Source: Candidatus Rifleibacterium amylolyticum
Lineage (GTDB): Bacteria; Muiribacteriota; Ozemobacteria; Ozemobacterales; Ozemobacteraceae
Assembly: GCA_009917695.1 (NCBI GenBank)
Contig: JAACJG010000009.1
Location: forward strand, 248,001 to 312,000
Reading direction: 5' to 3'
DNA: 64,000 nt
The notes beneath the pieces were generated by a model that saw only the letters and a program-made list of their open reading frames with translations, ran no database searches and had not been told where the DNA came from. Every line of letters begins with the position of its first letter. Within the stretch, counting starts at the first letter, position 1. The translations under genes and the position numbers were made by a program. This document shows, one piece after another, positions 1-64,000 of this stretch.

Positions 1-566
1 GGCTTCTGCGAAGCAAAATCGGGCAATCCGAAAATCCTGCGGTTGGTAAGTTGTTCGGTGTCGTGCCAGTCGACGATATCGAGAGGCGGGTTGAACCATT
101 CCGGGTTGGCTTCGACAAAAGGTGCATCATAACCCATGTGATTGACAACCATATCGAGAACGAGCTTCATGTCAGCCTGGCGCAGGCGCTGACGCAGTTC
201 AACAAGTTCTTTTTCGCTGCCAAAACGCGAATCTACTGACCAGAAATCATGTACCCAGTAACCATGATAAGGTTGATGCTTGAAGAAGCGTTCATTACGA
301 TTGGTAAAAAACGGGCTGAGCCAGATTCCGGTCACCCCAAGATTCTCGAGATAGTCCAATTTTTGTAGAAGACCAGCGATGTCGCCACCATGAAAACCAT
401 TTATATCGGAGGTGTCGACCTCGTGATCGTTGCTCTTGTCGCCATTACAGAAGCGATCGATGAAGACAAAATACAGTATCTGATCTTTCCAGTCTTCAAT
501 AGATTTTGCATTGAGTGGCATTGCAGCCAGCAGGGCGAGCAGGAGCAGGGCTATGGTTTTTTTCAT
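1..566 (-). CDS. Secreted alpha-amylase family (GH13) glycosidase, C-terminus outside window
   Basis: Reading the minus strand from the ATG at 566 gives an open frame that continues past the window edge, so only about 188 N-terminal residues are visible. A signal peptide (MKK, then a Leu/Ala-rich core ending near residue 20) is followed by the start of a GH13 barrel. The DRFCNGDKSND stretch resembles the calcium-loop region of amylases and neopullulanases, YHGYW is a family motif, and D138-MVV-N142-H143 is GH13 conserved region I. The family hydrolyses alpha-1,4-glucans; with a signal peptide it should act outside the cytoplasm. The catalytic Asp and Glu lie in the missing part, so substrate cannot be judged. 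The ribosome-binding site is weak (GAAAGG about 12 bases upstream). Confidence 0.9.
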   Translation of the reverse strand, partial: MKKTIALLLLALLAAMPLNAKSIEDWKDQILYFVFIDRFCNGDKSNDHEVDTSDINGFHGGDIAGLLQKLDYLENLGVTGIWLSPFFTNRNERFFKHQPYHGYWVHDFWSVDSRFGSEKELVELRQRLRQADMKLVLDMVVNHMGYDAPFVEANPEWFNPPLDIVDWHDTEQLTNRRIFGLPDFASQK

Positions 567-653
567 AATCCGGTCAACCTTTCAATGACATGAGATCTTG
601 CATCAAGTCACATTATAACAGGCACTGTCACGAAAATCACAAGCTTTAACCGT

Positions 654-2192
654 TCAGGAAAAATGATCGAAAAGGCCGGTGGTGCGATACTGCAAGGCCT
701 CAGCCAGATGACTTGCGGCAATAAACTCGGACTCATCGAGATCAGCAATGGTTCTGGCAATAACCAGCACCTTGTCGTATCCCCTGGCCGAAAGAGCAAA
801 GCGACGGGCGGCGGCGATCAGCATTTTCTGGGAATCAGAATCAATGCGACAATATTGTTCGATTTTTTTGCCGGAGAGGTTTGCGTTGAGAAGCATTCCG
901 GCAGGATCATTGCGATGTTTCTGAAGCGCGCGGGCTTTAACGACTCGTTCACGCACTGTCTCTGAGCTTTCACCGCCAGGTTTTTCTGCGAGTTCCCATG
1001 GTTGCAGACGTGGCACATGCACCTGAAGATCGATACGATCGAGCAACGGGCCGGAAAGTCGCTGTCGATACTTGCTGATCTGGCGGTTGTCGCACACACA
1101 CTCAGATGTGGGGTCGGTACTGAAACCACATGGGCAAGGATTCATCGCTGCCGCAAACAAAAACCGGGCCGGAAACAGGCAGGTCTGGGCCGCGCGCGAT
1201 ATTGAAACCGAGCCGGAAGAAAGTGGTTCGCGCAGAACTTCGAGAACCGATTTTTTGAATTCAGGAAGTTCGTCGAGAAACAGCACACCATGATGCGCCA
1301 GCGAAACTTCGCCAGGTCCCGGCGATCTACCACCACCGATAAGGGCAACATCAGAAAGTGTATGATGCGGGTCACGGAATGGTCGTTGTCTGATCAGACC
1401 GGCACCCGGCGGCAGCAGTCCTTTTATGCTGTATATGCGCGTCACATCGAGTGCCTCGACAAAATCGAGTGGCGGCAGGATCGACGGCAGTGCACGCGCC
1501 AGCATTGTCTTACCAGAGCCTGGCGGTCCGGAAAATATGATGTTGTGACCGCCGGCGGCGGCAACTTCGAGGGCGCGGCGGGCCATCGCCTGGCCTTTGA
1601 TGCCTGACATATCGTTGAACGCGAATATTTCATCGGCCTGGCGCTCGTGGTCGTGGGTCGGCAAATCGGCAACCGGCGCTTTCCCGCTCGAAAATGCGGC
1701 GACCAGTTCCCCGATGGTGGCATAAGAAACGACTTCGAGCTCAGGCACGACCAGAGCTTCACGCGCATTGTCGCGGGGCAGAACGATGCCCTTGTATCCC
1801 AGCTGGAGCGCCATAAGCGCTATGGGCAGAACACCCCGGGTGTGGCGCAATTCACCATTCAAACTGAGTTCACCGACAAAAATGTATTCACGACTGAGTG
1901 TGTCAGGAATAAGCTCCATCGATGTAAGAATCGAAACAGCTATAGGCAGATCAAGGCCGGAGCCCTCTTTGCGCAGATCGGCAGGAGCAAGATTTACGAC
2001 AATACGACCAGACGGCAGCGAAAAGCCTGAGTTTTTTACGGCCGAGCGCACGCGTTGCCATGATTCCGAAACCGAGGTATCGGGAAGCCCCACAAGATCG
2101 AAGCCGGGTAGACCACCTGTGATATCGGTCTCAACAAAAACCGGGCTGGCTTCAAACCCTGAAATGGTTGCAGCAGCGATTTTGGCAAACAT
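654..2192 (-). CDS. comM: YifB/ComM family Mg chelatase-like AAA+ ATPase
   Basis: This 512-residue protein has the full ComM architecture. The N-terminal domain (about 1-180) carries the GLPGFDLVGLPD and NLAPADLRKEGS stretches typical of the family. The AAA+ Mg-chelatase domain follows, with Walker A GPPGSGKT (K228), a Walker B FLDELPEF region, and the MNPCPCG motif with a nearby cysteine pair seen in YifB proteins. The C-terminal Mg_chelatase_C helical domain completes it. In naturally transformable bacteria ComM is a hexameric branch-migration helicase that helps integrate incoming DNA; whether this species is transformable is unknown. The gene is divergent from the next TPR gene and appears monocistronic. 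Confidence 0.95.
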   Translation of the reverse strand: MFAKIAAATISGFEASPVFVETDITGGLPGFDLVGLPDTSVSESWQRVRSAVKNSGFSLPSGRIVVNLAPADLRKEGSGLDLPIAVSILTSMELIPDTLSREYIFVGELSLNGELRHTRGVLPIALMALQLGYKGIVLPRDNAREALVVPELEVVSYATIGELVAAFSSGKAPVADLPTHDHERQADEIFAFNDMSGIKGQAMARRALEVAAAGGHNIIFSGPPGSGKTMLARALPSILPPLDFVEALDVTRIYSIKGLLPPGAGLIRQRPFRDPHHTLSDVALIGGGRSPGPGEVSLAHHGVLFLDELPEFKKSVLEVLREPLSSGSVSISRAAQTCLFPARFLFAAAMNPCPCGFSTDPTSECVCDNRQISKYRQRLSGPLLDRIDLQVHVPRLQPWELAEKPGGESSETVRERVVKARALQKHRNDPAGMLLNANLSGKKIEQYCRIDSDSQKMLIAAARRFALSARGYDKVLVIARTIADLDESEFIAASHLAEALQYRTTGLFDHFS

Positions 2193-2219
2193 TCTCTCAT
2201 GTCCTGCTAAATTTGCTTC

Positions 2220-2247
2220 TTGACTAAAATGTATTGTAGCATATTTT
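2220..2247 (+). promoter_or_regulatory. Candidate sigma70-type promoter for the TPR/CFI-box gene
   Basis: TTGACT at 2220-2225 and TATTTT at 2242-2247 are separated by 16 bases in an AT-rich divergent gap, about 35 bases before the start codon. Assigned by eye only. Confidence 0.4.
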
Positions 2248-2282
2248 ATACAAAATAGTTATTGTCTTGGTGAGGAACATAC

Positions 2283-3680
2283 ATGGAGAGTGCCGATTCT
2301 CAAAACAAGAGAGGCCCAGGCGAAGAGTTCTATACAGATGCTCATGCCGATTTCAGCGCTTCATTTGAAGATGCGCTTCTTCTCGAGCGTTTCGAAGTCG
2401 CCCAGGCGCAGCTCGAAGATTTCAAGAGCAAAAATGGCGAGTCTGCCCTCTACCTATATCGTCTCGCTCGTCTCAAAGAGAAGCAGAAAGAGATTCGGGT
2501 CGCCTATGAAATTTACAAGCGTCTCTACTACGAAATTCCTGTATTCATGCGCGACAAGCCCGAGCTTGCCCAGATTCAAAAAGATTACATCGATGCGCGC
2601 CTGAACAAAACCAGGGCCATGTGGAACCAGGTCGTCGCCGGCGCATCGCACTTTATCGAAAAAAATCCGGCCGCCGAAGATAAAAAAAGCAAAGAGCCTT
2701 ATATCAAAGCCTTCTGGAAAAAGCACTACGAAGATCTCGAGGCCGTTGCCGCCACCTTCAGCAGTATTCTTGAGTTTGAACCACACGACATGAACTCAAT
2801 TCTTGGTCTTGTTCAGTGCTACAGCGAAATCGACAACAAGGAGAAACGAGCATACGCCCTTGAACTGCTCGATGAAGCAAAAAAATACTGGAAAGAGATG
2901 AACGGCAAGCGGTCTGAGTCAGCTTTAAAAGCTGCCCACAAGCAGGAAGAAAGCGGCAATTACGACGGTGTCATAGAAATAGTCAATCTTGGTCTCGAAA
3001 CCGAACCAGCCAATGTTGAGCTTTTATTGATGAAGGCCGAAGCTCTGTCCAAACTCTGGCATTTTCAGGATGCCATGTCATGCATTCAGGTTGCACTCAG
3101 GCAGAATCAGAACAATGCCAAGGCTCAACGCCTTAAAAAGGCGGTGGAAGGTCAGATTTTCGACCAGAATCTCAAAGATGGCCTTGAATTTCTCTATAAG
3201 GCCGAACAGGAAAAACCCGGCAGTTCGCAACAGTATAAATGGATTGAATCAGCTTTGAGCTGCTTTCTCGATGCACTGTCATACGATTCTCAGAACCTGA
3301 CTGCGCTCGCCGGCATCTATAGATGCCGCATCAGATCTGGAGAGCCACTCAAGGCGCAGACAACGCTTGAGCGCATCAGGCAGATCGATCCTAACTACGA
3401 TGTTTACTCGATCTTTCGCGACAAGAACGAGCAGAAAAGCAATGAAGGCGGCTGTTTTGTCGCCACCCGGGTATATGGCGAGATGCATCCTGACACAGTT
3501 TTCCTGCGAAAATTTCGCGACAATGTTCTCAAACACAGCTTATCAGGACAGATTTTTATCCGGCTGTACAGAAGAGTCGGGCCGGCCCTGGCTGAACTGC
3601 CCGGGCGCAGCCCGATTTACTCGATCTGCCGGCTGGCGGTAGACATTATTACCCGCCTGCTCAAAGCTCTAAAATACTAG
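2283..3680 (+). CDS. TPR-repeat protein with C-terminal CFI-box
   Basis: The 465-residue protein is mostly helical with degenerate tetratricopeptide repeats (about 40-380), suggesting a scaffold for protein contacts. The last 75 residues differ in character: they open with GGCFVATRVYG (Cys391) and continue with VFLRKFRD, an aromatic/arginine stretch and a hydrophobic C-terminal tail. This matches the CFI-box C-terminal domain known from diverse bacterial proteins, whose function is not established. There is no signal peptide. GAGG lies 9 bases before the ATG. The gene stops 5 bases before the convergent ptb stop codon, leaving no room for a terminator. Confidence 0.8.
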   Translation: MESADSQNKRGPGEEFYTDAHADFSASFEDALLLERFEVAQAQLEDFKSKNGESALYLYRLARLKEKQKEIRVAYEIYKRLYYEIPVFMRDKPELAQIQKDYIDARLNKTRAMWNQVVAGASHFIEKNPAAEDKKSKEPYIKAFWKKHYEDLEAVAATFSSILEFEPHDMNSILGLVQCYSEIDNKEKRAYALELLDEAKKYWKEMNGKRSESALKAAHKQEESGNYDGVIEIVNLGLETEPANVELLLMKAEALSKLWHFQDAMSCIQVALRQNQNNAKAQRLKKAVEGQIFDQNLKDGLEFLYKAEQEKPGSSQQYKWIESALSCFLDALSYDSQNLTALAGIYRCRIRSGEPLKAQTTLERIRQIDPNYDVYSIFRDKNEQKSNEGGCFVATRVYGEMHPDTVFLRKFRDNVLKHSLSGQIFIRLYRRVGPALAELPGRSPIYSICRLAVDIITRLLKALKY

Positions 3681-3685
3681 CGGAA

Positions 3686-4573
3686 CTACATTTTACCGGC
3701 CGCGAGGGCCACTTTTATTGAATTCATACGAGTCTGCCTGTCATCAGAACGCGACAGCATGACAACCGGACACTGGGCACCGACGATGAGGCCTGCACAC
3801 TGAGTGTCAGCAAAATATAGCAGAATCTTGCCGAGAACGTTGCCAGTATCAATGTCTGGCGCGATCAGAATATCAGCACGGCCGACGACCTCGTTGAACA
3901 AACCCTTGTGATGAGCAGATTCGAGCGATATCGCGTTGTCGAGAGCCAGTGGTCCTTCAACTATGCAGTCACTGCCAAACTGCTTGCGTTCGCCCATTTT
4001 AGACAACACGGCAGCATCGACTGTGCTCGGCATTTTCGGATTAACTTTTTCAACTGATGAGAGAACCGCTACTCTGGCGACTTCGACGCCAAGCTTTCGC
4101 GCCAGAGCCCTGCTGTTGTTGATGAGTTCTATTTTTTCTTCGAGGCTGGGGTGAGTGACCATACCGCCATCGGTTAAAAAACGCAGGCTGTTTTCCCACT
4201 CAAATATCAGAACATGCGACAGCACATTCGATTTTTTGATGCCGGTCTCAGAGTTCAAGACAGCTTTGAGCAGAATCGGTGTCGAAATAGAGCCTTTCAT
4301 CAGAGCGCTGGCGCGATTGAGTCTGACCAGTTCAACTGATTTAAAAGCCGCATCTTCTGGGGTTTCACAATGAATGATCTCGGGGTTGAAACCAGGAGCG
4401 GTCTTATTGATGCACTCCTTGATTATGTCCTTGTTGCCAACAAAAATACATTCGACAAAACCCTGATTGCTGGCTTCATAGGCCGCCGACACTGTGTCAA
4501 TATCTTCAGGCATGCATACGGCCATCGGAAGCTTGCGGGCTCCAAGCAGCTTGTCTACATCAGCAAAATTCAT
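3686..4573 (-). CDS. ptb: Phosphate butyryltransferase (PTA/PTB family)
   Basis: This 295-residue protein is the usual length of phosphate butyryltransferase, shorter than most phosphotransacetylases. It shows family segments such as ALMKGSISTPILLKAV in the first half and the C-terminal stretch around DIDTGNVLGKILLYFADTQ. The enzyme converts butyryl-CoA and phosphate to butyryl-phosphate and CoA; butyrate kinase then yields butyrate and ATP. The butyrate kinase gene ends 19 bases upstream on the same strand, so the two should be co-transcribed. Related enzymes act on other short acyl groups, so the acyl preference is inferred from the pairing. Confidence 0.92.
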   Translation of the reverse strand: MNFADVDKLLGARKLPMAVCMPEDIDTVSAAYEASNQGFVECIFVGNKDIIKECINKTAPGFNPEIIHCETPEDAAFKSVELVRLNRASALMKGSISTPILLKAVLNSETGIKKSNVLSHVLIFEWENSLRFLTDGGMVTHPSLEEKIELINNSRALARKLGVEVARVAVLSSVEKVNPKMPSTVDAAVLSKMGERKQFGSDCIVEGPLALDNAISLESAHHKGLFNEVVGRADILIAPDIDTGNVLGKILLYFADTQCAGLIVGAQCPVVMLSRSDDRQTRMNSIKVALAAGKM

Positions 4574-4592
4574 GGCAAAATCCTTTCCTCAA

Positions 4593-5660
4593 TCAGTATT
4601 CTTTTACGATCGAAGCATCGGCAAGAGCACGACAGGCGTGCGCAGCCAATGCTTTAAGCTCATTCTGACCGGGCTTGACTATAACCGGCGCAATAAACTC
4701 GACTCTTTCTTTGATCCAGGGCACGACTTTCGGGTTGTGAGCGACGCCACCCGTCAGAATTATCGCATCGACCCTGCCCTTCATGACTGTAGCCATAGCG
4801 CCGATCTCTTTGGCAATCTGATAAGCCATGGCCTCGAGGATCAGCCTGGCCTTTTCGTCACCAGCGTCGATACGCCTGGCAACTTCGCGGCAGTCTGAGG
4901 TGCCAAGATAGGCTACCAGCCCACCCTTGCCGATCAACTTTTTCTTCAGCTCACCAAAAGTGTATTTGCCGCTGCAGGCCAACTTGAGCAAACCGGTAAG
5001 CGGCAGCGTGCCACAGCGCTCTGGCGAGAACGGGCCAGCGTCGTTGGCATTGTTTACATCGATCTGACGACCTTTCTGATGCGCCGCTATGGAGAAACCA
5101 CCACCAAGGTGAGCCACGATGTAATTCATTTCTTCTGGTTTTCTGCCACTTTCAGCGGCGACCTCGGCAACAACTGCTTTGATGTTGAGGGAATGCGACA
5201 GCGATATTCGCGGCAGTTCAGGCCAGCCACTGATTCTCGCGATCTCCTCAAATTCATCGACAGAAACCGGGTCGGCGATATATGCTGGAATTCCGGCGCT
5301 TTCGGCAACCCGGCAGGCGATCAGCCCGCCAAGAATCGAGGCATGATCGACAAGTTTGCCACTCTGCAGATCTTGCATCAATGAAGCGCCGACATGATAA
5401 ACCCCGCCACTCAATGGCTTGAGCGGTCCACCGCGGCCAATCACGGCCTTAAGCTCGTTCGGCTGGCAATTCCACTCTGTCAAAGCCTTTTCAACTGCGG
5501 CAAAGCGAAAATCGAGCTGTTCGAGATTGCTGGCGAAACCAGCAAGATCATCGGCCTGATGAGTGATATCAACTTCTTTGAGCAGATCAAGCCCGTTAAA
5601 CAACGCTATCTTGGTCGAAGTAGAACCGGGGTTGATAACCAGAATCAGTTTGTCATTCAT
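4593..5660 (-). CDS. buk: Butyrate kinase
   Basis: About 355 residues of the acetate/butyrate kinase (ASKHA) fold. The N-terminal phosphate loop VINPGSTSTKIALF, GRGGPLKPLSGGVY, AHLGGGFSIAAH and the C-terminal ILTGGVAHN region are characteristic of butyrate kinases. The enzyme phosphorylates ADP using butyryl-phosphate, the final ATP-yielding step of butyrate fermentation. The ATG at 5660 is preferred because a purine-rich AGGAAGGA precedes it; a GTG four codons upstream (5672) is possible. The start overlaps the end of the Nudix gene, implying coupled translation. Gene order buk-ptb is the reverse of the common clostridial ptb-buk. Confidence 0.93.
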   Translation of the reverse strand: MNDKLILVINPGSTSTKIALFNGLDLLKEVDITHQADDLAGFASNLEQLDFRFAAVEKALTEWNCQPNELKAVIGRGGPLKPLSGGVYHVGASLMQDLQSGKLVDHASILGGLIACRVAESAGIPAYIADPVSVDEFEEIARISGWPELPRISLSHSLNIKAVVAEVAAESGRKPEEMNYIVAHLGGGFSIAAHQKGRQIDVNNANDAGPFSPERCGTLPLTGLLKLACSGKYTFGELKKKLIGKGGLVAYLGTSDCREVARRIDAGDEKARLILEAMAYQIAKEIGAMATVMKGRVDAIILTGGVAHNPKVVPWIKERVEFIAPVIVKPGQNELKALAAHACRALADASIVKEY

Positions 5661-6084
5661 TTCCTTCCTCACAGCTTATAATTTGTTTCCAGGGCAGATG
5701 GCCAACAGCTATGCGGTCGGCCGGACAGAATTCGCCCAGCGGAAAATCTTCGGGCGAGAACCATCCAACCTCTGGATTTTTGGTAGTTTTAGCCAGACAG
5801 TTTTCTGGAGTGTCGCTGAGCCGGCAGCTGACAAAATGCAGGCGCACGGTCTTGTCGGGATACTGATGTTCGAGCACAAGCAGCGTCTGTCCGGGCACAA
5901 TTCTGATGTCGAGTTCTTCGACCAGCTCGCGATGAGCCGCATGCCCTGCCGATTCATTTTCTTCGAGCTTACCGCCGGGAAATTCCCAGAGACTGTCGAG
6001 GTAACCGCCGCGCCGCTTTGCCAGCAGAACCTTGCGACCATGCACCAGCACAGCGGCAGCTACGTTAATTGCAGTTTTATGCAT
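5653..6084 (-). CDS. Nudix hydrolase, MutT-like
   Basis: This 143-residue protein has a full Nudix box: WEFPGGKLEENE leads into the REL-VEEL signature that binds the catalytic metal. The short single-domain form beginning INVAAAVLVHGRKVLLAKR resembles MutT-type enzymes that hydrolyse 8-oxo-dGTP and related nucleoside diphosphate derivatives. The exact substrate cannot be read from sequence. It lies 10 bases downstream of the rlmI-like gene and its last codons overlap the butyrate kinase start. Confidence 0.88.
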   Translation of the reverse strand: MHKTAINVAAAVLVHGRKVLLAKRRGGYLDSLWEFPGGKLEENESAGHAAHRELVEELDIRIVPGQTLLVLEHQYPDKTVRLHFVSCRLSDTPENCLAKTTKNPEVGWFSPEDFPLGEFCPADRIAVGHLPWKQIISCEEGNE

Positions 6085-6094
6085 ATTCAGATTC

Positions 6095-7270
6095 CTAGTA
6101 TATCTTCAACAGCAGTCCCTTGAGATAACGGCCTTCGGGGTGCGCCAGCGCAATCGGATGATCGACGGCATGAAATGATTCATGCACGATCATCGCACGC
6201 CGGCCAGCCGATGCGACAGCATCTCTGACTGCTTCGATAAATTCTTCGCGCCCCACCTGACTGGTACATGACGCGGTAAACATATAGCCTCCGCTGCTGA
6301 CAACTTTGGTGCCAAGCTGATTGAGCCGGCGGTAGGCACGCAAAGCTTTTTCGGCATCGCGCCGGTTCTTGGCCATTGATGGCGGATCGAGCACGACCAG
6401 ATCGAAGCTGCCCTGACGACATTGGCTGAGATATTCATACATGTCAGCCGCAACCAGCTTGTGTGTCGACAATGCAAGTGAGTTCAGCCGAAGATTATTC
6501 TCAGCTTCGGCCAGAGCAGGCTTTGCTATATCTACGGTTACCGACTGCGCCGCACCGCCTGCCGCTGCAGCAACGGTGAAAGCCCCGGTATATCCACACA
6601 CATTCAAAAAATTACGGCCAGCGGCAATAGACCTGATAAGATTGCGGTTCTCGCGCTGATCGAGAAAGAATCCTGTTTTCTGGCCGTTTACCAGATCTGT
6701 CGAAAATTTGAGCCCATACTCTTTGAATTCTATTTTATCGGGAAGATTGCTGCCAAGAATGAGCCCGGCAGCATCGGCGCGTGCCAGCCGGATCTGGTTG
6801 CGTCGCCAGATCCATTTGATTTCAGGCAAAAGCTCTTTGATAGCTCTGGTAATCTCGCTCAGTGCCGCTGTCAGCCCAAGCGAATATATCTGCAGTGATA
6901 CCGCCCGTTCATAGCGGTCAATTATCAGCCCGGGAATTGCATCGCCCTCGCCGTTGACCAGTCGGTAAGCCGTGGTTTCAGGTGACGCAAAACGCTCGCG
7001 ACGCATGGCAATGGCTTCACGCACCAGTCGGCCAATTCCAGCCGCCAAAGGCTCGCCGGGCGCCAGCGGCAACATGCGCACCAGAATTTTTGAATCAACA
7101 TCGGCGTAGCCGTAACCCATGACCTGATCGCGATGTGAACGCACCTCAACCAGATCGCCGGTAGCCAGTCGCTCGGGAACCTCACGAAAGGCCTCGGCAT
7201 AGGCCCACGGATGGCCTTTTATCAGCGAGAACTCTTTGTTTTTCTTTAAATAAAGGCGTTGACTGCTCAT
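6095..7270 (-). CDS. rlmI: Class I SAM-dependent rRNA methyltransferase, RlmI-like
   Basis: The 391-residue protein has an N-terminal PUA-like RNA-binding domain (about 1-75, starting LYLKKNKEFSLIKGHPWAY), a central region with GQKTGFFLDQRENR, and a C-terminal Rossmann methyltransferase with NVCGYTGAFTVAAA (SAM loop), LDPPSMAKN (motif IV) and FTASCTSQV containing the likely catalytic cysteine. This layout is that of RlmI/YccW enzymes that methylate a cytosine at C5 in 23S rRNA; the precise target base is inferred. It is first in the run rlmI-nudix-buk-ptb, with short gaps or overlaps throughout. Confidence 0.9.
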   Translation of the reverse strand: MSSQRLYLKKNKEFSLIKGHPWAYAEAFREVPERLATGDLVEVRSHRDQVMGYGYADVDSKILVRMLPLAPGEPLAAGIGRLVREAIAMRRERFASPETTAYRLVNGEGDAIPGLIIDRYERAVSLQIYSLGLTAALSEITRAIKELLPEIKWIWRRNQIRLARADAAGLILGSNLPDKIEFKEYGLKFSTDLVNGQKTGFFLDQRENRNLIRSIAAGRNFLNVCGYTGAFTVAAAAGGAAQSVTVDIAKPALAEAENNLRLNSLALSTHKLVAADMYEYLSQCRQGSFDLVVLDPPSMAKNRRDAEKALRAYRRLNQLGTKVVSSGGYMFTASCTSQVGREEFIEAVRDAVASAGRRAMIVHESFHAVDHPIALAHPEGRYLKGLLLKIY

Positions 7271-7367
7271 AGATGTTTGTCCTTGATCTTATGGCTCATT
7301 CTAAGCAAAAACCGCAGAATTATCAATTTTTTAGTCTGCTGAAATCCATGCCACAGCAACTAATCTA

Positions 7368-7396
7368 TTGACATGCAGCTTTGCCGTTTGTAGCAT
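7368..7396 (+). promoter_or_regulatory. Candidate sigma70-type promoter for the cNMP-binding/CpaE-like gene
   Basis: A perfect -35 hexamer TTGACA (7368-7373) is followed 17 bases later by TAGCAT (7391-7396), 35 bases before the chosen ATG. It is the best-looking promoter in the window. Confidence 0.6.
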
Positions 7397-7431
7397 GTTC
7401 TCATAGAATTAACGCATTTCGAGGAGCTAAT

Positions 7432-8835
7432 ATGGTTCAGACTGATTTTTTGAAGGGCGTGTCACTTTTTGCCGACCTGTCTGAAGAGGAACTCAACAAC
7501 GTCAGCAAACAGGCTGAAGTAGTTGAATTCGTCCGCGATGCCCTGATCTGCAAAGAAGGCCAGCAGGCCGATGCAATGTATATAATCAAGTCGGGTATCG
7601 TTCAGATTTACTGTGATGACGGGCGCGGCGGCAAAAAAATATTGACGCACCTCAAGCTTGGTGAGTATTTTGGCGAAATGGCACTGCTTACTGAAGAGCC
7701 ACGCAATGCTTCATCGGTGGCTCTTGCCGAGACCGAGCTGATCAAACTTACCAAAGAGAGCTTTCGCAAGCTTTTGCAGACAAGTCCTGGCGTTTCGCTG
7801 AGCATAATCAAAACTCTGTGCAATCGCTTGTCAAAAACCAATATCGGCGCGGCGCAGACCAGAATGCACAATGTCTACGCCGTTCTCGGCCCCGACACCT
7901 CATCCGGCAAAAGCCTGTTTGCCCGCAACCTCGCCATGGCTATGATGAAAGAACTCGGGCAGGATGTGCTGCTTTACGACCCCAATTTGCGCGATGAACG
8001 CGTGGCCAGAAGCCTCGGCGTTGAAAAGCGCTCACGCATAATTGATGAACTTATCGATCGCGAAAAGATCAAAGACCTGTCGCAGTATGTGGTTAGAGCT
8101 CCCTGCGGATTGCTTACCATTCTGCCTCAGGAAAATGGCCTTACCGATATCAGGCTTAAGGAATTTCACACGTTCTCGCTCATGCAGACGGTTCTTGAAA
8201 ACCATGAATACGTCGTAGTCGATTCAAGCTCGATGTATACCAAGGTAACCAAGGAAATAGTGCAGAACTGCGATAAGATTGTCTACCTGATTTCGAGCAA
8301 GAACGTTTCAGTCACAGGTCTGATGGATCACTTTGATGAAACCCGGCGTGGCTGGAAAGTTGCACCAGAAAAAATAGTGTTCGGGATCAACCACACAACC
8401 AACGACCCGAACCAGGAAAGTCTGATTACCGAAAAGGATCGCGAACGCATCAGCTTTGAAATCCCCTTCTGCAAGGAATTGCAGGGAAAACGCGACCCAG
8501 AACAGCAGCTGCTGTTGCAGACTGCCCCCGATCACCCGCTGGCAAAAGTATGCTCCGAGCAAAGTGTCGATATACTATTTGATCAGAGCATCGGCCTGTT
8601 TTTGCCGACTTTCGAAGACCAGCCAGCCAAAGCCGAACTCGCTGCACGCTGGATCGAAAGCGGTGTTGCCGAGCTCTCTCAGGTGCTGCGCAAGGTTGAA
8701 GTAAAAGGGCCGATTACCCGCAACAACACTCTTTGCAAGCAATTGTGCGGCAATTCTTCAAAATGGGATCTTAACAATCAGGTAGTTAAAATCGTCGATT
8801 TCTCGAACCGCTTCAAAAAAAGAATTCGAGATTGA
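7432..8835 (+). CDS. Cyclic-nucleotide-binding domain fused to CpaE/MinD-like ATPase
   Basis: The protein has 467 residues from the ATG that follows a GAGGAGC ribosome-binding site; an upstream in-frame start at 7381 would lie on the promoter side. Residues about 5-125 form a cyclic-nucleotide-binding domain with phosphate-binding cassette GEMALLTEEPRNAS, retaining the E82 and R91 expected for cAMP or cGMP binding. From about 140 a CpaE/MinD-type P-loop domain follows (VLGPDTSSGKSLFARNLA). Its Walker A lacks the signature first lysine of the MinD class, and Asp-Pro-Asn replaces the usual switch region. CpaE-like proteins position or regulate Tad pilus systems, so this may be a nucleotide-gated regulator; that is inference. 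It is a single-gene unit. Confidence 0.82.
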   Translation: MVQTDFLKGVSLFADLSEEELNNVSKQAEVVEFVRDALICKEGQQADAMYIIKSGIVQIYCDDGRGGKKILTHLKLGEYFGEMALLTEEPRNASSVALAETELIKLTKESFRKLLQTSPGVSLSIIKTLCNRLSKTNIGAAQTRMHNVYAVLGPDTSSGKSLFARNLAMAMMKELGQDVLLYDPNLRDERVARSLGVEKRSRIIDELIDREKIKDLSQYVVRAPCGLLTILPQENGLTDIRLKEFHTFSLMQTVLENHEYVVVDSSSMYTKVTKEIVQNCDKIVYLISSKNVSVTGLMDHFDETRRGWKVAPEKIVFGINHTTNDPNQESLITEKDRERISFEIPFCKELQGKRDPEQQLLLQTAPDHPLAKVCSEQSVDILFDQSIGLFLPTFEDQPAKAELAARWIESGVAELSQVLRKVEVKGPITRNNTLCKQLCGNSSKWDLNNQVVKIVDFSNRFKKRIRD

Positions 8836-8874
8836 CAAGCTGATTCTCTCGCTGAACAACCAGGAAAGCGTTAT

Positions 8875-10128
8875 TTAACGCGAGTTGAATTCTTCTGCCA
8901 TGCGAATGCGTTCTATTGCCGGCGGATGAGAATACAGCCAGAATACGCGCAAAGGTGAAGGCAGCAGATCAGAGCGATTATCACGTGATAACCTGACCTG
9001 GGCACTGATAAAAACATCACGCAGACCGGTAAGCTCGAGAGCAACCCGGTCTGCTTGTCTTTCCATGAACTGGCTGATCTGACTCTCAACTGGCGCGACA
9101 AAAAGCTGCAGAAGCATGAAGAGAACCATAAGGAAAGGCAACCCGGATGCTCCGGAAATGTCTTTCAGGCCGAACCAGGAAACCTCAGCCAGTATCGGAA
9201 AAACCGCCCGATATGTTAATGCGATCAACAGCATCGCGAGCACGCCAATGCTCAATCCCCAGGCGACATGACTGTATTTCCAGTGACCAGCCTCATGTGC
9301 AAATATAAGAGCGGCTTCGTCTGGTGTATGGCTCTTGATGAGATTGTCGTAGAGAACAATACGCCGATGTCTGCCAACACCGGTAAAATAGGCATTGGTA
9401 TGCTTTGAATAACGGCTTTCGTCAATCACATAAACTTCATCTACTTCCATCCCGGCCTGTTCAGCCATACCGAGGATGTCGGCTTTGAATTTGCCATCTT
9501 CAAGCAGGGTCTGGTTATAGAAAAGAGGAGTTATCAGTATTGGCGCCAGCAGCGTTACTGCCAGTGAGAAAGCCCCCATGACACCGGGCACCAGAATCGG
9601 CCATTTCTGAGGGAACCAACGTATTACTGCGAGCAGAATAAGTATGGCAACGGTCTGTAGACCGAGACCGAGCAGAACCGACTTGAAATAGCGCAGCAGC
9701 CAGCCGGCAAAGCCTATATTGGAAAAGCCGCTCTCTGCCTCCCGCCAGTAGCCCAGATAAATGGAAGATGGCAGAGACATCAACTGTATGAGCAGCAAGC
9801 TGGTGAGAATGAAATGCAGATCCTGGCGAAGCAGACCAGGCCCGGCCACAGCACCACTTCTCAGCCACAACGACTCGAATAAGCCATATCGCAACATGGC
9901 TATCAGTGTTCCAATCAGCAAAAACCCGTAAACGGCTCTGAACCAGAAGCCATACATTGCATATTCGCGGCCGGCAGAAATATCGGCATCGGAAAAGTAA
10001 CGCAATACTGACTCTCTGAGCGCAGGATCAGTATTGCCGAAAAACTGACTGCTCATCAACACTATTCTCAGAACGCACCACGCAATCACCAGCAGCCAGA
10101 ACAATTTTTCTACTTTTTCAGCATTCAT
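8875..10128 (-). CDS. M48 family metalloprotease, Ste24/CAAX-protease-like
   Basis: This 417-residue protein has several hydrophobic segments and a zinc motif H278-E-A-G-H282, with a downstream MERQAD segment providing the third ligand glutamate. The length, the N-terminal membrane region and the motif ALIFAHEAGHWKYSH match the Ste24-type branch of M48 rather than the shorter HtpX. In eukaryotes Ste24 trims prenylated proteins; bacterial members probably act in membrane protein quality control, which is inference here. The ribosome-binding site is weak. The gene stands alone. Confidence 0.9.
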   Translation of the reverse strand: MNAEKVEKLFWLLVIAWCVLRIVLMSSQFFGNTDPALRESVLRYFSDADISAGREYAMYGFWFRAVYGFLLIGTLIAMLRYGLFESLWLRSGAVAGPGLLRQDLHFILTSLLLIQLMSLPSSIYLGYWREAESGFSNIGFAGWLLRYFKSVLLGLGLQTVAILILLAVIRWFPQKWPILVPGVMGAFSLAVTLLAPILITPLFYNQTLLEDGKFKADILGMAEQAGMEVDEVYVIDESRYSKHTNAYFTGVGRHRRIVLYDNLIKSHTPDEAALIFAHEAGHWKYSHVAWGLSIGVLAMLLIALTYRAVFPILAEVSWFGLKDISGASGLPFLMVLFMLLQLFVAPVESQISQFMERQADRVALELTGLRDVFISAQVRLSRDNRSDLLPSPLRVFWLYSHPPAIERIRMAEEFNSR

Positions 10129-10271
10129 GAACTCAATGTATTCTCATCGCAGCAGCCTGTCAATGCCAATCTGCCGCCAGAGATATGTATCAGATTTATT
10201 TTTTGCTGAAAGGGCTGACGAAATTTTCAACTGCTATTCTAAAACAGTCAGGTTAGTGGTAGATTGTCTAC

Positions 10272-10553
10272 ATGAAATGGCCCGATCCGCTAATCCGCAG
10301 GCAGCTTGCACGCACTCTCGCCAATCAGGCGAAGCCTGCCAGCACAAGACTGCAACCCAGAAACAGCAAGCAGTCTGCACCCTCTACACCACGAATAAAC
10401 TGTCGAGAGTGCATAAGCTTTTACATTACCTGGGAAACAGCTACGCCTTATGGCTGCAAAGCGCACGGCTTTAAATCAGCACAGATCCCGTCAATGGTAG
10501 TTTTTTCGACATCAGGCGAGCACTGTCTGCTGTTTCGCCCCAAATCAGCCTGA
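10272..10553 (+). CDS. Small four-cysteine protein of a conserved uncharacterised family
   Basis: The frame encodes 93 residues. The first 40 are basic and low in complexity. From residue 41 it matches a family pattern I recall from many bacterial genomes: C44-x2-C47, YITWE, YGC (C62), GFKS, PS-x-VVF, and SG-x2-C85-LLF. The four cysteines suggest a small metal-binding fold. Members are sometimes labelled uracil-DNA glycosylase, which I regard as a transferred misannotation since the protein is far too small. The start is uncertain because no good ribosome-binding site precedes the ATG; the conserved part alone may be the true protein. It sits alone between an M48 protease and murC. Confidence 0.65.
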   Translation: MKWPDPLIRRQLARTLANQAKPASTRLQPRNSKQSAPSTPRINCRECISFYITWETATPYGCKAHGFKSAQIPSMVVFSTSGEHCLLFRPKSA

Positions 10554-10562
10554 ATAGCTTTC

Positions 10563-10591
10563 TTGCAAAACACCCCGATCTGTGCTATTGT
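10563..10591 (+). promoter_or_regulatory. Candidate promoter for murC with extended -10
   Basis: TTGCAA (10563-10568), a 17-base spacer and TATTGT (10586-10591) preceded by TGC form an extended -10 promoter just after the small cysteine protein gene. The implied leader to murC is about 140 bases, in which I see no known riboswitch. Confidence 0.45.
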
Positions 10592-10736
10592 TTAACGCCA
10601 TTAGAGATGCATACATTCCAACGATTTGCAGTTGATCTGAGATTTTTCTTAAACATTTAGAGATAACTGTCGATAAATATTAAGAAAAATACCTGTCAGC
10701 AGGCAGGTGACTGCAAGGAGGCGCGAAATAAAAAAA

Positions 10737-12152
10737 ATGACTAAACAAAGCAGGATTCACTTTATTGGAATCGGCGGCGTTGGAATGAGCGGCCTGGCTC
10801 ACATCTTCCTCAATCGTGGCTACAGAATTTCTGGTTCTGACATCTCTGAAAGCGAGCGCACAGAGGCGCTGAAAGCAAGAGGGGTCGAGATTTTCATCGG
10901 GCACAGTGCGTGCAACCTGCCGGCCGACACGGGCCGGGTGGTAGTGTCAACCGCAATCTCAACCGACAATCCGGAACTGGCAGGCGCTCACAAACGCAAC
11001 ATTCCGGTTCTGCATCGTTCAGATCTCCTTGCTGAACTCTTTCTCGATTCAAAATGCGGTATCGCCGTTGCCGGATGTCATGGCAAAACCACAGTCAGCT
11101 CAATGCTGGCAACAGTACTTAAAGTCACCGACAAAGACCCGACCTGTGTAATCGGCGGTTACGTCGCCGCCCTCAACGGTTATTCATCGGCAGGGCATTC
11201 TGACCTTTTCGTCGCCGAAGCAGACGAAAGTGATGCCACCTTTCTCAAGTATTTTCCGCAATACGGCGTTATCACCAATATCGACAACGACCACCTCGAC
11301 CACTACGACAGCATTGCTGCCATAATCAAAGCATTTGAAGTTTTTGCCGGGCATATTTCAACCGACGGCGCTCTCTTTATGTGTGCCGACGATACTCTTA
11401 CCAGAAACCTGGCAGTACCGGAAAAGCTTCGCACAGTAACTTACGGTATCGATACCCCGGCCGATTTCATGGCTACAAATATCAGCTACCAGCCTTTCGG
11501 TTCTTTTTTCGACCTGACAGTAGCCGGCCAGAATTACGGGCGATTTGAACTCTCTGTGCCTGGCCGCCACAATGTGCTCAACGCGCTTTCGGTAATTGCG
11601 TTCTGCTCAGAAATCGGCATGAATCTCAGCGAAATACAGACCGGTTTCAATCATTTCCGCGGAGCCGGCCGGCGCTTTGAGAAAAAAGGCGAATGCGAAG
11701 GTGTTACCTTTATCGATGACTACGGTCATCACCCCAACGAAATCAAGGCAACCCTCGAAGCCGCATCATCTCTGGGTGCCCGCCGCGTAGTTGTAGTTTT
11801 TCAGCCGCATCGCTACTCGCGAACCCTCTTTCTGTCACATGAGTTTGGTCGTTGTTTTGATAATTGCGACAAACTTTTTATAACCGATATTTATCCGGCC
11901 TCCGAGCAACCGATTCCCGGAGTGACCAGTCGCGTGATTCTTGATCACATGCCAGTAGCCAACCGCCGCAAAGTCAAGATGGTTAAAAACGTCGACGACG
12001 TGAAGTTCCATCTGCTCAACTTTGTTGAGCCCGGCGACGTTGTGTTTACTATGGGAGCCGGCAGCATTACCCGGGTCGGCCCCGATGTTCTTGAATCAAT
12101 GCGCGCCCGCAGCCTCACTTTTAACGACATTCCTGTTAAAACAGCCGTCTGA
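10737..12152 (+). CDS. murC: UDP-N-acetylmuramate--L-alanine ligase
   Basis: This 471-residue Mur ligase joins L-alanine to UDP-N-acetylmuramate using ATP, the first peptide step of peptidoglycan synthesis. The N-terminal IHFIGIGGVGMSGLA loop binds the UDP substrate, AGCHGKTT is the ATP-binding loop, EADESD and NIDNDHLDHYD are Mur ligase centre motifs, and DDYGHHPNEIKAT is the MurC-specific C-terminal signature. The ATG is chosen because the conserved N-terminus begins right after it; an AAGGAGG at 10715-10721 sits about 15 bases upstream, unusually far, and a GTG at 10707 is the alternative. No other dcw-cluster genes are nearby, so murC is isolated here. Confidence 0.95.
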   Translation: MTKQSRIHFIGIGGVGMSGLAHIFLNRGYRISGSDISESERTEALKARGVEIFIGHSACNLPADTGRVVVSTAISTDNPELAGAHKRNIPVLHRSDLLAELFLDSKCGIAVAGCHGKTTVSSMLATVLKVTDKDPTCVIGGYVAALNGYSSAGHSDLFVAEADESDATFLKYFPQYGVITNIDNDHLDHYDSIAAIIKAFEVFAGHISTDGALFMCADDTLTRNLAVPEKLRTVTYGIDTPADFMATNISYQPFGSFFDLTVAGQNYGRFELSVPGRHNVLNALSVIAFCSEIGMNLSEIQTGFNHFRGAGRRFEKKGECEGVTFIDDYGHHPNEIKATLEAASSLGARRVVVVFQPHRYSRTLFLSHEFGRCFDNCDKLFITDIYPASEQPIPGVTSRVILDHMPVANRRKVKMVKNVDDVKFHLLNFVEPGDVVFTMGAGSITRVGPDVLESMRARSLTFNDIPVKTAV

Positions 12153-12178
12153 GACTCGAATAATATCGGAGAACCCAC

Positions 12179-12292
12179 ATGACCATACTTACCGCTCTTT
12201 TCCTGTTGAGTGTTGCCGTTGTAATTTCCCGCGCCTCTGTAGCAGTAGGCTTCATGGTGCTCGACAAAATCAAGGATCGCTACGGTTCCTGA
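12179..12292 (+). CDS. Small single-pass membrane protein downstream of murC
   Basis: A 37-residue frame starts MTILTALFLLSVAVVISRASV, one hydrophobic helix, and ends with a charged tail (LDKIKDRYGS). GGAGA lies 8 bases before the ATG, and the frame ends 17 bases before a strong terminator, so it sits in the murC transcript. I do not recognise the family. The ribosome-binding site, position and amphipathic composition support coding, but nothing assigns a role. Confidence 0.5.
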   Translation: MTILTALFLLSVAVVISRASVAVGFMVLDKIKDRYGS

Positions 12293-12309
12293 ACTAAATC
12301 AGATAAAAT

Positions 12310-12346
12310 GCGGCGGGCAGATCATTTCTGCCCGCCGCTTTGTTTT
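12310..12346 (+). terminator. Strong intrinsic terminator after murC
   Basis: A perfect 12-bp GC-rich stem (12310-12321 with 12327-12338), a 5-base loop and a TTTGTTTT tail. The opposite strand has a short CATTTTATC tail, so it may also stop transcription of the convergent M16 protease gene. Confidence 0.9.
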
Positions 12347-12355
12347 AGCCTCAAC

Positions 12356-14905
12356 TCAAGGCTGGGTAATCGCCAGACTATATGAACCGCTGGCCAGAAG
12401 ATATGACCTGGCTACTTCGCTAACCTGTTCCTTGCTGACAGCATTTATCTGTTCGGTGTATTTACGATAAAAATCAAAACCCTTGCCAAAAAGTTCGTCA
12501 GAAGCGTAATTATTGGCCATCGAAGCGTTATCGACAAGCGTCAGTGCATATTGCCCTATCAGATATTTCTTGGCGTCTTCGAATTCTTCGTCAGTGAATC
12601 CTTCATCGCGAAAGACATCGATCTCCTGTTTTAAACGCTGCGTCGCAGTGGCAACTTTTGCAGCAGCGGTGCTGATCGAAGCGAGAAAATAACCGCCATT
12701 GGCCATTCCAACGTTGAAGGCCCAGGTAGAATAAGCCAGAGAATCCTTAGCCCGCAGGTTTTTAAACAAACGCGAAGACATACTTCCCGAAAGAATTGTC
12801 GTGGCTATTGCCATCGGCGCAACTTTTTCATCATTTGCCGCAAAAGTTCTCGCAGCATAAATTATCTGAGCCTGCTCGCGATTCTTTTTCAGGGTGACTT
12901 CAACCGGCTCAGTTATATCTTTGAGTTTATATGGCTTGAACTCATTGGCCTTGCCCTGAGAAAACCTGCCAAGACTCTGCAACAGCGCCTCTTTGAGTTC
13001 ACGCGTATAAAAGTCGCCAACAATGGCTACAACCATGTTAGAGCCAACGTAATGCTTTTTGTGAAATTCCTTGAGATCCTGCGTTCGAAAACGTTTCACA
13101 TCATCAATTTTGCCGTATGAAGAATAGGCAATTGGAGTATCTGGATAAAGTGCTTCGAGAGCACCCTGAACCGTATATTTGTAAAGATCGTCTTCGTCAG
13201 CCTTGATCCAGTCTTCAACCTGCTTTTTGAGCTTGGTCAGCTCAGACTCCGGGAATTCAGGCCGTTCGAGAATGCTGAGCATAAGTTCGAGAGAAGGCAT
13301 GAAGTTTTCGGCAAGGCATTGAAGGTCGAAAGAAACATAGCTCTTGCTGGCAGTTACCGAGAACCTGGAGCCCATGCTCTCGAATCTGGCAGCGATTTCT
13401 TCGCTTGTCATACCGGCTGCCCCGCGTTGCAGCATTTCGGCAACAAGATTGGCAAGGCCGGCTTCGCGCTTGTCTTCGGCCATTCCGCCAGCGGCAATTT
13501 TAAATGATACCGCCACGAGAGGCGAAACATTATTCTGCTTCAGTATCAGCCGCATACCGTTATCGAGCGTTATCATTTCGGGAACGGCGTCTGGTGCAGG
13601 CGGTTCTGGTTCGAGCCGGGCAACAGTAAGATTTGAATCGACGAAATACTTTCTGGCGACTGTAGCAATATCTTCACTGGTTACCAGTCTGATATTCTCG
13701 ACAAAGCGGTCGGCATCTTCGACATCAGACAGCATGGCAAAATGACCGTAATTGGTTGCCTGATCTTCAGCCTTTTCACGATCATAAATATCTTCAGCAA
13801 TGATCTGCTGGCGGGCTTTTTCGAGTTCAGCCCCGTCTATTTCACCCTGATGTAATCTGTAGACAATTTTGCGGGCAGCTTCGATGAACGGCCTTACTTT
13901 ACTCTGAGAAGTCACACCGCCAACCTGAAAAAGCATGGGGAACTGGCTTGAATAATAGCCTGCCCCGGCCGAAACCGCCAGCTGCTTCTGTTCAACCAGC
14001 TCCTGCCAGAGCCAGCTCGACATGCCGCCACCGATAAGGCGGGCAATTACGTAAAGAGCGAATCGGTCACTACTGGCGATTCCCGGTACTTTCCAGCCCA
14101 TACGCACATAGGCGTGCTGCAGATCGGCATATTCGATGCGGGAGCGCATTTTCTCCTGAATCGGCTCTTCTGGAATCTGCTGCGCAGGAACCGGCTGCCG
14201 AGGGACGTCACCCATGTATCTGCGGACAGAATCAATGGCCTGATCTACTTTTACATCGCCCACAATCACCACCCACATGTTGGCCGGCACATAAAACTTT
14301 TTGTAATATGCATAAAGCTTGTCTCGGGTAACCTCTTCAAGATTTTGCAGATAGCCAACTATTGGATGCCGATACGGGTGCAGCTGAAAAGACTCTTCCA
14401 TAATCAGCTGAACGATACGGTTGCCTGGGTTGTCGAGGCTCATACGCAATTCTTCGATCACGACCTGCGTCTCTTTTTTCAGTTCGTCGGCATCGAATGA
14501 GCTGTTGAGAACTGCGTCAGCCTGCAACTGCATCATCTTGTCAAAGAACTGCGACGCGCCAACCAGGTAAAAACAGGTGTAATCGTTTGCAGTAAAGGCA
14601 TTCTGATGAGCACCAATTTTCTTGATTTCGTTATCCAGCGCACCATATGGATAAGTAGAAGTTCCTTTGAACATCATGTGCTCGATAAGATGGCTGTAGC
14701 CTTCTTCTCCAGGCTCTTCATTGACCGAACCAACTTTGATCCAGACGTTCAACGCCACAACTGGAGCAGAGTGCACTGGTTTAACAAAAACCTTCAAACC
14801 ATTATCGAGAGTGAATACCTGTCCGGCCGATTCTGAGCTGGCAGCAAAGGCCATCTGCACAGTCAACAGCATAAAAACGGCAAGCAATTTAAAGACTGAC
14901 TTCAT
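12356..14905 (-). CDS. Secreted M16 family zinc protease (two M16 modules)
   Basis: The protein has 849 residues from the ATG after GGGAG; an in-frame start 12 codons upstream would spoil the signal peptide. A signal peptide ends near residue 22 (MAFAA). The first M16 module carries the inverted zinc motif H72-L-I-E75-H76 and a downstream VVIEELRM with the third ligand. The second half repeats the fold (starting near ITLDNGMRLILKQ) but has NLVAEM instead of the zinc motif, so it is the usual inactive partner domain. Such tandem proteins act as clamshell peptidases in the periplasm or at the cell surface; the substrate is unknown. It is divergent from the SLH gene. Confidence 0.93.
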   Translation of the reverse strand: MKSVFKLLAVFMLLTVQMAFAASSESAGQVFTLDNGLKVFVKPVHSAPVVALNVWIKVGSVNEEPGEEGYSHLIEHMMFKGTSTYPYGALDNEIKKIGAHQNAFTANDYTCFYLVGASQFFDKMMQLQADAVLNSSFDADELKKETQVVIEELRMSLDNPGNRIVQLIMEESFQLHPYRHPIVGYLQNLEEVTRDKLYAYYKKFYVPANMWVVIVGDVKVDQAIDSVRRYMGDVPRQPVPAQQIPEEPIQEKMRSRIEYADLQHAYVRMGWKVPGIASSDRFALYVIARLIGGGMSSWLWQELVEQKQLAVSAGAGYYSSQFPMLFQVGGVTSQSKVRPFIEAARKIVYRLHQGEIDGAELEKARQQIIAEDIYDREKAEDQATNYGHFAMLSDVEDADRFVENIRLVTSEDIATVARKYFVDSNLTVARLEPEPPAPDAVPEMITLDNGMRLILKQNNVSPLVAVSFKIAAGGMAEDKREAGLANLVAEMLQRGAAGMTSEEIAARFESMGSRFSVTASKSYVSFDLQCLAENFMPSLELMLSILERPEFPESELTKLKKQVEDWIKADEDDLYKYTVQGALEALYPDTPIAYSSYGKIDDVKRFRTQDLKEFHKKHYVGSNMVVAIVGDFYTRELKEALLQSLGRFSQGKANEFKPYKLKDITEPVEVTLKKNREQAQIIYAARTFAANDEKVAPMAIATTILSGSMSSRLFKNLRAKDSLAYSTWAFNVGMANGGYFLASISTAAAKVATATQRLKQEIDVFRDEGFTDEEFEDAKKYLIGQYALTLVDNASMANNYASDELFGKGFDFYRKYTEQINAVSKEQVSEVARSYLLASGSYSLAITQP

Positions 14906-15058
14906 ATTTGTCTCCCACTTGATTTTGCGACATTTTATCACTATTCCGGCAGTACAGCCATAGCAGCCGATAATTCACAGCAAAATATTTGTGGGCTTCT
15001 AATCGCCAGACAGCCTGATGCCGATAGTAACTGTAAGATATATACATTGGAGTCTCTT

Positions 15059-16270
15059 ATGAAAAAGGCAAACAGTTATTTTCTGGCCGGAGCCATACTG
15101 GCTGCAATGGTAATCGCAGCTGCCGACGGCAATCTCATAAAATCAGTATTCGCCAGCAACAGCTTTGGGCGCCTTCCACGCGAACTCAGACTTGGCAGCG
15201 AACTCGGCATAATCATGCCCGAACAGCTTAAAACAAAAACGCTGAACGGGAGAATATCATCAGCGGCATTTTCTGAGAAGCTTGCATTGGTAATGATGCT
15301 GCTGGGAGCCACCGAAGCGGCTGACAGCAAAGAATTGCTTCAGAATGGCATCATAAAAGGCAGCAGCCGCTCAGGCAGTATTTCGCGCGCAAATGCCCTT
15401 GAAACTCTGGCCAGGGCCAGCATGTTTCTTGCGACAAAGGGCCTGATAAGCCATGAAAACGCCAAAGCCAGCAATTACCGGGACTACAGAATTGCCGACA
15501 AATATGCCGGCGCCTTTGCCTGGCTTCAGACAAAATATGTTGTCAGAGGTTACCCGGATGGCTCACTCGGCAAGAATAAAAATCTGACCCTGCGTGAAGC
15601 GGTATTTTTCCTGCACCGGTTTTATGAAGCGGCATCAGCTGAAATGATGGGCAGAAGGCCGGCAGAGAAACTGAGCTTCATCGATCTTCCGCTCAACCAC
15701 CCAATAATGCAGGCAATTGAAAATCTCACTCAGGCCGGCGCCTTTGATAAGATCATTCTTCGCCCCAGCTTCGACGGCGACTCCTTTGTCAGCGCAGCCG
15801 ATCTTACCGAAATGCTCAACGGTATCTTTGCAAGAGCTGGCAAAGACATCGACGAAATCCGCATTAAATCAATATTTTCTGAACCTGCCGATTCATTCGG
15901 CAGACGGCAGCATCTGGCACTTGCTCTTGAATACATCCTTGACATCTTCGCCAAAGATCGCCTGGCAGCCGAGAAGATCAGATATCAGGATGTCAGCATC
16001 GAACAACCTGAATATGAGTCTCTTGTTAAACTGGCCGGTTGCGGGCTCAAGCTTGGCTATGGCGATGGACGTTTTGCCGGCAGCGAATCGGTAACCTGGT
16101 ATGAAACAGTCAGGTTGTTTGATGAAGTGCTGAAATACGCCACAGTTCCTGCGCCATCAAGTGACACCAAAGACCGACTGGCAGTCAAATCAGATCTTGA
16201 GGCGCTCAAAGCGCTGCTGAGAGCCAAAAAAGACAAGATCCATCAGATCCTTACTCAGAACAAGAAGTAA
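15059..16270 (+). CDS. Exported SLH-domain protein
   Basis: This 403-residue protein starts at the ATG after TTGGAG, with an N-terminal signal segment (MKKANSYFLAGAILAAMVIAAADG). One clear S-layer-homology repeat lies around residues 140-190 (YAGAFAWLQTKYVVRGYPDG, then the L-T-R-E-A pattern); a second, poorer one appears near 330-370 with LGYGDGRF. SLH domains usually bind secondary cell-wall polymers or the outer-membrane-linked peptidoglycan layer, anchoring surface proteins. No enzymatic domain is evident. Its stop codon abuts the convergent stop of the next gene. Confidence 0.75.
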   Translation: MKKANSYFLAGAILAAMVIAAADGNLIKSVFASNSFGRLPRELRLGSELGIIMPEQLKTKTLNGRISSAAFSEKLALVMMLLGATEAADSKELLQNGIIKGSSRSGSISRANALETLARASMFLATKGLISHENAKASNYRDYRIADKYAGAFAWLQTKYVVRGYPDGSLGKNKNLTLREAVFFLHRFYEAASAEMMGRRPAEKLSFIDLPLNHPIMQAIENLTQAGAFDKIILRPSFDGDSFVSAADLTEMLNGIFARAGKDIDEIRIKSIFSEPADSFGRRQHLALALEYILDIFAKDRLAAEKIRYQDVSIEQPEYESLVKLAGCGLKLGYGDGRFAGSESVTWYETVRLFDEVLKYATVPAPSSDTKDRLAVKSDLEALKALLRAKKDKIHQILTQNKK

Positions 16271-16837
16271 TCAGACTCGGCTTAAAATCAGGCGTTCCTC
16301 TGGCATACAACTGAAAACCAGCTCCTTGCCAGCTGCAAAAGCAATGCTTTCGGCCGCCAGCTTGGCTTCTCGTGCGCAAATGGAAGAAAAAACCCTCTCA
16401 ACAGCAAAGCCGTCACCATCCCTGACAAATACCTTTACCACCCAGAGACTGGCAGTGTTGGTAAAAATGCACTCGGAACTTCTGGCCAGTTCAACATTGA
16501 GCACTTCATCAAAGTGGCACGCAGTTGAGCGGACACCCAATATACTCGACTCAAGCAGGGCAATCTTGAATTGCGACCTGTAAATGTCAACGCGTTTACG
16601 ATAGGTAACCAGCACCAGGCCGGCGAGTATGAACCCGGCTGAAACAGCGAGACAACAGATACAGAATTCGAACAGAGAAAAAAACAGCTTGCCACGCAGC
16701 AACTGTGTAATAATGCCGATACCGGCAAATATGAACAAAGCGCCGAGCAAAACACAGGCTCGCGATGTCCTGAAAGTTACGACATCACCACCGTTGTCTT
16801 CAACCTTCATGACTTTAAAACTGCTTAGAAACCCCAT
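16271..16837 (-). CDS. Two-TM membrane protein of unknown function
   Basis: The 188-residue protein has two predicted membrane helices (about 28-48 and 54-80) separated by a short loop, followed by a soluble C-terminal domain of about 105 residues that is likely beta-rich. I do not recognise the family. The ATG at 16837 has GGAG immediately adjacent, which is poor spacing, so Met10 (16810) could be the start. Its stop codon is directly next to that of the SLH gene on the other strand, with no intergenic base. Confidence 0.65.
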   Translation of the reverse strand: MGFLSSFKVMKVEDNGGDVVTFRTSRACVLLGALFIFAGIGIITQLLRGKLFFSLFEFCICCLAVSAGFILAGLVLVTYRKRVDIYRSQFKIALLESSILGVRSTACHFDEVLNVELARSSECIFTNTASLWVVKVFVRDGDGFAVERVFSSICAREAKLAAESIAFAAGKELVFSCMPEERLILSRV

Positions 16838-17119
16838 CTCCAGCTTTCCCCAGGCACGTTTTGTAATTTTTTATCAACGTGTTGCCGATAATAACAAACG
16901 AAAGCAGTCAGGTCAATGTTTTTTATTGCGGAAAGTGGCGTACACTCAGGATTTAAGAATAGAAGTACGATACCAGAGCGAAATAAATTCAGTGTACACC
17001 CAAATCTCGACAATCAGGCGATTTGAACACCGTTCATAAACCAGCTGATTTTGGGAATCTGCAAATGGAGTACTGTTGCCGCAAAAGGGTACAACAGAAA
17101 AACAACGCCAGAATTGCGA
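16838..17119. other. 282-bp non-coding gap
   Basis: The gap lies between the DUF523 gene and the two-TM gene on the same strand. It is AT-rich. An imperfect inverted repeat (GTACACTCAGGATTT near 16940 and AAATTCAGTGTAC near 16985) is visible. I see no convincing gene. Confidence 0.4.
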
Positions 17120-17641
17120 TCAACGATCGAGATCGCGGCAGACGCCTGATTTAAGGGCATCATAGAATTGAACTTCGTCAAGAAGCCTTAATCCAGAGCT
17201 GGCAAGCAATTGGGCTGTCACTCCAGAGCCTCCTACAAGACGGCCGGAAAATGTACCGTCATAAACTTCTCTGATACCGCAGGAAGGGCTTCTACTCTTT
17301 AAAACAGCCAACTCAGCGCCATGCAGCCTGGCAAAGCGCAAAGTTTCTTCGGCCCCGTTAACGAAACAGACTGTCATATCAGCTCCAGATCTGTTTAACA
17401 CCTTACCCCTGCCGTCCAACACGGCTACGGCGTCATTCTGTAATTCACATGGAATTCTGGGCGTCGGCATGCCGCCGAGTTGTTCCGGACAAACAGGCAA
17501 CAACAGATAACGCTCAAAAAGAGCATTCCAGAAAAGAGCGTCTGCGGCATGAACCGATGCCGCAGACGCCTTATAGTTACATTTGCATCCGGTCAGGCAG
17601 GCGCTTATCAATATACGACTGCCAGGTCTGATATCTATCAA
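17120..17641 (-). CDS. DUF523 domain-containing protein
   Basis: A 173-residue DUF523 protein: the N-terminal ISACLTGCKCNY cysteine motif, the LLPVCPEQLGGMPTPR segment and the C-terminal SRSPSCG motif are diagnostic. The conserved cysteines suggest metal binding or redox chemistry, but the family's activity is not known to me. It begins right at the end of the TadB-TadC fusion gene, so it is probably co-transcribed with the Tad motor, although DUF523 genes are usually unrelated to pili. Confidence 0.85.
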   Translation of the reverse strand: MIDIRPGSRILISACLTGCKCNYKASAASVHAADALFWNALFERYLLLPVCPEQLGGMPTPRIPCELQNDAVAVLDGRGKVLNRSGADMTVCFVNGAEETLRFARLHGAELAVLKSRSPSCGIREVYDGTFSGRLVGGSGVTAQLLASSGLRLLDEVQFYDALKSGVCRDLDR

Positions 17642-19477
17642 TCAGTCACCAGCCTCATCAGCCTGATTCCCTCCAACTGGCGCAACAACAGAATCAGCCT
17701 CAAGCTTGCCGCTATTTTCAGGCTTAGTCTCTTCGGGTTCGGTTTTTTCAATTTTCTGCTCGCCGGAACCCTGAACTGTCGGGCTGGAACCGGGAACGAC
17801 CTGATCTTTCTGGCTCGGCTTAACCACCGGAGTCGACTGCGGTTTCTGGTTATTGGTTGAATTGTCGCGCAGAATGATCGATTTGCTTAGGTCGGCTGTC
17901 GTTGTGGCGATTTTGCCAGGCGCCACACTTCTGTTACCCCTTGTCGAACTGGTCATCACTCCCGGCATGCTTTTCTGCATCTGGAGGACTGCCGGCCCGA
18001 TCAGGAGAACAGAGATACTCGGAAAAATGAAGAAAACCAGAGGAACAAGAAGCTTTACCGGCAATTTGTTAACACGCTCTTCTGCCAAAATCATACGCTG
18101 ATAACGCATCTGCTCTGCCTGAGCGCGCAGCGTTGGCCCGATTTCGGCGCCAAGGCGCTGAGCCTGAATAAGCGAACTGACAAAAGAGAAGAAAGACAGA
18201 ACACGCACTCGCTCTGCCATGTCGGCGAGAGCTTCTTCGAGACTCTTACCAACTTTAGTGTCTGAAAGAAACATTTTGAATTCGACGATAATGTCTGTGT
18301 TTCTCGACTTCTCGACAACCTTGGCGATACCGCCGGTAAGATCGAGACCAGATTCTATGGCCAGCGACAGCAGATCGATAATATACGGCAGCTCGAACTC
18401 GATGTTTCTCTGACGTTTCTTGATCAGATGCCCCAGATAGATGCGTGGCAGCCTGAAACCGATCGGGCTGAGCAGAACGATGACAATAATTCCAAAAACG
18501 AAACCAAAAGAGAAGGGATTAACAAAAATGATCAACAAGGCCAGAAATACGATTGCTGTCACTTCCATGATTGCAATGTATTCGTCGGCAGAAAACTCGG
18601 CAGCCTTGTTTGACGCTTCGAGCAGAAACTTGATTTCAGCCCGGAGCTTCTTGAAAAAGTCTCCGGAAATCGAGCGGTTAAAAGCAGCCAGCGGCGCCAG
18701 ACAGGCTCTCAGGATCGGCCATCTTGCCTGACCTTTGGCACGAGCCTCGTTCTTGGCAACAACTGCCTCTTCTGCTTCGGGCAGAATTGAACTGGCCATG
18801 CGATTGATAAACATCAACCCGAGGATCGCAGCTGACAGAGTGACGATCAAAACAGCCTGTCCAACCGGATTTTCAAGCATGGGAACGAGATACTGCGGAT
18901 GAAACGCTGTAATTATTGCAGCCAGAGCGATCGGAATCGAGCCGACAAGATTGCCCGACAAACGAGCATGCGCGGTTCCGGCAACGACCTTGCCCATGAT
19001 TTTTTTGCGTTCGGCAACTGTCAGAACGATCTGGCGATAAAGGTCTTCGAGATTTCCACCAGTTTCCTGCTGAAAAATGGTCGCATTGACCGCCAGCTTG
19101 AGATCAGGGCTGGGAACCCTGTTTGCCAGGTTAGTGAGCGCTTCTACCATTGAAACACCAAGGCGGCGTTCCTGAACCAGCGTTCGGAATTCGTTGCAGA
19201 TTGGAGGAGGAGTCGCAACTGCGATAAGTTCAAAAGCCTGGTCTAGGTTACGGCCGGCCTTGAGACATGAGCTGATCATCAACAGAACTTCGATCAGCTG
19301 ATCCTCGAGGTTGGCCCCGGTAACACTCTGGAGATAGCGCGAGCGCCCGGAAGGGTCTTTATCTTTGCCGATTTTGCTGGGATCAAAGCTGATATCGAGC
19401 TGCTCTTCTAGCACAAAATAGACGCCAATAATACCCCCCAGAATAGCCAGAATCTTAATGATAGGAAGAATTGCCAT
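17642..19477 (-). CDS. TadB-TadC fusion: double type II secretion F-domain membrane protein
   Basis: This 611-residue protein holds two T2SS-F domains, each of which is normally a separate protein. The first (about 50-230) contains LIEVLLMISSCLKAG and FQQETGGNLEDLYRQI, followed by membrane helices. The second (about 345-510) contains ELPYIIDLLSLAIESG and QAQRLGAEIGPTLRAQAEQ, followed by a final helix near FIFPSISVLLIGPA. The order matches TadB then TadC, the inner-membrane platform of tight-adherence pili. A roughly 100-residue Ser/Thr/Pro/Glu-rich soluble tail ends the protein, unusual for this family. It starts where the TadA-type ATPase gene ends. Confidence 0.88.
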   Translation of the reverse strand: MAILPIIKILAILGGIIGVYFVLEEQLDISFDPSKIGKDKDPSGRSRYLQSVTGANLEDQLIEVLLMISSCLKAGRNLDQAFELIAVATPPPICNEFRTLVQERRLGVSMVEALTNLANRVPSPDLKLAVNATIFQQETGGNLEDLYRQIVLTVAERKKIMGKVVAGTAHARLSGNLVGSIPIALAAIITAFHPQYLVPMLENPVGQAVLIVTLSAAILGLMFINRMASSILPEAEEAVVAKNEARAKGQARWPILRACLAPLAAFNRSISGDFFKKLRAEIKFLLEASNKAAEFSADEYIAIMEVTAIVFLALLIIFVNPFSFGFVFGIIVIVLLSPIGFRLPRIYLGHLIKKRQRNIEFELPYIIDLLSLAIESGLDLTGGIAKVVEKSRNTDIIVEFKMFLSDTKVGKSLEEALADMAERVRVLSFFSFVSSLIQAQRLGAEIGPTLRAQAEQMRYQRMILAEERVNKLPVKLLVPLVFFIFPSISVLLIGPAVLQMQKSMPGVMTSSTRGNRSVAPGKIATTTADLSKSIILRDNSTNNQKPQSTPVVKPSQKDQVVPGSSPTVQGSGEQKIEKTEPEETKPENSGKLEADSVVAPVGGNQADEAGD

Positions 19478-21558
19478 TATCGTGCTGCCTCCTCATTTTT
19501 GGCGGTGGGGCTTTTAACTTTGAACAGATGCGCGTGCTGTTCCAGGAAACTCCCTGGAATGGATCTGATGAATTCTGGCAAAGCTCCTGTCGGCAAGAGT
19601 TCACCGACAACGTGACCGTCCTCACCGATCCACTTCTTTTCAAACTTGAATATAGTCTGAGTCTTGATGACATTGTCTTCGATACCTGTCACTTCTACCA
19701 GCTCCAGAAGTCTTCTGCTACCGTCAGCGAGACGGCCATTCTGCACGACAAAGTTGACCGAACTCGCGATCTGTTCGCGAATAGCGCGCAACGGCAGATC
19801 GACGCCGGCCATCAGCACCATGGTTTCGAGTCTGGCGAGGGCGTCTCTGGGAGTATTTGCATGAAGAGTCGTCAGCGAGCCATCATGTCCGGTATTCATT
19901 GCCTGCAGCATATCGATTGCCTCAGGTCCGCGACACTCTCCGACGATGATCCGGTCAGGCCTCATACGCAGCGCATTACGAACAAGGTCGCGAATGGTGA
20001 CCTGATTTTTGGCCTCTGTTCCCTGCTGGCGGGCTTCCAGGCGGCCAAGATTGACCTGCGTAAGCTTCAGCTCAGCCGAATCTTCGATACAGATCACGCG
20101 CTCACTGGGCAGAATAAAATTAGACAGAACATTCAACAGGGTCGTCTTACCAGAACTGGCACCGCCTGAAACGATAATATTCTTCTTGAGGTGAACGCAA
20201 AGCTTCAAGAATTCAGCTGCTGCAGGCGAGATACTTTTGAACCGGTAAACCAGATCTTCCATGCTGATGGGAACCTTGGAAAACTTCCTTATGGTTATCA
20301 TAGGTCCCGTCAGAGCAAGAGGCGGAATGATCGCATGGACGCGGGAACCATCTTGAAGTCGCGCATCGACGTATGGAGTTCGCTCGTTTACAGTTCTGCC
20401 TACCGGCATCAGAATCCGCTCGATAACTGTGCGCACATGGTCTGAGTTGCTGAATTTGCGATCAGTGAGCATGAGCCGGCCGCTTTTCTCGACAAAAATT
20501 CGATCAGGTCCATTCACCATGATTTCGTCAACATCTTCATCGCGCATAAAGTCTTCCAGAGGCCCGAGACCAAGAATTTCATCGATGAGAAACTTTTTGA
20601 CCTCGACTTCGGAGTTGTGCCCCTTTATTTTTGGTGGCGGCGTACGCTGCATGGCATCATCAATCTTGCTTTCGACTCTTGACCGCAATTCGTGGTCAGA
20701 TATGCCGAAATGCTTATCGAGCTCACCGACAACTTCCGATCTCAGCGCCTTCTGATATTCTATAAGCTCCAGAGGCGTAGTGTTAATGGGATTGTGAATT
20801 TCTTCCGGCATCATACCGGAAGCCGGCATGATCAGGGCATGTTTAATCACATCCTGAATACTGTTGTCGAGCGCCTCGGTAGCATTCTCCTCGGTGAGAT
20901 CGCCACTCAGAGGAATGGCGCACTCTCGCTCAAACAGCCTGCTTTCACTGTTATCAGAAGTATCTTCGGCGTGATTTCTCAACCATAAGATTTTTTCATT
21001 AAAGCTGTTGCGGCAGGAAGCCTCTTCTTTGAACTTCTGGGCAAAGGCCGGAGATGGTGGTTGTGACGTGTAAACATACAGAAGTCCGTCGGCGCGACTG
21101 AGCAGAAACACCGGCAAAGGCGACATCTTGAAAAGAATGTCGATCACGACATAGCCTTCAAGTTCTTCAAAAATCTTCAGCAGATGTTGTAGAGAATCTG
21201 TAAGATCGTGTTCGCTCAGGTTAAATTTGGGCTCCAGAGTTTCGCCTCTGCGGTTGCCACAGAAAGGGATATAGTAGACCCCCTGATGCGAGGTGAAAGT
21301 GCCTGAAAGATTTCCGGCTGACAATGATCCCCAGTTGCCCATGTAATATTCGAGAAAACTATGCAAAACCGGAACATTTTCGTCAAGCTGGTCAAGAATG
21401 CTGGATGGACGCATGATATTGAATTCAATCAGCGCCACTGGCTTGCCAGTTTTTTTATGAAGCTCTGAAGCGATTCCAGAAGCAATAAAAGTTTTACCTA
21501 TACCACCCTGAAAACTGGTAACAACAAAGGTCCGCGCTTTTTTTGTTGATGTTGTCAT
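19477..21558 (-). CDS. CpaE-like ATPase fused to TadA/CpaF secretion ATPase
   Basis: The protein has 693 residues from the ATG after GAGGAGAA. The first 240 residues or so are a MinD/CpaE-type domain with SFQGGIGKT (K22); the usual signature lysine at the start of this loop is Gln17. The rest is a full CpaF/TadA hexameric ATPase: [16 protein letters not shown] linker helices, GLGPLEDFM, Walker [10 protein letters not shown] (K471), the Asp box [10 protein letters not shown], Walker [17 protein letters not shown] and the histidine box LTTLHANT. TadA powers pilus assembly or secretion through TadB/C. CpaE and CpaF are separate proteins in most systems, so this fusion and the downstream TadB-TadC fusion make a two-gene motor. 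Confidence 0.9.
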
Positions 21559-21590
21559 TTCTCCTCTTTTCTGAAAATCATTCAACCACA

Positions 21591-21619
21591 ATGCAATAAA
21601 ACTGTCAATCTGTTACAAT
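21591..21619 (+). promoter_or_regulatory. Candidate promoter for the ABC-2 transporter operon
   Basis: ATGCAA (21591-21596), a 17-base spacer and TACAAT (21614-21619) preceded by TGT give an extended -10 promoter, 32 bases before the ATG. The opposite strand contains TTGACA in the same gap and may serve the Tad operon. Confidence 0.45.
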
Positions 21620-21651
21620 CCATAACAGATATTTGAACGAAGGGTTTCATC

Positions 21652-22536
21652 ATGTCAGATTTTGCAATCGAAGTAGAGGGCCTTGCAAAAAGCTATGGTC
21701 AGACAGAAGTAGTCAAAGGTATCTCGTTCTCTGTCAGACATGGAGAAATTTTTGGTTTCCTGGGTCCAAATGGAGCCGGCAAAACCACCAGCATCAGAAT
21801 GATGATCGGGGAAGTCCCTTTCAGTAACGGTAAAATCTCGATACTTGGCCATTCAATACCCTCACAGACTCATCAGACAAGAACCAGAGTCGGAGTGGTT
21901 CCAGACTACCAGAATCTTTATGACCGCATAACCATTCGGCAAAACCTGGAATTCTTTTCGGCTCTGAACAATGTGTCTTCATCACGGGTCGATGAGGTTC
22001 TAGCTGAGGTATTTCTAACCGAGCATCAGTACAAAGCCTGCAAAGATCTCAGCCGGGGACTGCGCCAGCGCGCCCTCATCGCCAGAGGGCTCTTACATAA
22101 GCCGGCGCTCTTTTTTCTCGACGAACCAACCTCCGCGCTCGACCCTCATTCCGCCAGGCTCATCCGGGAACTTGTTCTAAAGCTCAAAAGCAATGGCACC
22201 ACGGTGTTTCTTACTACCCATTATATGGAAGAAGCCGACCAGCTCTGCGATCGACTCGCGATTATGAACGCCGGCGAGATTGTAGCCTGCGACAGCCCTG
22301 AAAATCTTAAGAAGAACTTTGGAAGAAAATCAGTCAGAGTAGAGTATCTTGAGCATGAAATGAAACAGATGACCGAGTATTCTCTTGAAACCACAGACGA
22401 CACCGGCATTGTTGCTGATTTGCTGAGAGCGGGCAGGATTCTCAAAATACATTCGCAGGAAGCTACTCTCGAAGAGGTTTTCATGAAAGTTACCGGCGCA
22501 CGTTGGAAATCTGGCTCAGAGGAAGTCGAGATATGA
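21652..22536 (+). CDS. ABC transporter ATP-binding protein, ABC-2/NatA type
   Basis: This 294-residue nucleotide-binding subunit has Walker A GPNGAGKTT, the Q-loop in VVPDYQNLYD, a variant signature LSRGLRQRALIARG (usually LSGGQ) and Walker B FFLDEPTSALD, with the H-loop in TTHYMEEA. It pairs with the permease that starts inside its last codons. NatA/CcmA-type exporters move drugs, ions or surface polymers; no substrate can be inferred. The operon opposes the Tad genes on the other strand. Confidence 0.93.
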   Translation: MSDFAIEVEGLAKSYGQTEVVKGISFSVRHGEIFGFLGPNGAGKTTSIRMMIGEVPFSNGKISILGHSIPSQTHQTRTRVGVVPDYQNLYDRITIRQNLEFFSALNNVSSSRVDEVLAEVFLTEHQYKACKDLSRGLRQRALIARGLLHKPALFFLDEPTSALDPHSARLIRELVLKLKSNGTTVFLTTHYMEEADQLCDRLAIMNAGEIVACDSPENLKKNFGRKSVRVEYLEHEMKQMTEYSLETTDDTGIVADLLRAGRILKIHSQEATLEEVFMKVTGARWKSGSEEVEI

Positions 22537-23606
22537 ATACCAGGGTAATTACCGCTATATTCAAAAAGGATCTTCTCGACAGTCTGCGTAATTATCAGGT
22601 CATATTGATGGTCCTGACGCCAATCGTTCTTTCATTGCTGTTCACCAACGTCATGAGCGGCAGCAAAACCGCCGCAGCCCTGCCTGAGATAGGCGTCATC
22701 AGCAGCCCCCAGCAACCCCTTATAGAATCATTGATTGGTAAGGGTCTCAGCAAGAAGATAACTTTTTTTCAGGATCGCCACGACCTTGAGTCAGCTATCC
22801 TCGAAGGAAGAGTCAGATTCGGCATAATATTACCAGAGATAATAGCTCATGGAAACAAGGGGCAACCGGTTACGCTGCTTTATCCTCCGCATATTCCAGA
22901 TTTCGGAGTCGAAACGCTCAAAAGCGTTTTTGAGGCAGAAATTCGCTCACAGCTGTCGATGACGCCGCAGCCACTTCCCTTTGAATTTAAAGTAGAAGCA
23001 GTTGCCGGCACTACCAGCAACGCTAATGCCATGGCTGACAGCATGTTTCCGATGCTGATGGTTATGGCCATGGGAATGGTTGGCTTTCTGGCGCTGCCGA
23101 TGGCAATAGTAGAAGAACGCGAAAAAGGCACACTTAACGCAATATTTCTGACACCGATAAAAACAGGAGAATTCATTGCCGGCAAATCTCTGTTCAGCCT
23201 GTTTTTATCGCTGACAACCATATTTGTCATGCTCAGTGTTAACAGAAAATGGAGTGACAACAGCGGGTATCTGGTTCTGATAATTTTTTCGGGCACGCTG
23301 ATGACAATATTTACCGGCCTGATCATCGCAAATTTTGCTAAAACCCAGGCCGCGGTTAATGCGATCGGAACGACGCTCTTTCTCTTCTTTCAGATGATTC
23401 CGAGTCTGCAACATTCAAGCGAGGTCGTCCGCAGCGTGGCTCCATTCGTGCCCTCAACCTACATTTTTTCGGGATTACGCAAAGCAATGTTTCTCGACCT
23501 TGCAAAAGTGACGATAAATGACGATATATTGACCATAGTCATCATGACTACGGTTGCGTATCTTGTCGCTCATGCTGTATACAGATTTAAAAAGGCAGAC
23601 AAATAA
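22533..23606 (+). CDS. ABC-2 type transporter permease
   Basis: The 357-residue membrane protein starts at an ATG overlapping the ATPase stop codon (ATGA). It has one N-terminal helix (about 22-40), a long extracytoplasmic loop (about 45-170), then five to six helices, with the typical AIVEEREKGTLNAIFLTP coupling segment of ABC-2 exporters such as NatB/YhaP. Together with the preceding ATPase it should form an exporter. The C-terminus ends on a basic stretch facing the cytoplasm. Confidence 0.92.
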   Translation: MNTRVITAIFKKDLLDSLRNYQVILMVLTPIVLSLLFTNVMSGSKTAAALPEIGVISSPQQPLIESLIGKGLSKKITFFQDRHDLESAILEGRVRFGIILPEIIAHGNKGQPVTLLYPPHIPDFGVETLKSVFEAEIRSQLSMTPQPLPFEFKVEAVAGTTSNANAMADSMFPMLMVMAMGMVGFLALPMAIVEEREKGTLNAIFLTPIKTGEFIAGKSLFSLFLSLTTIFVMLSVNRKWSDNSGYLVLIIFSGTLMTIFTGLIIANFAKTQAAVNAIGTTLFLFFQMIPSLQHSSEVVRSVAPFVPSTYIFSGLRKAMFLDLAKVTINDDILTIVIMTTVAYLVAHAVYRFKKADK

Positions 23607-23676
23607 ATCTGGCTTGCATTTGTGCACAGAATACAGTAATGTCAGAATTTAATATCGAGGAACTCGGAAGACCATT

Positions 23677-25236
23677 GTGAAAAATCTGGCTTTTGATGAA
23701 ATAGTGAGAAATCTGCTTGTCTATCTCAAGGGACAAGTTCCTTCGCTCAGCTCTAAAGACTCTAGAGACGATGTGCTGCGCCAGGTTCAGAGCATGACGT
23801 TCACGCTGCGATCAACGATCGTTCAGCTCGAAGGCGCTGCTTTTCAGGATCCGCGCAACACAGAAGACTACATGAAACTCGAGCGCGAGATCGAATCGCT
23901 CAAAGCAACCAACGCCAAACTTGAAGAGTCTCTTTTCCTGGAAATGAACAAATCTTCAGATACCGGCGAAAAGTTTCTCAATTACCAGGAAGAGCTGGTC
24001 AAAAAGCAAAAGACTGAAGCAGCCCTGATAGAGCAGATTGAGAAGCTCAAAACCGAAATAGAAGAGCTTCAGAATCGACCGGTACCAGTACCGGTAATTA
24101 CCGAAACGGCAGTCGATGACTCTGTTTATGAAGACCTCAGAGCAGATATCTCCGACCTTGAATCACGTCTGGCAAAAGGCGAAGAAACTATCAACCAGCT
24201 GCGCCAGGCCTTGCAGAAGAAAGATATCGAGCTCAGTAAGAGCAAAGAAGCTCTGATGGAAGCCATGAAAATGGACAAGTCAGAGATTGAAACGCTCAAA
24301 AAACAGCTGGCCGAAATTACTGAGGCCCGCAACGAAAATTCAATTCTGAGAACCCGGGTCAGCGAACTTGAGGGCGAACTCAGCAAATTGCCGTCAGCAG
24401 ATGCATACCGCAACAATATTGCGGCAAGCGAAGCCAAGATCTCTTATCTCGAAAAAGCTCTTATCGATGCACAATCTGACGCCAAACGCCTGAGAGATGC
24501 GCTTGCTGTTGCCAACCCCGAAGAAAACGTACGTGAGAAAGAAACACTTCAGCAGCGAATAGTTGATCTGGAAGCCACCCTGCGCAGCGTAATCAAGGCT
24601 CGCGACGCCAATGCAAAGACAGAACGCTTTTCGTTCGCACCCGAAGAATGCGTCTACCTTTTTGAGACTTTAACGACAACGGCAAACCGGCTGTCAATGA
24701 GTCCCGAAAACCGCGACGTTTACGCTCGCGCCCGCGATTCTATAGCGATTCTCGAAAAATCGAATGCAATTCAGCGAATTCAAACAATCGGCGAAACTTT
24801 TGATGGCAAGGTTCATAAAGCGGCAAAGTCCTTTAAAAATGACTTCCTGCCCGACAACATTATCATCAAAGAGGAAGGGCCTGGATTCGTTTCTGGAGCT
24901 CGCCTGATTCAAAAAGCCGTCGTCTGGGTCGGAAAATCTGTTTTCAATTGCACAGAATGCTTCAACACCTGCCGACCACATGAATATTTCTGCCCCAAAT
25001 GTGGTCTTGAGCTCACGGCACCAGATGGCACCAGTAAAAGAGACATGCCCCCCCACCCGACTGAGCTCGAACCAAATATTCTTCTTCTCGACAAGCTCAT
25101 CGACCAGGGAAATCTGAAGGCTGCCAGCGGCCTGCTGAACTATATTTCCCGCGAATACCCGGCTAACGTCGAACTCGCCAAGAGACAGGTTCTGCTGACC
25201 AGTGCCGAAAAAACTTTCGTAACCCTTGATAACTAA
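23677..25236 (+). CDS. Long coiled-coil protein with C-terminal zinc ribbon
   Basis: This 519-residue protein starts at a GTG behind GAGGAACTCGGAAG. Residues about 60-310 are strongly heptad-patterned coiled coil, rich in Glu, Lys and Leu. A globular region (about 315-420) follows, then a zinc ribbon C-T-E-C ... C-P-K-C near residues 427-450, and a final helical pair resembling a TPR hairpin. It has no signal peptide or membrane helix. The architecture suggests a cytoplasmic scaffold. It is followed with no gap by a small membrane protein, so the two may work together at the membrane. Confidence 0.7.
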   Translation: MKNLAFDEIVRNLLVYLKGQVPSLSSKDSRDDVLRQVQSMTFTLRSTIVQLEGAAFQDPRNTEDYMKLEREIESLKATNAKLEESLFLEMNKSSDTGEKFLNYQEELVKKQKTEAALIEQIEKLKTEIEELQNRPVPVPVITETAVDDSVYEDLRADISDLESRLAKGEETINQLRQALQKKDIELSKSKEALMEAMKMDKSEIETLKKQLAEITEARNENSILRTRVSELEGELSKLPSADAYRNNIAASEAKISYLEKALIDAQSDAKRLRDALAVANPEENVREKETLQQRIVDLEATLRSVIKARDANAKTERFSFAPEECVYLFETLTTTANRLSMSPENRDVYARARDSIAILEKSNAIQRIQTIGETFDGKVHKAAKSFKNDFLPDNIIIKEEGPGFVSGARLIQKAVVWVGKSVFNCTECFNTCRPHEYFCPKCGLELTAPDGTSKRDMPPHPTELEPNILLLDKLIDQGNLKAASGLLNYISREYPANVELAKRQVLLTSAEKTFVTLDN

Positions 25237-25368
25237 ATGTCAGATAAAATAAAAGACAATCGTAGTTTTATCGAAAAAGTCGAACAGGAGTTCGACTGGA
25301 ATCTGATTTCGATTGTTTCGATATGGATTTTTCTGATCTCCACGTATTTTTTAATTTACGTGGGCTGA
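25237..25368 (+). CDS. Small single-pass membrane protein
   Basis: A 43-residue frame begins at the base after the preceding stop codon (TAA then ATG). It has a charged N-terminal half (MSDKIKDNRSFIEKVEQEFD) and one C-terminal helix (LISIVSIWIFLISTYFLIYV). The direct junction implies translational coupling to the coiled-coil zinc-ribbon gene, and the amphipathic layout resembles a small membrane anchor. No family is recognised. Confidence 0.55.
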   Translation: MSDKIKDNRSFIEKVEQEFDWNLISIVSIWIFLISTYFLIYVG

Positions 25369-25413
25369 CACTTCAAGAAAAACCGCTTCTGGAAAGGCCG
25401 AGACACCCTGCGA

Positions 25414-28400
25414 TCAGGGGCGCTGGTCGAAAAACCAGAGTTTGAGTGCCCCGGTAGGCGATTTTACTTCGATATTGGTTGTGGCCGCACCTGTGCTTGT
25501 TCTTACAAAGCAGCTCAGAGCATTGGCACTCAAAGAAACGCCAGCAACCGGCACTGCCTGTGGTAAAAACCCCGGCAGCGTCACGCCACTGTAAGTGCCT
25601 TGCAGATTCAAACCCGACAAGCCATAATCCTTGCTGTCAGATGAAGAGTAGCGATTGAGGTAAAGGCTCAGCCCCCATTTCGCCAGTGTAACATCGAATG
25701 CCTCGCCGGTTATGGCAGCAACATTGGCAGTTCCAGTCAGTCCAGAACTGATCAGTGCCCTGGTGACCTCGCGATAGGTCGTTCCATAGCGATTTTCCTG
25801 GGCGAGAAACCTGACGAAAAGATATGAAAGCCCATAGCTGTTCAAGCCTTGCCAATCAGTCAGAGAAAGCGACGTAAAGTTTTCCTGAGACAACTCGATG
25901 AGCAGGGCGGTGTTCTGATCTCCCTGCAAAATCCCGTATCCACAGACTTCTTCGGCATATTTCGACATGCCTTCGTTCAGCCATGTCGCTTCGTAATTTC
26001 CGCCATTGACACGCTTCTGCCAGTAATTCACCATGTGCTGAAATTCGTGTGCCATTGTTCCATAAAGCGTGATGTCTCGGTCTTCAGAGTATCTTACATA
26101 TAGAATTTTGCGGCTGTTGCTTTCACGCAGCTGAATATCAGAAGGATTGCGCGCTGACAGATCGACGCCATAGAAAATTCCCAGTATATTTTCGCTCATC
26201 GAATCTGTCAGCAGTATAGTCAGACGGCTTTCACCGTCAGGCCCCAGTGCCGGTTCCTGGCCGAAATAGTCTCTGATTCTAGGTTGTATAACTTCTTCGA
26301 AACGCTGGCGCACTTCAGCAACCTTGCTGGTCGAGGGATCAGCTATTGCATCATCGACATAAATAGCGGTTAAGCCGGTCAAACCGATACAGGTTGCGCT
26401 GATAATGTTATTAGGATATGACGTACTGGTGGCCACTGAACCATAAGCCGGAATATAGAAGCTTTCGCTTACACCCACCTGAGGCGAGGCCATCGGCCCG
26501 GGCTCAAGGGAAGCACTCAATAATGTCGTGTCACCTGTTCGCTCCGCTGCGTAGCGCTCGAACTCGCGAAAGGCCGAGGCCGGGTCAGTTATCTGCACCT
26601 GCGCCGGTGCTTGTCTGCTTGCGCTGATATCGAAGTTTGAACTGCCGGGTGAAGCTACTGCCAGAGCATAAGACTTCCCGCTGGATTGCAGACCGGGAAC
26701 TTCTGACTTTACAGTTTCACCAACGCCTGCCAGAACCGGAAATCCGGTTGAACGATAGCCGCTCGGCACAGGCACCGGTGAAGTCACAGTGAATTTATAT
26801 ACGGCGCCACCGGTCATCAGGTTGTTGAAGAGGTCTTTGACAGTGTTGCTGGCGATAACAAGCTGGTTGTAACTGCCCAGGCGCCATGGCGACGAGGGCA
26901 TAAAGCGCAGGGTCACATCATCTTCCCAGCTCAGGTTACCGCTGATTGCCGGAACCAAGGTTACAGCCTGACTGGCCGAATCTTTGTTGACCGGTTCGCT
27001 GAAAACAATTCTGATAACTTCCGATTGAGCTACGTTAACAGCGCCATTAGCAGGACTCACACTTATCAGAGTCGGTGGAGTGGTATCCCCGGCTGTTCTC
27101 GCGAAGAATGAATAAACAGTTGAAGAGGCAACCCGGCCGCCACTGTCGCTGGCTTCGATATACCAGTAATATTGCGCGCCCATGTTCAGATCTGCGGCTG
27201 GTGTCCAGCGTTCATCGGTAAGATCTGAGGCAACCATCTGCACGGGCGGTGTTACCGTATCAAGATAGAGATCGTAAACCACCGTATCGCCGTCGAGATC
27301 GCCACCGCTCCAGGAAAAAACTGGCCTGAGTGCAACACCGGTGGCACCATCGGCGGGAGTAATTGCTACAGGAACATTTGGCGGAGTATTCGGCTTATCT
27401 GAGGTTCTAAAAGACCATATATGAGAATTTTCATTGGTCAGTCCGCCGTCGTCGCGCGCTACCACCTGCCAGTAGTATGTACTGAGATAATCATACGGCT
27501 GCGCAGAAATGTATGACGGACCAACCAGATCTGAAACCACCTTTTCAAGCGGAAAGGTTTTGCCAACGAACAGATCGTAAGTAATCTGGTCGCCGTCAGG
27601 GTCGGTAGAAGCCCATTGCAGCTGCACGTCATAAGGCACATTGACTGCACCGCTGGCCGGGTATACTACAACAGGGTCAGAAGGCGCCTGATTCGGCGGG
27701 GCATAAGTGCTGAAACGCCATACCGGCCCGGGTGTTTCGCGACCTCGGTTGTCTGCTGCGACAATCTGCCAGTAATGAGTAGCTCCCAAGGCCAGACCGA
27801 GCATTTCATGGCTGGTAGCACGCGTTGTCGTAGCCAGTTCCAGCTGCGTCGGATCAGATGAAATGTAAAATGAATAAGTAACGGTATCATCGAGATCAGG
27901 GTCGCCGCCTGTCCAGGTAAAACGCAGTGAGGGCAGCTGATTGATCGCCAGATCTTCTGGCACCGGGTTCTTGGGCTGATAGGGCGAAGCATTATCGCCC
28001 GCCCCGGTTTTGAACTGCCATATAGCCGGGTCTGGCGACACGGCGTCGTATATATCACGGCTGACAACTTTCCAGAAATATACCTGTTCTGCACTGAGCG
28101 AAGGTATACGATAGCTGTTTTGGGTAAGGTTACTGGCAACGATCTTTAAATCAGCACCCTGGGTGGCAAGTAACAGGTCGTAGGTTAAGGGATCATTGTC
28201 AGGATCCTGGCCTGTCCATCTAAAAACGATATCCGTGCCGAGATTTTCGGTCAGATTGGCAGGAAAAGGATTGCTGGCCGACAGCGGCGCCTGATTGCGC
28301 GGATTCGGCGGCAGACTGCTGCCCGAAAGAATTTCGATATCGAGAATGGCCATTCCCTCAGCTTTATTGCTGTCTGTACCGGTGAGAGTTATCTGAACAG

Positions 28401-29280
28401 TTCCGCTACTCGCTGGCGCGGTATAAACCACGCTGCTGCCTGAATCGTAAGAGAGAGTTCCGCGCGAGGCCCGCCAGTTATAGGTAATGTAGTCGCCATC
28501 GGCATCAAAACCGGCTGCAAAGAAGGTCACGCTCTCATTGGTTTTGATGCTGGTAAAAGACTGTTCGATCTCGACAACAGGCGCCTGATTACGTTCAGCC
28601 GCGCTGAGCGGCGTAAGTTTCACACGCAGATAAGCGTTACGTTTGGGCTGAAAACCGGGATGGATGACCGCTTCAAGATATCCGGCCGCTTCGATGCGCA
28701 TGGGCCAGAAACCGGCTGGTAATGGCCCGATTTCGACATCACCACTGGCAGAGGTAAGATAGTCTGTGCCCCACACTGTTAATCTGGCACCTGCTACCGG
28801 GTTGTTGGTAAGCAGATCGGTTATCCGCAGATTAACGCTGTAAGGTGCAACAACCAGTGGCAATGTCTGAGCCAGAACCTGAGTTTCGAATTCTCCGGTA
28901 AGATTAACCAGATCTGAACGCTGTTTATAAGCGGTCGTGCCAGAAACGGTCTGAGCGATAACGTGGTATTTTCCGACTGGCAGACTTTTAATTACAAACT
29001 TGCCCTGGCTGTCGACAGTCGTCTCGAATTCAGGCTTTTCTTCGATATAAACGCGCGTGCCATCGACTGACAGAAGTGAGAAAACTGCAGATTCATGCAG
29101 CGAAGCCCCTGATACCGGCGGCAAAACCTGGCCGCTGAGGTTGGAAACGACAGTAACCTGGCCGGGTTTGGCCCAGTCGGAAAGACCGCCATCGCCGCCG
29201 CCACAACCAGAGGCCAGTAAAAGAACAATAGCGACTATAGCCAGACAGGCCGTGATTCGACGCGGGTTTAACAGATACAT
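25414..29280 (-). CDS. Large lipoprotein: Fn3-like repeats, Big_5 domain and M30-like zinc protease
   Basis: The 1288-residue protein starts with a lipoprotein signal (lipobox LASGC, Cys26) followed by Gly/Asp. After a carboxypeptidase-regulatory-like region (about 35-220) and a PKD-like domain (about 235-320) come four tandem repeats of about 100 residues (about 330-730). Each carries a DxDGD-type segment and a YYWQV/YYWYI strand, as in Fn3-like surface proteins. A Big_5 Ig-like domain (about 732-840, SPANGAVNV) follows. The C-terminal part has the zinc-protease motif H1078-E-F-Q-H1082 and, 20 residues on, W-L-N-E1103-G, matching M30 (hyicolysin-like) gluzincins. It is likely a surface-anchored protease with a long stalk. 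The gene is single and follows the pseudopilin operon. Confidence 0.88.
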   Translation of the reverse strand: MYLLNPRRITACLAIVAIVLLLASGCGGGDGGLSDWAKPGQVTVVSNLSGQVLPPVSGASLHESAVFSLLSVDGTRVYIEEKPEFETTVDSQGKFVIKSLPVGKYHVIAQTVSGTTAYKQRSDLVNLTGEFETQVLAQTLPLVVAPYSVNLRITDLLTNNPVAGARLTVWGTDYLTSASGDVEIGPLPAGFWPMRIEAAGYLEAVIHPGFQPKRNAYLRVKLTPLSAAERNQAPVVEIEQSFTSIKTNESVTFFAAGFDADGDYITYNWRASRGTLSYDSGSSVVYTAPASSGTVQITLTGTDSNKAEGMAILDIEILSGSSLPPNPRNQAPLSASNPFPANLTENLGTDIVFRWTGQDPDNDPLTYDLLLATQGADLKIVASNLTQNSYRIPSLSAEQVYFWKVVSRDIYDAVSPDPAIWQFKTGAGDNASPYQPKNPVPEDLAINQLPSLRFTWTGGDPDLDDTVTYSFYISSDPTQLELATTTRATSHEMLGLALGATHYWQIVAADNRGRETPGPVWRFSTYAPPNQAPSDPVVVYPASGAVNVPYDVQLQWASTDPDGDQITYDLFVGKTFPLEKVVSDLVGPSYISAQPYDYLSTYYWQVVARDDGGLTNENSHIWSFRTSDKPNTPPNVPVAITPADGATGVALRPVFSWSGGDLDGDTVVYDLYLDTVTPPVQMVASDLTDERWTPAADLNMGAQYYWYIEASDSGGRVASSTVYSFFARTAGDTTPPTLISVSPANGAVNVAQSEVIRIVFSEPVNKDSASQAVTLVPAISGNLSWEDDVTLRFMPSSPWRLGSYNQLVIASNTVKDLFNNLMTGGAVYKFTVTSPVPVPSGYRSTGFPVLAGVGETVKSEVPGLQSSGKSYALAVASPGSSNFDISASRQAPAQVQITDPASAFREFERYAAERTGDTTLLSASLEPGPMASPQVGVSESFYIPAYGSVATSTSYPNNIISATCIGLTGLTAIYVDDAIADPSTSKVAEVRQRFEEVIQPRIRDYFGQEPALGPDGESRLTILLTDSMSENILGIFYGVDLSARNPSDIQLRESNSRKILYVRYSEDRDITLYGTMAHEFQHMVNYWQKRVNGGNYEATWLNEGMSKYAEEVCGYGILQGDQNTALLIELSQENFTSLSLTDWQGLNSYGLSYLFVRFLAQENRYGTTYREVTRALISSGLTGTANVAAITGEAFDVTLAKWGLSLYLNRYSSSDSKDYGLSGLNLQGTYSGVTLPGFLPQAVPVAGVSLSANALSCFVRTSTGAATTNIEVKSPTGALKLWFFDQRP

Positions 29281-29361
29281 TGGTTTTCCTGATTAAATAC
29301 TTCAGGCTGAACTATCGGCAACATTCAAAAAACAACTGATAGCTCCTGCAAATTATAAATA

Positions 29362-29403
29362 CAACAACCCCCTGCCACATAAACGATTGGCAGGGGGTTG
29401 TTG
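29362..29403 (-). terminator. Inverted repeat downstream of the pseudopilin operon, probable terminator
   Basis: A perfect 15-bp stem (29362-29376 with 29389-29403) with a 12-base loop lies 30 bases after the last gene. On the minus strand it is followed by TATTTATAATTTG rather than a clean T-run, so termination strength is uncertain. Confidence 0.6.
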
Positions 29404-29434
29404 CTGACAGGCACAAGTTAGAATAACCCGATCA

Positions 29435-30883
29435 TCACGTATTTCCCTGTGCCTCTTCTATCAAACCAATGTTCTTTTGATGAGCATCGCGCTGTTCGGC
29501 AAAACTCAGCTTGGTCTCGGCAAGATCACGCAGATCTTTGGCAGCGGTATATTTTTTAACACTTTCTTCGCCGCCCTTCTCATCGCGCCAGGCCAGATCT
29601 ACTTTCTGCATATTGTTATAAATGGTAGTCGCTCTTTCCTGTCTTATAGCAAACTCTTCATCGGTTTCGGTAAATTCTTCCTGGGATCCGTCAGTTGTAG
29701 TAATGATACCTTTCTGCATTGTTGATGGGTTGTAAGAATCAACAAGACTGACATATTCCGGGTCGCCATCCTGTTTCCCCGCGTTATAGGCTTCTCTCAT
29801 GCTGTAATCGCGCATCTTGATATCATAAGCCTCTTTGAGGTCATTATACTCTTTCGAATTCTTATCCATGTTGTCAGTATTGATGCCTGCGCCAGAAAAT
29901 GAGTTCTTGAGGTGCTCACTCTCATATGAAGCAATGGTTGCGTCGATATTCTCCAGGTCAGTTTTGAGCTGACTAACCTCTTCATGATTCTTCAGAGCGT
30001 TCTGTAGATCGGTAACTTCAGTAGACGGGTGATAGAGCCCCAAACTCCACCATGTGCCATTGCCACGCGTATCTACACCGTCAATTGAATCATCGACTTC
30101 TTCAAGCTTATTCATGACTTCTTCAAGCGCATCGGTTTCTTTTGCGTGCAGATTTTCGAGCTGCTCAACCGTCAACTTTGCCAGTTCTTCCGCAGTTAAT
30201 GCCTGAGCAAACATCGCATCACCATCAAACTCTTCATCGAGAATCTTGGCACCGTCCTCTTTGGCCAGACTGGCCATCGACAGAAACCTGTTCTTGTTGA
30301 TCAGACGATAATATTCTTCGATCATGAATACCGAGACGCGCTCGGTGTGGCTGGCGATCTGGCTCGATCCCGGAATTTTGCGGCTGCCGACCATGGTAAT
30401 GTCCATGCGGGCGGCCCAGCCTTCATCATAATTGATCTGGCCTCCGGTTCTTTCACCATCGCCTGGAGACTCTGGGCGGGAAAATGCTATAGAATCGACG
30501 TGCCGTGCTATTGTGCGGGTAGAGCCAGCAACATTGCGCGTCAAAAATGGTTTACGAAATTCGTAAACGACACTTTCAAAACGATCAAACGCCAGTTTTT
30601 CCTGGTCGCCTTCGCCGGTGATCAGGTAACGATCGAATCTGATGATGGCACTGTTACCGTTTTCTGCTGCTTCAACTTCGAGACTGTCAGCTTTAACCGC
30701 TTTGAAATCCTGAGACAGAACTTTTAAGGCATTCCTGACTTCGCTGGCCAGAGTCTGCTGAGTTGCAGCCTTTGACACCTTTCGCTGCGAGGTACTGAAA
30801 ATTTGAAAGGCGCCGCCAAGGACCAGGCTGGCCAGAAAAACGCCAACCATAACCTCTACCATTGTCATTGCGCGTCTTTTCAT
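29435..30883 (-). CDS. GspJ/PilW-like prepilin with long coiled-coil extension
   Basis: A prepilin leader MKRRA precedes MTMVEVMVG: the glutamate at position +5 is present but the residue before the cleavage site is Ala instead of the usual Gly, which prepilin peptidases sometimes accept. Residues about 10-200 look like a GspJ/PilW minor pseudopilin, including the charged beta region. The remaining 280 residues are a strongly charged, mostly helical extension, rich in Glu, Lys, Asp and Asn, which is not part of the normal family. It is the last gene of the operon. The second in-frame ATG (30883) is chosen because the leader MKRR is typical; the first lies two codons upstream. Confidence 0.8.
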   Translation of the reverse strand: MKRRAMTMVEVMVGVFLASLVLGGAFQIFSTSQRKVSKAATQQTLASEVRNALKVLSQDFKAVKADSLEVEAAENGNSAIIRFDRYLITGEGDQEKLAFDRFESVVYEFRKPFLTRNVAGSTRTIARHVDSIAFSRPESPGDGERTGGQINYDEGWAARMDITMVGSRKIPGSSQIASHTERVSVFMIEEYYRLINKNRFLSMASLAKEDGAKILDEEFDGDAMFAQALTAEELAKLTVEQLENLHAKETDALEEVMNKLEEVDDSIDGVDTRGNGTWWSLGLYHPSTEVTDLQNALKNHEEVSQLKTDLENIDATIASYESEHLKNSFSGAGINTDNMDKNSKEYNDLKEAYDIKMRDYSMREAYNAGKQDGDPEYVSLVDSYNPSTMQKGIITTTDGSQEEFTETDEEFAIRQERATTIYNNMQKVDLAWRDEKGGEESVKKYTAAKDLRDLAETKLSFAEQRDAHQKNIGLIEEAQGNT

Positions 30884-30898
30884 ATTCATTCCTCCCTC

Positions 30899-31372
30899 TT
30901 ACATATAGCAGTCAGGGTTGCGAATTGCATTGCCCAACCGCAGTTGACGCTTATTGTCGCCTTCAGTCGTACCATCGCCTTCCTTCCAGGTTGCGTCTAC
31001 GTTAATCCAGACCTCACTGATACGATTGTCGGGCAGTTTCTTGACTGTCAGTTCAGCTTGTACTGTGAGGCTCTTGAGCTCTTCATTAAATTCATTGATT
31101 GCCTCAAGAGTCTGGGGATAATAGTTCTGGTTGACCACGAAAGTATCGCCAGAGCTCATTTCCTGATAATCTTTGAGATAAACTTTGAACGGAACGTGTT
31201 TGCACTCCTCGATCAAACGCTGCGCCAGACGAGCAACTTTTGAGTAGTTGTTGATCTTGACCGTCGATTTGCCACCATATTGCACCAGTCTGAACAGCGG
31301 AATAAAGGCGATGGCAAAGATAAATACGCCGATCATTATCTCAAGCATGGAAAGACCAGTTCGCTTTTTCAT
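30899..31372 (-). CDS. GspI/PilV-like prepilin
   Basis: This 157-residue prepilin has a consensus leader: MKKRTG followed by LSMLEIMIGVFIFAIAF, with Gly before the cut and Glu at +5. The hydrophobic helix (about 7-27) is followed by a small globular domain. The size and position between a GspK-like and a GspJ-like gene suggest the minor pseudopilin that nucleates a pilus or type II-like tip. It lies 9 bases after the GspK-like gene and 9 before the next. Confidence 0.82.
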   Translation of the reverse strand: MKKRTGLSMLEIMIGVFIFAIAFIPLFRLVQYGGKSTVKINNYSKVARLAQRLIEECKHVPFKVYLKDYQEMSSGDTFVVNQNYYPQTLEAINEFNEELKSLTVQAELTVKKLPDNRISEVWINVDATWKEGDGTTEGDNKRQLRLGNAIRNPDCYM

Positions 31373-31381
31373 TCTCTACTC

Positions 31382-34063
31382 CTACTGCGCTCTGATGCTG
31401 GCATAGCCTGGCGCCAGCGAAACGACATATCTTTCGGGATCATACACTCCATAACTAGGGTGCAGAGACGTCATCGAACTGCGAGTCTTATAGGCTGTGT
31501 ATTCGATACGAATATCACCCTGAGCCGGTGCCTTTGAAAATTTATTGGTTATCCAGTTTCCAATGATTCTAAGACTGCGCCCACCACTTATAGCCAGGCC
31601 TTTATCAGTATACAGAGACCCTTCAAACTCAATATTTTCAGGACCGCTTTCAATAATTACCCCACCCTGGCGACAGATAAGCGAGAATACAGTTCGCGGA
31701 GTTCCGGCAGCGCGTTCTTCTTCAGCCGTATACGGATCCTTTATGTGGCCTGCGATAAGGATATTGCCACCAACGACAATGCCGCCGCGACCGGTGACGT
31801 AAAATGCGTCTGCTGGCATCTCAGCAACACCAGGAGCCGGCAAGGTAATTGAATCGGCTATGTAAGTGATACCGTTGAGGTTGAGACACTTCTGACCATT
31901 TTCGTCTTTAAGCCTGTTCGGAATATCGTCATAGAAATCCTGAGCTGTCGGATAATAGTAAACGGCTTTTTTGGCATATTGTTCTGAAGAATAGAGGTTG
32001 GGAGGCGCGTTTTCCATAAATGCCGGATTGTAAGAATTGGTATAGATATCGACTTCACCGCTCTCGTTCTTGGGCGACATTAAAGGTGCCAGATTGAATC
32101 CGTATTTGTCGGCAACATCGTGCGTGTGCCACAATGGAAATGGCACCGGCAGGATCATAAATCCCCATGGAGTCGGAATCTGATTACCCAGAGGAATCGG
32201 CCCCGGAGGGTAAGACATCATGCAGAAATGCCACTGACGATAATTTTTAAGAACATAACCCTCAATTTCACGGGTAAGTGTCGGGAAAAGAGCGGAGTCG
32301 CCAAACAGATGAGTCACCGTGCGACTCGGCGTCGGGAAAGGCACACGATAATAACGATAGCCAACTCCAGCCATCGGCCATTCCCACTTCGACATGGGGT
32401 CCTTGATCTTTACCGGACCAATACTGCCACCCAGAGCGTCAGCGCCAAGAAAATGCAAAGGCAGCTGAAACATGCTTATACCAAAATCGGTTTTGTTGGG
32501 TGCGATATTAACTTTAAACATACTGCCGACTGCTGATTTGAGAAAATTACTGACGGCGCCAACAACGGCATCTTTTCCTGCATTCATGGCGGTCTTGGGG
32601 TTTTCGGTCGCAGGCGCCGCCGGGGCAGATGTTCCAGGCTCACTCGAAGTAGTTGTTGTCGATGAAGTGCTGCCGCCGACCGGAGCTTCACCTTTGGCTG
32701 AATCGGGAACCGGTGTCTGGGGCTCAGTATAGGCAATCTGCCTGTTCGACATCTGAGTGTAGCGGTCTCCCTTGGCAAGAACACCTTTTACATTATTATT
32801 CAACATCATCAGCCATTCGGCACCGCGAGCGGTTCTTTTAAGCCATGAGTCACCCTGGTAATTCATCGGCCCGGCCGGATTCCCGACAAAAGCCACGTTG
32901 ACATCCATAGGTTTGGTGCCATTTACCCTGACCAGACCTGGAAATTCGCGCTTTTCGGTTTCAGTCGGATCGCTGGTAATTACGCTGTAATTGGCAAAAT
33001 TATTGACCGTCAGATCACCGCCAATATCGTTGAATACAAGATATTCGTCATGCAGATTCGCGACGAAAAAACTATACATCGGCGCAACCGGCTCTACATC
33101 AGCACATTTAAATTCCTTGGTAGCGTAAATGGTCTTGGTGACTCTGTCCTGGGTCGGAAAAATTATCGTGCCCTTTGATTCGATGTTGAACATGCCATAC
33201 TTTTCGACATGCCTGTTGGCATCGAGCTCAGCCGGCAATGAAAGACCTGATTTATCTGTCAATAATGGAAAGATATTTTTGTCGAGAGTAATCTGATAAG
33301 GATAAATGCTGTCAGGAAGAACCTCTGAAAGTAGTTTATGAATAGAAGTCCATTCCAGCAGCTGTTGCATCGCAGTGAAATTACACCACTCGGCAAACTG
33401 GTCAAGAACACTGACAATTTCGACACTGAAAATTGTTATTCCACCAACGCCAAAGTTCAGTTCAAACTGAAGCCACTTGAGAGAATTCGGCAATGCGAGT
33501 GTCAAGGCGACAAAGCCCTGATTGCTGAAAAATTCTTTGACGCCGCTATGACAGTTCCATGGGATCTGCACACCTGGCACCTTGTAAGCCGCCTCTTCGG
33601 GAGCTATCGAATAGGCCTTGTCGAGCTCGATACTGACTTCAATCTCAAAATCAGACTGCTCGCCTGCCATGTATCTGACCAGTTGAGTCAGTTCATCGCC
33701 ATTAGGTCCTTCAAGGTCTTCTTTTGTCAGTATCAGTTTTTGCGATAATCCACCCGGGTCGAGCTCTTTGTCGCTACCGATACCAGAATCGAATACGCCA
33801 GACTTAGCCTGCATTGGCGCACGAATCCAGGCGGCAATATGGTTGGCATCCTTGAATTTTTCGGGATCGTTCAATTGCTGCTGTATAATACCAAGCGCAC
33901 GTTCAAGACCGGCTTCAGCCAGACACTGAGCCTGGGTGCTGATATGAGTTCGCTCGGTCTGGTGCTTTTCCTGAACGGTAGTGTTCATAAAAAACACCGC
34001 CATCACAGCCAGAACCGCCAGAATCCCGACAATTGTCAAAAATACGTTTCCTCTTCTGGCCAT
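31382..34063 (-). CDS. Very large GspK/PilX-like pseudopilin
   Basis: This 893-residue protein has a short basic leader MARRG and an N-terminal hydrophobic helix (NVFLTIVGILAVLAVMAVFF). The residue at +5 is Thr, not Glu, as in GspK and PilX, which cap a pseudopilus. The following CLAEAGLERALG helix also fits PilX/GspK N-termini. The rest is a large globular region, a Ser/Thr/Pro/Ala-rich linker near 455-490, and a C-terminal beta-rich part where GISGG-like turns suggest a beta-helix. GspK proteins usually have about 300 residues, so this one is three times longer. Confidence 0.72.
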   Translation of the reverse strand: MARRGNVFLTIVGILAVLAVMAVFFMNTTVQEKHQTERTHISTQAQCLAEAGLERALGIIQQQLNDPEKFKDANHIAAWIRAPMQAKSGVFDSGIGSDKELDPGGLSQKLILTKEDLEGPNGDELTQLVRYMAGEQSDFEIEVSIELDKAYSIAPEEAAYKVPGVQIPWNCHSGVKEFFSNQGFVALTLALPNSLKWLQFELNFGVGGITIFSVEIVSVLDQFAEWCNFTAMQQLLEWTSIHKLLSEVLPDSIYPYQITLDKNIFPLLTDKSGLSLPAELDANRHVEKYGMFNIESKGTIIFPTQDRVTKTIYATKEFKCADVEPVAPMYSFFVANLHDEYLVFNDIGGDLTVNNFANYSVITSDPTETEKREFPGLVRVNGTKPMDVNVAFVGNPAGPMNYQGDSWLKRTARGAEWLMMLNNNVKGVLAKGDRYTQMSNRQIAYTEPQTPVPDSAKGEAPVGGSTSSTTTTSSEPGTSAPAAPATENPKTAMNAGKDAVVGAVSNFLKSAVGSMFKVNIAPNKTDFGISMFQLPLHFLGADALGGSIGPVKIKDPMSKWEWPMAGVGYRYYRVPFPTPSRTVTHLFGDSALFPTLTREIEGYVLKNYRQWHFCMMSYPPGPIPLGNQIPTPWGFMILPVPFPLWHTHDVADKYGFNLAPLMSPKNESGEVDIYTNSYNPAFMENAPPNLYSSEQYAKKAVYYYPTAQDFYDDIPNRLKDENGQKCLNLNGITYIADSITLPAPGVAEMPADAFYVTGRGGIVVGGNILIAGHIKDPYTAEEERAAGTPRTVFSLICRQGGVIIESGPENIEFEGSLYTDKGLAISGGRSLRIIGNWITNKFSKAPAQGDIRIEYTAYKTRSSMTSLHPSYGVYDPERYVVSLAPGYASIRAQ

Positions 34064-34072
34064 ATTACCCTC

Positions 34073-34882
34073 CTAGCGTCTCGATGACGGAAAGTTCTTG
34101 AGATAACCGAGAGTATCGTCAAGAACGCTGTCTACAGTCGCAACACCTTCGGCGCCATTCTGTTTGATGACTTCCTGAATGTGGCTGCGCACCACCGGAT
34201 CGACTCTCATCTTGGAAAAATCCATCAGCATCTTGTTCATCGCCAGATAGCCGGCTTTAACATTTTTGGCGGTAAAACCCTTGATCTTGAGACTTTCGAG
34301 CAGATCGAGATAACGCATAAATTCTTTGCGTAAAGCCTGAATATCGCCTTTTTCATCATAAATGGTGCAAAGATTACCACTGGCCATGAACATCAAAAAT
34401 TCGTTTTCACTCTCTGTTTTGAGTATTTCTTCGCATATAGCGCGGGCTTCATCCAGACGCCCCTGTGCGATCAAAGCATTCGATGTTCTGATTTCGGTGT
34501 TCATTTCGGCCTCGTAATACTTGCGCTGGGAAGGAGGCAACGCGGCAATCTGCGGTGGAATGTAAGCTTTTGCTTTGCTGATGCGATCAAACGCCTGCGT
34601 CCATTCTTTTTCTGGAGACACGCGCGCGGCTGGGGCCGTGGCTGAGCTACCGCCTTTGCTGGCAGGGTGTTGAGATGCAGTACGCTTAAAGGAAAACGCC
34701 GTCCGGCTCATGCCCAGACGGTCGCGACTTGAACTCACGATATCTTTTTTGCTGGTTCGGGTTACAGTGTACAGCAGAAAAATAATCGGTATGATAAGCA
34801 ATATCAGGCCGACCACCAGTATCCTCATATCGCCCAGATCAACTTTTTTTATCAGGCTCTTAGGTTCATTGCTCTCTGTCAT
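34073..34882 (-). CDS. N-terminally anchored protein heading the pseudopilin operon
   Basis: The 269-residue protein has a cytoplasmic N-terminus, one membrane helix (about 20-40, ILVVGLILLIIPIIFLLY), a low-complexity Ser/Ala linker to about 95, and a helical C-terminal domain with TPR-like spacing (about 115-240). I recognise no family. As first gene, 9 bases before the GspK-like gene, it may act as an assembly factor for the pseudopilin complex. Confidence 0.65.
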   Translation of the reverse strand: MTESNEPKSLIKKVDLGDMRILVVGLILLIIPIIFLLYTVTRTSKKDIVSSSRDRLGMSRTAFSFKRTASQHPASKGGSSATAPAARVSPEKEWTQAFDRISKAKAYIPPQIAALPPSQRKYYEAEMNTEIRTSNALIAQGRLDEARAICEEILKTESENEFLMFMASGNLCTIYDEKGDIQALRKEFMRYLDLLESLKIKGFTAKNVKAGYLAMNKMLMDFSKMRVDPVVRSHIQEVIKQNGAEGVATVDSVLDDTLGYLKNFPSSRR

Positions 34883-34913
34883 GATTCTTCCCTGAGGTGA
34901 TTATGTTATATCA

Positions 34914-34942
34914 AGTTTATATTTAATCTCATCAATGTGCAA
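34914..34942 (-). promoter_or_regulatory. Candidate promoter for the pseudopilin operon
   Basis: On the minus strand, TTGCAC (34942-34937) and TAAACT (34919-34914) are 17 bases apart, about 30 bases before the first gene's start. Confidence 0.4.
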
Positions 34943-34951
34943 CAACAGACG

Positions 34952-34970
34952 GGGAAGGCTTCGCCTTCCC
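34952..34970. repeat. Short perfect palindrome in divergent intergenic region
   Basis: GGGAAGGC, a TTC loop and GCCTTCCC form an 8-bp stem upstream of both the pseudopilin operon and the repeat-protein gene. It has no T-run. It could be an operator or a dispersed REP-like element. Confidence 0.45.
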
Positions 34971-35070
34971 TGGAGTATGTGAATGTCTCTCTCCTCATAT
35001 ATACTTACGTCTGCTAACTTAAGTTTCGTTGCAACAAAAAAAACAACAACTTTTCGATTGCCTGACAATA

Positions 35071-35076
35071 TATAAT
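35071..35076 (+). promoter_or_regulatory. Candidate -10 element for the secreted repeat-protein gene
   Basis: A perfect TATAAT lies 32 bases before the ATG in an AT-rich tract; no good -35 hexamer is visible at normal spacing, so an activator may be needed. Confidence 0.4.
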
Positions 35077-35108
35077 GAATTGATTGAGATTTTTTTCAGG
35101 GGGCAATT

Positions 35109-36302
35109 ATGAAAAAGGTTCTGTTGATAGCTCTTTTCGTTGGTTTTACCATTCAACTGATATCGATTCCAGTCATTGCGCAGAACCGTGCGGGAAAATC
35201 AGGGAATGCATCCGCTAAGGCGGCCGAAATTAAAGCTAAAATTGAAGCAAAAAAAGCAGAAATGCAGCAGCAACTACAGGAAAAAATACGCCAGAACCAG
35301 GAAAATGCTGCGGCAAAACGCGAAGAAGCCAAACAAAAGTGGCTTGAAAAAAAGCAACAGAATGAAAATTCAGGTGGTAATGCCGAAAAATGGCAACAAT
35401 GGAAGGAACAAAGAGCAGCTGGCCAGACCGCTAACAACGAAAAGTGGCAACAATGGAAAGAGAAATGGGGCGAAGGTAACGCTGAGAGATTGCAGCAGAT
35501 GAAAGAAAAGTGGGCTCAGATGCGTGAACAGAACCCGCAACTCAAGAATCTTGGCGAAAAGCTCAAAGCTCTGAAAGAAGCAAGACAATCTGGCGACAAG
35601 GCACTCTGGCAGGAAAAAATACAGGAACTGCGCAGCCATTTCCAGAAGATGAATCCGGAAGCACGCAACAATCTTCAGCAGCAGATGCCAGAATTTGCTA
35701 AAAAACTCGAAGCAATGAACCAGGGTCAGAAGAAATTTGAAGCCAGCTCGACATTTACCGGCCCAAGAGGGGGACAGACAAGTTATACCGGCAGTGCCGT
35801 CAGAGATGGCAATACTCTGCAGCAGCAGGGCACAGCTGTCGGCCCGGGCGGCAAACAGGCACAGCGCACCGCCACGAGCGTCAAAGACGGCAATACCCTC
35901 AGCACTACCGGGCAATGGGTTGGTGATAAAGGCAAAACGCTCGATTTTGAAGGTAAAACGACAAAAACCGGAAATACTCTGAGCACCGACAAAACCTGGA
36001 CCAGCGAAGCCGGCAAACAGACAACTCTCAACCGTGAAACCGTCAAACAGGGCGATACCACCTCGACCACCGGCAACTGGAGCAACAGTTCGGGCCAGAC
36101 CGCAACCGTAGTCACCACAACCCAGAAAAGCGGCAATACAGTTACCAGCGATGTCTCGATTACGACATCAGGCGGCAAAACAGCTCACACGAGCGGCACT
36201 ACTAACGTCGAATCAGGCCATTCAAGCACAACCTGGAGCAGCGAAAGCGGCAAGACTCTCGAAACCAGCAGCGACTGGGTATTCGACATCCTCGACGAAT
36301 AA
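35109..36302 (+). CDS. Secreted protein: Lys/Gln-rich coiled coil and C-terminal Thr/Gly repeats
   Basis: This 397-residue protein has a signal peptide (MKKVLLIALFVGFTIQLIS, cut near residue 24). Residues about 30-210 are very rich in Lys, Glu, Gln and Trp, with a repeated KWQQWKE unit, and are predicted helical. From about 216 the composition changes to Thr/Ser/Gly, with about seven tandem units of 20-26 residues around the pattern G-N-T-L-S-T, W, G-K-T. Such units suggest a beta-solenoid or beta-roll. I recognise no family. The split between charged helix and repeat sheet suggests an extracellular or periplasmic structural or adhesive role. Confidence 0.7.
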   Translation: MKKVLLIALFVGFTIQLISIPVIAQNRAGKSGNASAKAAEIKAKIEAKKAEMQQQLQEKIRQNQENAAAKREEAKQKWLEKKQQNENSGGNAEKWQQWKEQRAAGQTANNEKWQQWKEKWGEGNAERLQQMKEKWAQMREQNPQLKNLGEKLKALKEARQSGDKALWQEKIQELRSHFQKMNPEARNNLQQQMPEFAKKLEAMNQGQKKFEASSTFTGPRGGQTSYTGSAVRDGNTLQQQGTAVGPGGKQAQRTATSVKDGNTLSTTGQWVGDKGKTLDFEGKTTKTGNTLSTDKTWTSEAGKQTTLNRETVKQGDTTSTTGNWSNSSGQTATVVTTTQKSGNTVTSDVSITTSGGKTAHTSGTTNVESGHSSTTWSSESGKTLETSSDWVFDILDE

Positions 36303-36344
36303 TTTCAAAAATATAGTAAGGGCGCAGGCGGGTTTTATAGCATT

Positions 36345-36400
36345 GTATTTTGTTTTTCGATTACGATTACGAGCACCGCTTCGCTGAGCACGAATAATTG
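36345..36400. repeat. Possible dispersed intergenic repeat
   Basis: The stretch holds a doubled GATTAC unit followed by GAGCACCGCTTCGCTGAGCAC, a motif type I have seen in interspersed intergenic repeats. Only one copy is visible in this window. Confidence 0.3.
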
Positions 36401-36459
36401 CTCGGGCACAGTTCAGTTAAGATTGTGATAGTCGTCTGTTTATAACATATTTAAAGAAA

Positions 36460-36490
36460 GCACCCGGCTTTTGCAGCCGGGTGCCTTTTT
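36460..36490. terminator. Bidirectional intrinsic terminator
   Basis: A perfect 10-bp stem (GCACCCGGCT with AGCCGGGTGC) around TTTGC, followed by CTTTTT on the plus strand and TTTCTTTAAA on the minus strand. It sits between the repeat-protein gene and the convergent isocitrate dehydrogenase gene and probably serves both. Confidence 0.85.
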
Positions 36491-36518
36491 GCAAACACCT
36501 TAGGAGATTATCGCCTGA

Positions 36519-38786
<2,268 letters not shown>

Positions 38787-38892
38787 GTCGACAATTTCCT
38801 TTCTTCCATTCCTTCATATTCTTATTCATAACCGGCTGTAAATCATGATCTGATGGTTATGGCAGAACGCTATTTTTGCATTCTACCCGGCA

Positions 38893-38921
38893 AGCGTAGC
38901 ATAGGCAAAAACAATCGTCAA
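38893..38921 (-). promoter_or_regulatory. Candidate promoter for isocitrate dehydrogenase
   Basis: On the minus strand, TTGACG (38921-38916) and TACGCT (38898-38893) are 17 bases apart, with TGC before the -10. The implied leader is about 100 bases. The rest of the 271-bp gap to the cupin gene shows nothing else. Confidence 0.5.
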
Positions 38922-39057
38922 TCCGGTACAGCTTGAATTTCGCCGCCGATGGTAATCTTTATGTAATATTTCGAACAAATTCGGCAAAATGCTGTGGTTA
39001 ACATGACAAAATCAGCTCCAGGCCTTAATCGAACATAGGTGGCCAGCTAATTTTGCA

Positions 39058-39429
39058 CTATTTTCTGAAAAAGACGCTGACAAAAGACAAAACCTGACCT
39101 GGCACTTCGGTATTCAGAATGCCATGTGTCTCGCCGATGCGGCACAACCAGCCGTCCCCCGGACCGACTTCAAAGCGCTTACCATTGTGACAGCCGAGGC
39201 CGCGACCTGAAACGATAAAATAAAACTCAGCGCTGTCGTCATGGCAGTGCTCAGGGATTGTCGCCCCAGGCTGCATTTCGTTGAGACCAAGCGCATTGAA
39301 TGGCAAACCGTCAGGGTCAGCACCGATATAGTCGCGACAACGCACCTCGCCCTCGCCACCACGCACATTTTGCTTCACAATTTCCTGCATCTGCTTGTAT
39401 GAAAACATAGCCTCCCCCATTACATTCAT
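39058..39429 (-). CDS. Single-domain cupin protein
   Basis: The 123-residue protein is a small cupin barrel. Motif 1 is PGATIPEHCHDDSAEFYFIVSGRG, giving His, His and Glu for metal binding; motif 2 (PGDGWLCRIGETHGILN) supplies the fourth histidine. Cupins of this size bind metal and sugar or small-molecule ligands, but the ligand cannot be predicted. Its first ATG overlaps the upstream stop codon (ATGA); a later ATG (39408) follows a strong GGGGGAGG only two bases away, so the start is uncertain. It is the last gene of the long operon. Confidence 0.8.
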   Translation of the reverse strand: MNVMGEAMFSYKQMQEIVKQNVRGGEGEVRCRDYIGADPDGLPFNALGLNEMQPGATIPEHCHDDSAEFYFIVSGRGLGCHNGKRFEVGPGDGWLCRIGETHGILNTEVPGQVLSFVSVFFRK

Positions 39430-40727
39430 TTTTCAGCTTCTGCCGTTGCGCTTGCCGGCATGAAAGCGCTCTTCCAGGCTTCAAAACCCTGCGAACTGCT
39501 GAGAATATCTTCTTCTGACTTAAATTCGCTGTCGTCAAAATAGACGCGATAAAAATACAGCAACGAAATCAGCTCATTCCAATGCACTTTTGAGGCGACA
39601 ACCTGATCGCGGAGCTCAACAATTGTCTGTCTTTCAGCAGATTTATCAAAAAGCCCCTGTTTGCGAATCAATGCCAGCCATTCGTTGTAACGATGGAAGA
39701 ACAGCACCTCGAGCTCATCCTGCCGAACCGGTTCTTTGAAGAAGTTGTTGTATTCTTCGATGGCGACGCGGTATTCATACATTCTGCTGTTTCTCATGTA
39801 TTCGCTGTCTTTAGCGCACACCAGAGCCATGGCTTTTCTTCTGATGCGGTCGAGCATTACTTTTTTATAATGTATCTCCACCTCGCCTCTTGCAGCACCA
39901 TCGGGAATGTAATCGAGATAATTACGCAAAGCTTCTTTGACATCGGTCAACACTCGTTCTCCGCTACGCATTTCGAAAATGTTGTTTTCGATGCGTTCAC
40001 GCACCAGCATATTGTGGGCTGGTATAAAGAGAGTTTTCACAACTATCAGCCCAAAAGCAAGAGAAATTCCGGTATAAATTATCACAGCAGCCCATGAAGG
40101 AAGTGAACTGGCTGGTTTAACACAGGTCAGATCAGCTCCTCTTTTACCAGAACGTTCTTTGACGCCATCGAGAAAATGCCCCGCCAGCGAGCGTTTGCTG
40201 AAATCAAAATCGACATTGCGCCCGGACTCAAGCTTGATGGTCATAATGCTGCCGGCAGAGGTCGTCCCATACTTCCGGTCGGGATCTTTGATAGTCTTAT
40301 TGGTCAGACCAGCCGAAAGTATCTTTTCATAGTCGAGTATCTCCAGTTGCCGGCCCCTGGCTTTCACCAGCCCGAAAGACGTATTAAAATATTCGCAGCG
40401 GCCCCACACCCGGCAAATTTCGATGATCAGAAACACGAACAGCATTGCCAGCGCAATTGCCAGAATAACGTATAATACGAATTCACCAATGCCATTTGCC
40501 AGCAGATCGACCGAAACCATGCCTGACGGAGTTTGCGTTCGTTCGAGCATCGCCAGAATGAATAGAAAAGCCAGTGTTACTATAACGAGCAGGAAGCCTG
40601 GCAACAATGCCTGGTGACCGCCAACATGATATTCTTGCGGGTTGCGCCCCTGTCGGAGCTTTTGCAGTTCCTGTCGATGGTCTTCCGGGAGCAGCTCGAG
40701 GCGAGTGGGCAGATATCCATTTTCCAT
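39426..40727 (-). CDS. Three-TM membrane protein of unknown function
   Basis: The 433-residue protein has membrane helices at about 43-62 and 80-105, a cytoplasmic pleckstrin-like or beta domain (about 110-200), a third helix near 210-230, and a helical C-terminal domain to the end. I recognise no family. AAAGGTGA lies 6 bases before the ATG, and the gene begins five bases after the glycosyltransferase stop, so translation is likely coupled. Confidence 0.65.
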   Translation of the reverse strand: MENGYLPTRLELLPEDHRQELQKLRQGRNPQEYHVGGHQALLPGFLLVIVTLAFLFILAMLERTQTPSGMVSVDLLANGIGEFVLYVILAIALAMLFVFLIIEICRVWGRCEYFNTSFGLVKARGRQLEILDYEKILSAGLTNKTIKDPDRKYGTTSAGSIMTIKLESGRNVDFDFSKRSLAGHFLDGVKERSGKRGADLTCVKPASSLPSWAAVIIYTGISLAFGLIVVKTLFIPAHNMLVRERIENNIFEMRSGERVLTDVKEALRNYLDYIPDGAARGEVEIHYKKVMLDRIRRKAMALVCAKDSEYMRNSRMYEYRVAIEEYNNFFKEPVRQDELEVLFFHRYNEWLALIRKQGLFDKSAERQTIVELRDQVVASKVHWNELISLLYFYRVYFDDSEFKSEEDILSSSQGFEAWKSAFMPASATAEAEK

Positions 40728-40732
40728 ACTTA

Positions 40733-41482
40733 TCACCTTTGCGTTTTTTCAGAATGACGACAGGCATACCAGAGAAAGCACAGGCTTCTGAAGCGCACTG
40801 CGGCAGGAAAAATCGAAATCACCATGATGGTCAGTAACATCTGCAACACATTCTGGTTTTTGCGCGAAGAGGTTCTGAGCAACGATCTGTTGATGATGAG
40901 AAAGACCTGGCCATTTTTGTGCGCCCATGCTCTCAGGCGCAGTGAAAACCAGATTTCTTCAGAAGCATAAACCTTTTCGTCAAAGCCGCCAGCCTGCCGA
41001 AACCCCTTGGCTGTGCAGAAAACGAAACAACCCGCGGCCAGTCGGGCTGCCTGCGAAATCATCTGCCAGTAGCGCAGCAGCGCGGCGGCAAAAAAAGCCT
41101 GCGGTCGGTCGAAATCAACGCGGGCGCCACCGCCGGCGACCCGGCCGCTGCCGAGCAGACGCAAAACCTCAAGTAACAGCGGTGGCTCGATCATGGTATC
41201 GGCATCGACAAAAATGAGAAAACGACCATTTGCTGCGCCGGCACCGCAGTTTCGCGCCCGTGCGATCTGCCGGTGCGGTTCATGCACGACCCGGGCGCCC
41301 ATGCCCGCAGCTATGGCAGCAGTATCGTCAGTCGAATCGTTATCGACAACGATGATCTCACCGCTAAAATCTGTGACATGCTTCATTGCAGCCTTGATCG
41401 AGGAAAGAGTCGAAGCGATCAGCTCAGCTTCATTGAATGCCGGAACTATAACTGAATAGTCGATTATGCCGTTTGCACTCAT
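40733..41482 (-). CDS. Glycosyltransferase family 2
   Basis: This 249-residue GT-A enzyme starts DYSVIVPAFNEAELI and has the VDNDST nucleotide-binding segment and the catalytic metal site FVDADTMI (DxD). Family 2 enzymes transfer sugars from nucleotide-sugar donors, often to lipid carriers. A hydrophobic C-terminal stretch (LLTIMVISIFPAAV) may attach it to the membrane. The acceptor is unknown. It overlaps the MBL-fold gene by four bases. Confidence 0.87.
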   Translation of the reverse strand: MSANGIIDYSVIVPAFNEAELIASTLSSIKAAMKHVTDFSGEIIVVDNDSTDDTAAIAAGMGARVVHEPHRQIARARNCGAGAANGRFLIFVDADTMIEPPLLLEVLRLLGSGRVAGGGARVDFDRPQAFFAAALLRYWQMISQAARLAAGCFVFCTAKGFRQAGGFDEKVYASEEIWFSLRLRAWAHKNGQVFLIINRSLLRTSSRKNQNVLQMLLTIMVISIFPAAVRFRSLCFLWYACRHSEKTQR

Positions 41483-42435
41483 GCGTTTGAATCCTTTGCC
41501 AAAGCCCCAGACAAATCAACGACGTCTCCCCAGAAATTAATGCTGGCCAGTAGGGGTAGTTCTCTGACAATTTCGACGGCCATCTCGTAGCTTGCCGAAA
41601 AGCCTTCATAGACGTGGTCGAGTTCGCCATAGTGCTGCAATATCAGACGCTGCGGCGCAAATTGCGCAATCGCCAATTTGATCGCATCGAGCGTATTACC
41701 AGTCTGCTCGGGATGACCCTCTTCATATTGCGGCCCCGGGTTACGCCAGGTGATGAACAAAGCGTCAGCGCCGGGTTTCACTCCGGCCAGACCTCTTGTA
41801 TAATCGGCGTCACCGCAGAAAATAATGCGAAAATCGCCGGCGAAGTCAACTTCGAAAGCTGTCAAAGGCACTTCTTCAGGCTTTTTGCGCCAGACATGGC
41901 AGGCGTAGCGGGCGGCGCAGGTGATCTGGCCAATACTGACTGCGGCGCCGTCAGATAGTTTGACGATTTCAATGCCGGGCAGTGCTGCGTCTGGATGCAT
42001 AAAAACCGGCTTGCCGGCGACATTACAGGCCTTTATCAGTTCTTCATCACAATGATCCTGATGATTGTGGGTAATAAACAGCGCATCGATGGCATCGGCA
42101 AGTCTTGCCGACAGACCATCGGGTTCAGGCCAGCCATAATAGCGCGGAACCGGCACCAGATCGAAGGAGACAACCTTACCGGCAGCCCTGATCAACACGC
42201 CAGAATTGTACCATTGCAACATTCTGATAGCATCGCCGCCTGCGTCGAGAAACCGCTGCAATCCAGCCAACATATGCGCTTCAACCTTCTGCCACAAAGG
42301 GTTCGGCCAGCGCGCCAGGTCGTAGCGGCAACCGGGCCGGCACTCCCTTTCCACAAAATTGCCGAAGTCGACAAGCTGTCGGTAATAATCGGGTGCGGCA
42401 GCGTTCGGAATTTCCGGCAGCGATTCTTGCGTCAT
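41479..42435 (-). CDS. MBL-fold metal-dependent hydrolase, UlaG-like
   Basis: The 318-residue protein has the metallo-beta-lactamase fold motif FITHNHQDH (HxHxDH), an FMHPD stretch and IIFCGDADYTRG with the bridging aspartate. The layout is close to UlaG-like lactonases/hydrolases. The substrate is unknown. It follows the ankyrin gene by 20 bases and overlaps the glycosyltransferase start (ATGA). Confidence 0.85.
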   Translation of the reverse strand: MTQESLPEIPNAAAPDYYRQLVDFGNFVERECRPGCRYDLARWPNPLWQKVEAHMLAGLQRFLDAGGDAIRMLQWYNSGVLIRAAGKVVSFDLVPVPRYYGWPEPDGLSARLADAIDALFITHNHQDHCDEELIKACNVAGKPVFMHPDAALPGIEIVKLSDGAAVSIGQITCAARYACHVWRKKPEEVPLTAFEVDFAGDFRIIFCGDADYTRGLAGVKPGADALFITWRNPGPQYEEGHPEQTGNTLDAIKLAIAQFAPQRLILQHYGELDHVYEGFSASYEMAVEIVRELPLLASINFWGDVVDLSGALAKDSNA

Positions 42436-42455
42436 ATTCTTATTCAGAAAAACCT

Positions 42456-44552
42456 CTACTGCAGTTCAATTTCTTTGCCATCGACCATTATCGGCTCTGC
42501 TCCGACAAACTCAGACATGGTCAAAGCCAGCAGGCTGCGCGCCCTGAGCTTCGAAAGATCGTAATTGTAGAGCCTGCCAACCGGGCTGTCTTCTGAATCT
42601 TCGGGCAGGCTTTCGATTATTGCGGGGGTTTCGGCGCAGAGTAGAAGCAGGTCTTCGAGTGAATGAACCTGTCGGCGCGCAAGCGCGAAGACCTCAGGAA
42701 TCAACGCCTTCATCGCGATGTGACGGTCACTGTAACCAAATTTATGAGCATGCAGAGTATCAAGTGCGCGCATCAGCCGGTTCAATTCTTCTTCACCCGC
42801 GATCAGCGGCAAGGCAAAGCTGCAAAGATTCTGGTATTTGCCAAGTCTTGTCATAACGGTCTCTGAAGCAAACTTCCGGGTGTCTGCGACCGCCTGACTT
42901 GCCGTCTGAGCCGACGCCAGGCGAGCTTCTTCGGCCAGATTTCTGTTAGGGTCTTTCTTCAGGTGGTAACTCTCAGGCCCCTCACCGCCGATCATGGCAA
43001 TTGCACTGTCATCAGACGCAAACCAGCTGGTGCGGGTGCCGCCGAGATCGTCTTCATAAAACCGGTAACTGGGCGGGTTGTGCGAAGGATCCCACGATAG
43101 CTGCCAGTAGCCTTCACGGTTGCCGTTCTCGAACAGGTATCCGGCCTTGATTTTTTCAATTACAGCGTTTTTCTGTTGCCGGCTCTTTATGCCGGCGGGA
43201 GTTTTGCCATAATCAGCGTCAGCATCGGGGTTCATAATACGGGCTACATCGACGAACCCACTTTCCAGTGCAATCTCATAAGCAGTCTTGCCGGAGGCGT
43301 TGGTCAGATTAATATCTGCGCCATGCTCAACCAGAGCCCTGACAACCAGTTGTCGGCCAAAGCCGGCGGCCAGCAGCAATGGTGTGTCACCGCTCCGGTT
43401 TACCGGATTTGGCTCAGCTCCTGCTTCAAGCAGGCACTCTGCGTTATATGAAGTATCGTAATCCCATTTAAAAGCCGTTACATGCAAAGGCGTGTTGCCA
43501 TAATCATTCTTTGCATTCGCATCGGCGCCGGCTGCAAGCAGGGCTTTCACCGTATCGCCGCTGCCGCACCGGCCGGCGGCAACGTGCAGTGGCGTGTCGC
43601 CGGCGTGGTTTCTGGCGCTCACATCTCCCCCATGTTCAAGCAGTATCCTTAAAATTTCCTCGTCGATGCTGGCTTCGGCATATAGATGCAGAGGCGTATT
43701 GCCCGCCTGATCGCGTTTGTTTACATCGATTCCGCTCTCCAGCAGCAAAATGATCTTTTCGCCAGCAACCCTGGTTTTTACGGCCTCATGCAGACTTGTC
43801 TCCCCGCATGCTGCAGCTACAGACCTGTCGGCACCATTTTCCATCAGAAATTTTACACATTCAGGGTCGGCCCGGCCGGCGAGGCATTCTGCCAGCGCGG
43901 TTCGCTCTTCAGAATCGCTGTCATTAATACGGGCACCATGGGCAAGCATCATTTCGAGCCATTGGCGGCTTGCCACTCCTGCCAGGCAGATCCAGAAAGT
44001 TGTCTTCCTGCCGTGGTATTCGCAAAAATCATTTATGTCGAGACCAGCCTCGAGAAAAGCCTGCAGCAGCTCGTCAGTCAAAGCCGGTTTCAGTTTATAA
44101 ACCGTATTCCCAAGCTCATCACGCTGACTAGAATCAAACCTGACGACCAGATACCTGAAAGCTTTGTTTCCAAAGTCATCGCGTGCGTTGACATCTGCCC
44201 CGAGACTAATCAATTCTCCGATTCTCGCAAACAACGGGTGATCAACCGAAGTATAGCAGGCATCGAGCAGATAATCGCTGAGCTCCGGTACAGACATCAG
44301 AACGAAACGAGGCGCACTGTCAAAATTTTCGATAAATCTGATCAGCTCCTGTTGCGCCTTTTCCCAGATGACTGCCAGCTGCTTTTTCGGAGTTCCCTTC
44401 GGGCGATCGAGAATGTTCTGATAGACCCGCCTGATCTCATGCAGAGGGCATGCGATGCCATGATCCTTCAATATCCTCTCACAGGCCGCCCGCCGCTGAT
44501 CTTCGTTGTTGACCAGTATCTGCCGGAAAGCCTTATGTTCCTGAACTTTCAT
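42456..44552 (-). CDS. Ankyrin-repeat protein
   Basis: The protein has 698 residues from the ATG preceded by GGAG at 6-base spacing; other ATGs lie 5 and 8 codons upstream. An N-terminal helical region (about 1-110) precedes roughly nine ankyrin repeats (about 115-450), several near-consensus, such as NTPLHLYAEA, DTPLHVAAGR and NTPLHVTAF. A C-terminal domain (about 480-698) has no recognised match but contains SWDPSHNPPSYRFYEDD and a helical end. Ankyrin repeats mediate protein binding. It lies 100 bases after nadR on the same strand, near the MoxR-VWA gene run. Confidence 0.85.
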   Translation of the reverse strand: MKVQEHKAFRQILVNNEDQRRAACERILKDHGIACPLHEIRRVYQNILDRPKGTPKKQLAVIWEKAQQELIRFIENFDSAPRFVLMSVPELSDYLLDACYTSVDHPLFARIGELISLGADVNARDDFGNKAFRYLVVRFDSSQRDELGNTVYKLKPALTDELLQAFLEAGLDINDFCEYHGRKTTFWICLAGVASRQWLEMMLAHGARINDSDSEERTALAECLAGRADPECVKFLMENGADRSVAAACGETSLHEAVKTRVAGEKIILLLESGIDVNKRDQAGNTPLHLYAEASIDEEILRILLEHGGDVSARNHAGDTPLHVAAGRCGSGDTVKALLAAGADANAKNDYGNTPLHVTAFKWDYDTSYNAECLLEAGAEPNPVNRSGDTPLLLAAGFGRQLVVRALVEHGADINLTNASGKTAYEIALESGFVDVARIMNPDADADYGKTPAGIKSRQQKNAVIEKIKAGYLFENGNREGYWQLSWDPSHNPPSYRFYEDDLGGTRTSWFASDDSAIAMIGGEGPESYHLKKDPNRNLAEEARLASAQTASQAVADTRKFASETVMTRLGKYQNLCSFALPLIAGEEELNRLMRALDTLHAHKFGYSDRHIAMKALIPEVFALARRQVHSLEDLLLLCAETPAIIESLPEDSEDSPVGRLYNYDLSKLRARSLLALTMSEFVGAEPIMVDGKEIELQ

Positions 44553-44651
44553 CTTCTTCTCCATGGATTGCATTTTACCACGAAAGACTGCCGTAAAAAA
44601 TTGTGATACCGGATTGCCACGTCTTGATTTCTGCAGCGCCACACGACAGCA

Positions 44652-45647
44652 TCAGCGCAGAACCGCAAACTTTTTGAATGAGCTTAATACCTGGCGAACC
44701 TGGGCTTTGCGGTCTGCCAGAGAGCCGTGCAATATGATGTAGGGAATTTTGCGGCGATGCAGGTCGTCGATTACCTGCTGCTGCATGTCGGCGCGATTGG
44801 CTTCGCCGGAGCGATCGGGGCTGTCTTCATACGGAATGTCGGTATCGCACAAAAAATACAGATCGTAGCGAGACACACAGGCATCTGCCAGTCTTTCCAG
44901 TTCTTCTGTAGCGCTGCCATGATAGTAATGTGCAAAGATCCTCGTCGTCAGGGCATTGGTGTCGGTAAACAGGTATTTGCGGGCCTGCAGTAACATTCTG
45001 TCTTCACGCACGAGATGACCACGCGCGATTTCGACAAGCTGGTCAGGCGTCAGACGGTGATTGACCTGGTGCTGATCCCAGTATTCACGGCCGTATTCAG
45101 GCATCCAGACCGTCTCATAGTCTGCCGCCAGACTCTCAGCAATAGTCGTCTTGCCGGTCGATGGTGCGCCTACGAAAACAGCATTGACAATGTGGTCGCG
45201 ATAGACGAGATCGCTCAAGAACTGGCGCGAGGCATAAGGGTCAGAGCGAACCAGAGAGCCCGAAACCGGCACTGTATTACGGTCGATATCAACTGTACGG
45301 TTAACCGCATTTAGAGCGCGACTGACATGGTCGCCATAAGGCTCGCTCGAATAAAAATGAGTAATGCCCTTATCGCGAAATCGCGAAAGAATATAGGCAT
45401 CGTGCATCTGCGTTATTTCAGGCGAATAGCCAACTTCAGTCGGGCCATCCCAGGCTTCGATCAGATTAACCTGCGGATAAAGTTCTCGAATCCAGCGGGC
45501 GCGCACCGGCATTGGAACGCTGTACGGCTCAGGGCTCGGATAAATCATGACATAAAGCTGATCCATCTCGCGCAGAGCCGTCTCGATAACCAGCTGATGA
45601 CCTTTATGCAGCGGCGAATACTTGCCGAGAGTCATGCCGATCTTCAT
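44652..45647 (-). CDS. nadR: Bifunctional NMN adenylyltransferase / nicotinamide riboside kinase
   Basis: This 331-residue protein matches NadR. The N-terminal nucleotidyltransferase domain has GKYSPLHKGH (HxGH at 14-17) and VSGSLVRSDP (the ISTxR-like motif). The C-terminal kinase domain has Walker A GAPSTGKTT (160-168). It phosphorylates nicotinamide riboside and adenylylates NMN to NAD. There is no N-terminal helix-turn-helix, so it lacks the repressor domain of the enterobacterial protein. The pnuC gene overlaps its start by four bases, forming a nicotinamide-riboside salvage pair. Confidence 0.94.
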   Translation of the reverse strand: MKIGMTLGKYSPLHKGHQLVIETALREMDQLYVMIYPSPEPYSVPMPVRARWIRELYPQVNLIEAWDGPTEVGYSPEITQMHDAYILSRFRDKGITHFYSSEPYGDHVSRALNAVNRTVDIDRNTVPVSGSLVRSDPYASRQFLSDLVYRDHIVNAVFVGAPSTGKTTIAESLAADYETVWMPEYGREYWDQHQVNHRLTPDQLVEIARGHLVREDRMLLQARKYLFTDTNALTTRIFAHYYHGSATEELERLADACVSRYDLYFLCDTDIPYEDSPDRSGEANRADMQQQVIDDLHRRKIPYIILHGSLADRKAQVRQVLSSFKKFAVLR

Positions 45648-46246
45648 AGCGCCGGCTCCAGGTCAGGCATTTCTGCTTCTTCGTTCGATAACGTTTTAAA
45701 AGTGCTGCGCCAGCGCAGTAGCCCGGCAGTCGCCATAAACAGAAATGCTATGTACAACACCCCGGTAAGATAAAGATCTTTGGCAAAATAGACGCCGATC
45801 GCGACAACGTCGACAGCTATCCAGAAATGCCAGTTTTCGAGTTTTTTACGCGACAACAGCCATTGCGCGGTCAAACTGAAAACGGTGGTAAAAGCATCGG
45901 CATAAGGAAGAGCAGCATCGGTGCGACTGGCCATGAACCAGCCAAGCAACAGCGTGCCGGCTGCAGAGCCGACGAGACAGGCAGAAAACCACGTGACTGA
46001 AAGTCGTGTTATACGCGCTTCTTTGCGCAGATTGCCGCCATGCAGCCAGTAATACCAGCCATAAATATTCATGGCAACGTAGACTATATGCAGAATTACG
46101 TCAGAGTAAAGTTTCGCCTGATAAAAGACAAATATATAGAGAGAAACCTGCAGAAGCCCGGTCGGCCAGCACCAGATATTCTCTTTTATCGTAAAATACA
46201 CGCATAAGAAGCCGGCAATTACCGCTACAACTTCGATCGGACTCAT
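45644..46246 (-). CDS. pnuC: PnuC-type nicotinamide riboside transporter
   Basis: The 200-residue membrane protein has about six to seven helices and PnuC hallmarks: WCWPTGLLQVSLYIFVFYQAKLYSD near the N-terminus and SRKKLENWHFWIAVDVVAIG in the second half. PnuC carries nicotinamide riboside by facilitated diffusion; NadR traps it by phosphorylation. The ATG overlaps the PaaK-like gene's stop (ATGA), and its own stop overlaps nadR. Confidence 0.94.
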   Translation of the reverse strand: MSPIEVVAVIAGFLCVYFTIKENIWCWPTGLLQVSLYIFVFYQAKLYSDVILHIVYVAMNIYGWYYWLHGGNLRKEARITRLSVTWFSACLVGSAAGTLLLGWFMASRTDAALPYADAFTTVFSLTAQWLLSRKKLENWHFWIAVDVVAIGVYFAKDLYLTGVLYIAFLFMATAGLLRWRSTFKTLSNEEAEMPDLEPAL

Positions 46247-47592
46247 TTTTTGATATCTGCCTCAGTAAATTCGCTCGAATAGCTGACCTTTTTACCTTCA
46301 CCGCTCGCAGCCGCTTCGATTGTAACCTCCAGCTGGCTGCTGCCGAAAATCTGCGTCAAGACGTTGCGAATATCTTCTTCAGCAGCGCTACCCCAGCCGA
46401 CGAACTCTACCTTGTGGTCTCTGCCCTGATGCAGCTTGAAGCCGGCCAGCATGAATTCGCACATCGCCCGCGAAATATCGACATTATTAACAAAGCTGCC
46501 ATCACCGCCAATAAAGACTACTGGAGCCCGGCCGGCAAGGTCATAAAGATAAAGCACATCACCGTCATGTCGTAAACAACCGTAATCGCCGGTGCGGTAT
46601 CTGATCAGCGGTAAAAACGGGTTTATGCCGCCGGTCACTGTTATTTCACCACGCTCACCAATGGGCATCGGTTCATCTTTGTCAGCATGAAGGATTTCGA
46701 CATATAGATCAGGGCGTATCAACCGATAGACGCCAGCCTGCCTTGCCACACCAATCATGCGACATTCTGTCAGTGAGTAAATGTCGTAGACCGGGCAGCC
46801 GAACTGCTTTTCGAGACGCCGACGCAGACCTTCCTGCAAAGTCATCGCCGAAGAAACCAGTGCTTTCGGCTTGATCTGCGGTTTCATCTCTGCCAGCGTA
46901 AGAAAGGTAAAAGGATCACCGGTCAGAATCTCAGGATCGTATTTTTGCAGATAGTCGATGCGGTCTTCGGGCTTGCGCCAGTCGGCCGGGTTGAGATTTA
47001 TCTTCAAGATGCCGGCGCCACGCAGATAAGTCGACAGCGAAGCGTAAGTCAGCGTCGATTCCTGGTTACACACCAGGCAGATCGAGACCCGCCCTGCCCC
47101 GCCTTCGAGACTTATTCCATCAGCTGCCAGTATCGCTTCGAGCTGAGCGATCCAGCACGCCTGCGAAACTGCGTCGAACATTACATCCATCGGCGCTCCG
47201 GTAGAGCCCGAAGTATTGTAGACAAGCATGTCGTCTGGATCACATTCGTCAGAAACATACTTCCAGGGCCGGCCGGCAATCTGCTCGCGCCGCAAGGATG
47301 GCATCTGCAGAAATTCCGGTTGATACGACCTGTAGGCCGGCACGGTAGCCCGGCACCAGCAGAGAAATTCAGGCATCCAGTCAGGCAAACTGTCTTTCTG
47401 CCAGAACTGCTGCGCTCTTGCCCGCCCGGCGTAAGCATTGACCTGTTCCAGCTTTTCTGAGGTCAGACGGTCGCCAGAGCCAAAGTTAAAAATCGGCGCG
47501 CTGCTGTCCTGGCGCAGTTCTTTGAGAAAGCCCAGATCTTCGAGCAACGGAAATCTTTCGTTATCAGACAATACTGCTACTGGTTTCATCAT
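46243..47592 (-). CDS. PaaK-like adenylate-forming ligase
   Basis: The 449-residue enzyme belongs to the phenylacetate-CoA ligase branch of the ANL superfamily: the AMP-binding loop YNTSGSTGAP, the YDIYSLTECR motif, and LIRYRTGDYGCL are present. It should activate a carboxylate as acyl-AMP, possibly passing it to CoA or another thiol or amine. The small size and N-terminal form resemble PaaK and coenzyme F390 synthetase relatives. It lies between the VWA module and pnuC, overlapping both neighbours by four bases, an uncommon location. It may attach a group to a protein or metabolite in this system, but that is inference. Confidence 0.85.
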   Translation of the reverse strand: MMKPVAVLSDNERFPLLEDLGFLKELRQDSSAPIFNFGSGDRLTSEKLEQVNAYAGRARAQQFWQKDSLPDWMPEFLCWCRATVPAYRSYQPEFLQMPSLRREQIAGRPWKYVSDECDPDDMLVYNTSGSTGAPMDVMFDAVSQACWIAQLEAILAADGISLEGGAGRVSICLVCNQESTLTYASLSTYLRGAGILKINLNPADWRKPEDRIDYLQKYDPEILTGDPFTFLTLAEMKPQIKPKALVSSAMTLQEGLRRRLEKQFGCPVYDIYSLTECRMIGVARQAGVYRLIRPDLYVEILHADKDEPMPIGERGEITVTGGINPFLPLIRYRTGDYGCLRHDGDVLYLYDLAGRAPVVFIGGDGSFVNNVDISRAMCEFMLAGFKLHQGRDHKVEFVGWGSAAEEDIRNVLTQIFGSSQLEVTIEAAASGEGKKVSYSSEFTEADIKK

Positions 47593-48158
47593 TCTCTTCC
47601 ATATACGTTGGCGGCTTCGCGGGCACGCTGCTCAGCCATCTGCCGGCGCAACAGCTTGGCTCTCTCTTCAGCGGCAGCCGTCTCTTCGATCACCTTGATG
47701 CGCTTTACCGTGTTGACGGCATCAAAGCGGTCAAGAGCTTCATCAGGAGTTTCGCCGGCCGGCACGTAGCCACTGCATTTTAGTATCATGCGCGCCAGCT
47801 CTTCGGCGCGCTGTTCATCTGTAATCCAAAGTTCGCTTTTTACGTGCGGCGCAACTGTTGCCAGCTGCGACCAGAAAACCTCATTGAACCAGCCATTATC
47901 GATCTTTGCAAAAAACGGGTGAGTCAATATCCAGCAGCAGATCTGAATCAACAACAGCTCGGCGGCGCTGCGACGATCGGCAGTCAGCATGGCTTTTCCC
48001 GGCGCGGTCGACTGCTGCAGTAACCTGCGCAACACATCGTTCACCAGAGCTTCGCTGTTAACTTCGCCTTTACCGCGACGAATCGGCGCGGCAAGAAATT
48101 CAGCTGGACAACGTTTGATATGGTGAATCAGCTCAGATATGGTCGGCACTTCTGTCAT
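47589..48158 (-). CDS. Helical protein of unknown function in the MoxR-VWA operon
   Basis: This 189-residue protein is predicted mostly helical, with a long charged C-terminal helix (about 145-189, rich in Arg, Glu and Ala). I recognise no domain. It overlaps the VWA gene and the PaaK-like gene by four bases each (ATGA junctions), so the three are translated together. It may be an adaptor between the VWA protein and the ligase; this is only inferred from position. Confidence 0.7.
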   Translation of the reverse strand: MTEVPTISELIHHIKRCPAEFLAAPIRRGKGEVNSEALVNDVLRRLLQQSTAPGKAMLTADRRSAAELLLIQICCWILTHPFFAKIDNGWFNEVFWSQLATVAPHVKSELWITDEQRAEELARMILKCSGYVPAGETPDEALDRFDAVNTVKRIKVIEETAAAEERAKLLRRQMAEQRAREAANVYGRE

Positions 48159-49951
48159 TGTCGTTTTCCGGTTCTGTCGTAGAATTTTCGCGAAAATGCC
48201 CGGGCAAATGCCACAAGCTCTTCCTCTTTGGTAACATAATGAATCTTCCAGCCCATTTTTTCAAGTCGGCTGACGCCACCAGCACTATAGTGAGGGCGGG
48301 AATGCAACACCAGAGTTCCGCCGCCTCCGGCGCGAACCAGGGCTTTTTCAGCAACATCGTAATTGAGCTCACCATTTGGTGCCCTGGCATCGAGCATTGC
48401 AAAGATATCGTCGTCGGAGACAATCAGCAGATGTGTTTTACTCTTCGGTTTATCCAGATAAGGAGACTGAAGTCGCGGAATACCGTAGGCATATCCGGTT
48501 CCCAGATATGATGTCAACACCAGCATCGTATCATACTCAGAAGTCACAAAGCCATCAGACTCGAGAAAACTGCCAGGTTCGCCCGACAGACAGCTCATGA
48601 CTTTTGCTCCGGCCCGCAGTGCTGAAAGCGTGATGATCGAAGCGGCGCAGATCGGCCAGGAAAAATTGTAGCGCGGGTTGCGCATAGAGCCGGAGCAGTC
48701 GATGCCGACGTAGAGGTTGTAAGGCTGCGCCTTGCTCGGAGTGTCGGTATCCTGAGTATAAACACGGCTGCGCGTGGTTACCCCGGGCACTACAACCGGC
48801 GACATCACCGTCGTTTCGAACCAGTCGAGTTCTTCGACCGGGTCGCCCGGCTCCCACTGGTCGGTGCCTTCAGGCAGCAGATCAGCGAGTGGCGCCGATT
48901 CTTCTTCAGGAAAAGGCACAAGGTGTGGCATGGCAATTTCGCGGTAATAGCGGATAATCAGCTTGTTTTCGTCGGCAGCCGGATCGACCTGCCGCATCAT
49001 ATCGATGTAGGTGCCTGGCTCTGAATACCTTTTCTGCGGCCCGGTACCGCCCTGAAGCGAACGCATATCTGATATTTCTGGGCGCCGACCGGTTTTTTCA
49101 TCATCGGCAGCGTTATCGCTGCTGTCTGAGCTTTTTCCCAAAGCCTCAGCACGCGGGTCGACGATGCCATCCAGTATCGATTCGTCGATTTCGGCCATGC
49201 CGCCGACAACTTCTGCGCCGGCCCCTGATTTTTCGGCGTCAAGATAGCGTGCCAGTTCCTGGCGTGCCTTGTTGTGTTGCGCATCTTCGATAAGGTAAGG
49301 GTAAGCCAGCATGGCAAAACGGCCGGCGCCATCGAGCCAGTTGCGGGCGTAGCTGCGAATAAGAGACGCTGCCAGCGAGGCATCGGCATCGAGCTGTGCT
49401 GTCTGTTTCCCGCCAGAAAGATCGCCGCGCGGCAATCCCCAGAGATATTCATAAGTTCGCATATACCAGATATGAAGAGTTGACTCGATTTTGGCATTCT
49501 GCTGGATTTTGCGATAAACCGACGCCATATCGAGCTGATGAATGCGCTGCAGAGTGTCGTTGATCACGAGGTCGCTGTAAAGGTTCGCCACCAGCGGGGT
49601 TCGGTCTTCGATGCCGGCCAGCGCCAGTCGCATGCGACGAAAAAGACCGACATTATCGTAGCGGTTTGCCGGAATCAGCACATGATGGCCGATTTCGTGT
49701 GCAAGGATCTGCACGGCGCAGTCGCCAACCCGGTGGCGACACACAGAGTCGAGGTCGATGACAACACGATGATCGGTGAGTCTGATCATGGCGAAGCTTC
49801 CGGTCAGGCCTTCGAGTTGCGCATCCTGCGCTGACATGCACCAGGTTGGCTCGCGCAAAGTAACGTATGGGCTCCAGATAGCGACTGCCTGTGGCCAGGC
49901 TTCGACCCAGCTTTTTTTGACGCGGTTGACGGTAACGACCGTATCAGCCAT
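48155..49951 (-). CDS. Metallopeptidase-like and VWA domain protein, DUF2201-type
   Basis: The 598-residue protein has an N-terminal domain with the zinc motif H85-E-I-G-H89-H90, a middle helical part and a C-terminal VWA-like domain whose metal site is D418-C-S420-G-S422. This pairing is that of putative metallopeptidase / VWA-like proteins (DUF2201 type) that work with MoxR AAA+ ATPases. The ATG has GGAG six bases upstream and overlaps the previous gene by eight bases. The VWA MIDAS could bind a partner whose folding or assembly the MoxR ATPase drives; the active-site glutamate suggests real proteolysis, which needs testing. Confidence 0.82.
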   Translation of the reverse strand: MADTVVTVNRVKKSWVEAWPQAVAIWSPYVTLREPTWCMSAQDAQLEGLTGSFAMIRLTDHRVVIDLDSVCRHRVGDCAVQILAHEIGHHVLIPANRYDNVGLFRRMRLALAGIEDRTPLVANLYSDLVINDTLQRIHQLDMASVYRKIQQNAKIESTLHIWYMRTYEYLWGLPRGDLSGGKQTAQLDADASLAASLIRSYARNWLDGAGRFAMLAYPYLIEDAQHNKARQELARYLDAEKSGAGAEVVGGMAEIDESILDGIVDPRAEALGKSSDSSDNAADDEKTGRRPEISDMRSLQGGTGPQKRYSEPGTYIDMMRQVDPAADENKLIIRYYREIAMPHLVPFPEEESAPLADLLPEGTDQWEPGDPVEELDWFETTVMSPVVVPGVTTRSRVYTQDTDTPSKAQPYNLYVGIDCSGSMRNPRYNFSWPICAASIITLSALRAGAKVMSCLSGEPGSFLESDGFVTSEYDTMLVLTSYLGTGYAYGIPRLQSPYLDKPKSKTHLLIVSDDDIFAMLDARAPNGELNYDVAEKALVRAGGGGTLVLHSRPHYSAGGVSRLEKMGWKIHYVTKEEELVAFARAFSRKFYDRTGKRQ

Positions 49952-50888
49952 CAACCGCTCCGAACAGAAAAACCGAATGAGATGAAGCTGTGGTCAGAAA
50001 AAGAGTCGAATCGTGCTGTGCCCAGGTCGTGAGATCCTTGTAGCGACCAAGTATTTTCGCCGCCGCGCCGGTGGCAGAAGAAACCGGGGCCAGCTTAAAA
50101 TCAGCCGACCCGTCAAATGAATCAGAGCACTCAAGCAGAACACAGCCAAAGCGGTCGGCAAAAACAACCCCAGTCTGCTGACCATCAGAGACAAAAACCA
50201 TGTTGTCGCGCAATATCAGGCGGGGCGGGCGCATGAATTCGCCGCCAAAGCCTTTGAAGCTGCCAACAGCGACGCCTTTTAAAGTCTCACCCTGAGCCCA
50301 CGGGCGTTTTAAATCAGGGCCAAAAGGCATATCGCCAAAAACAGCTGAAATAATCTCAGGTTTCGGCCTACGTTCAAAGTCAAGTTGCTGGCGAAGATGC
50401 GCCATACCGCAGCGCCAGGCGGCGAAGCGACCTGCGACCAACAGTTCATCAAGATCGACCACCAGCACCAGGATTTTCTGCATCATGGCGATCCAGGACC
50501 GTGCTGCTGCCGTCGAGTGGCGCAGAATCTTTTTAACAGCAGTAGTAAGTGATCTGAGCAAACGCGCCGGGTTGGCCGCAGTCAACTTCGGGTTCAGCAG
50601 CAACAGAAGCCGGCAGGCCTGGTGCAGTTCAAAATCTGCGCCGGCGGTGCCGGATGCCAGAAAATCGATGGTGTCGCGAAACAGCACATCAAAGACTTTT
50701 CGACTGCGTGTTTTGTCGAGCTCATGAACCGCGGCAAACACCGGCTCGACCACATTCTTGAACCAGGCCGGCACAACTGCCGGATCAAAACGGTTCGAAG
50801 CGGCGGCAGCCTGACGCAACGCCTGGTTAAGTGCATCGGCATTTTCCCGCAACAGTTCAACAAGCGGTTTACAGACTATTTTTTCCAT
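49944..50888 (-). CDS. Unknown protein between MoxR and VWA genes, possibly propeller-like
   Basis: This 314-residue protein has a helical first half (about 1-165) and a beta-rich second half (about 170-314), where short strands such as MVFVSDGQQTGVVFADRFG, LLECSDSF and STLFLTTASSHSVFLFG recur. Known MoxR-VWA systems often carry a third, beta-propeller (bpX) component, so this could be a divergent equivalent; I cannot confirm that from sequence. It starts 13 bases inside the end of the MoxR gene. Confidence 0.65.
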   Translation of the reverse strand: MEKIVCKPLVELLRENADALNQALRQAAAASNRFDPAVVPAWFKNVVEPVFAAVHELDKTRSRKVFDVLFRDTIDFLASGTAGADFELHQACRLLLLLNPKLTAANPARLLRSLTTAVKKILRHSTAAARSWIAMMQKILVLVVDLDELLVAGRFAAWRCGMAHLRQQLDFERRPKPEIISAVFGDMPFGPDLKRPWAQGETLKGVAVGSFKGFGGEFMRPPRLILRDNMVFVSDGQQTGVVFADRFGCVLLECSDSFDGSADFKLAPVSSATGAAAKILGRYKDLTTWAQHDSTLFLTTASSHSVFLFGAVDG

Positions 50889-52465
50889 TTGAGCCAGCGC
50901 CGATAATTGTTATATCTCTGATGCAGGTATTTGAGCTTGAGAATGTCATCAGCCATGTGACCGTAGATTTTGCCCGATCTGGCCATTGTTGCCAGCTGTT
51001 TTTCGATAGCATTCATGCGCTTTTCGACCTCAGTTTTTGAGATGCCTTCGAGCCCGGCCTCGAATTCTCTCTCGAGAGTGACAACCGGGTCTGATTTCTG
51101 CAGGCCGAGCCGGAAATATTCTTCGCAGGAAAGATCAAAAAGCTTGCGCAGCCAGCTGATGCGATCGACCCGATAAGCTTCGTGACGCGGTTCATCGAAG
51201 AACGGCGACTCGAGATGCGGGCTGAGCGTGTCATGCAGCACAAACGGAATGATCTGCCTGAGATCTTCAAGCTGAACGCTTTGCGAACCGCGAAAATACG
51301 CGAGCGCCTTGGCAAACTGAATTATAGTCATGAGTTTGCGCACCGACAGGCCATTTTTTGTCTGCGAGCCAAGGTCGCGCACAAGATCTTTCCCTGATTC
51401 TTCGCCACTCAGAGTACGAAAATCGAGACCAGAAAGCTTGGCAGTATCTTTTGTCATGTATTCGAGCATTGTTGAAGCAGGCTCAAAAAACTCAAAATGG
51501 CGACAGAAAAACTCGAGCGGCCGCCGCACGCTGTCATCTATGGCAACCCGGCGAATGTCGCGGTTCATCTGCGACAGCTCGGCTTCAGTGAAAATGATCT
51601 CTTCAGGAATCATCTCTTCCGGGCGCACCGACAGCTCGATGCGCTTTTGCAGCTCTGATAAAAAGCGGGTATTGAAATGAAAAGCGCGAATAACGATATC
51701 TATGCGGTCGCGCAAAGCCTCGATAACCTGATAAGTGCCGCCACCGCCATCGTCGTTGGCAGTCAGATACCAGGCGGCATCAGGGCATTCATAAACCTGG
51801 TCGAGTATTTCGGCATAGTTGTCAGCCAGCACGGTAAGCAGAGCAGACTGCGTTCGGGTCGGAATGCGGTTATATTCGTCGATAATCTTAACCCTCATCG
51901 ACAGCCATTTACGCCACGAAATTCTGATCTCAGACATGCTGTCGGCCTTGACCATATCAGCCGGTAACGGGTGTCCGAGCAGATCGGCAATCGTCATCTG
52001 CGGCTGACCATGCTGAATGGCACGCTTAACCTCGATCTGCGAATAACCGGCCAGCAGCCCCATCAGTATAGCTGTTGCGGTTTTGCCGCGACCTGGCCCG
52101 CCGACGATGAGACAGCGCCCACGCACCGCCATATTGAGCAGCGGAATCAGCACAAAACTCGAATAACTCTGGCCCGTTGGCAGGGCCAGCTCGATTTTGC
52201 GGTCGCCCATCTGAAAGGTGCGCGGCGGCTCGTCGTTGTATTCGATATCATAAAACGGGCTGATAATCGCTGTATTGGTGATCCAGAAATACGCCTGGCG
52301 CAGCTTTTCATCGAGACCGGCACTCTCTGAGCGACTTTCGGGCTGGTCGCTCTCATAAAGGTCTTCGATTCTAAATTCCGGCCGTTTTGTCGGAGCCTGT
52401 GGATTGGTCGGCGATGCCGGCACCCGTTGAAAAATTTCTTTTGCCTTGTCAAAGATACTTGCCAT
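50876..52465 (-). CDS. MoxR-family AAA+ ATPase
   Basis: The 529-residue ATPase has Walker A GGPGRGKT (122-129), Walker B IIDEYNRI (D196, E197) and sensor-1 WYLTANDD. The N-terminal 90 residues and about 200 C-terminal helical residues exceed the compact MoxR size of about 330. MoxR ATPases act as chaperones that insert cofactors or remodel complexes together with VWA proteins. It is encoded immediately before the unknown and VWA proteins, and 8 bases after the DUF-like gene. Confidence 0.88.
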   Translation of the reverse strand: MASIFDKAKEIFQRVPASPTNPQAPTKRPEFRIEDLYESDQPESRSESAGLDEKLRQAYFWITNTAIISPFYDIEYNDEPPRTFQMGDRKIELALPTGQSYSSFVLIPLLNMAVRGRCLIVGGPGRGKTATAILMGLLAGYSQIEVKRAIQHGQPQMTIADLLGHPLPADMVKADSMSEIRISWRKWLSMRVKIIDEYNRIPTRTQSALLTVLADNYAEILDQVYECPDAAWYLTANDDGGGGTYQVIEALRDRIDIVIRAFHFNTRFLSELQKRIELSVRPEEMIPEEIIFTEAELSQMNRDIRRVAIDDSVRRPLEFFCRHFEFFEPASTMLEYMTKDTAKLSGLDFRTLSGEESGKDLVRDLGSQTKNGLSVRKLMTIIQFAKALAYFRGSQSVQLEDLRQIIPFVLHDTLSPHLESPFFDEPRHEAYRVDRISWLRKLFDLSCEEYFRLGLQKSDPVVTLEREFEAGLEGISKTEVEKRMNAIEKQLATMARSGKIYGHMADDILKLKYLHQRYNNYRRWLKWKK

Positions 52466-52473
52466 ATTTCTCT

Positions 52474-52992
52474 TTATCGATCCATTTCAGGGAAAATATT
52501 CCAGCGCTTAAGACGCGCTTCTGGAGTTAATTCAAATTCGAGATTCAAACCTGATCGCGCGAAAGTCAGAACGATTTCATCACTGTCGAAATCTTCAGAG
52601 CTGGCTTCACCAAAGATCTTTCTAAGCTCATCAGCTGTGGTATCTGATGTAAACTGCGCGATCTTTTTCAGCCAGGGCTGTGCTAATGCCATCTGCGGAT
52701 GTTCAGGAAGACAGGCATCAGGCCCGATAAAAAAGGCGATATAACGCAGACGGCCATCTTCAAAATCGATCTGAAAACCGTAGCGTGCATACAACAATTC
52801 ACAATATTTACGCCCACTCCAGCTGAACTTGTCAGGACGCCCAAAAGCATGAGCGAGATCAAATTCACAGCCAAAATGCAGAGGTCCGAAACTTAGATCT
52901 TTCAGGTCAAAATCAGGTAATTCAAATTCAAGTACAGACCAGTCCTTAGTCGGGTCTTCCTTTCCCAGGCCGAGAAAATCTAATATGCCCAT
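52474..52992 (-). CDS. Unknown 172-residue protein upstream of MoxR
   Basis: The protein is acidic, with a Gly/Leu N-terminus and alternating aromatic beta strands (WSVLEFELPDFDLKDLSFG and GFQIDFEDGRLRYIAFF), then a C-terminal helical part. No family is recognised. It ends 8 bases before the MoxR gene and should share its transcript. The ATG is preceded by AGGAGCTCAGGT. Confidence 0.65.
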   Translation of the reverse strand: MGILDFLGLGKEDPTKDWSVLEFELPDFDLKDLSFGPLHFGCEFDLAHAFGRPDKFSWSGRKYCELLYARYGFQIDFEDGRLRYIAFFIGPDACLPEHPQMALAQPWLKKIAQFTSDTTADELRKIFGEASSEDFDSDEIVLTFARSGLNLEFELTPEARLKRWNIFPEMDR

Positions 52993-53067
52993 ACCTGAGC
53001 TCCTTTAACACTGATAATCGCTCATAAACTTCTGCCAAATACAGCAAATGCTGTCAAAACTTATATT

Positions 53068-54744
53068 TCAAGAAGATATTTCACCGCTGATCACAAATTC
53101 TTCGGCAATTTTTACTGCTGCTGCAGTCCTGGCCGAAGTAAGAATCCTGGCAAGGAACTCGAGATGGGTTGTGGCCGCCTGATTACCTGCTTTCAAGGCC
53201 AGGTCGAAACAGCCGTAAGCAAGAATTATATGACGCAGAAACCCCTCACAGCCACATTCAAATAGTTCGCCAAGATTAAACCAGCGACCTTCACCACCGG
53301 TCAGAACCCTCTCTTTCAGGCTCTTATTGGCTTTGGCAATAGCTTTGACTTTCTTTTGCTTGTCATTCAACCACTCTTGTGCCTTACCGAGAGTCTCTAA
53401 CAGCTGATCGAATGTGATTTCGCGTTCGATCATTTCCATTGGATTCGGCCGCGGAATTCTGGCACCGAAGTATTGCGCCAGATTCAGCCATTTGTGTGCT
53501 TCCTTCAGGTCAACTGGAATACCATTGCCCCTGAAGTTAATCATCCCCCAGATGTACATTGCCCTGGCATTGCAGTTGTTGATTTCATCAAAAAATCTTG
53601 CCTTAACCCATTCACGGTCGATCTTAAAATCCTGGTCGTTACCAATCTGGTTCCAGGCGAATTCCACCGAAGGCAGCCAGCCTCGTGAAATGGCAGTGAC
53701 CACCATTTTAACAGCTTCTTTGCTATTTTTCTCAAGACCATCACCAGTCGCCAGCTTTTCACCAAACCGCGCCATAGCTGGAGCATACCGGTCTTCAGAG
53801 AGTGTACGATAACGTTTCTCAGATTCCTGATAGTCGAGCAAAACCGTTTTTAAGCTGCGACCATCGAGAATTTCAGCATATCTATAGGTTCCCTCAAGCT
53901 CGCCATAAACTTTTTCAAGGTTGTCACAAATCTTCTTGCGCCGGTCAAACTGCCCCCAGACCTTGCGCAAGGCAACAGAAGCGCCTTCCTGTGCTTCCAG
54001 CACCTCGGCCAGCGACATTTTGGAGGAAATGCTGTCACGCAGACTTACACAGGCGAAATCACCAAAATAGGCCCCCAGATTCAGCCATTTATAGGCTTCA
54101 ATCAGGTTGATGCCAACTGAGTGGTTTTCTGAGTAAAGTTTGCCAATGCGTGAAAAGGCCTGGGGTAATCTTTTCTGGGCGGCCTTTTTATACCATTCGA
54201 GCGCCAGATTGAAATCTCTGATTTCTACCGGCCCGGTTTCGTACATCTCGCCCAGACGGTATTGCGCCAGCGAAAAGCCGGCCTCGGCAAATGGCGTATA
54301 TTTTTCGAAGGCCTCTGAATAAGCCCAGTTCTCGAGAGCCCTTTCGGCTGCCATAAAATCTCTGATTTCAGCATCTGAAGGAAATTTTTTCTCGATTTCA
54401 CGGCGTTTATAAAAATCGTCCCATTCATTCACGAAAAAACATTGCGGACATACCGGTCGGCCAAGATAAATCGGGTGGTAACTTTTTCGCGGGCCCTTGC
54501 AGGTAAAGCAGAATCTCAGTGCTGGCCTCAACTCATCCAATACCGCATAGTAGTCGGCTTTTTCAGTAAAGTAATCGATGTCATCAGCCTGCCAGGTTTT
54601 CATGAAGTATTTGCCACACAGCTGACAAAACCAGACCTCATCTTTGGGCGCATAAGGAGCACTGAATTTTACTGGAGAAATATATGCCATGCGCAGTTTG
54701 CTGCCGCAAAAACATAGCGGTTCATGGGCATCAGTCAGTTCCAT
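53068..54744 (-). CDS. Sel1-repeat protein with two N-terminal zinc ribbons
   Basis: The 558-residue protein starts with two cysteine clusters: C-x-C-G ... C-x2-C-G (about 12-43) and C-x2-C ... C-x2-C (about 79-102), each able to hold a zinc ion. It continues with Sel1-type TPR repeats, seen in GEMYETGPVEIRDFNLALEWYKKAA, NLIEAYKWLNLGAYFG and VDLKEAHKWLNLAQYFG. Sel1 proteins are adaptors in stress and secretion pathways. It heads the long gene run and is followed after 75 bases by the unknown protein before MoxR, so membership of the same operon is likely but not certain. Confidence 0.82.
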   Translation of the reverse strand: MELTDAHEPLCFCGSKLRMAYISPVKFSAPYAPKDEVWFCQLCGKYFMKTWQADDIDYFTEKADYYAVLDELRPALRFCFTCKGPRKSYHPIYLGRPVCPQCFFVNEWDDFYKRREIEKKFPSDAEIRDFMAAERALENWAYSEAFEKYTPFAEAGFSLAQYRLGEMYETGPVEIRDFNLALEWYKKAAQKRLPQAFSRIGKLYSENHSVGINLIEAYKWLNLGAYFGDFACVSLRDSISSKMSLAEVLEAQEGASVALRKVWGQFDRRKKICDNLEKVYGELEGTYRYAEILDGRSLKTVLLDYQESEKRYRTLSEDRYAPAMARFGEKLATGDGLEKNSKEAVKMVVTAISRGWLPSVEFAWNQIGNDQDFKIDREWVKARFFDEINNCNARAMYIWGMINFRGNGIPVDLKEAHKWLNLAQYFGARIPRPNPMEMIEREITFDQLLETLGKAQEWLNDKQKKVKAIAKANKSLKERVLTGGEGRWFNLGELFECGCEGFLRHIILAYGCFDLALKAGNQAATTHLEFLARILTSARTAAAVKIAEEFVISGEISS

Positions 54745-54776
54745 AGCAACCTCTGGTACATTTTTGTCTACTATTA

Positions 54777-54805
54777 GAATTAACGCAATAATTGGACTTA
54801 TGCAA
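54777..54805 (-). promoter_or_regulatory. Candidate promoter heading the Sel1/MoxR gene run
   Basis: On the minus strand, TTGCAT (54805-54800) and TAATTC (54782-54777) are 17 bases apart, about 33 bases before the Sel1 gene. Confidence 0.4.
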
Positions 54806-54818
54806 GAGATTTTGTGGT

Positions 54819-55163
54819 TCAGGCAGTCGGCTTACGCACAAAATGCGGCATGTTATCGGGCAGCGGCAAAGATACTTCGACAAAACCGCCAAACTGGCCA
54901 TTATCATACCATGGCGCCTGATAAATAAGCTTTTTCAAGCCGTTCTTTTCGATGGTATAAGCATTAACAGACGGATTCTCAAGCATCTTGACCAGTTTGC
55001 CGCGAGCCGGCTCAGGGTGACATTCAAGCAGACTGGCTCCAACCAGATCGGCGCCTCCTGATTTGGCAAAAACTTTGCACGCCTGCTCATTCATTTCAAG
55101 AACCTTGCCATCTTTATCGCAGACAGTAATCGCGCCGGCAAAGCCTTTAACCCAATCGATCAT
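54819..55163 (-). CDS. Small stand-alone PAS-domain protein
   Basis: The 114-residue protein is a single PAS domain: GAITVCDKDGKVLEMNEQA starts the sheet, and the ligand pocket is followed by YTIEKNGLKKLIYQAPWY. Stand-alone PAS proteins sense redox state, oxygen or a small molecule and relay it by protein contact. The ATG is chosen because GAAAGGTG precedes it by 6 bases; a GTG three codons upstream is a poorer choice. The partner is unknown. Confidence 0.85.
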   Translation of the reverse strand: MIDWVKGFAGAITVCDKDGKVLEMNEQACKVFAKSGGADLVGASLLECHPEPARGKLVKMLENPSVNAYTIEKNGLKKLIYQAPWYDNGQFGGFVEVSLPLPDNMPHFVRKPTA

Positions 55164-55213
55164 AAAATACACCTTTCATTTATACATGGCTGGGCAGCTT
55201 GACCCGGCCGCCG

Positions 55214-56260
55214 TCATTTTTCGAAAGCCTCAGCAGAATTATAAAGCTGTGAAGTTCCGTTGAATCCATTCAGCCTGTCAGGAAGCTCATGCGCATTCAA
55301 AATATTCAGACCATCAGTTACGCTGTGCGTAATTATTTTGAATTCGCTGCCATTGGCGGGAAGATGCAAAGTAGTCACCGTCTTGCTCGCCGGCGCATCA
55401 GAGCCGAGGAGTTTGCGCGGCCCACCGCCGAGAGCTCCGGCCGAAATCATTCTGACTCGACCCTTGCGCGACAGATAAAAGGCATGATGATGACCGCTGA
55501 TATAGTAATCAGCGCCATTGTTTTCGAGCAGATCGAACAGCGCATCAGCGTCACTCACCACGTCTCCTGCCTGATTGCGGCCCTGCGCCAGGGCATACAT
55601 CGGCAGATGACCGGCCACGACACGCAAACGCGCTCGCTGCGCCGTCTGACTCCCAAGTTGTCTGGCCAGCCACTCCTTGTGCTCAGGGGCAATTCGCGCA
55701 GCTGAAGCATCGATAACCGCAAAAAAAACATCAGCGCAAATGAAACTGTAACAGTCAGGGTACTCAACTGCATCGACATAGCACAAATCAGGCCGGTTCT
55801 TTCCCCAGAATTCTCTGGCAATCATGCGTTCGTGCGCAAAACTAGAACTGCTCGAACCATCATGATTGCCAAAAGTAAAGGCAAACGGAATCTGTAAAAT
55901 CTGGAGACGCTGCAATATCTGAGCGTCAAAAGCCTGCCACATCGATCTCAGGCAGGGCTCGCCCAGATTCGGCTTCTGCCCTGCGACCATGTCGCCCGCA
56001 CAAAGCACCAGATCAGGGCTGAGGCTGGCAATGTAGTCGAGAACGATACCGACCTGACTGCTGTATTCTGTCGAACCATAGGACTCGTTGAGATCTGAAA
56101 TGACAACAGCTGTGAAATCTCTACCCGGCTGAGGATGCTGCCCGGCGGCCACAGCGGCCAGCGAAAAAATCACAAGAAGCGTGATCAGGCCGGCTGTTCG
56201 AACCATCCGCAGCAGCCGAACCTGATATAGATAATATAAAATCATTCGCCAGCACGTCAT
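55214..56260 (-). CDS. Calcineurin-like metallophosphoesterase, membrane-anchored or secreted
   Basis: The protein has about 348 residues, with several possible starts (56260, 56245, 56206). The start at 56206 would give a standard signal-like helix, VRTAGLITLLVIFSLAAVAAG. The catalytic motifs are ISDLNESYG (the usual DxH is DxN here), CAGDMVAG, FGNHDG and SGHHHAF, so all but the first are canonical. The fold hydrolyses phosphomonoesters or diesters, probably in the periplasm. The substrate is unknown. It is divergent from the L,D-transpeptidase gene. Confidence 0.82.
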   Translation of the reverse strand: MTCWRMILYYLYQVRLLRMVRTAGLITLLVIFSLAAVAAGQHPQPGRDFTAVVISDLNESYGSTEYSSQVGIVLDYIASLSPDLVLCAGDMVAGQKPNLGEPCLRSMWQAFDAQILQRLQILQIPFAFTFGNHDGSSSSSFAHERMIAREFWGKNRPDLCYVDAVEYPDCYSFICADVFFAVIDASAARIAPEHKEWLARQLGSQTAQRARLRVVAGHLPMYALAQGRNQAGDVVSDADALFDLLENNGADYYISGHHHAFYLSRKGRVRMISAGALGGGPRKLLGSDAPASKTVTTLHLPANGSEFKIITHSVTDGLNILNAHELPDRLNGFNGTSQLYNSAEAFEK

Positions 56261-56361
56261 GTTGTTGTTACCCTATCATGGTCTATCATGTAAAATGGTT
56301 ATAGTCAAAGATTCGGTGAAGCGATTCAAAAACGTTCATCGACAACTTCGGAGATATTATT

Positions 56362-57060
56362 ATGCATAAGTATTGGAGAGCACTGTTAATGTCTGTTTTG
56401 CTGCATTTCGCTTTGTGCACGCCGGCTTTCACAGCACCGATACCAGATTCATGGGCACCATATCTGCGACAGGCTGAAAATTTGTCAGCCAGCCAGCTGC
56501 TGCTGGTATTTGCCAGTGCGCCCGGCGTTACCAGAACCGAGCTCTACTGCCTCGATAAAATCGACAATGAATGGCGTATCGCCCTGCCAGCCATGTCTGC
56601 GTCTGTCGGGCGCAAAGGCATAGCCGCGCCAGACGCCAAGCGTGAAGGCGATGGCTGCACGCCCTATGGAATGTATCGGATTGGCATGGCTTTCGGCTAC
56701 GAATCAGAATGCCAGACCAGAATGCCGTACCGGCAGATGGCCGCAGATGACATCTGGGTCGATGACCCGACCGCGCCTGATTACAACCACCTGACTAAAA
56801 AAGCGGCGACCCGTGCGAAGTCTTATGAATACATGCGACGCCAGGATGATCTGTACAAATCTGGTCTGGTCGTTGAATACAACACTGACCCGGTGGTGCC
56901 TGGCCTTGGCAGCGCTATTTTCATTCACTTCTGGGGCAGGCCCTTTCGCTCTACAGCTGGCTGTCTTGGACTTTCACAGGAGCATCTCACATCGGTTCTG
57001 GCCTTTCTTGACCCGGCAAAATCGCCGGTCATCGGCTTTTACCGCAAAGACCTCGACTAG
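56362..57060 (+). CDS. L,D-transpeptidase family protein (YkuD fold)
   Basis: The 232-residue protein has a signal peptide (MHKYWRALLMSVLLHFALCTPAFTA in two parts, cut near residue 25) and the YkuD catalytic region IHFWG ... STAGCLGL, with His189 and Cys201. Upstream, GKGIAAPDAKREGDGCTPYGMYRI resembles the YafK branch. Such enzymes form 3-3 crosslinks in peptidoglycan or attach lipoproteins to it. GGAGATATT precedes the ATG. No neighbours suggest its target. Confidence 0.87.
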   Translation: MHKYWRALLMSVLLHFALCTPAFTAPIPDSWAPYLRQAENLSASQLLLVFASAPGVTRTELYCLDKIDNEWRIALPAMSASVGRKGIAAPDAKREGDGCTPYGMYRIGMAFGYESECQTRMPYRQMAADDIWVDDPTAPDYNHLTKKAATRAKSYEYMRRQDDLYKSGLVVEYNTDPVVPGLGSAIFIHFWGRPFRSTAGCLGLSQEHLTSVLAFLDPAKSPVIGFYRKDLD

Positions 57061-57172
57061 TGCTCTGTCAAATGTTGAACGGGATCACGGCAACGCAAAC
57101 TTTTTTCGTGTAAGAAAAGTCGAATGCAGCCGATAAAACAGGTGGCCTACTGCTTTGCCTGGGAGGGAATGT

Positions 57173-57664
57173 ATGCTGCAGAACCTGAGTTCATTGGAAG
57201 AAACCGCCGAGCGTTTTCGTCAAAGCCCTGAGTTCATCTGGAACATGTCTTTACAGTTCAATCGGCTTTTACAGCCGGAGCTTGGCGACAATGGCTTTAT
57301 CGCCTACTCAGAGTTACAGCGCCATATCATCGGCCGCATCATCAAAATGCGCGAAGAAGGCATGACTTACACAGAAATCATTGGCGCTCTTGAGCTTCAG
57401 ATGGTTAACGAGGTTCAGACCGCCCCTGCCACCCTTGAACAAACGACAAAAGCCCGTTGCCCAAGCTCAGAAGTCTGCCGCAAAAATTTCAAGACTCTCT
57501 CAGAGCAGGTTAAGCTGATGCGCGCCCAGATAACTCTTCTCAAAAACGAACTGGCAACGCTCAGGCAGGAGAAACCGTACGCTGCAACCTCTCTTGATTT
57601 ATCAGCAGTCAGTCTGGCCTGTTCCGGCAAAAATCTACTTGGACGCCATCACCCAGACGCCTGA
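57173..57664 (+). CDS. Small protein with possible MerR-like helix and coiled coil
   Basis: The protein has 163 residues starting at the ATG 5 bases after GGGAGGGA. A helical segment around IIGRIIKMREEGMTYTEIIGAL resembles the second helix pair of MerR-type regulators, though no DNA-binding N-terminal helix is clear. The C-terminal part (about 105-140) is a heptad-like coiled coil. Its last 30 bases overlap the convergent cyclase gene. The function is unknown; a regulator is possible. Confidence 0.6.
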   Translation: MLQNLSSLEETAERFRQSPEFIWNMSLQFNRLLQPELGDNGFIAYSELQRHIIGRIIKMREEGMTYTEIIGALELQMVNEVQTAPATLEQTTKARCPSSEVCRKNFKTLSEQVKLMRAQITLLKNELATLRQEKPYAATSLDLSAVSLACSGKNLLGRHHPDA

Positions 57665-59947
57665 CCAGTCTTCGGGCGGCGGGTTCTGCTTGAGCAGCTG
57701 CGCTCGTTCGATATAAATGCTGCTCGGTTTATCATTCGGGTTGATGGCCAGACATTCATTGAAAAGCTTGATCGCTGCATCCCACTTGCGGGCGCGGTAA
57801 GCCCAGAGCCCGTCTTTAAACAGTCCGAGCACTTCGCCCAGCCCTGGAAAACTTTCGCGATTGTGATATGACATTATCTCGTAAATCGCAACAGGTTGAG
57901 TTTTCCCCTTAACCACGACAAGATCGATCTCACGCATGCGATAAGTGCCCTTCAGCTTGCGCATGGTGAATTCACTGATCAGAATTTTAACGCCATACTG
58001 CTTGCACGCCGATTCAAGGCGTGACGCAAGATTGACGCCATCGCCGATAATGGTAAAATCCATGCGCTTGCACGATCCGATGTTGCCCGATACAACCGTG
58101 TCGGTGTTCAGCCCGATTCCTATGTTGACGGGAAGCCGGCCCTCGGAAGTGCGCAGCCGGTTCCATTTATTGAGCGTCTCGATCATCGCGACAGCAGCCC
58201 GCACCGAACGGTCGGCGTCATCGTCGTGCGGCACCGGAATCCCGAACGCCGCCATTATCGCGTCACCGATAAACTTGTCGAGCATTCCGTGTTCCTGCTG
58301 AATGCAATCGACCATCAACGTAAAATATTCGTTGAGCAACCCCACTGTTCCCTGTGGGCCGAGCTGCTCGGTCAGCGTCGTAAAGCCTCTTATATCGGCG
58401 AACAGAACCGTGGCCTCAACATTGGTGCCGCCTAGAATATCGGTGCCAGAAGCCAGCAGTCTGTCGGCGATCGCCGGGTCCATATAACGCGACATCGTTG
58501 ATTTAAGACGCTTTTCGTTGCTGATGTCCTCGATGATGATCATCGTGCCTATGCGCTTCTGATCGATGTTGAGCAGCGACTGCACCGTGAGGTTGACCGA
58601 CAGCGTGTCGTCGCCGACTTTAAGCGGAGCATCTACCGAAGTCTGCTGTTCGCCTGTTTCATTGACCAGGCGCAGCTTCTCGAGCACCCATTCGTTATCG
58701 GCGACAAAAAACTCGTTTGTCCTTTTGCCGATGATATCGGACCCTGTAACCTTGAGTATTCGCGAGCAGGCGGCATTACAGGTGGCAATACGCCCCGCGA
58801 CATCGAGCGTTATCAGACCGTTCGACATCGACTCGAGCATGGCCTCGTTGTAATTCTTCATCGCCTGCACGTCAGCAAACAGCTTGGCGTTTTCGAGCGC
58901 AATCGAAACCTGCGCCGTAAAAGCACGCAGACGCGCTTCGTCTTCCTGCGAAAACGGGCCGCCATGTTTGTTGAGAACCTGGGTAACCCCGATGGTGCGG
59001 CCATTCTTGTTGATAACCGGAACGCAAAGAATCGAACGCGTAAAAAACCCGGTTTTCTTGTCGAACGAAGGGTTAAAGCGCAGATCAGCATAAGCATGCG
59101 GAATATTGATAGTTCGACTCGACTTGAAGACCGCGCCGGCAATACCAGCATGACTGGGCATTCTGATCTGCGTCGATTCAAGCCCCTGCCCTACTTCAGA
59201 CCATAGCTCATCAGACTTTTCGTCATGCAGAAACAAGGTCGAGCGCTCAGCATTGAGCATGCGCGTGGCTTCGGCCATGACGTTCTGCAACAGCGAACCC
59301 AGCTTGATATCTGACGTCATCTCAGAAACGACATTGATGAATTCGAGCTCCTGACGACGTATCGTCTCCATCTGCTCTATAAACTGAAGACTCTGCAAAG
59401 AAGGCGCTCCCTGCTTCATCATCTCTTCCAGCAGACGCATATCTTCGCGATTGAAGCGGCCCTTTTTCTTGTTGAGGATCTGGGCAACCGCCATGATCTG
59501 CCCCTTCGCCGTCTTAATCGGGACACACAATATGTTGCGGGTAACAAAACCCGTCTGTTCATCTATATTGCGGTTGAAGCGCGAGTCGGCATAAGCATCG
59601 GGAATAATGACTCCCTCACCGGTCGTAAAAACGTATCCGGCAATGCCGTTGGTATTGAGTATTCTGATCTCACGCATGAAATTGCCCATCGCTACCCGCG
59701 AATACAGTTCATTGGTGTTGGGGTCATTGAGAAACAGCGAACCACGTTCGGCGTTAAGCCGCGAAGTCGCGGTCTCGACCAGCATTTTCAGCACAGCGTC
59801 GAGTGAATCCATCGCCGAAATGCGCCGCGAAATATCGAGCAGCAGCTCAGCTTCGGCCAGGCGCTTCTTCTGCTCTCTCAGCAGGGCCGCCGGGTTGCCG
59901 CCCGCCGGTTTATTCACTTTTTTCATTTCATCTGCACTGGTTTTCAT
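57635..59947 (-). CDS. Class III adenylate cyclase with two GAF and one PAS domain
   Basis: The 770-residue protein has GAF domains at about 30-185 and 200-355, a PAS domain (about 360-485), then a class III cyclase catalytic domain. The metal aspartates are D518 (FADIRGF) and D562 (DKFIGDA); K558 favours adenine, and FTIIGDGVNLASRLE carries the Thr, Asn and Arg of the second half. This points to an adenylate, not a guanylate, cyclase. A TPR-like C-terminal tail follows. The GAF and PAS domains should regulate it by small ligands. It convergently overlaps the small helical gene. Confidence 0.92.
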   Translation of the reverse strand: MKTSADEMKKVNKPAGGNPAALLREQKKRLAEAELLLDISRRISAMDSLDAVLKMLVETATSRLNAERGSLFLNDPNTNELYSRVAMGNFMREIRILNTNGIAGYVFTTGEGVIIPDAYADSRFNRNIDEQTGFVTRNILCVPIKTAKGQIMAVAQILNKKKGRFNREDMRLLEEMMKQGAPSLQSLQFIEQMETIRRQELEFINVVSEMTSDIKLGSLLQNVMAEATRMLNAERSTLFLHDEKSDELWSEVGQGLESTQIRMPSHAGIAGAVFKSSRTINIPHAYADLRFNPSFDKKTGFFTRSILCVPVINKNGRTIGVTQVLNKHGGPFSQEDEARLRAFTAQVSIALENAKLFADVQAMKNYNEAMLESMSNGLITLDVAGRIATCNAACSRILKVTGSDIIGKRTNEFFVADNEWVLEKLRLVNETGEQQTSVDAPLKVGDDTLSVNLTVQSLLNIDQKRIGTMIIIEDISNEKRLKSTMSRYMDPAIADRLLASGTDILGGTNVEATVLFADIRGFTTLTEQLGPQGTVGLLNEYFTLMVDCIQQEHGMLDKFIGDAIMAAFGIPVPHDDDADRSVRAAVAMIETLNKWNRLRTSEGRLPVNIGIGLNTDTVVSGNIGSCKRMDFTIIGDGVNLASRLESACKQYGVKILISEFTMRKLKGTYRMREIDLVVVKGKTQPVAIYEIMSYHNRESFPGLGEVLGLFKDGLWAYRARKWDAAIKLFNECLAINPNDKPSSIYIERAQLLKQNPPPEDWSGVWVMASK

Positions 59948-59982
59948 CTTTGCCCTCTCTTACAGCCAAAATCAGAGAATCA

Positions 59983-60534
59983 TCAAGATTTGAGCTGTTC
60001 CATCACCTGCCGCATGGATTGTATGGTTTCACGCAACTGCGCAATCTCGTCGGCAGTTTGCATGCGCTCTTTTTGAACCGCACTCTCCTTAGCTGCCCGC
60101 GCGCCCTCAAGCTCGTCACGCAGCCGGGCCGACATTTCTCTCAGCTGCTGAATTTCGCCGGAATATGTAGAATGAACAGCCTGCACCGCCGCACTCTTCT
60201 CAGCCATAAGGTTTTCGAGCTGTGTACGCAGCTCTGAAATGTGGCGCTTGAGCTGGCCGATTTCGTCCTGACTGCTGGAAACCGCCCGCTGCACCTCCTG
60301 CTCACGCAAAATATGTGCGCGTTCGAGCTCATTGCGCAGTTCGCCGATTGTTTCCTTCAGCATCGCAATCTCCTGGGCCGTGTCACGTCTTGCTGTCTGC
60401 ACGGCATCGGCTGTAATCAGATTGCTCTTTTCGAGTTCGCTGCGCAGCTCGACAATTGTACGCTGCAGATCGCGAACTTCCATTTCTAACTGATTATTGC
60501 TGTTGCCAGCCTTGACCGCGACAGTATCTTTCAT
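59983..60534 (-). CDS. Coiled-coil protein upstream of the cyclase
   Basis: The 183-residue protein is almost all coiled coil. It contains internal repeats of the I-x-E-L-R-[NST]-E/Q-L-E type (TIVELRSELEKSN, TIGELRNELERAH, HISELRTQLENL), about 35-40 residues apart and separated by AVQ or EVQ elements. The ATG at 60534 is preferred because GAGAGG precedes it; a TTG eight codons upstream is also possible. The gene ends 35 bases before the cyclase gene, so co-transcription is likely. The role is unknown. Confidence 0.7.
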   Translation of the reverse strand: MKDTVAVKAGNSNNQLEMEVRDLQRTIVELRSELEKSNLITADAVQTARRDTAQEIAMLKETIGELRNELERAHILREQEVQRAVSSSQDEIGQLKRHISELRTQLENLMAEKSAAVQAVHSTYSGEIQQLREMSARLRDELEGARAAKESAVQKERMQTADEIAQLRETIQSMRQVMEQLKS

Positions 60535-60632
60535 CGCAATCGCGCCTCTCACTCTCAAGAATTACCAGCCGTTATAAACGATAGCACCGGGGCACCGCCA
60601 TGTCAATTGCACTGAGTTACAGCCTGTTGCTC

Positions 60633-62453
60633 TTAATCTTCTGAATTCAATTCTCTCAGGCTCAACCTGGCATAAAGGCCGCCGCGGGCAAGAAGCTCGC
60701 TGTGACTGCCGCGTTCGACAATCTCGCCATTGTCCATGACGCAGATAAGGTCAGCGTTGCGAATGGTGGCAAGACGGTGCGCAACAACAATGGCAGTGCG
60801 TTCGGCCAGCAGTTTCCTGAGAGCATCCTGAATCAGCAGTTCGGTCAGCGTATCGACGCTGGCGGTTGCTTCGTCGAGAATCAGTATGCGCGGATCGGCC
60901 AGAATAGCGCGTGCAATGCAGATCAATTGCCGCTGCCCCTGCGACAGGTTGACGCCACCCTCAAGAATTTTGGTATCGTACCCTTTGGGCAGTTCACTGA
61001 TGAACCCATGCGCATTGGCAGCGCAGGCAGCCTTCTTTACGGCAGTCAGCGAAGCACTCGGGCTCGAGAATCTTATATTATCAGCCACAGTTCCGGTGAA
61101 CAGAAACGGGTCCTGTGGCACCAGCCCCATCTGCCGACGCAGTGAGCGCTGAGTTACCAGCCGCACATCGTAGCCATCGATAAGCACGGCACCTTCGACG
61201 ACATCATAAAGCCTGGGCACCAGGCTGGCCAACGTCGTCTTGCCGGCGCCAGTCGGGCCAACCAGCGCTACCGTCTGACCCGGTTCGACGATCAGATTGA
61301 TGTTCCGCAGAATCTGGCGGTCAGCCTGATATTGAAACCCGATCTGGCGAAACTCAACTTTACCGGTAACTCTCGGCATATCTATTGCCGCCGGCTCATC
61401 ATATATCGCCGGCTTTGTATCGAGCATTTCTAAAACACGCTCGCCGCCGGCCATCGCCGATTGCATGGTTGTGTATATCTGCGAGAGATCCTGAATCGGC
61501 TGAAAAAAGCGGCTCACATAAGCAAGAAAAGCCACCACCGTTCCGAGCGTCAACTCGCCATGTGCCACGGCAACCCCGCCTATCCACAAAACCGTTGCTG
61601 TAGCGAAAATCCCAAGAAAATCGACGGTCGGCAGAAAAATGAAAGACAACGACATCGCTTCAATATTGGCATCACGATTGGCACGGTTGACTTCTTCAAA
61701 TTTTTCCGAAGAAACACCCTCACGCGCAAACGCCTGAATTACTCGAATTCCCGAAATGTCTTCAGCCAGACCACCAACTACCGCTGCTACCCGCTGGCGC
61801 GTCTTGCGAAACGCCACCCGCGCATGCCGCGAAAAGATCCAGGTAGCCAGCAGCATCAGCGGCAATACCGCGAATGTCGCCAGTGCCAGCGAAAGATCGA
61901 GCGACAGCATTACCGCAACAATTCCGGCCAGCACCACGGTATCGCCGATAATGGTCGCTACCCCCGACGACAGCAGGTCGTTGATCACCGAAACATCGCT
62001 GATTACCCGCGAGATCGTCACGCCGACAATATGCGCATGATGGTAAGACACCGGCAAGGCCTGAAGATGAGCAAAAAGCCTTGCCCGCAGCGATGTCAGC
62101 ACCCGCAGGCCAATCCATGACAGCAGATACTGCTGCAACGACGTGGTTACATAAAGCGCAACGAACACTACGGCCATCAGCAGCGTTGTATAAAACAGGC
62201 CGTTAATGTCGCCGCCGGCGATGTCTTCGTCGATGGCGATCTTGATGAGATACGGCGAAGTCAGCGCCAGAACCGAACTGATCAACATCAGCAGTAAAGC
62301 TGCGAACATTCTCGCCCTGTGCGGCTTTAAAAATTCCAGCAGACGGCGCAGTATACGCGGATCGACAACCTGCCCGGCTGAATCCTGGCCAAAGCTCTGC
62401 ATGGCACTGCGCGGGCCCATCGCTGAACCGGTCGAGCCGAAGGAAAAACTCAT
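60633..62453 (-). CDS. ABC exporter half-transporter, canonical ATPase site
   Basis: The 606-residue protein has six membrane helices (about 50-330) and a nucleotide-binding domain with Walker A GPTGAGKTT, a signature LSQGQRQL and Walker B ILILDEATASVD with the catalytic glutamate. The architecture is MsbA/TM288-like. It overlaps the stop of the upstream exporter gene by four bases, and the two should form a heterodimer. The substrate (lipid, drug or peptide) is unknown. Confidence 0.93.
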   Translation of the reverse strand: MSFSFGSTGSAMGPRSAMQSFGQDSAGQVVDPRILRRLLEFLKPHRARMFAALLLMLISSVLALTSPYLIKIAIDEDIAGGDINGLFYTTLLMAVVFVALYVTTSLQQYLLSWIGLRVLTSLRARLFAHLQALPVSYHHAHIVGVTISRVISDVSVINDLLSSGVATIIGDTVVLAGIVAVMLSLDLSLALATFAVLPLMLLATWIFSRHARVAFRKTRQRVAAVVGGLAEDISGIRVIQAFAREGVSSEKFEEVNRANRDANIEAMSLSFIFLPTVDFLGIFATATVLWIGGVAVAHGELTLGTVVAFLAYVSRFFQPIQDLSQIYTTMQSAMAGGERVLEMLDTKPAIYDEPAAIDMPRVTGKVEFRQIGFQYQADRQILRNINLIVEPGQTVALVGPTGAGKTTLASLVPRLYDVVEGAVLIDGYDVRLVTQRSLRRQMGLVPQDPFLFTGTVADNIRFSSPSASLTAVKKAACAANAHGFISELPKGYDTKILEGGVNLSQGQRQLICIARAILADPRILILDEATASVDTLTELLIQDALRKLLAERTAIVVAHRLATIRNADLICVMDNGEIVERGSHSELLARGGLYARLSLRELNSED

Positions 62454-64000
62454 AAGCCACCCGCCTTTTCCTGCTGATAATAAAGCTCGGCATACAGCCC
62501 TGAGCTCTTCAGCAGTTCATCATGGGTTCCCTGTGCCGCCACCCGGCCGTGGTCAAGAATCAGTATCATGTCGGCCTTTTGCAGCGTGCTCAGCCTCTGA
62601 GCGATGACAAAGCTGGTGCGCCCGGCCATCAGATGCTCGAGCGCAAGCTGAATTTGCCGCTCAGTTGCCGTATCGACGCTGGCAGTAGCGTCATCAAGAA
62701 TCAGAATGCGCGGATCTCGCAGCAGGGTGCGCGCAATCGCCACTCTCTGTTTCTGGCCGCCCGAAAGCGTTACGCCACGTTCCCCGATCAGAGTGTCGTA
62801 ACCTTTCGGCATGGCGACGATAAAATCATGGGCCTGGGCAGCACGGGCCGCCGCTATCATTTCCTGCTCCCCTGCCCCGGGCCGGCCGAACAGAATGTTT
62901 TCGCGAATCGTCGTGGCAAATAGTGTGGTTTCCTGAAGAACGGTGCCGATCTGTTCACGCAATGAAGCAAGAGTGACCTTTTTGATATCGATACCGTCGA
63001 TCAGTATGCGGCCGGCCGTCGGGTCATAAAAACGCGGTATCAGATTGATTATCGTCGATTTGCCCGAGCCGGTTGTGCCGAGCAAAGCCACGATCTGCCC
63101 CGGCCGCACCGTGAACGAGACGGCATGCAGAATGCGGTGGTTATGCACGTAGCCAAAAGTGACATCTTCGAAAACCACTTCGCCCTTTGCCGGCGGCAGC
63201 GGCTGCGCACCCGGCTCATCAGCGACCTCAGAAGCAGTGTCGAGTATTTCGAAAATCCTCTCGCCCGAAGTCATCGCCAGTGTCACCGCCGGAACAATAT
63301 TGCCCATGCGGCGAACCGGCACCGTCAACTGCCCGAGGTAGGTGGCAAAAGCTACCAGTTCACCGGATGTCAGCTGCCCGCGCGTCACCAGATAGCCACC
63401 ATAACCGATGACGACGACCGTTGCGAAGTTGGCGATAAGATCGATCTGAGGCGCACTGAATGCCTGCAGTTGCGCCGTAAGTGCCGAGAGAGAAAACCAG
63501 CGCCGGTTCGCCCGGGCAAATCGCGTAATCTCAGCTTCTTCCTGCGCGAAAGCTTTGACGATGCGCACGCCCCGCAAATTCTGTTCAAGCCGCGCCGTCA
63601 ATTTGCCAAGCTGCTTTTGAATTATCAACGACATCGGGCGCAGACGCCGCCCCAGACTCATGGCGCGCCAGGCCAGCAACGGCATGGTCGCCATCGCCAG
63701 CAGAGCCAGACGCGGATTGATTATGATCAGAAGAAGCGCTGAACCGCTCACCAGCACCAGTCCGTCGATAATCCGCAAAAAGGCACGGCCGGTCACAAAC
63801 CTGATGCGTTCAACATCCTGAATGGCACGCGTCAGTATCTGCCCGGTTTCGCTGCGATCGTGCCACGAAAACGACAGGCGCGCGAGCTGCCGATGAAGAG
63901 CGTTGCGCAGATCGCAGGCAACGTTCTGTGATGCCGTTTCGGTCCAGCACCCCTGAAAATAGGTAAATAACGATTTTAACAACGCCAGCAGCAGCAGTCC
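62450..64000 (-). CDS. ABC exporter half-transporter with degenerate ATPase site, N-terminus outside window
   Basis: The frame is open to the window edge (LLLLALLKSLF precedes the first visible helix), so the N-terminal part, probably about 75 residues, is missing. The visible part has the remaining membrane helices and a nucleotide-binding domain with Walker A GTTGSGKST and signature LSGGQKQR, but Walker B reads ILILDDATASVD, with Asp where the catalytic Glu should be. This matches the degenerate half of heterodimeric exporters such as TM287/288, where only one ATP site hydrolyses. Confidence 0.92.
   Translation of the reverse strand, partial: GLLLLALLKSLFTYFQGCWTETASQNVACDLRNALHRQLARLSFSWHDRSETGQILTRAIQDVERIRFVTGRAFLRIIDGLVLVSGSALLLIIINPRLALLAMATMPLLAWRAMSLGRRLRPMSLIIQKQLGKLTARLEQNLRGVRIVKAFAQEEAEITRFARANRRWFSLSALTAQLQAFSAPQIDLIANFATVVVIGYGGYLVTRGQLTSGELVAFATYLGQLTVPVRRMGNIVPAVTLAMTSGERIFEILDTASEVADEPGAQPLPPAKGEVVFEDVTFGYVHNHRILHAVSFTVRPGQIVALLGTTGSGKSTIINLIPRFYDPTAGRILIDGIDIKKVTLASLREQIGTVLQETTLFATTIRENILFGRPGAGEQEMIAAARAAQAHDFIVAMPKGYDTLIGERGVTLSGGQKQRVAIARTLLRDPRILILDDATASVDTATERQIQLALEHLMAGRTSFVIAQRLSTLQKADMILILDHGRVAAQGTHDELLKSSGLYAELYYQQEKAGGL

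Follow-up and report, generated by a model that had tools for sequence, protein, structure and literature searches.

Why should a MoxR-type ATPase and a metallopeptidase-like VWA protein be encoded in the same tight operon as an adenylate-forming ligase? The question was raised by a window of 64,000 nucleotides from Candidatus Rifleibacterium amylolyticum (contig JAACJG010000009.1, positions 248,001 to 312,000), in which a preliminary description had recognized five ordered genes overlapping by 13, 8, 4 and 4 bases. All five were found on the minus strand, but the set had been closed too early. The operon runs past the ligase gene (LIG) into genes for PnuC and NadR, which had been omitted. In positions of the window, its features are as follows.

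52465-50876, minus strand: MoxR, a MoxR-clade AAA+ ATPase of 529 aa, with AAA_3 above the Pfam cut-off
50888-49944, minus strand: U314, with a helical N-terminal domain (about 1-200) and a beta-rich C-terminal domain
49954-48155 (or from an ATG start at 49951), minus strand: VWA protein, with a zincin-like N-terminal domain and a C-terminal VWA domain
48158-47589, minus strand: HEL189, 189 aa, a helical domain with a long C-terminal helix and a conserved tail
47589-47612, minus strand: end of the HEL189 tail with the stop codon (...NVYGRE), a portable C-terminal tail; a similar tail occurs on unrelated membrane proteins
47592-46243, minus strand: LIG, an adenylate-forming, PaaK-like protein of the ANL superfamily, 449 aa (AMP-binding, E 4e-13)
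46246-45644, minus strand: PnuC, a nicotinamide riboside transporter (NMN_transporter, E 2e-57, and an NCBIfam equivalog above its cut-off)
45647-44652, minus strand: NadR, an NMN adenylyltransferase and ribosylnicotinamide kinase without a repressor domain

The overlaps are 13 bases for MoxR/U314, 11 for U314/VWA (8 from the ATG) and 4 each for VWA/HEL189, HEL189/LIG, LIG/PnuC and PnuC/NadR. A protein of 172 residues (U172) encoded upstream had been described as preceding the set, and among 80 loci it was present only in one locus of the same genus. U172 and the Sel1-repeat and ankyrin neighbours were rejected as members of the module because they occur at the genus level only.

Searches against Pfam, as the preliminary description had proposed, and against NCBIfam confirmed MoxR, the AMP-ligase, PnuC and NadR but left the VWA protein and U314 unmatched. 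HEL189 gave chance-level matches only, and Pfam, NCBIfam and PADLOC contain no family for three of the module proteins. MoxR scored 34 bits against AAA_3 in the genome search and 31 bits in hmmscan (cut-off 27), matched AAA_lid_2 above cut-off, and carries the Walker A motif GGPGRGKT, present in all five aligned sequences, and the Walker B motif VKIIDEYNR. The VWA protein matched no model at all, not even that of the Pfam VWA domain, and its putative VWA domain and zinc site are assigned from motifs (DxSxS and HEIGHH). The N-terminal HEIGHH...NLYxDLxIND, with its NxxxDxxxN pattern, and the C-terminal MIDAS motif DCSGSM are both invariant in 41 sequences, as are the MIDAS residues D419, S421, S423 and D514. 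The proposed pairing of MoxR with a metallopeptidase-like VWA protein is upheld. Judged from the MoxR-clade ATPase and the adjacent MIDAS protein, the core of the module is a MoxR-VWA couple. MoxR-DUF2201 pairs likewise have a zincin-like domain fused to VWA, and their HExxH and NxxxDxxIN motifs aligned with those of the window protein in hhalign (Prob 30-31%, P 5e-4). However, the DUF2201_N model found no match in the genome of the window, and the MoxR and the set of partners differ, so that the DUF2201 type first suggested for this protein is at best a distant relation seen by profile comparison.

U314 belongs to no known family, and there was no convincing Pfam match among 47 members. Its AF2 model (pLDDT 93.6, from a 47-row alignment) consists of a helical domain and a beta domain, the latter with the motif GxFxGFGGxF...PP at the C-terminal side of the protein. 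In a PDB fold search the best matches of this C-terminal domain were mostly propellers, and they were weak (E>=0.1). No homology between HEL189 and U314 was found.

The adjacency of these genes could have been accidental. The VWA profile search, on contigs from one genome per species, recovered 80 loci, and the same gene set is shared by bacteria of at least nine phyla: Candidatus Riflebacteria (the group of the window), Bacteroidota, Planctomycetota, Chloroflexota, Acidobacteriota, Nitrospinota, Myxococcota, Verrucomicrobiota and Proteobacteria, the proteobacterial loci spanning several classes. In the gene maps the recurrent order is MoxR-U314-VWA-(radical SAM)-HEL189-LIG-(PnuC)-NadR. Among the 53 well-flanked loci (5 kb or more on each side), MoxR and U314 were each present at 51, HEL189 at 50, LIG at 49 and NadR at 43, while PnuC occurred at 27, about half, and the radical-SAM gene at 15. 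LIG and HEL189 are therefore true partners of the VWA protein. Had the adjacency been due to chance, as the preliminary description had allowed, homologous loci would have lacked them; the outcome was the opposite, and the association was kept across all these phyla. No flanking genes were common to the module, and the clusters seen there were single-genus or generic; the module is thus sharply bounded.

The composition and co-inheritance of the module can be read from the sequences themselves. Where LIG is absent from the VWA locus, it is nearly always encoded elsewhere in the same genome. With a LIG profile we searched 20 genomes with VWA, most of them chosen for a locus in which LIG was absent or truncated. 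An orthologue was present in 19 (230-670 bits, two of the lowest being contig-edge fragments), and in the one genome without it (G062, 43 bits) the locus is itself truncated by the contig end. Nearly all full-length LIG proteins scored 390-670 bits, and generic PaaK-like relatives remained under about 90-100 bits. The unlinked copies lie in units such as HEL189-LIG-NadR/PnuC (L102), LIG-PnuC-NadR (L103) and HEL189-LIG-PnuC-NadR (L106), or have no PnuC-NadR nearby (L104, L105, L107 and L108), which indicates that the system can divide into two half-operons. In 57 relatives, LIG exceeded 300 bits in all seven genomes with VWA and in none of the 50 without. Pairwise protein distances were correlated at r 0.85-0.95 for all component pairs not involving PnuC, and at a lower 0.72-0.83 for those involving it. 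The VWA and LIG trees both place the group of the window beside Bacteroidota with full support, and both put two genomes of its own family elsewhere; this agreement suggests that the module was transferred as one unit.

MoxR-clade ATPases beside MIDAS proteins are known from RavA-ViaA, CoxD-CoxE and NorQ-NorD, which likewise form operons with client genes, whereas the VWA protein of the window has a zincin-like N-terminal domain that lies outside Pfam models. To our knowledge, neither a regular ligase and tail-bearing protein nor NAD salvage partners accompany couples of the RavA-ViaA type. In the MoxR-vWA ternary conflict systems, MoxR and VWA are joined by a third conserved protein (Kaur et al. 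2020, PMC7159879), and the module has this pattern in common with them. The preliminary description had drawn the same parallel, with an unknown protein as the third component. It might then be supposed that the module belongs to this type and consumes NAD during stress or conflict, with PnuC and NadR restoring NAD afterwards. MoxR-VWA is indeed the core of the published conflict systems (PMC7159879), in the planctomycete loci L044 and L049 the genes for MoxR and U314 are separated by one for a nucleoside-deoxyribosyltransferase-like protein, and the distribution is patchy: in a sample of 250 Burkholderiales genomes, VWA was found in three. However, of the traits that define the four ternary subsystems published so far, those that could be tested are absent. 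There was no VMAP match in the window proteins or in 47 U314 homologues (provided that the Pfam set holds VMAP models), no iSTAND NTPase or FtsH domain in the module, and no propeller fused C-terminal to the vWA domain, which itself lies at the C-terminus. The MoxR P-loop in the beta-propeller class is often, though not always, GXXXTAKS (PMC7159879), whereas that of the window is canonical. PADLOC gave only chance-level P-loop matches, the flanking genes are unconserved, and no variable effector was seen. VWA homologues were found in none of 72,556 plasmids or 50,697 phage records, no LIG homologues were found among the plasmids and phages searched, and the LIG profile matched no viral contig. 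The lack of plasmid and phage copies and of variable effectors makes a role in defence unlikely, and we regard the NAD-consuming conflict system as very improbable.

What, then, do the ligase and the salvage genes contribute? LIG has an AMP-binding domain and the core ANL motifs TSGSTG, YSLTE and YRTGD with the C-terminal Lys, as expected of a member of that superfamily, and its closest solved structures are PaaK-type ligases. Its core motifs are shared with these, with coenzyme F390 synthetase and with DVU_1553-family ligases (the best NCBIfam score, 88 bits against a cut-off of 300), but LIG forms its own clade and is paired with a tail-bearing protein. PnuC matches the PnuC structure 4qtn. 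NadR carries, by Pfam and NCBIfam, NMN adenylyltransferase and ribosylnicotinamide kinase domains, and its family profile matches the NadR structures 8x7f and 1lw7 with 220-236 bits. Its full-length match to TIGR01526 (151 bits) falls short of the equivalog cut-off of 341, and NR/NMN specificity is accordingly likely rather than proven. At four chloroflexotal loci the NMN adenylyltransferase domain is all that is left of NadR.

PnuC and NadR show the full domain matches of the known nicotinamide riboside salvage pair, but the pair in the module is tied to LIG and MoxR-VWA. How close this tie is bears on another explanation, in which PnuC-NadR is ordinary vitamin salvage placed in the operon to be co-regulated, and the acyl-CoA or acyl-adenylate produced by LIG serves an unrelated pathway matured by MoxR-VWA. 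Such pairs are known elsewhere (PMC7221760), and one occurs without the module (L117). NadR was missing in five of the 20 searched VWA genomes, some of which are incomplete MAGs, and one LIG locus (L114) lacks PnuC-NadR. With NadR not found in those five genomes and PnuC present at only about half of the loci, NAD salvage is not strictly required. On the other hand, the association persists in at least nine phyla despite repeated rearrangement. NadR and PnuC lie downstream, convergent, upstream, divergent or split, at least five arrangements, which suggests that the link either was established anew or survived the reshuffling. In the Riflebacteria sampled, NadR accompanied the module in the seven VWA genomes and was otherwise seen only as one same-genus fragment at a contig edge; it also occurred in one sampled genome outside the phylum. 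LIG-PnuC-NadR is even kept in a genome without MoxR-VWA (G084). Mere co-regulation therefore seems unlikely to us, though not negligibly so. In the Bacteroidales locus L030, a TonB-dependent receptor is encoded between LIG and PnuC, in keeping with the import of an external compound.

The part of the module that connects the ligase with the rest is perhaps HEL189. Its AF2 model (pLDDT 93.9) ends in a long helix, and a PDB fold search returned no match. The protein of the window terminates in ...AANVYGRE-COOH, and of 75 homologues 65 end in RE and 73 in E; departures from RE include REW in two of them and YGE or YTE in several from planctomycetes, and the tail is therefore not strictly constant. 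In the Burkholderiales sample, five genomes have LIG, and two of these (G084 and G112), the only machine-free ones with LIG, matched none of VWA, MoxR and HEL189. Directly upstream of LIG they encode membrane proteins unrelated to HEL189, one of 346 aa ending in ...QEAADKWTRE (L115) and one of 145 aa ending in ...EDGSDKYTRE (L114), and in both genomes the gene overlaps LIG. The tail was detected in just 2 of 12,906 non-HEL ORFs of the loci examined, both directly 5' of LIG. In the LIG tree, the G084 and G112 proteins nest among MoxR-associated proteobacterial LIGs, which suggests that the machine was probably lost while the tail was kept on a new carrier. As the sequences stand, the tail appears as a portable element tied to LIG. 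Because it is conserved and placed directly upstream of LIG, it is most likely needed by LIG, probably as a docking peptide. A role as the ligand of the VWA MIDAS is less likely, since the tail occurs in genomes without VWA.

The tail might instead be the substrate. LIG would then adenylate the C-terminal Glu, at either its alpha or its gamma carboxyl, and conjugate it with a pyridine nucleotide or another acceptor, sometimes with a radical-SAM step as in a one-peptide modification pathway, and the MoxR-VWA zincin machine would process or release the product. The near-constant terminal Glu fits such a scheme, and so does the position of the tail directly upstream of LIG after the swap of carriers. 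A radical-SAM gene also occurs in about 20 loci; its product, in which CX3CX2C is joined by four more invariant Cys, is SPASM/twitch-like and resembles many SPASM families below threshold only. However, this gene is missing from the window locus and from most others, two homologues carry the extra C-terminal Trp, and the residues preceding RE vary. We also know of no ANL enzyme that activates a protein C-terminus, which counts against the scheme, and we give it a small chance of being right. In its fuller form, less probable still, a portable peptide on unrelated adaptors would have its terminal Glu activated by LIG and joined to an NMN- or NAD-derived group, with the radical-SAM enzyme acting in some lineages and MoxR-zincin-VWA processing or releasing the product. 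If true, such a tail-directed ligase pathway would represent a protein modification, or a cofactor derived from a peptide, of a kind not described before. Modification of a Trp or Tyr in the tail by the radical-SAM enzyme is unlikely, since the aromatic residue is not conserved.

Returning to the docking tail, we favor one dedicated system of two half-modules, a MoxR-VWA remodelling machine with a tail-docked LIG and NAD-precursor salvage arm, and hold it tentatively, with somewhat less than even confidence. MoxR, U314 and the zincin-VWA protein would form an ATP-driven remodelling machine, a role with precedent in the family (PMC7159879, PMC3893208). HEL189, LIG, PnuC and NadR would form a small-molecule arm in which PnuC imports nicotinamide riboside, NadR converts it to NMN and NAD, and LIG adenylates, and so activates, a carboxylate or perhaps a hydroxyl. 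HEL189 may act as the adaptor, its tail docking LIG and its helical domain joining LIG to the machine, presumably by contact with the VWA protein; where the machine was lost, a membrane protein bearing the same tail would have become the adaptor. Most likely the machine assembles or activates a LIG-containing complex, often with the radical-SAM enzyme, or positions or matures LIG in it, and this complex may make or install a pyridine-nucleotide-linked or acyl-type modification. The docking, the contact, nicotinamide riboside as the substrate, the chemistry and the client are what we infer here.

For the part formed by LIG, the tail, PnuC and NadR, which can stand without the machine, we know of no counterpart. 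The nearest analogy is DltX of the dlt operon, also a small protein, whose conserved C-terminal motif is required by an operon with an ANL ligase among its products. It is an analogy only, because the motif and the enzymes are unrelated and the DltX motif is proposed to bind DltB rather than the ligase (PMC11035591). In open-licence papers we found no description of MoxR with PnuC/NadR or ligases in such a system. A MoxR-VWA machine inherited with one ligase clade and NAD-precursor salvage is thus previously undescribed. The radical-SAM member and the portable tail, like PnuC and NadR, had been absent from the preliminary description. The module gives research on MoxR-VWA a concrete small-molecule handle in adenylation and NR/NMN, and the portable tail offers a simple, testable hook into how its parts connect. 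It is inherited across bacteria as widely separated as Flavobacterium, Janthinobacterium, planctomycetes and Chloroflexi, and homologues occur in culturable strains of Flavobacterium limicola, Pontibacter, Roseateles, Janthinobacterium and Stenotrophomonas.

The pair of genes for HEL189, the helical protein with a conserved C-terminal tail, and LIG, the PaaK-like ligase, was present twice in L057, L060, L063 and L089, with the module's radical-SAM gene between the copies. The second HEL189 in these loci ended in ...KAMRE or RMMRE, and these tail sequences suggest that HEL189 and LIG form cognate pairs. Two radical-SAM genes (~235 and ~346 aa), distinct from the SPASM-like radical-SAM gene of the module, came after LIG in one Burkholderiales and one Myxococcales genome (L116:1253-3012 and L107:6708-8431). 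In a Bacteroidales MAG, a TonB-dependent receptor gene (L030:13602-15605) lay between LIG and PnuC. The ligase of G001, a MAG of the window's genus, consisted of two ORFs (L019:2352-3673), owing to a frameshift, decay or an assembly error.

Between MoxR and U314, a module protein of no known family, two planctomycete loci carried a nucleoside 2-deoxyribosyltransferase-like gene (L044:7907-8929, Pfam E 7e-7; L049:7885-8898, Pfam E 3e-6), whose product is a further nucleotide-related member. In Janthinobacterium loci, a 161-aa protein of unknown family occupied this position (L066:8505-8990 and L080:8526-9011).

Upstream in the window (52474-54744), the 172-aa protein and a Sel1-repeat protein are neighbours at the genus level only; their pairing was kept in a same-genus genome (L016), where an opposite-strand gene separated them from MoxR.
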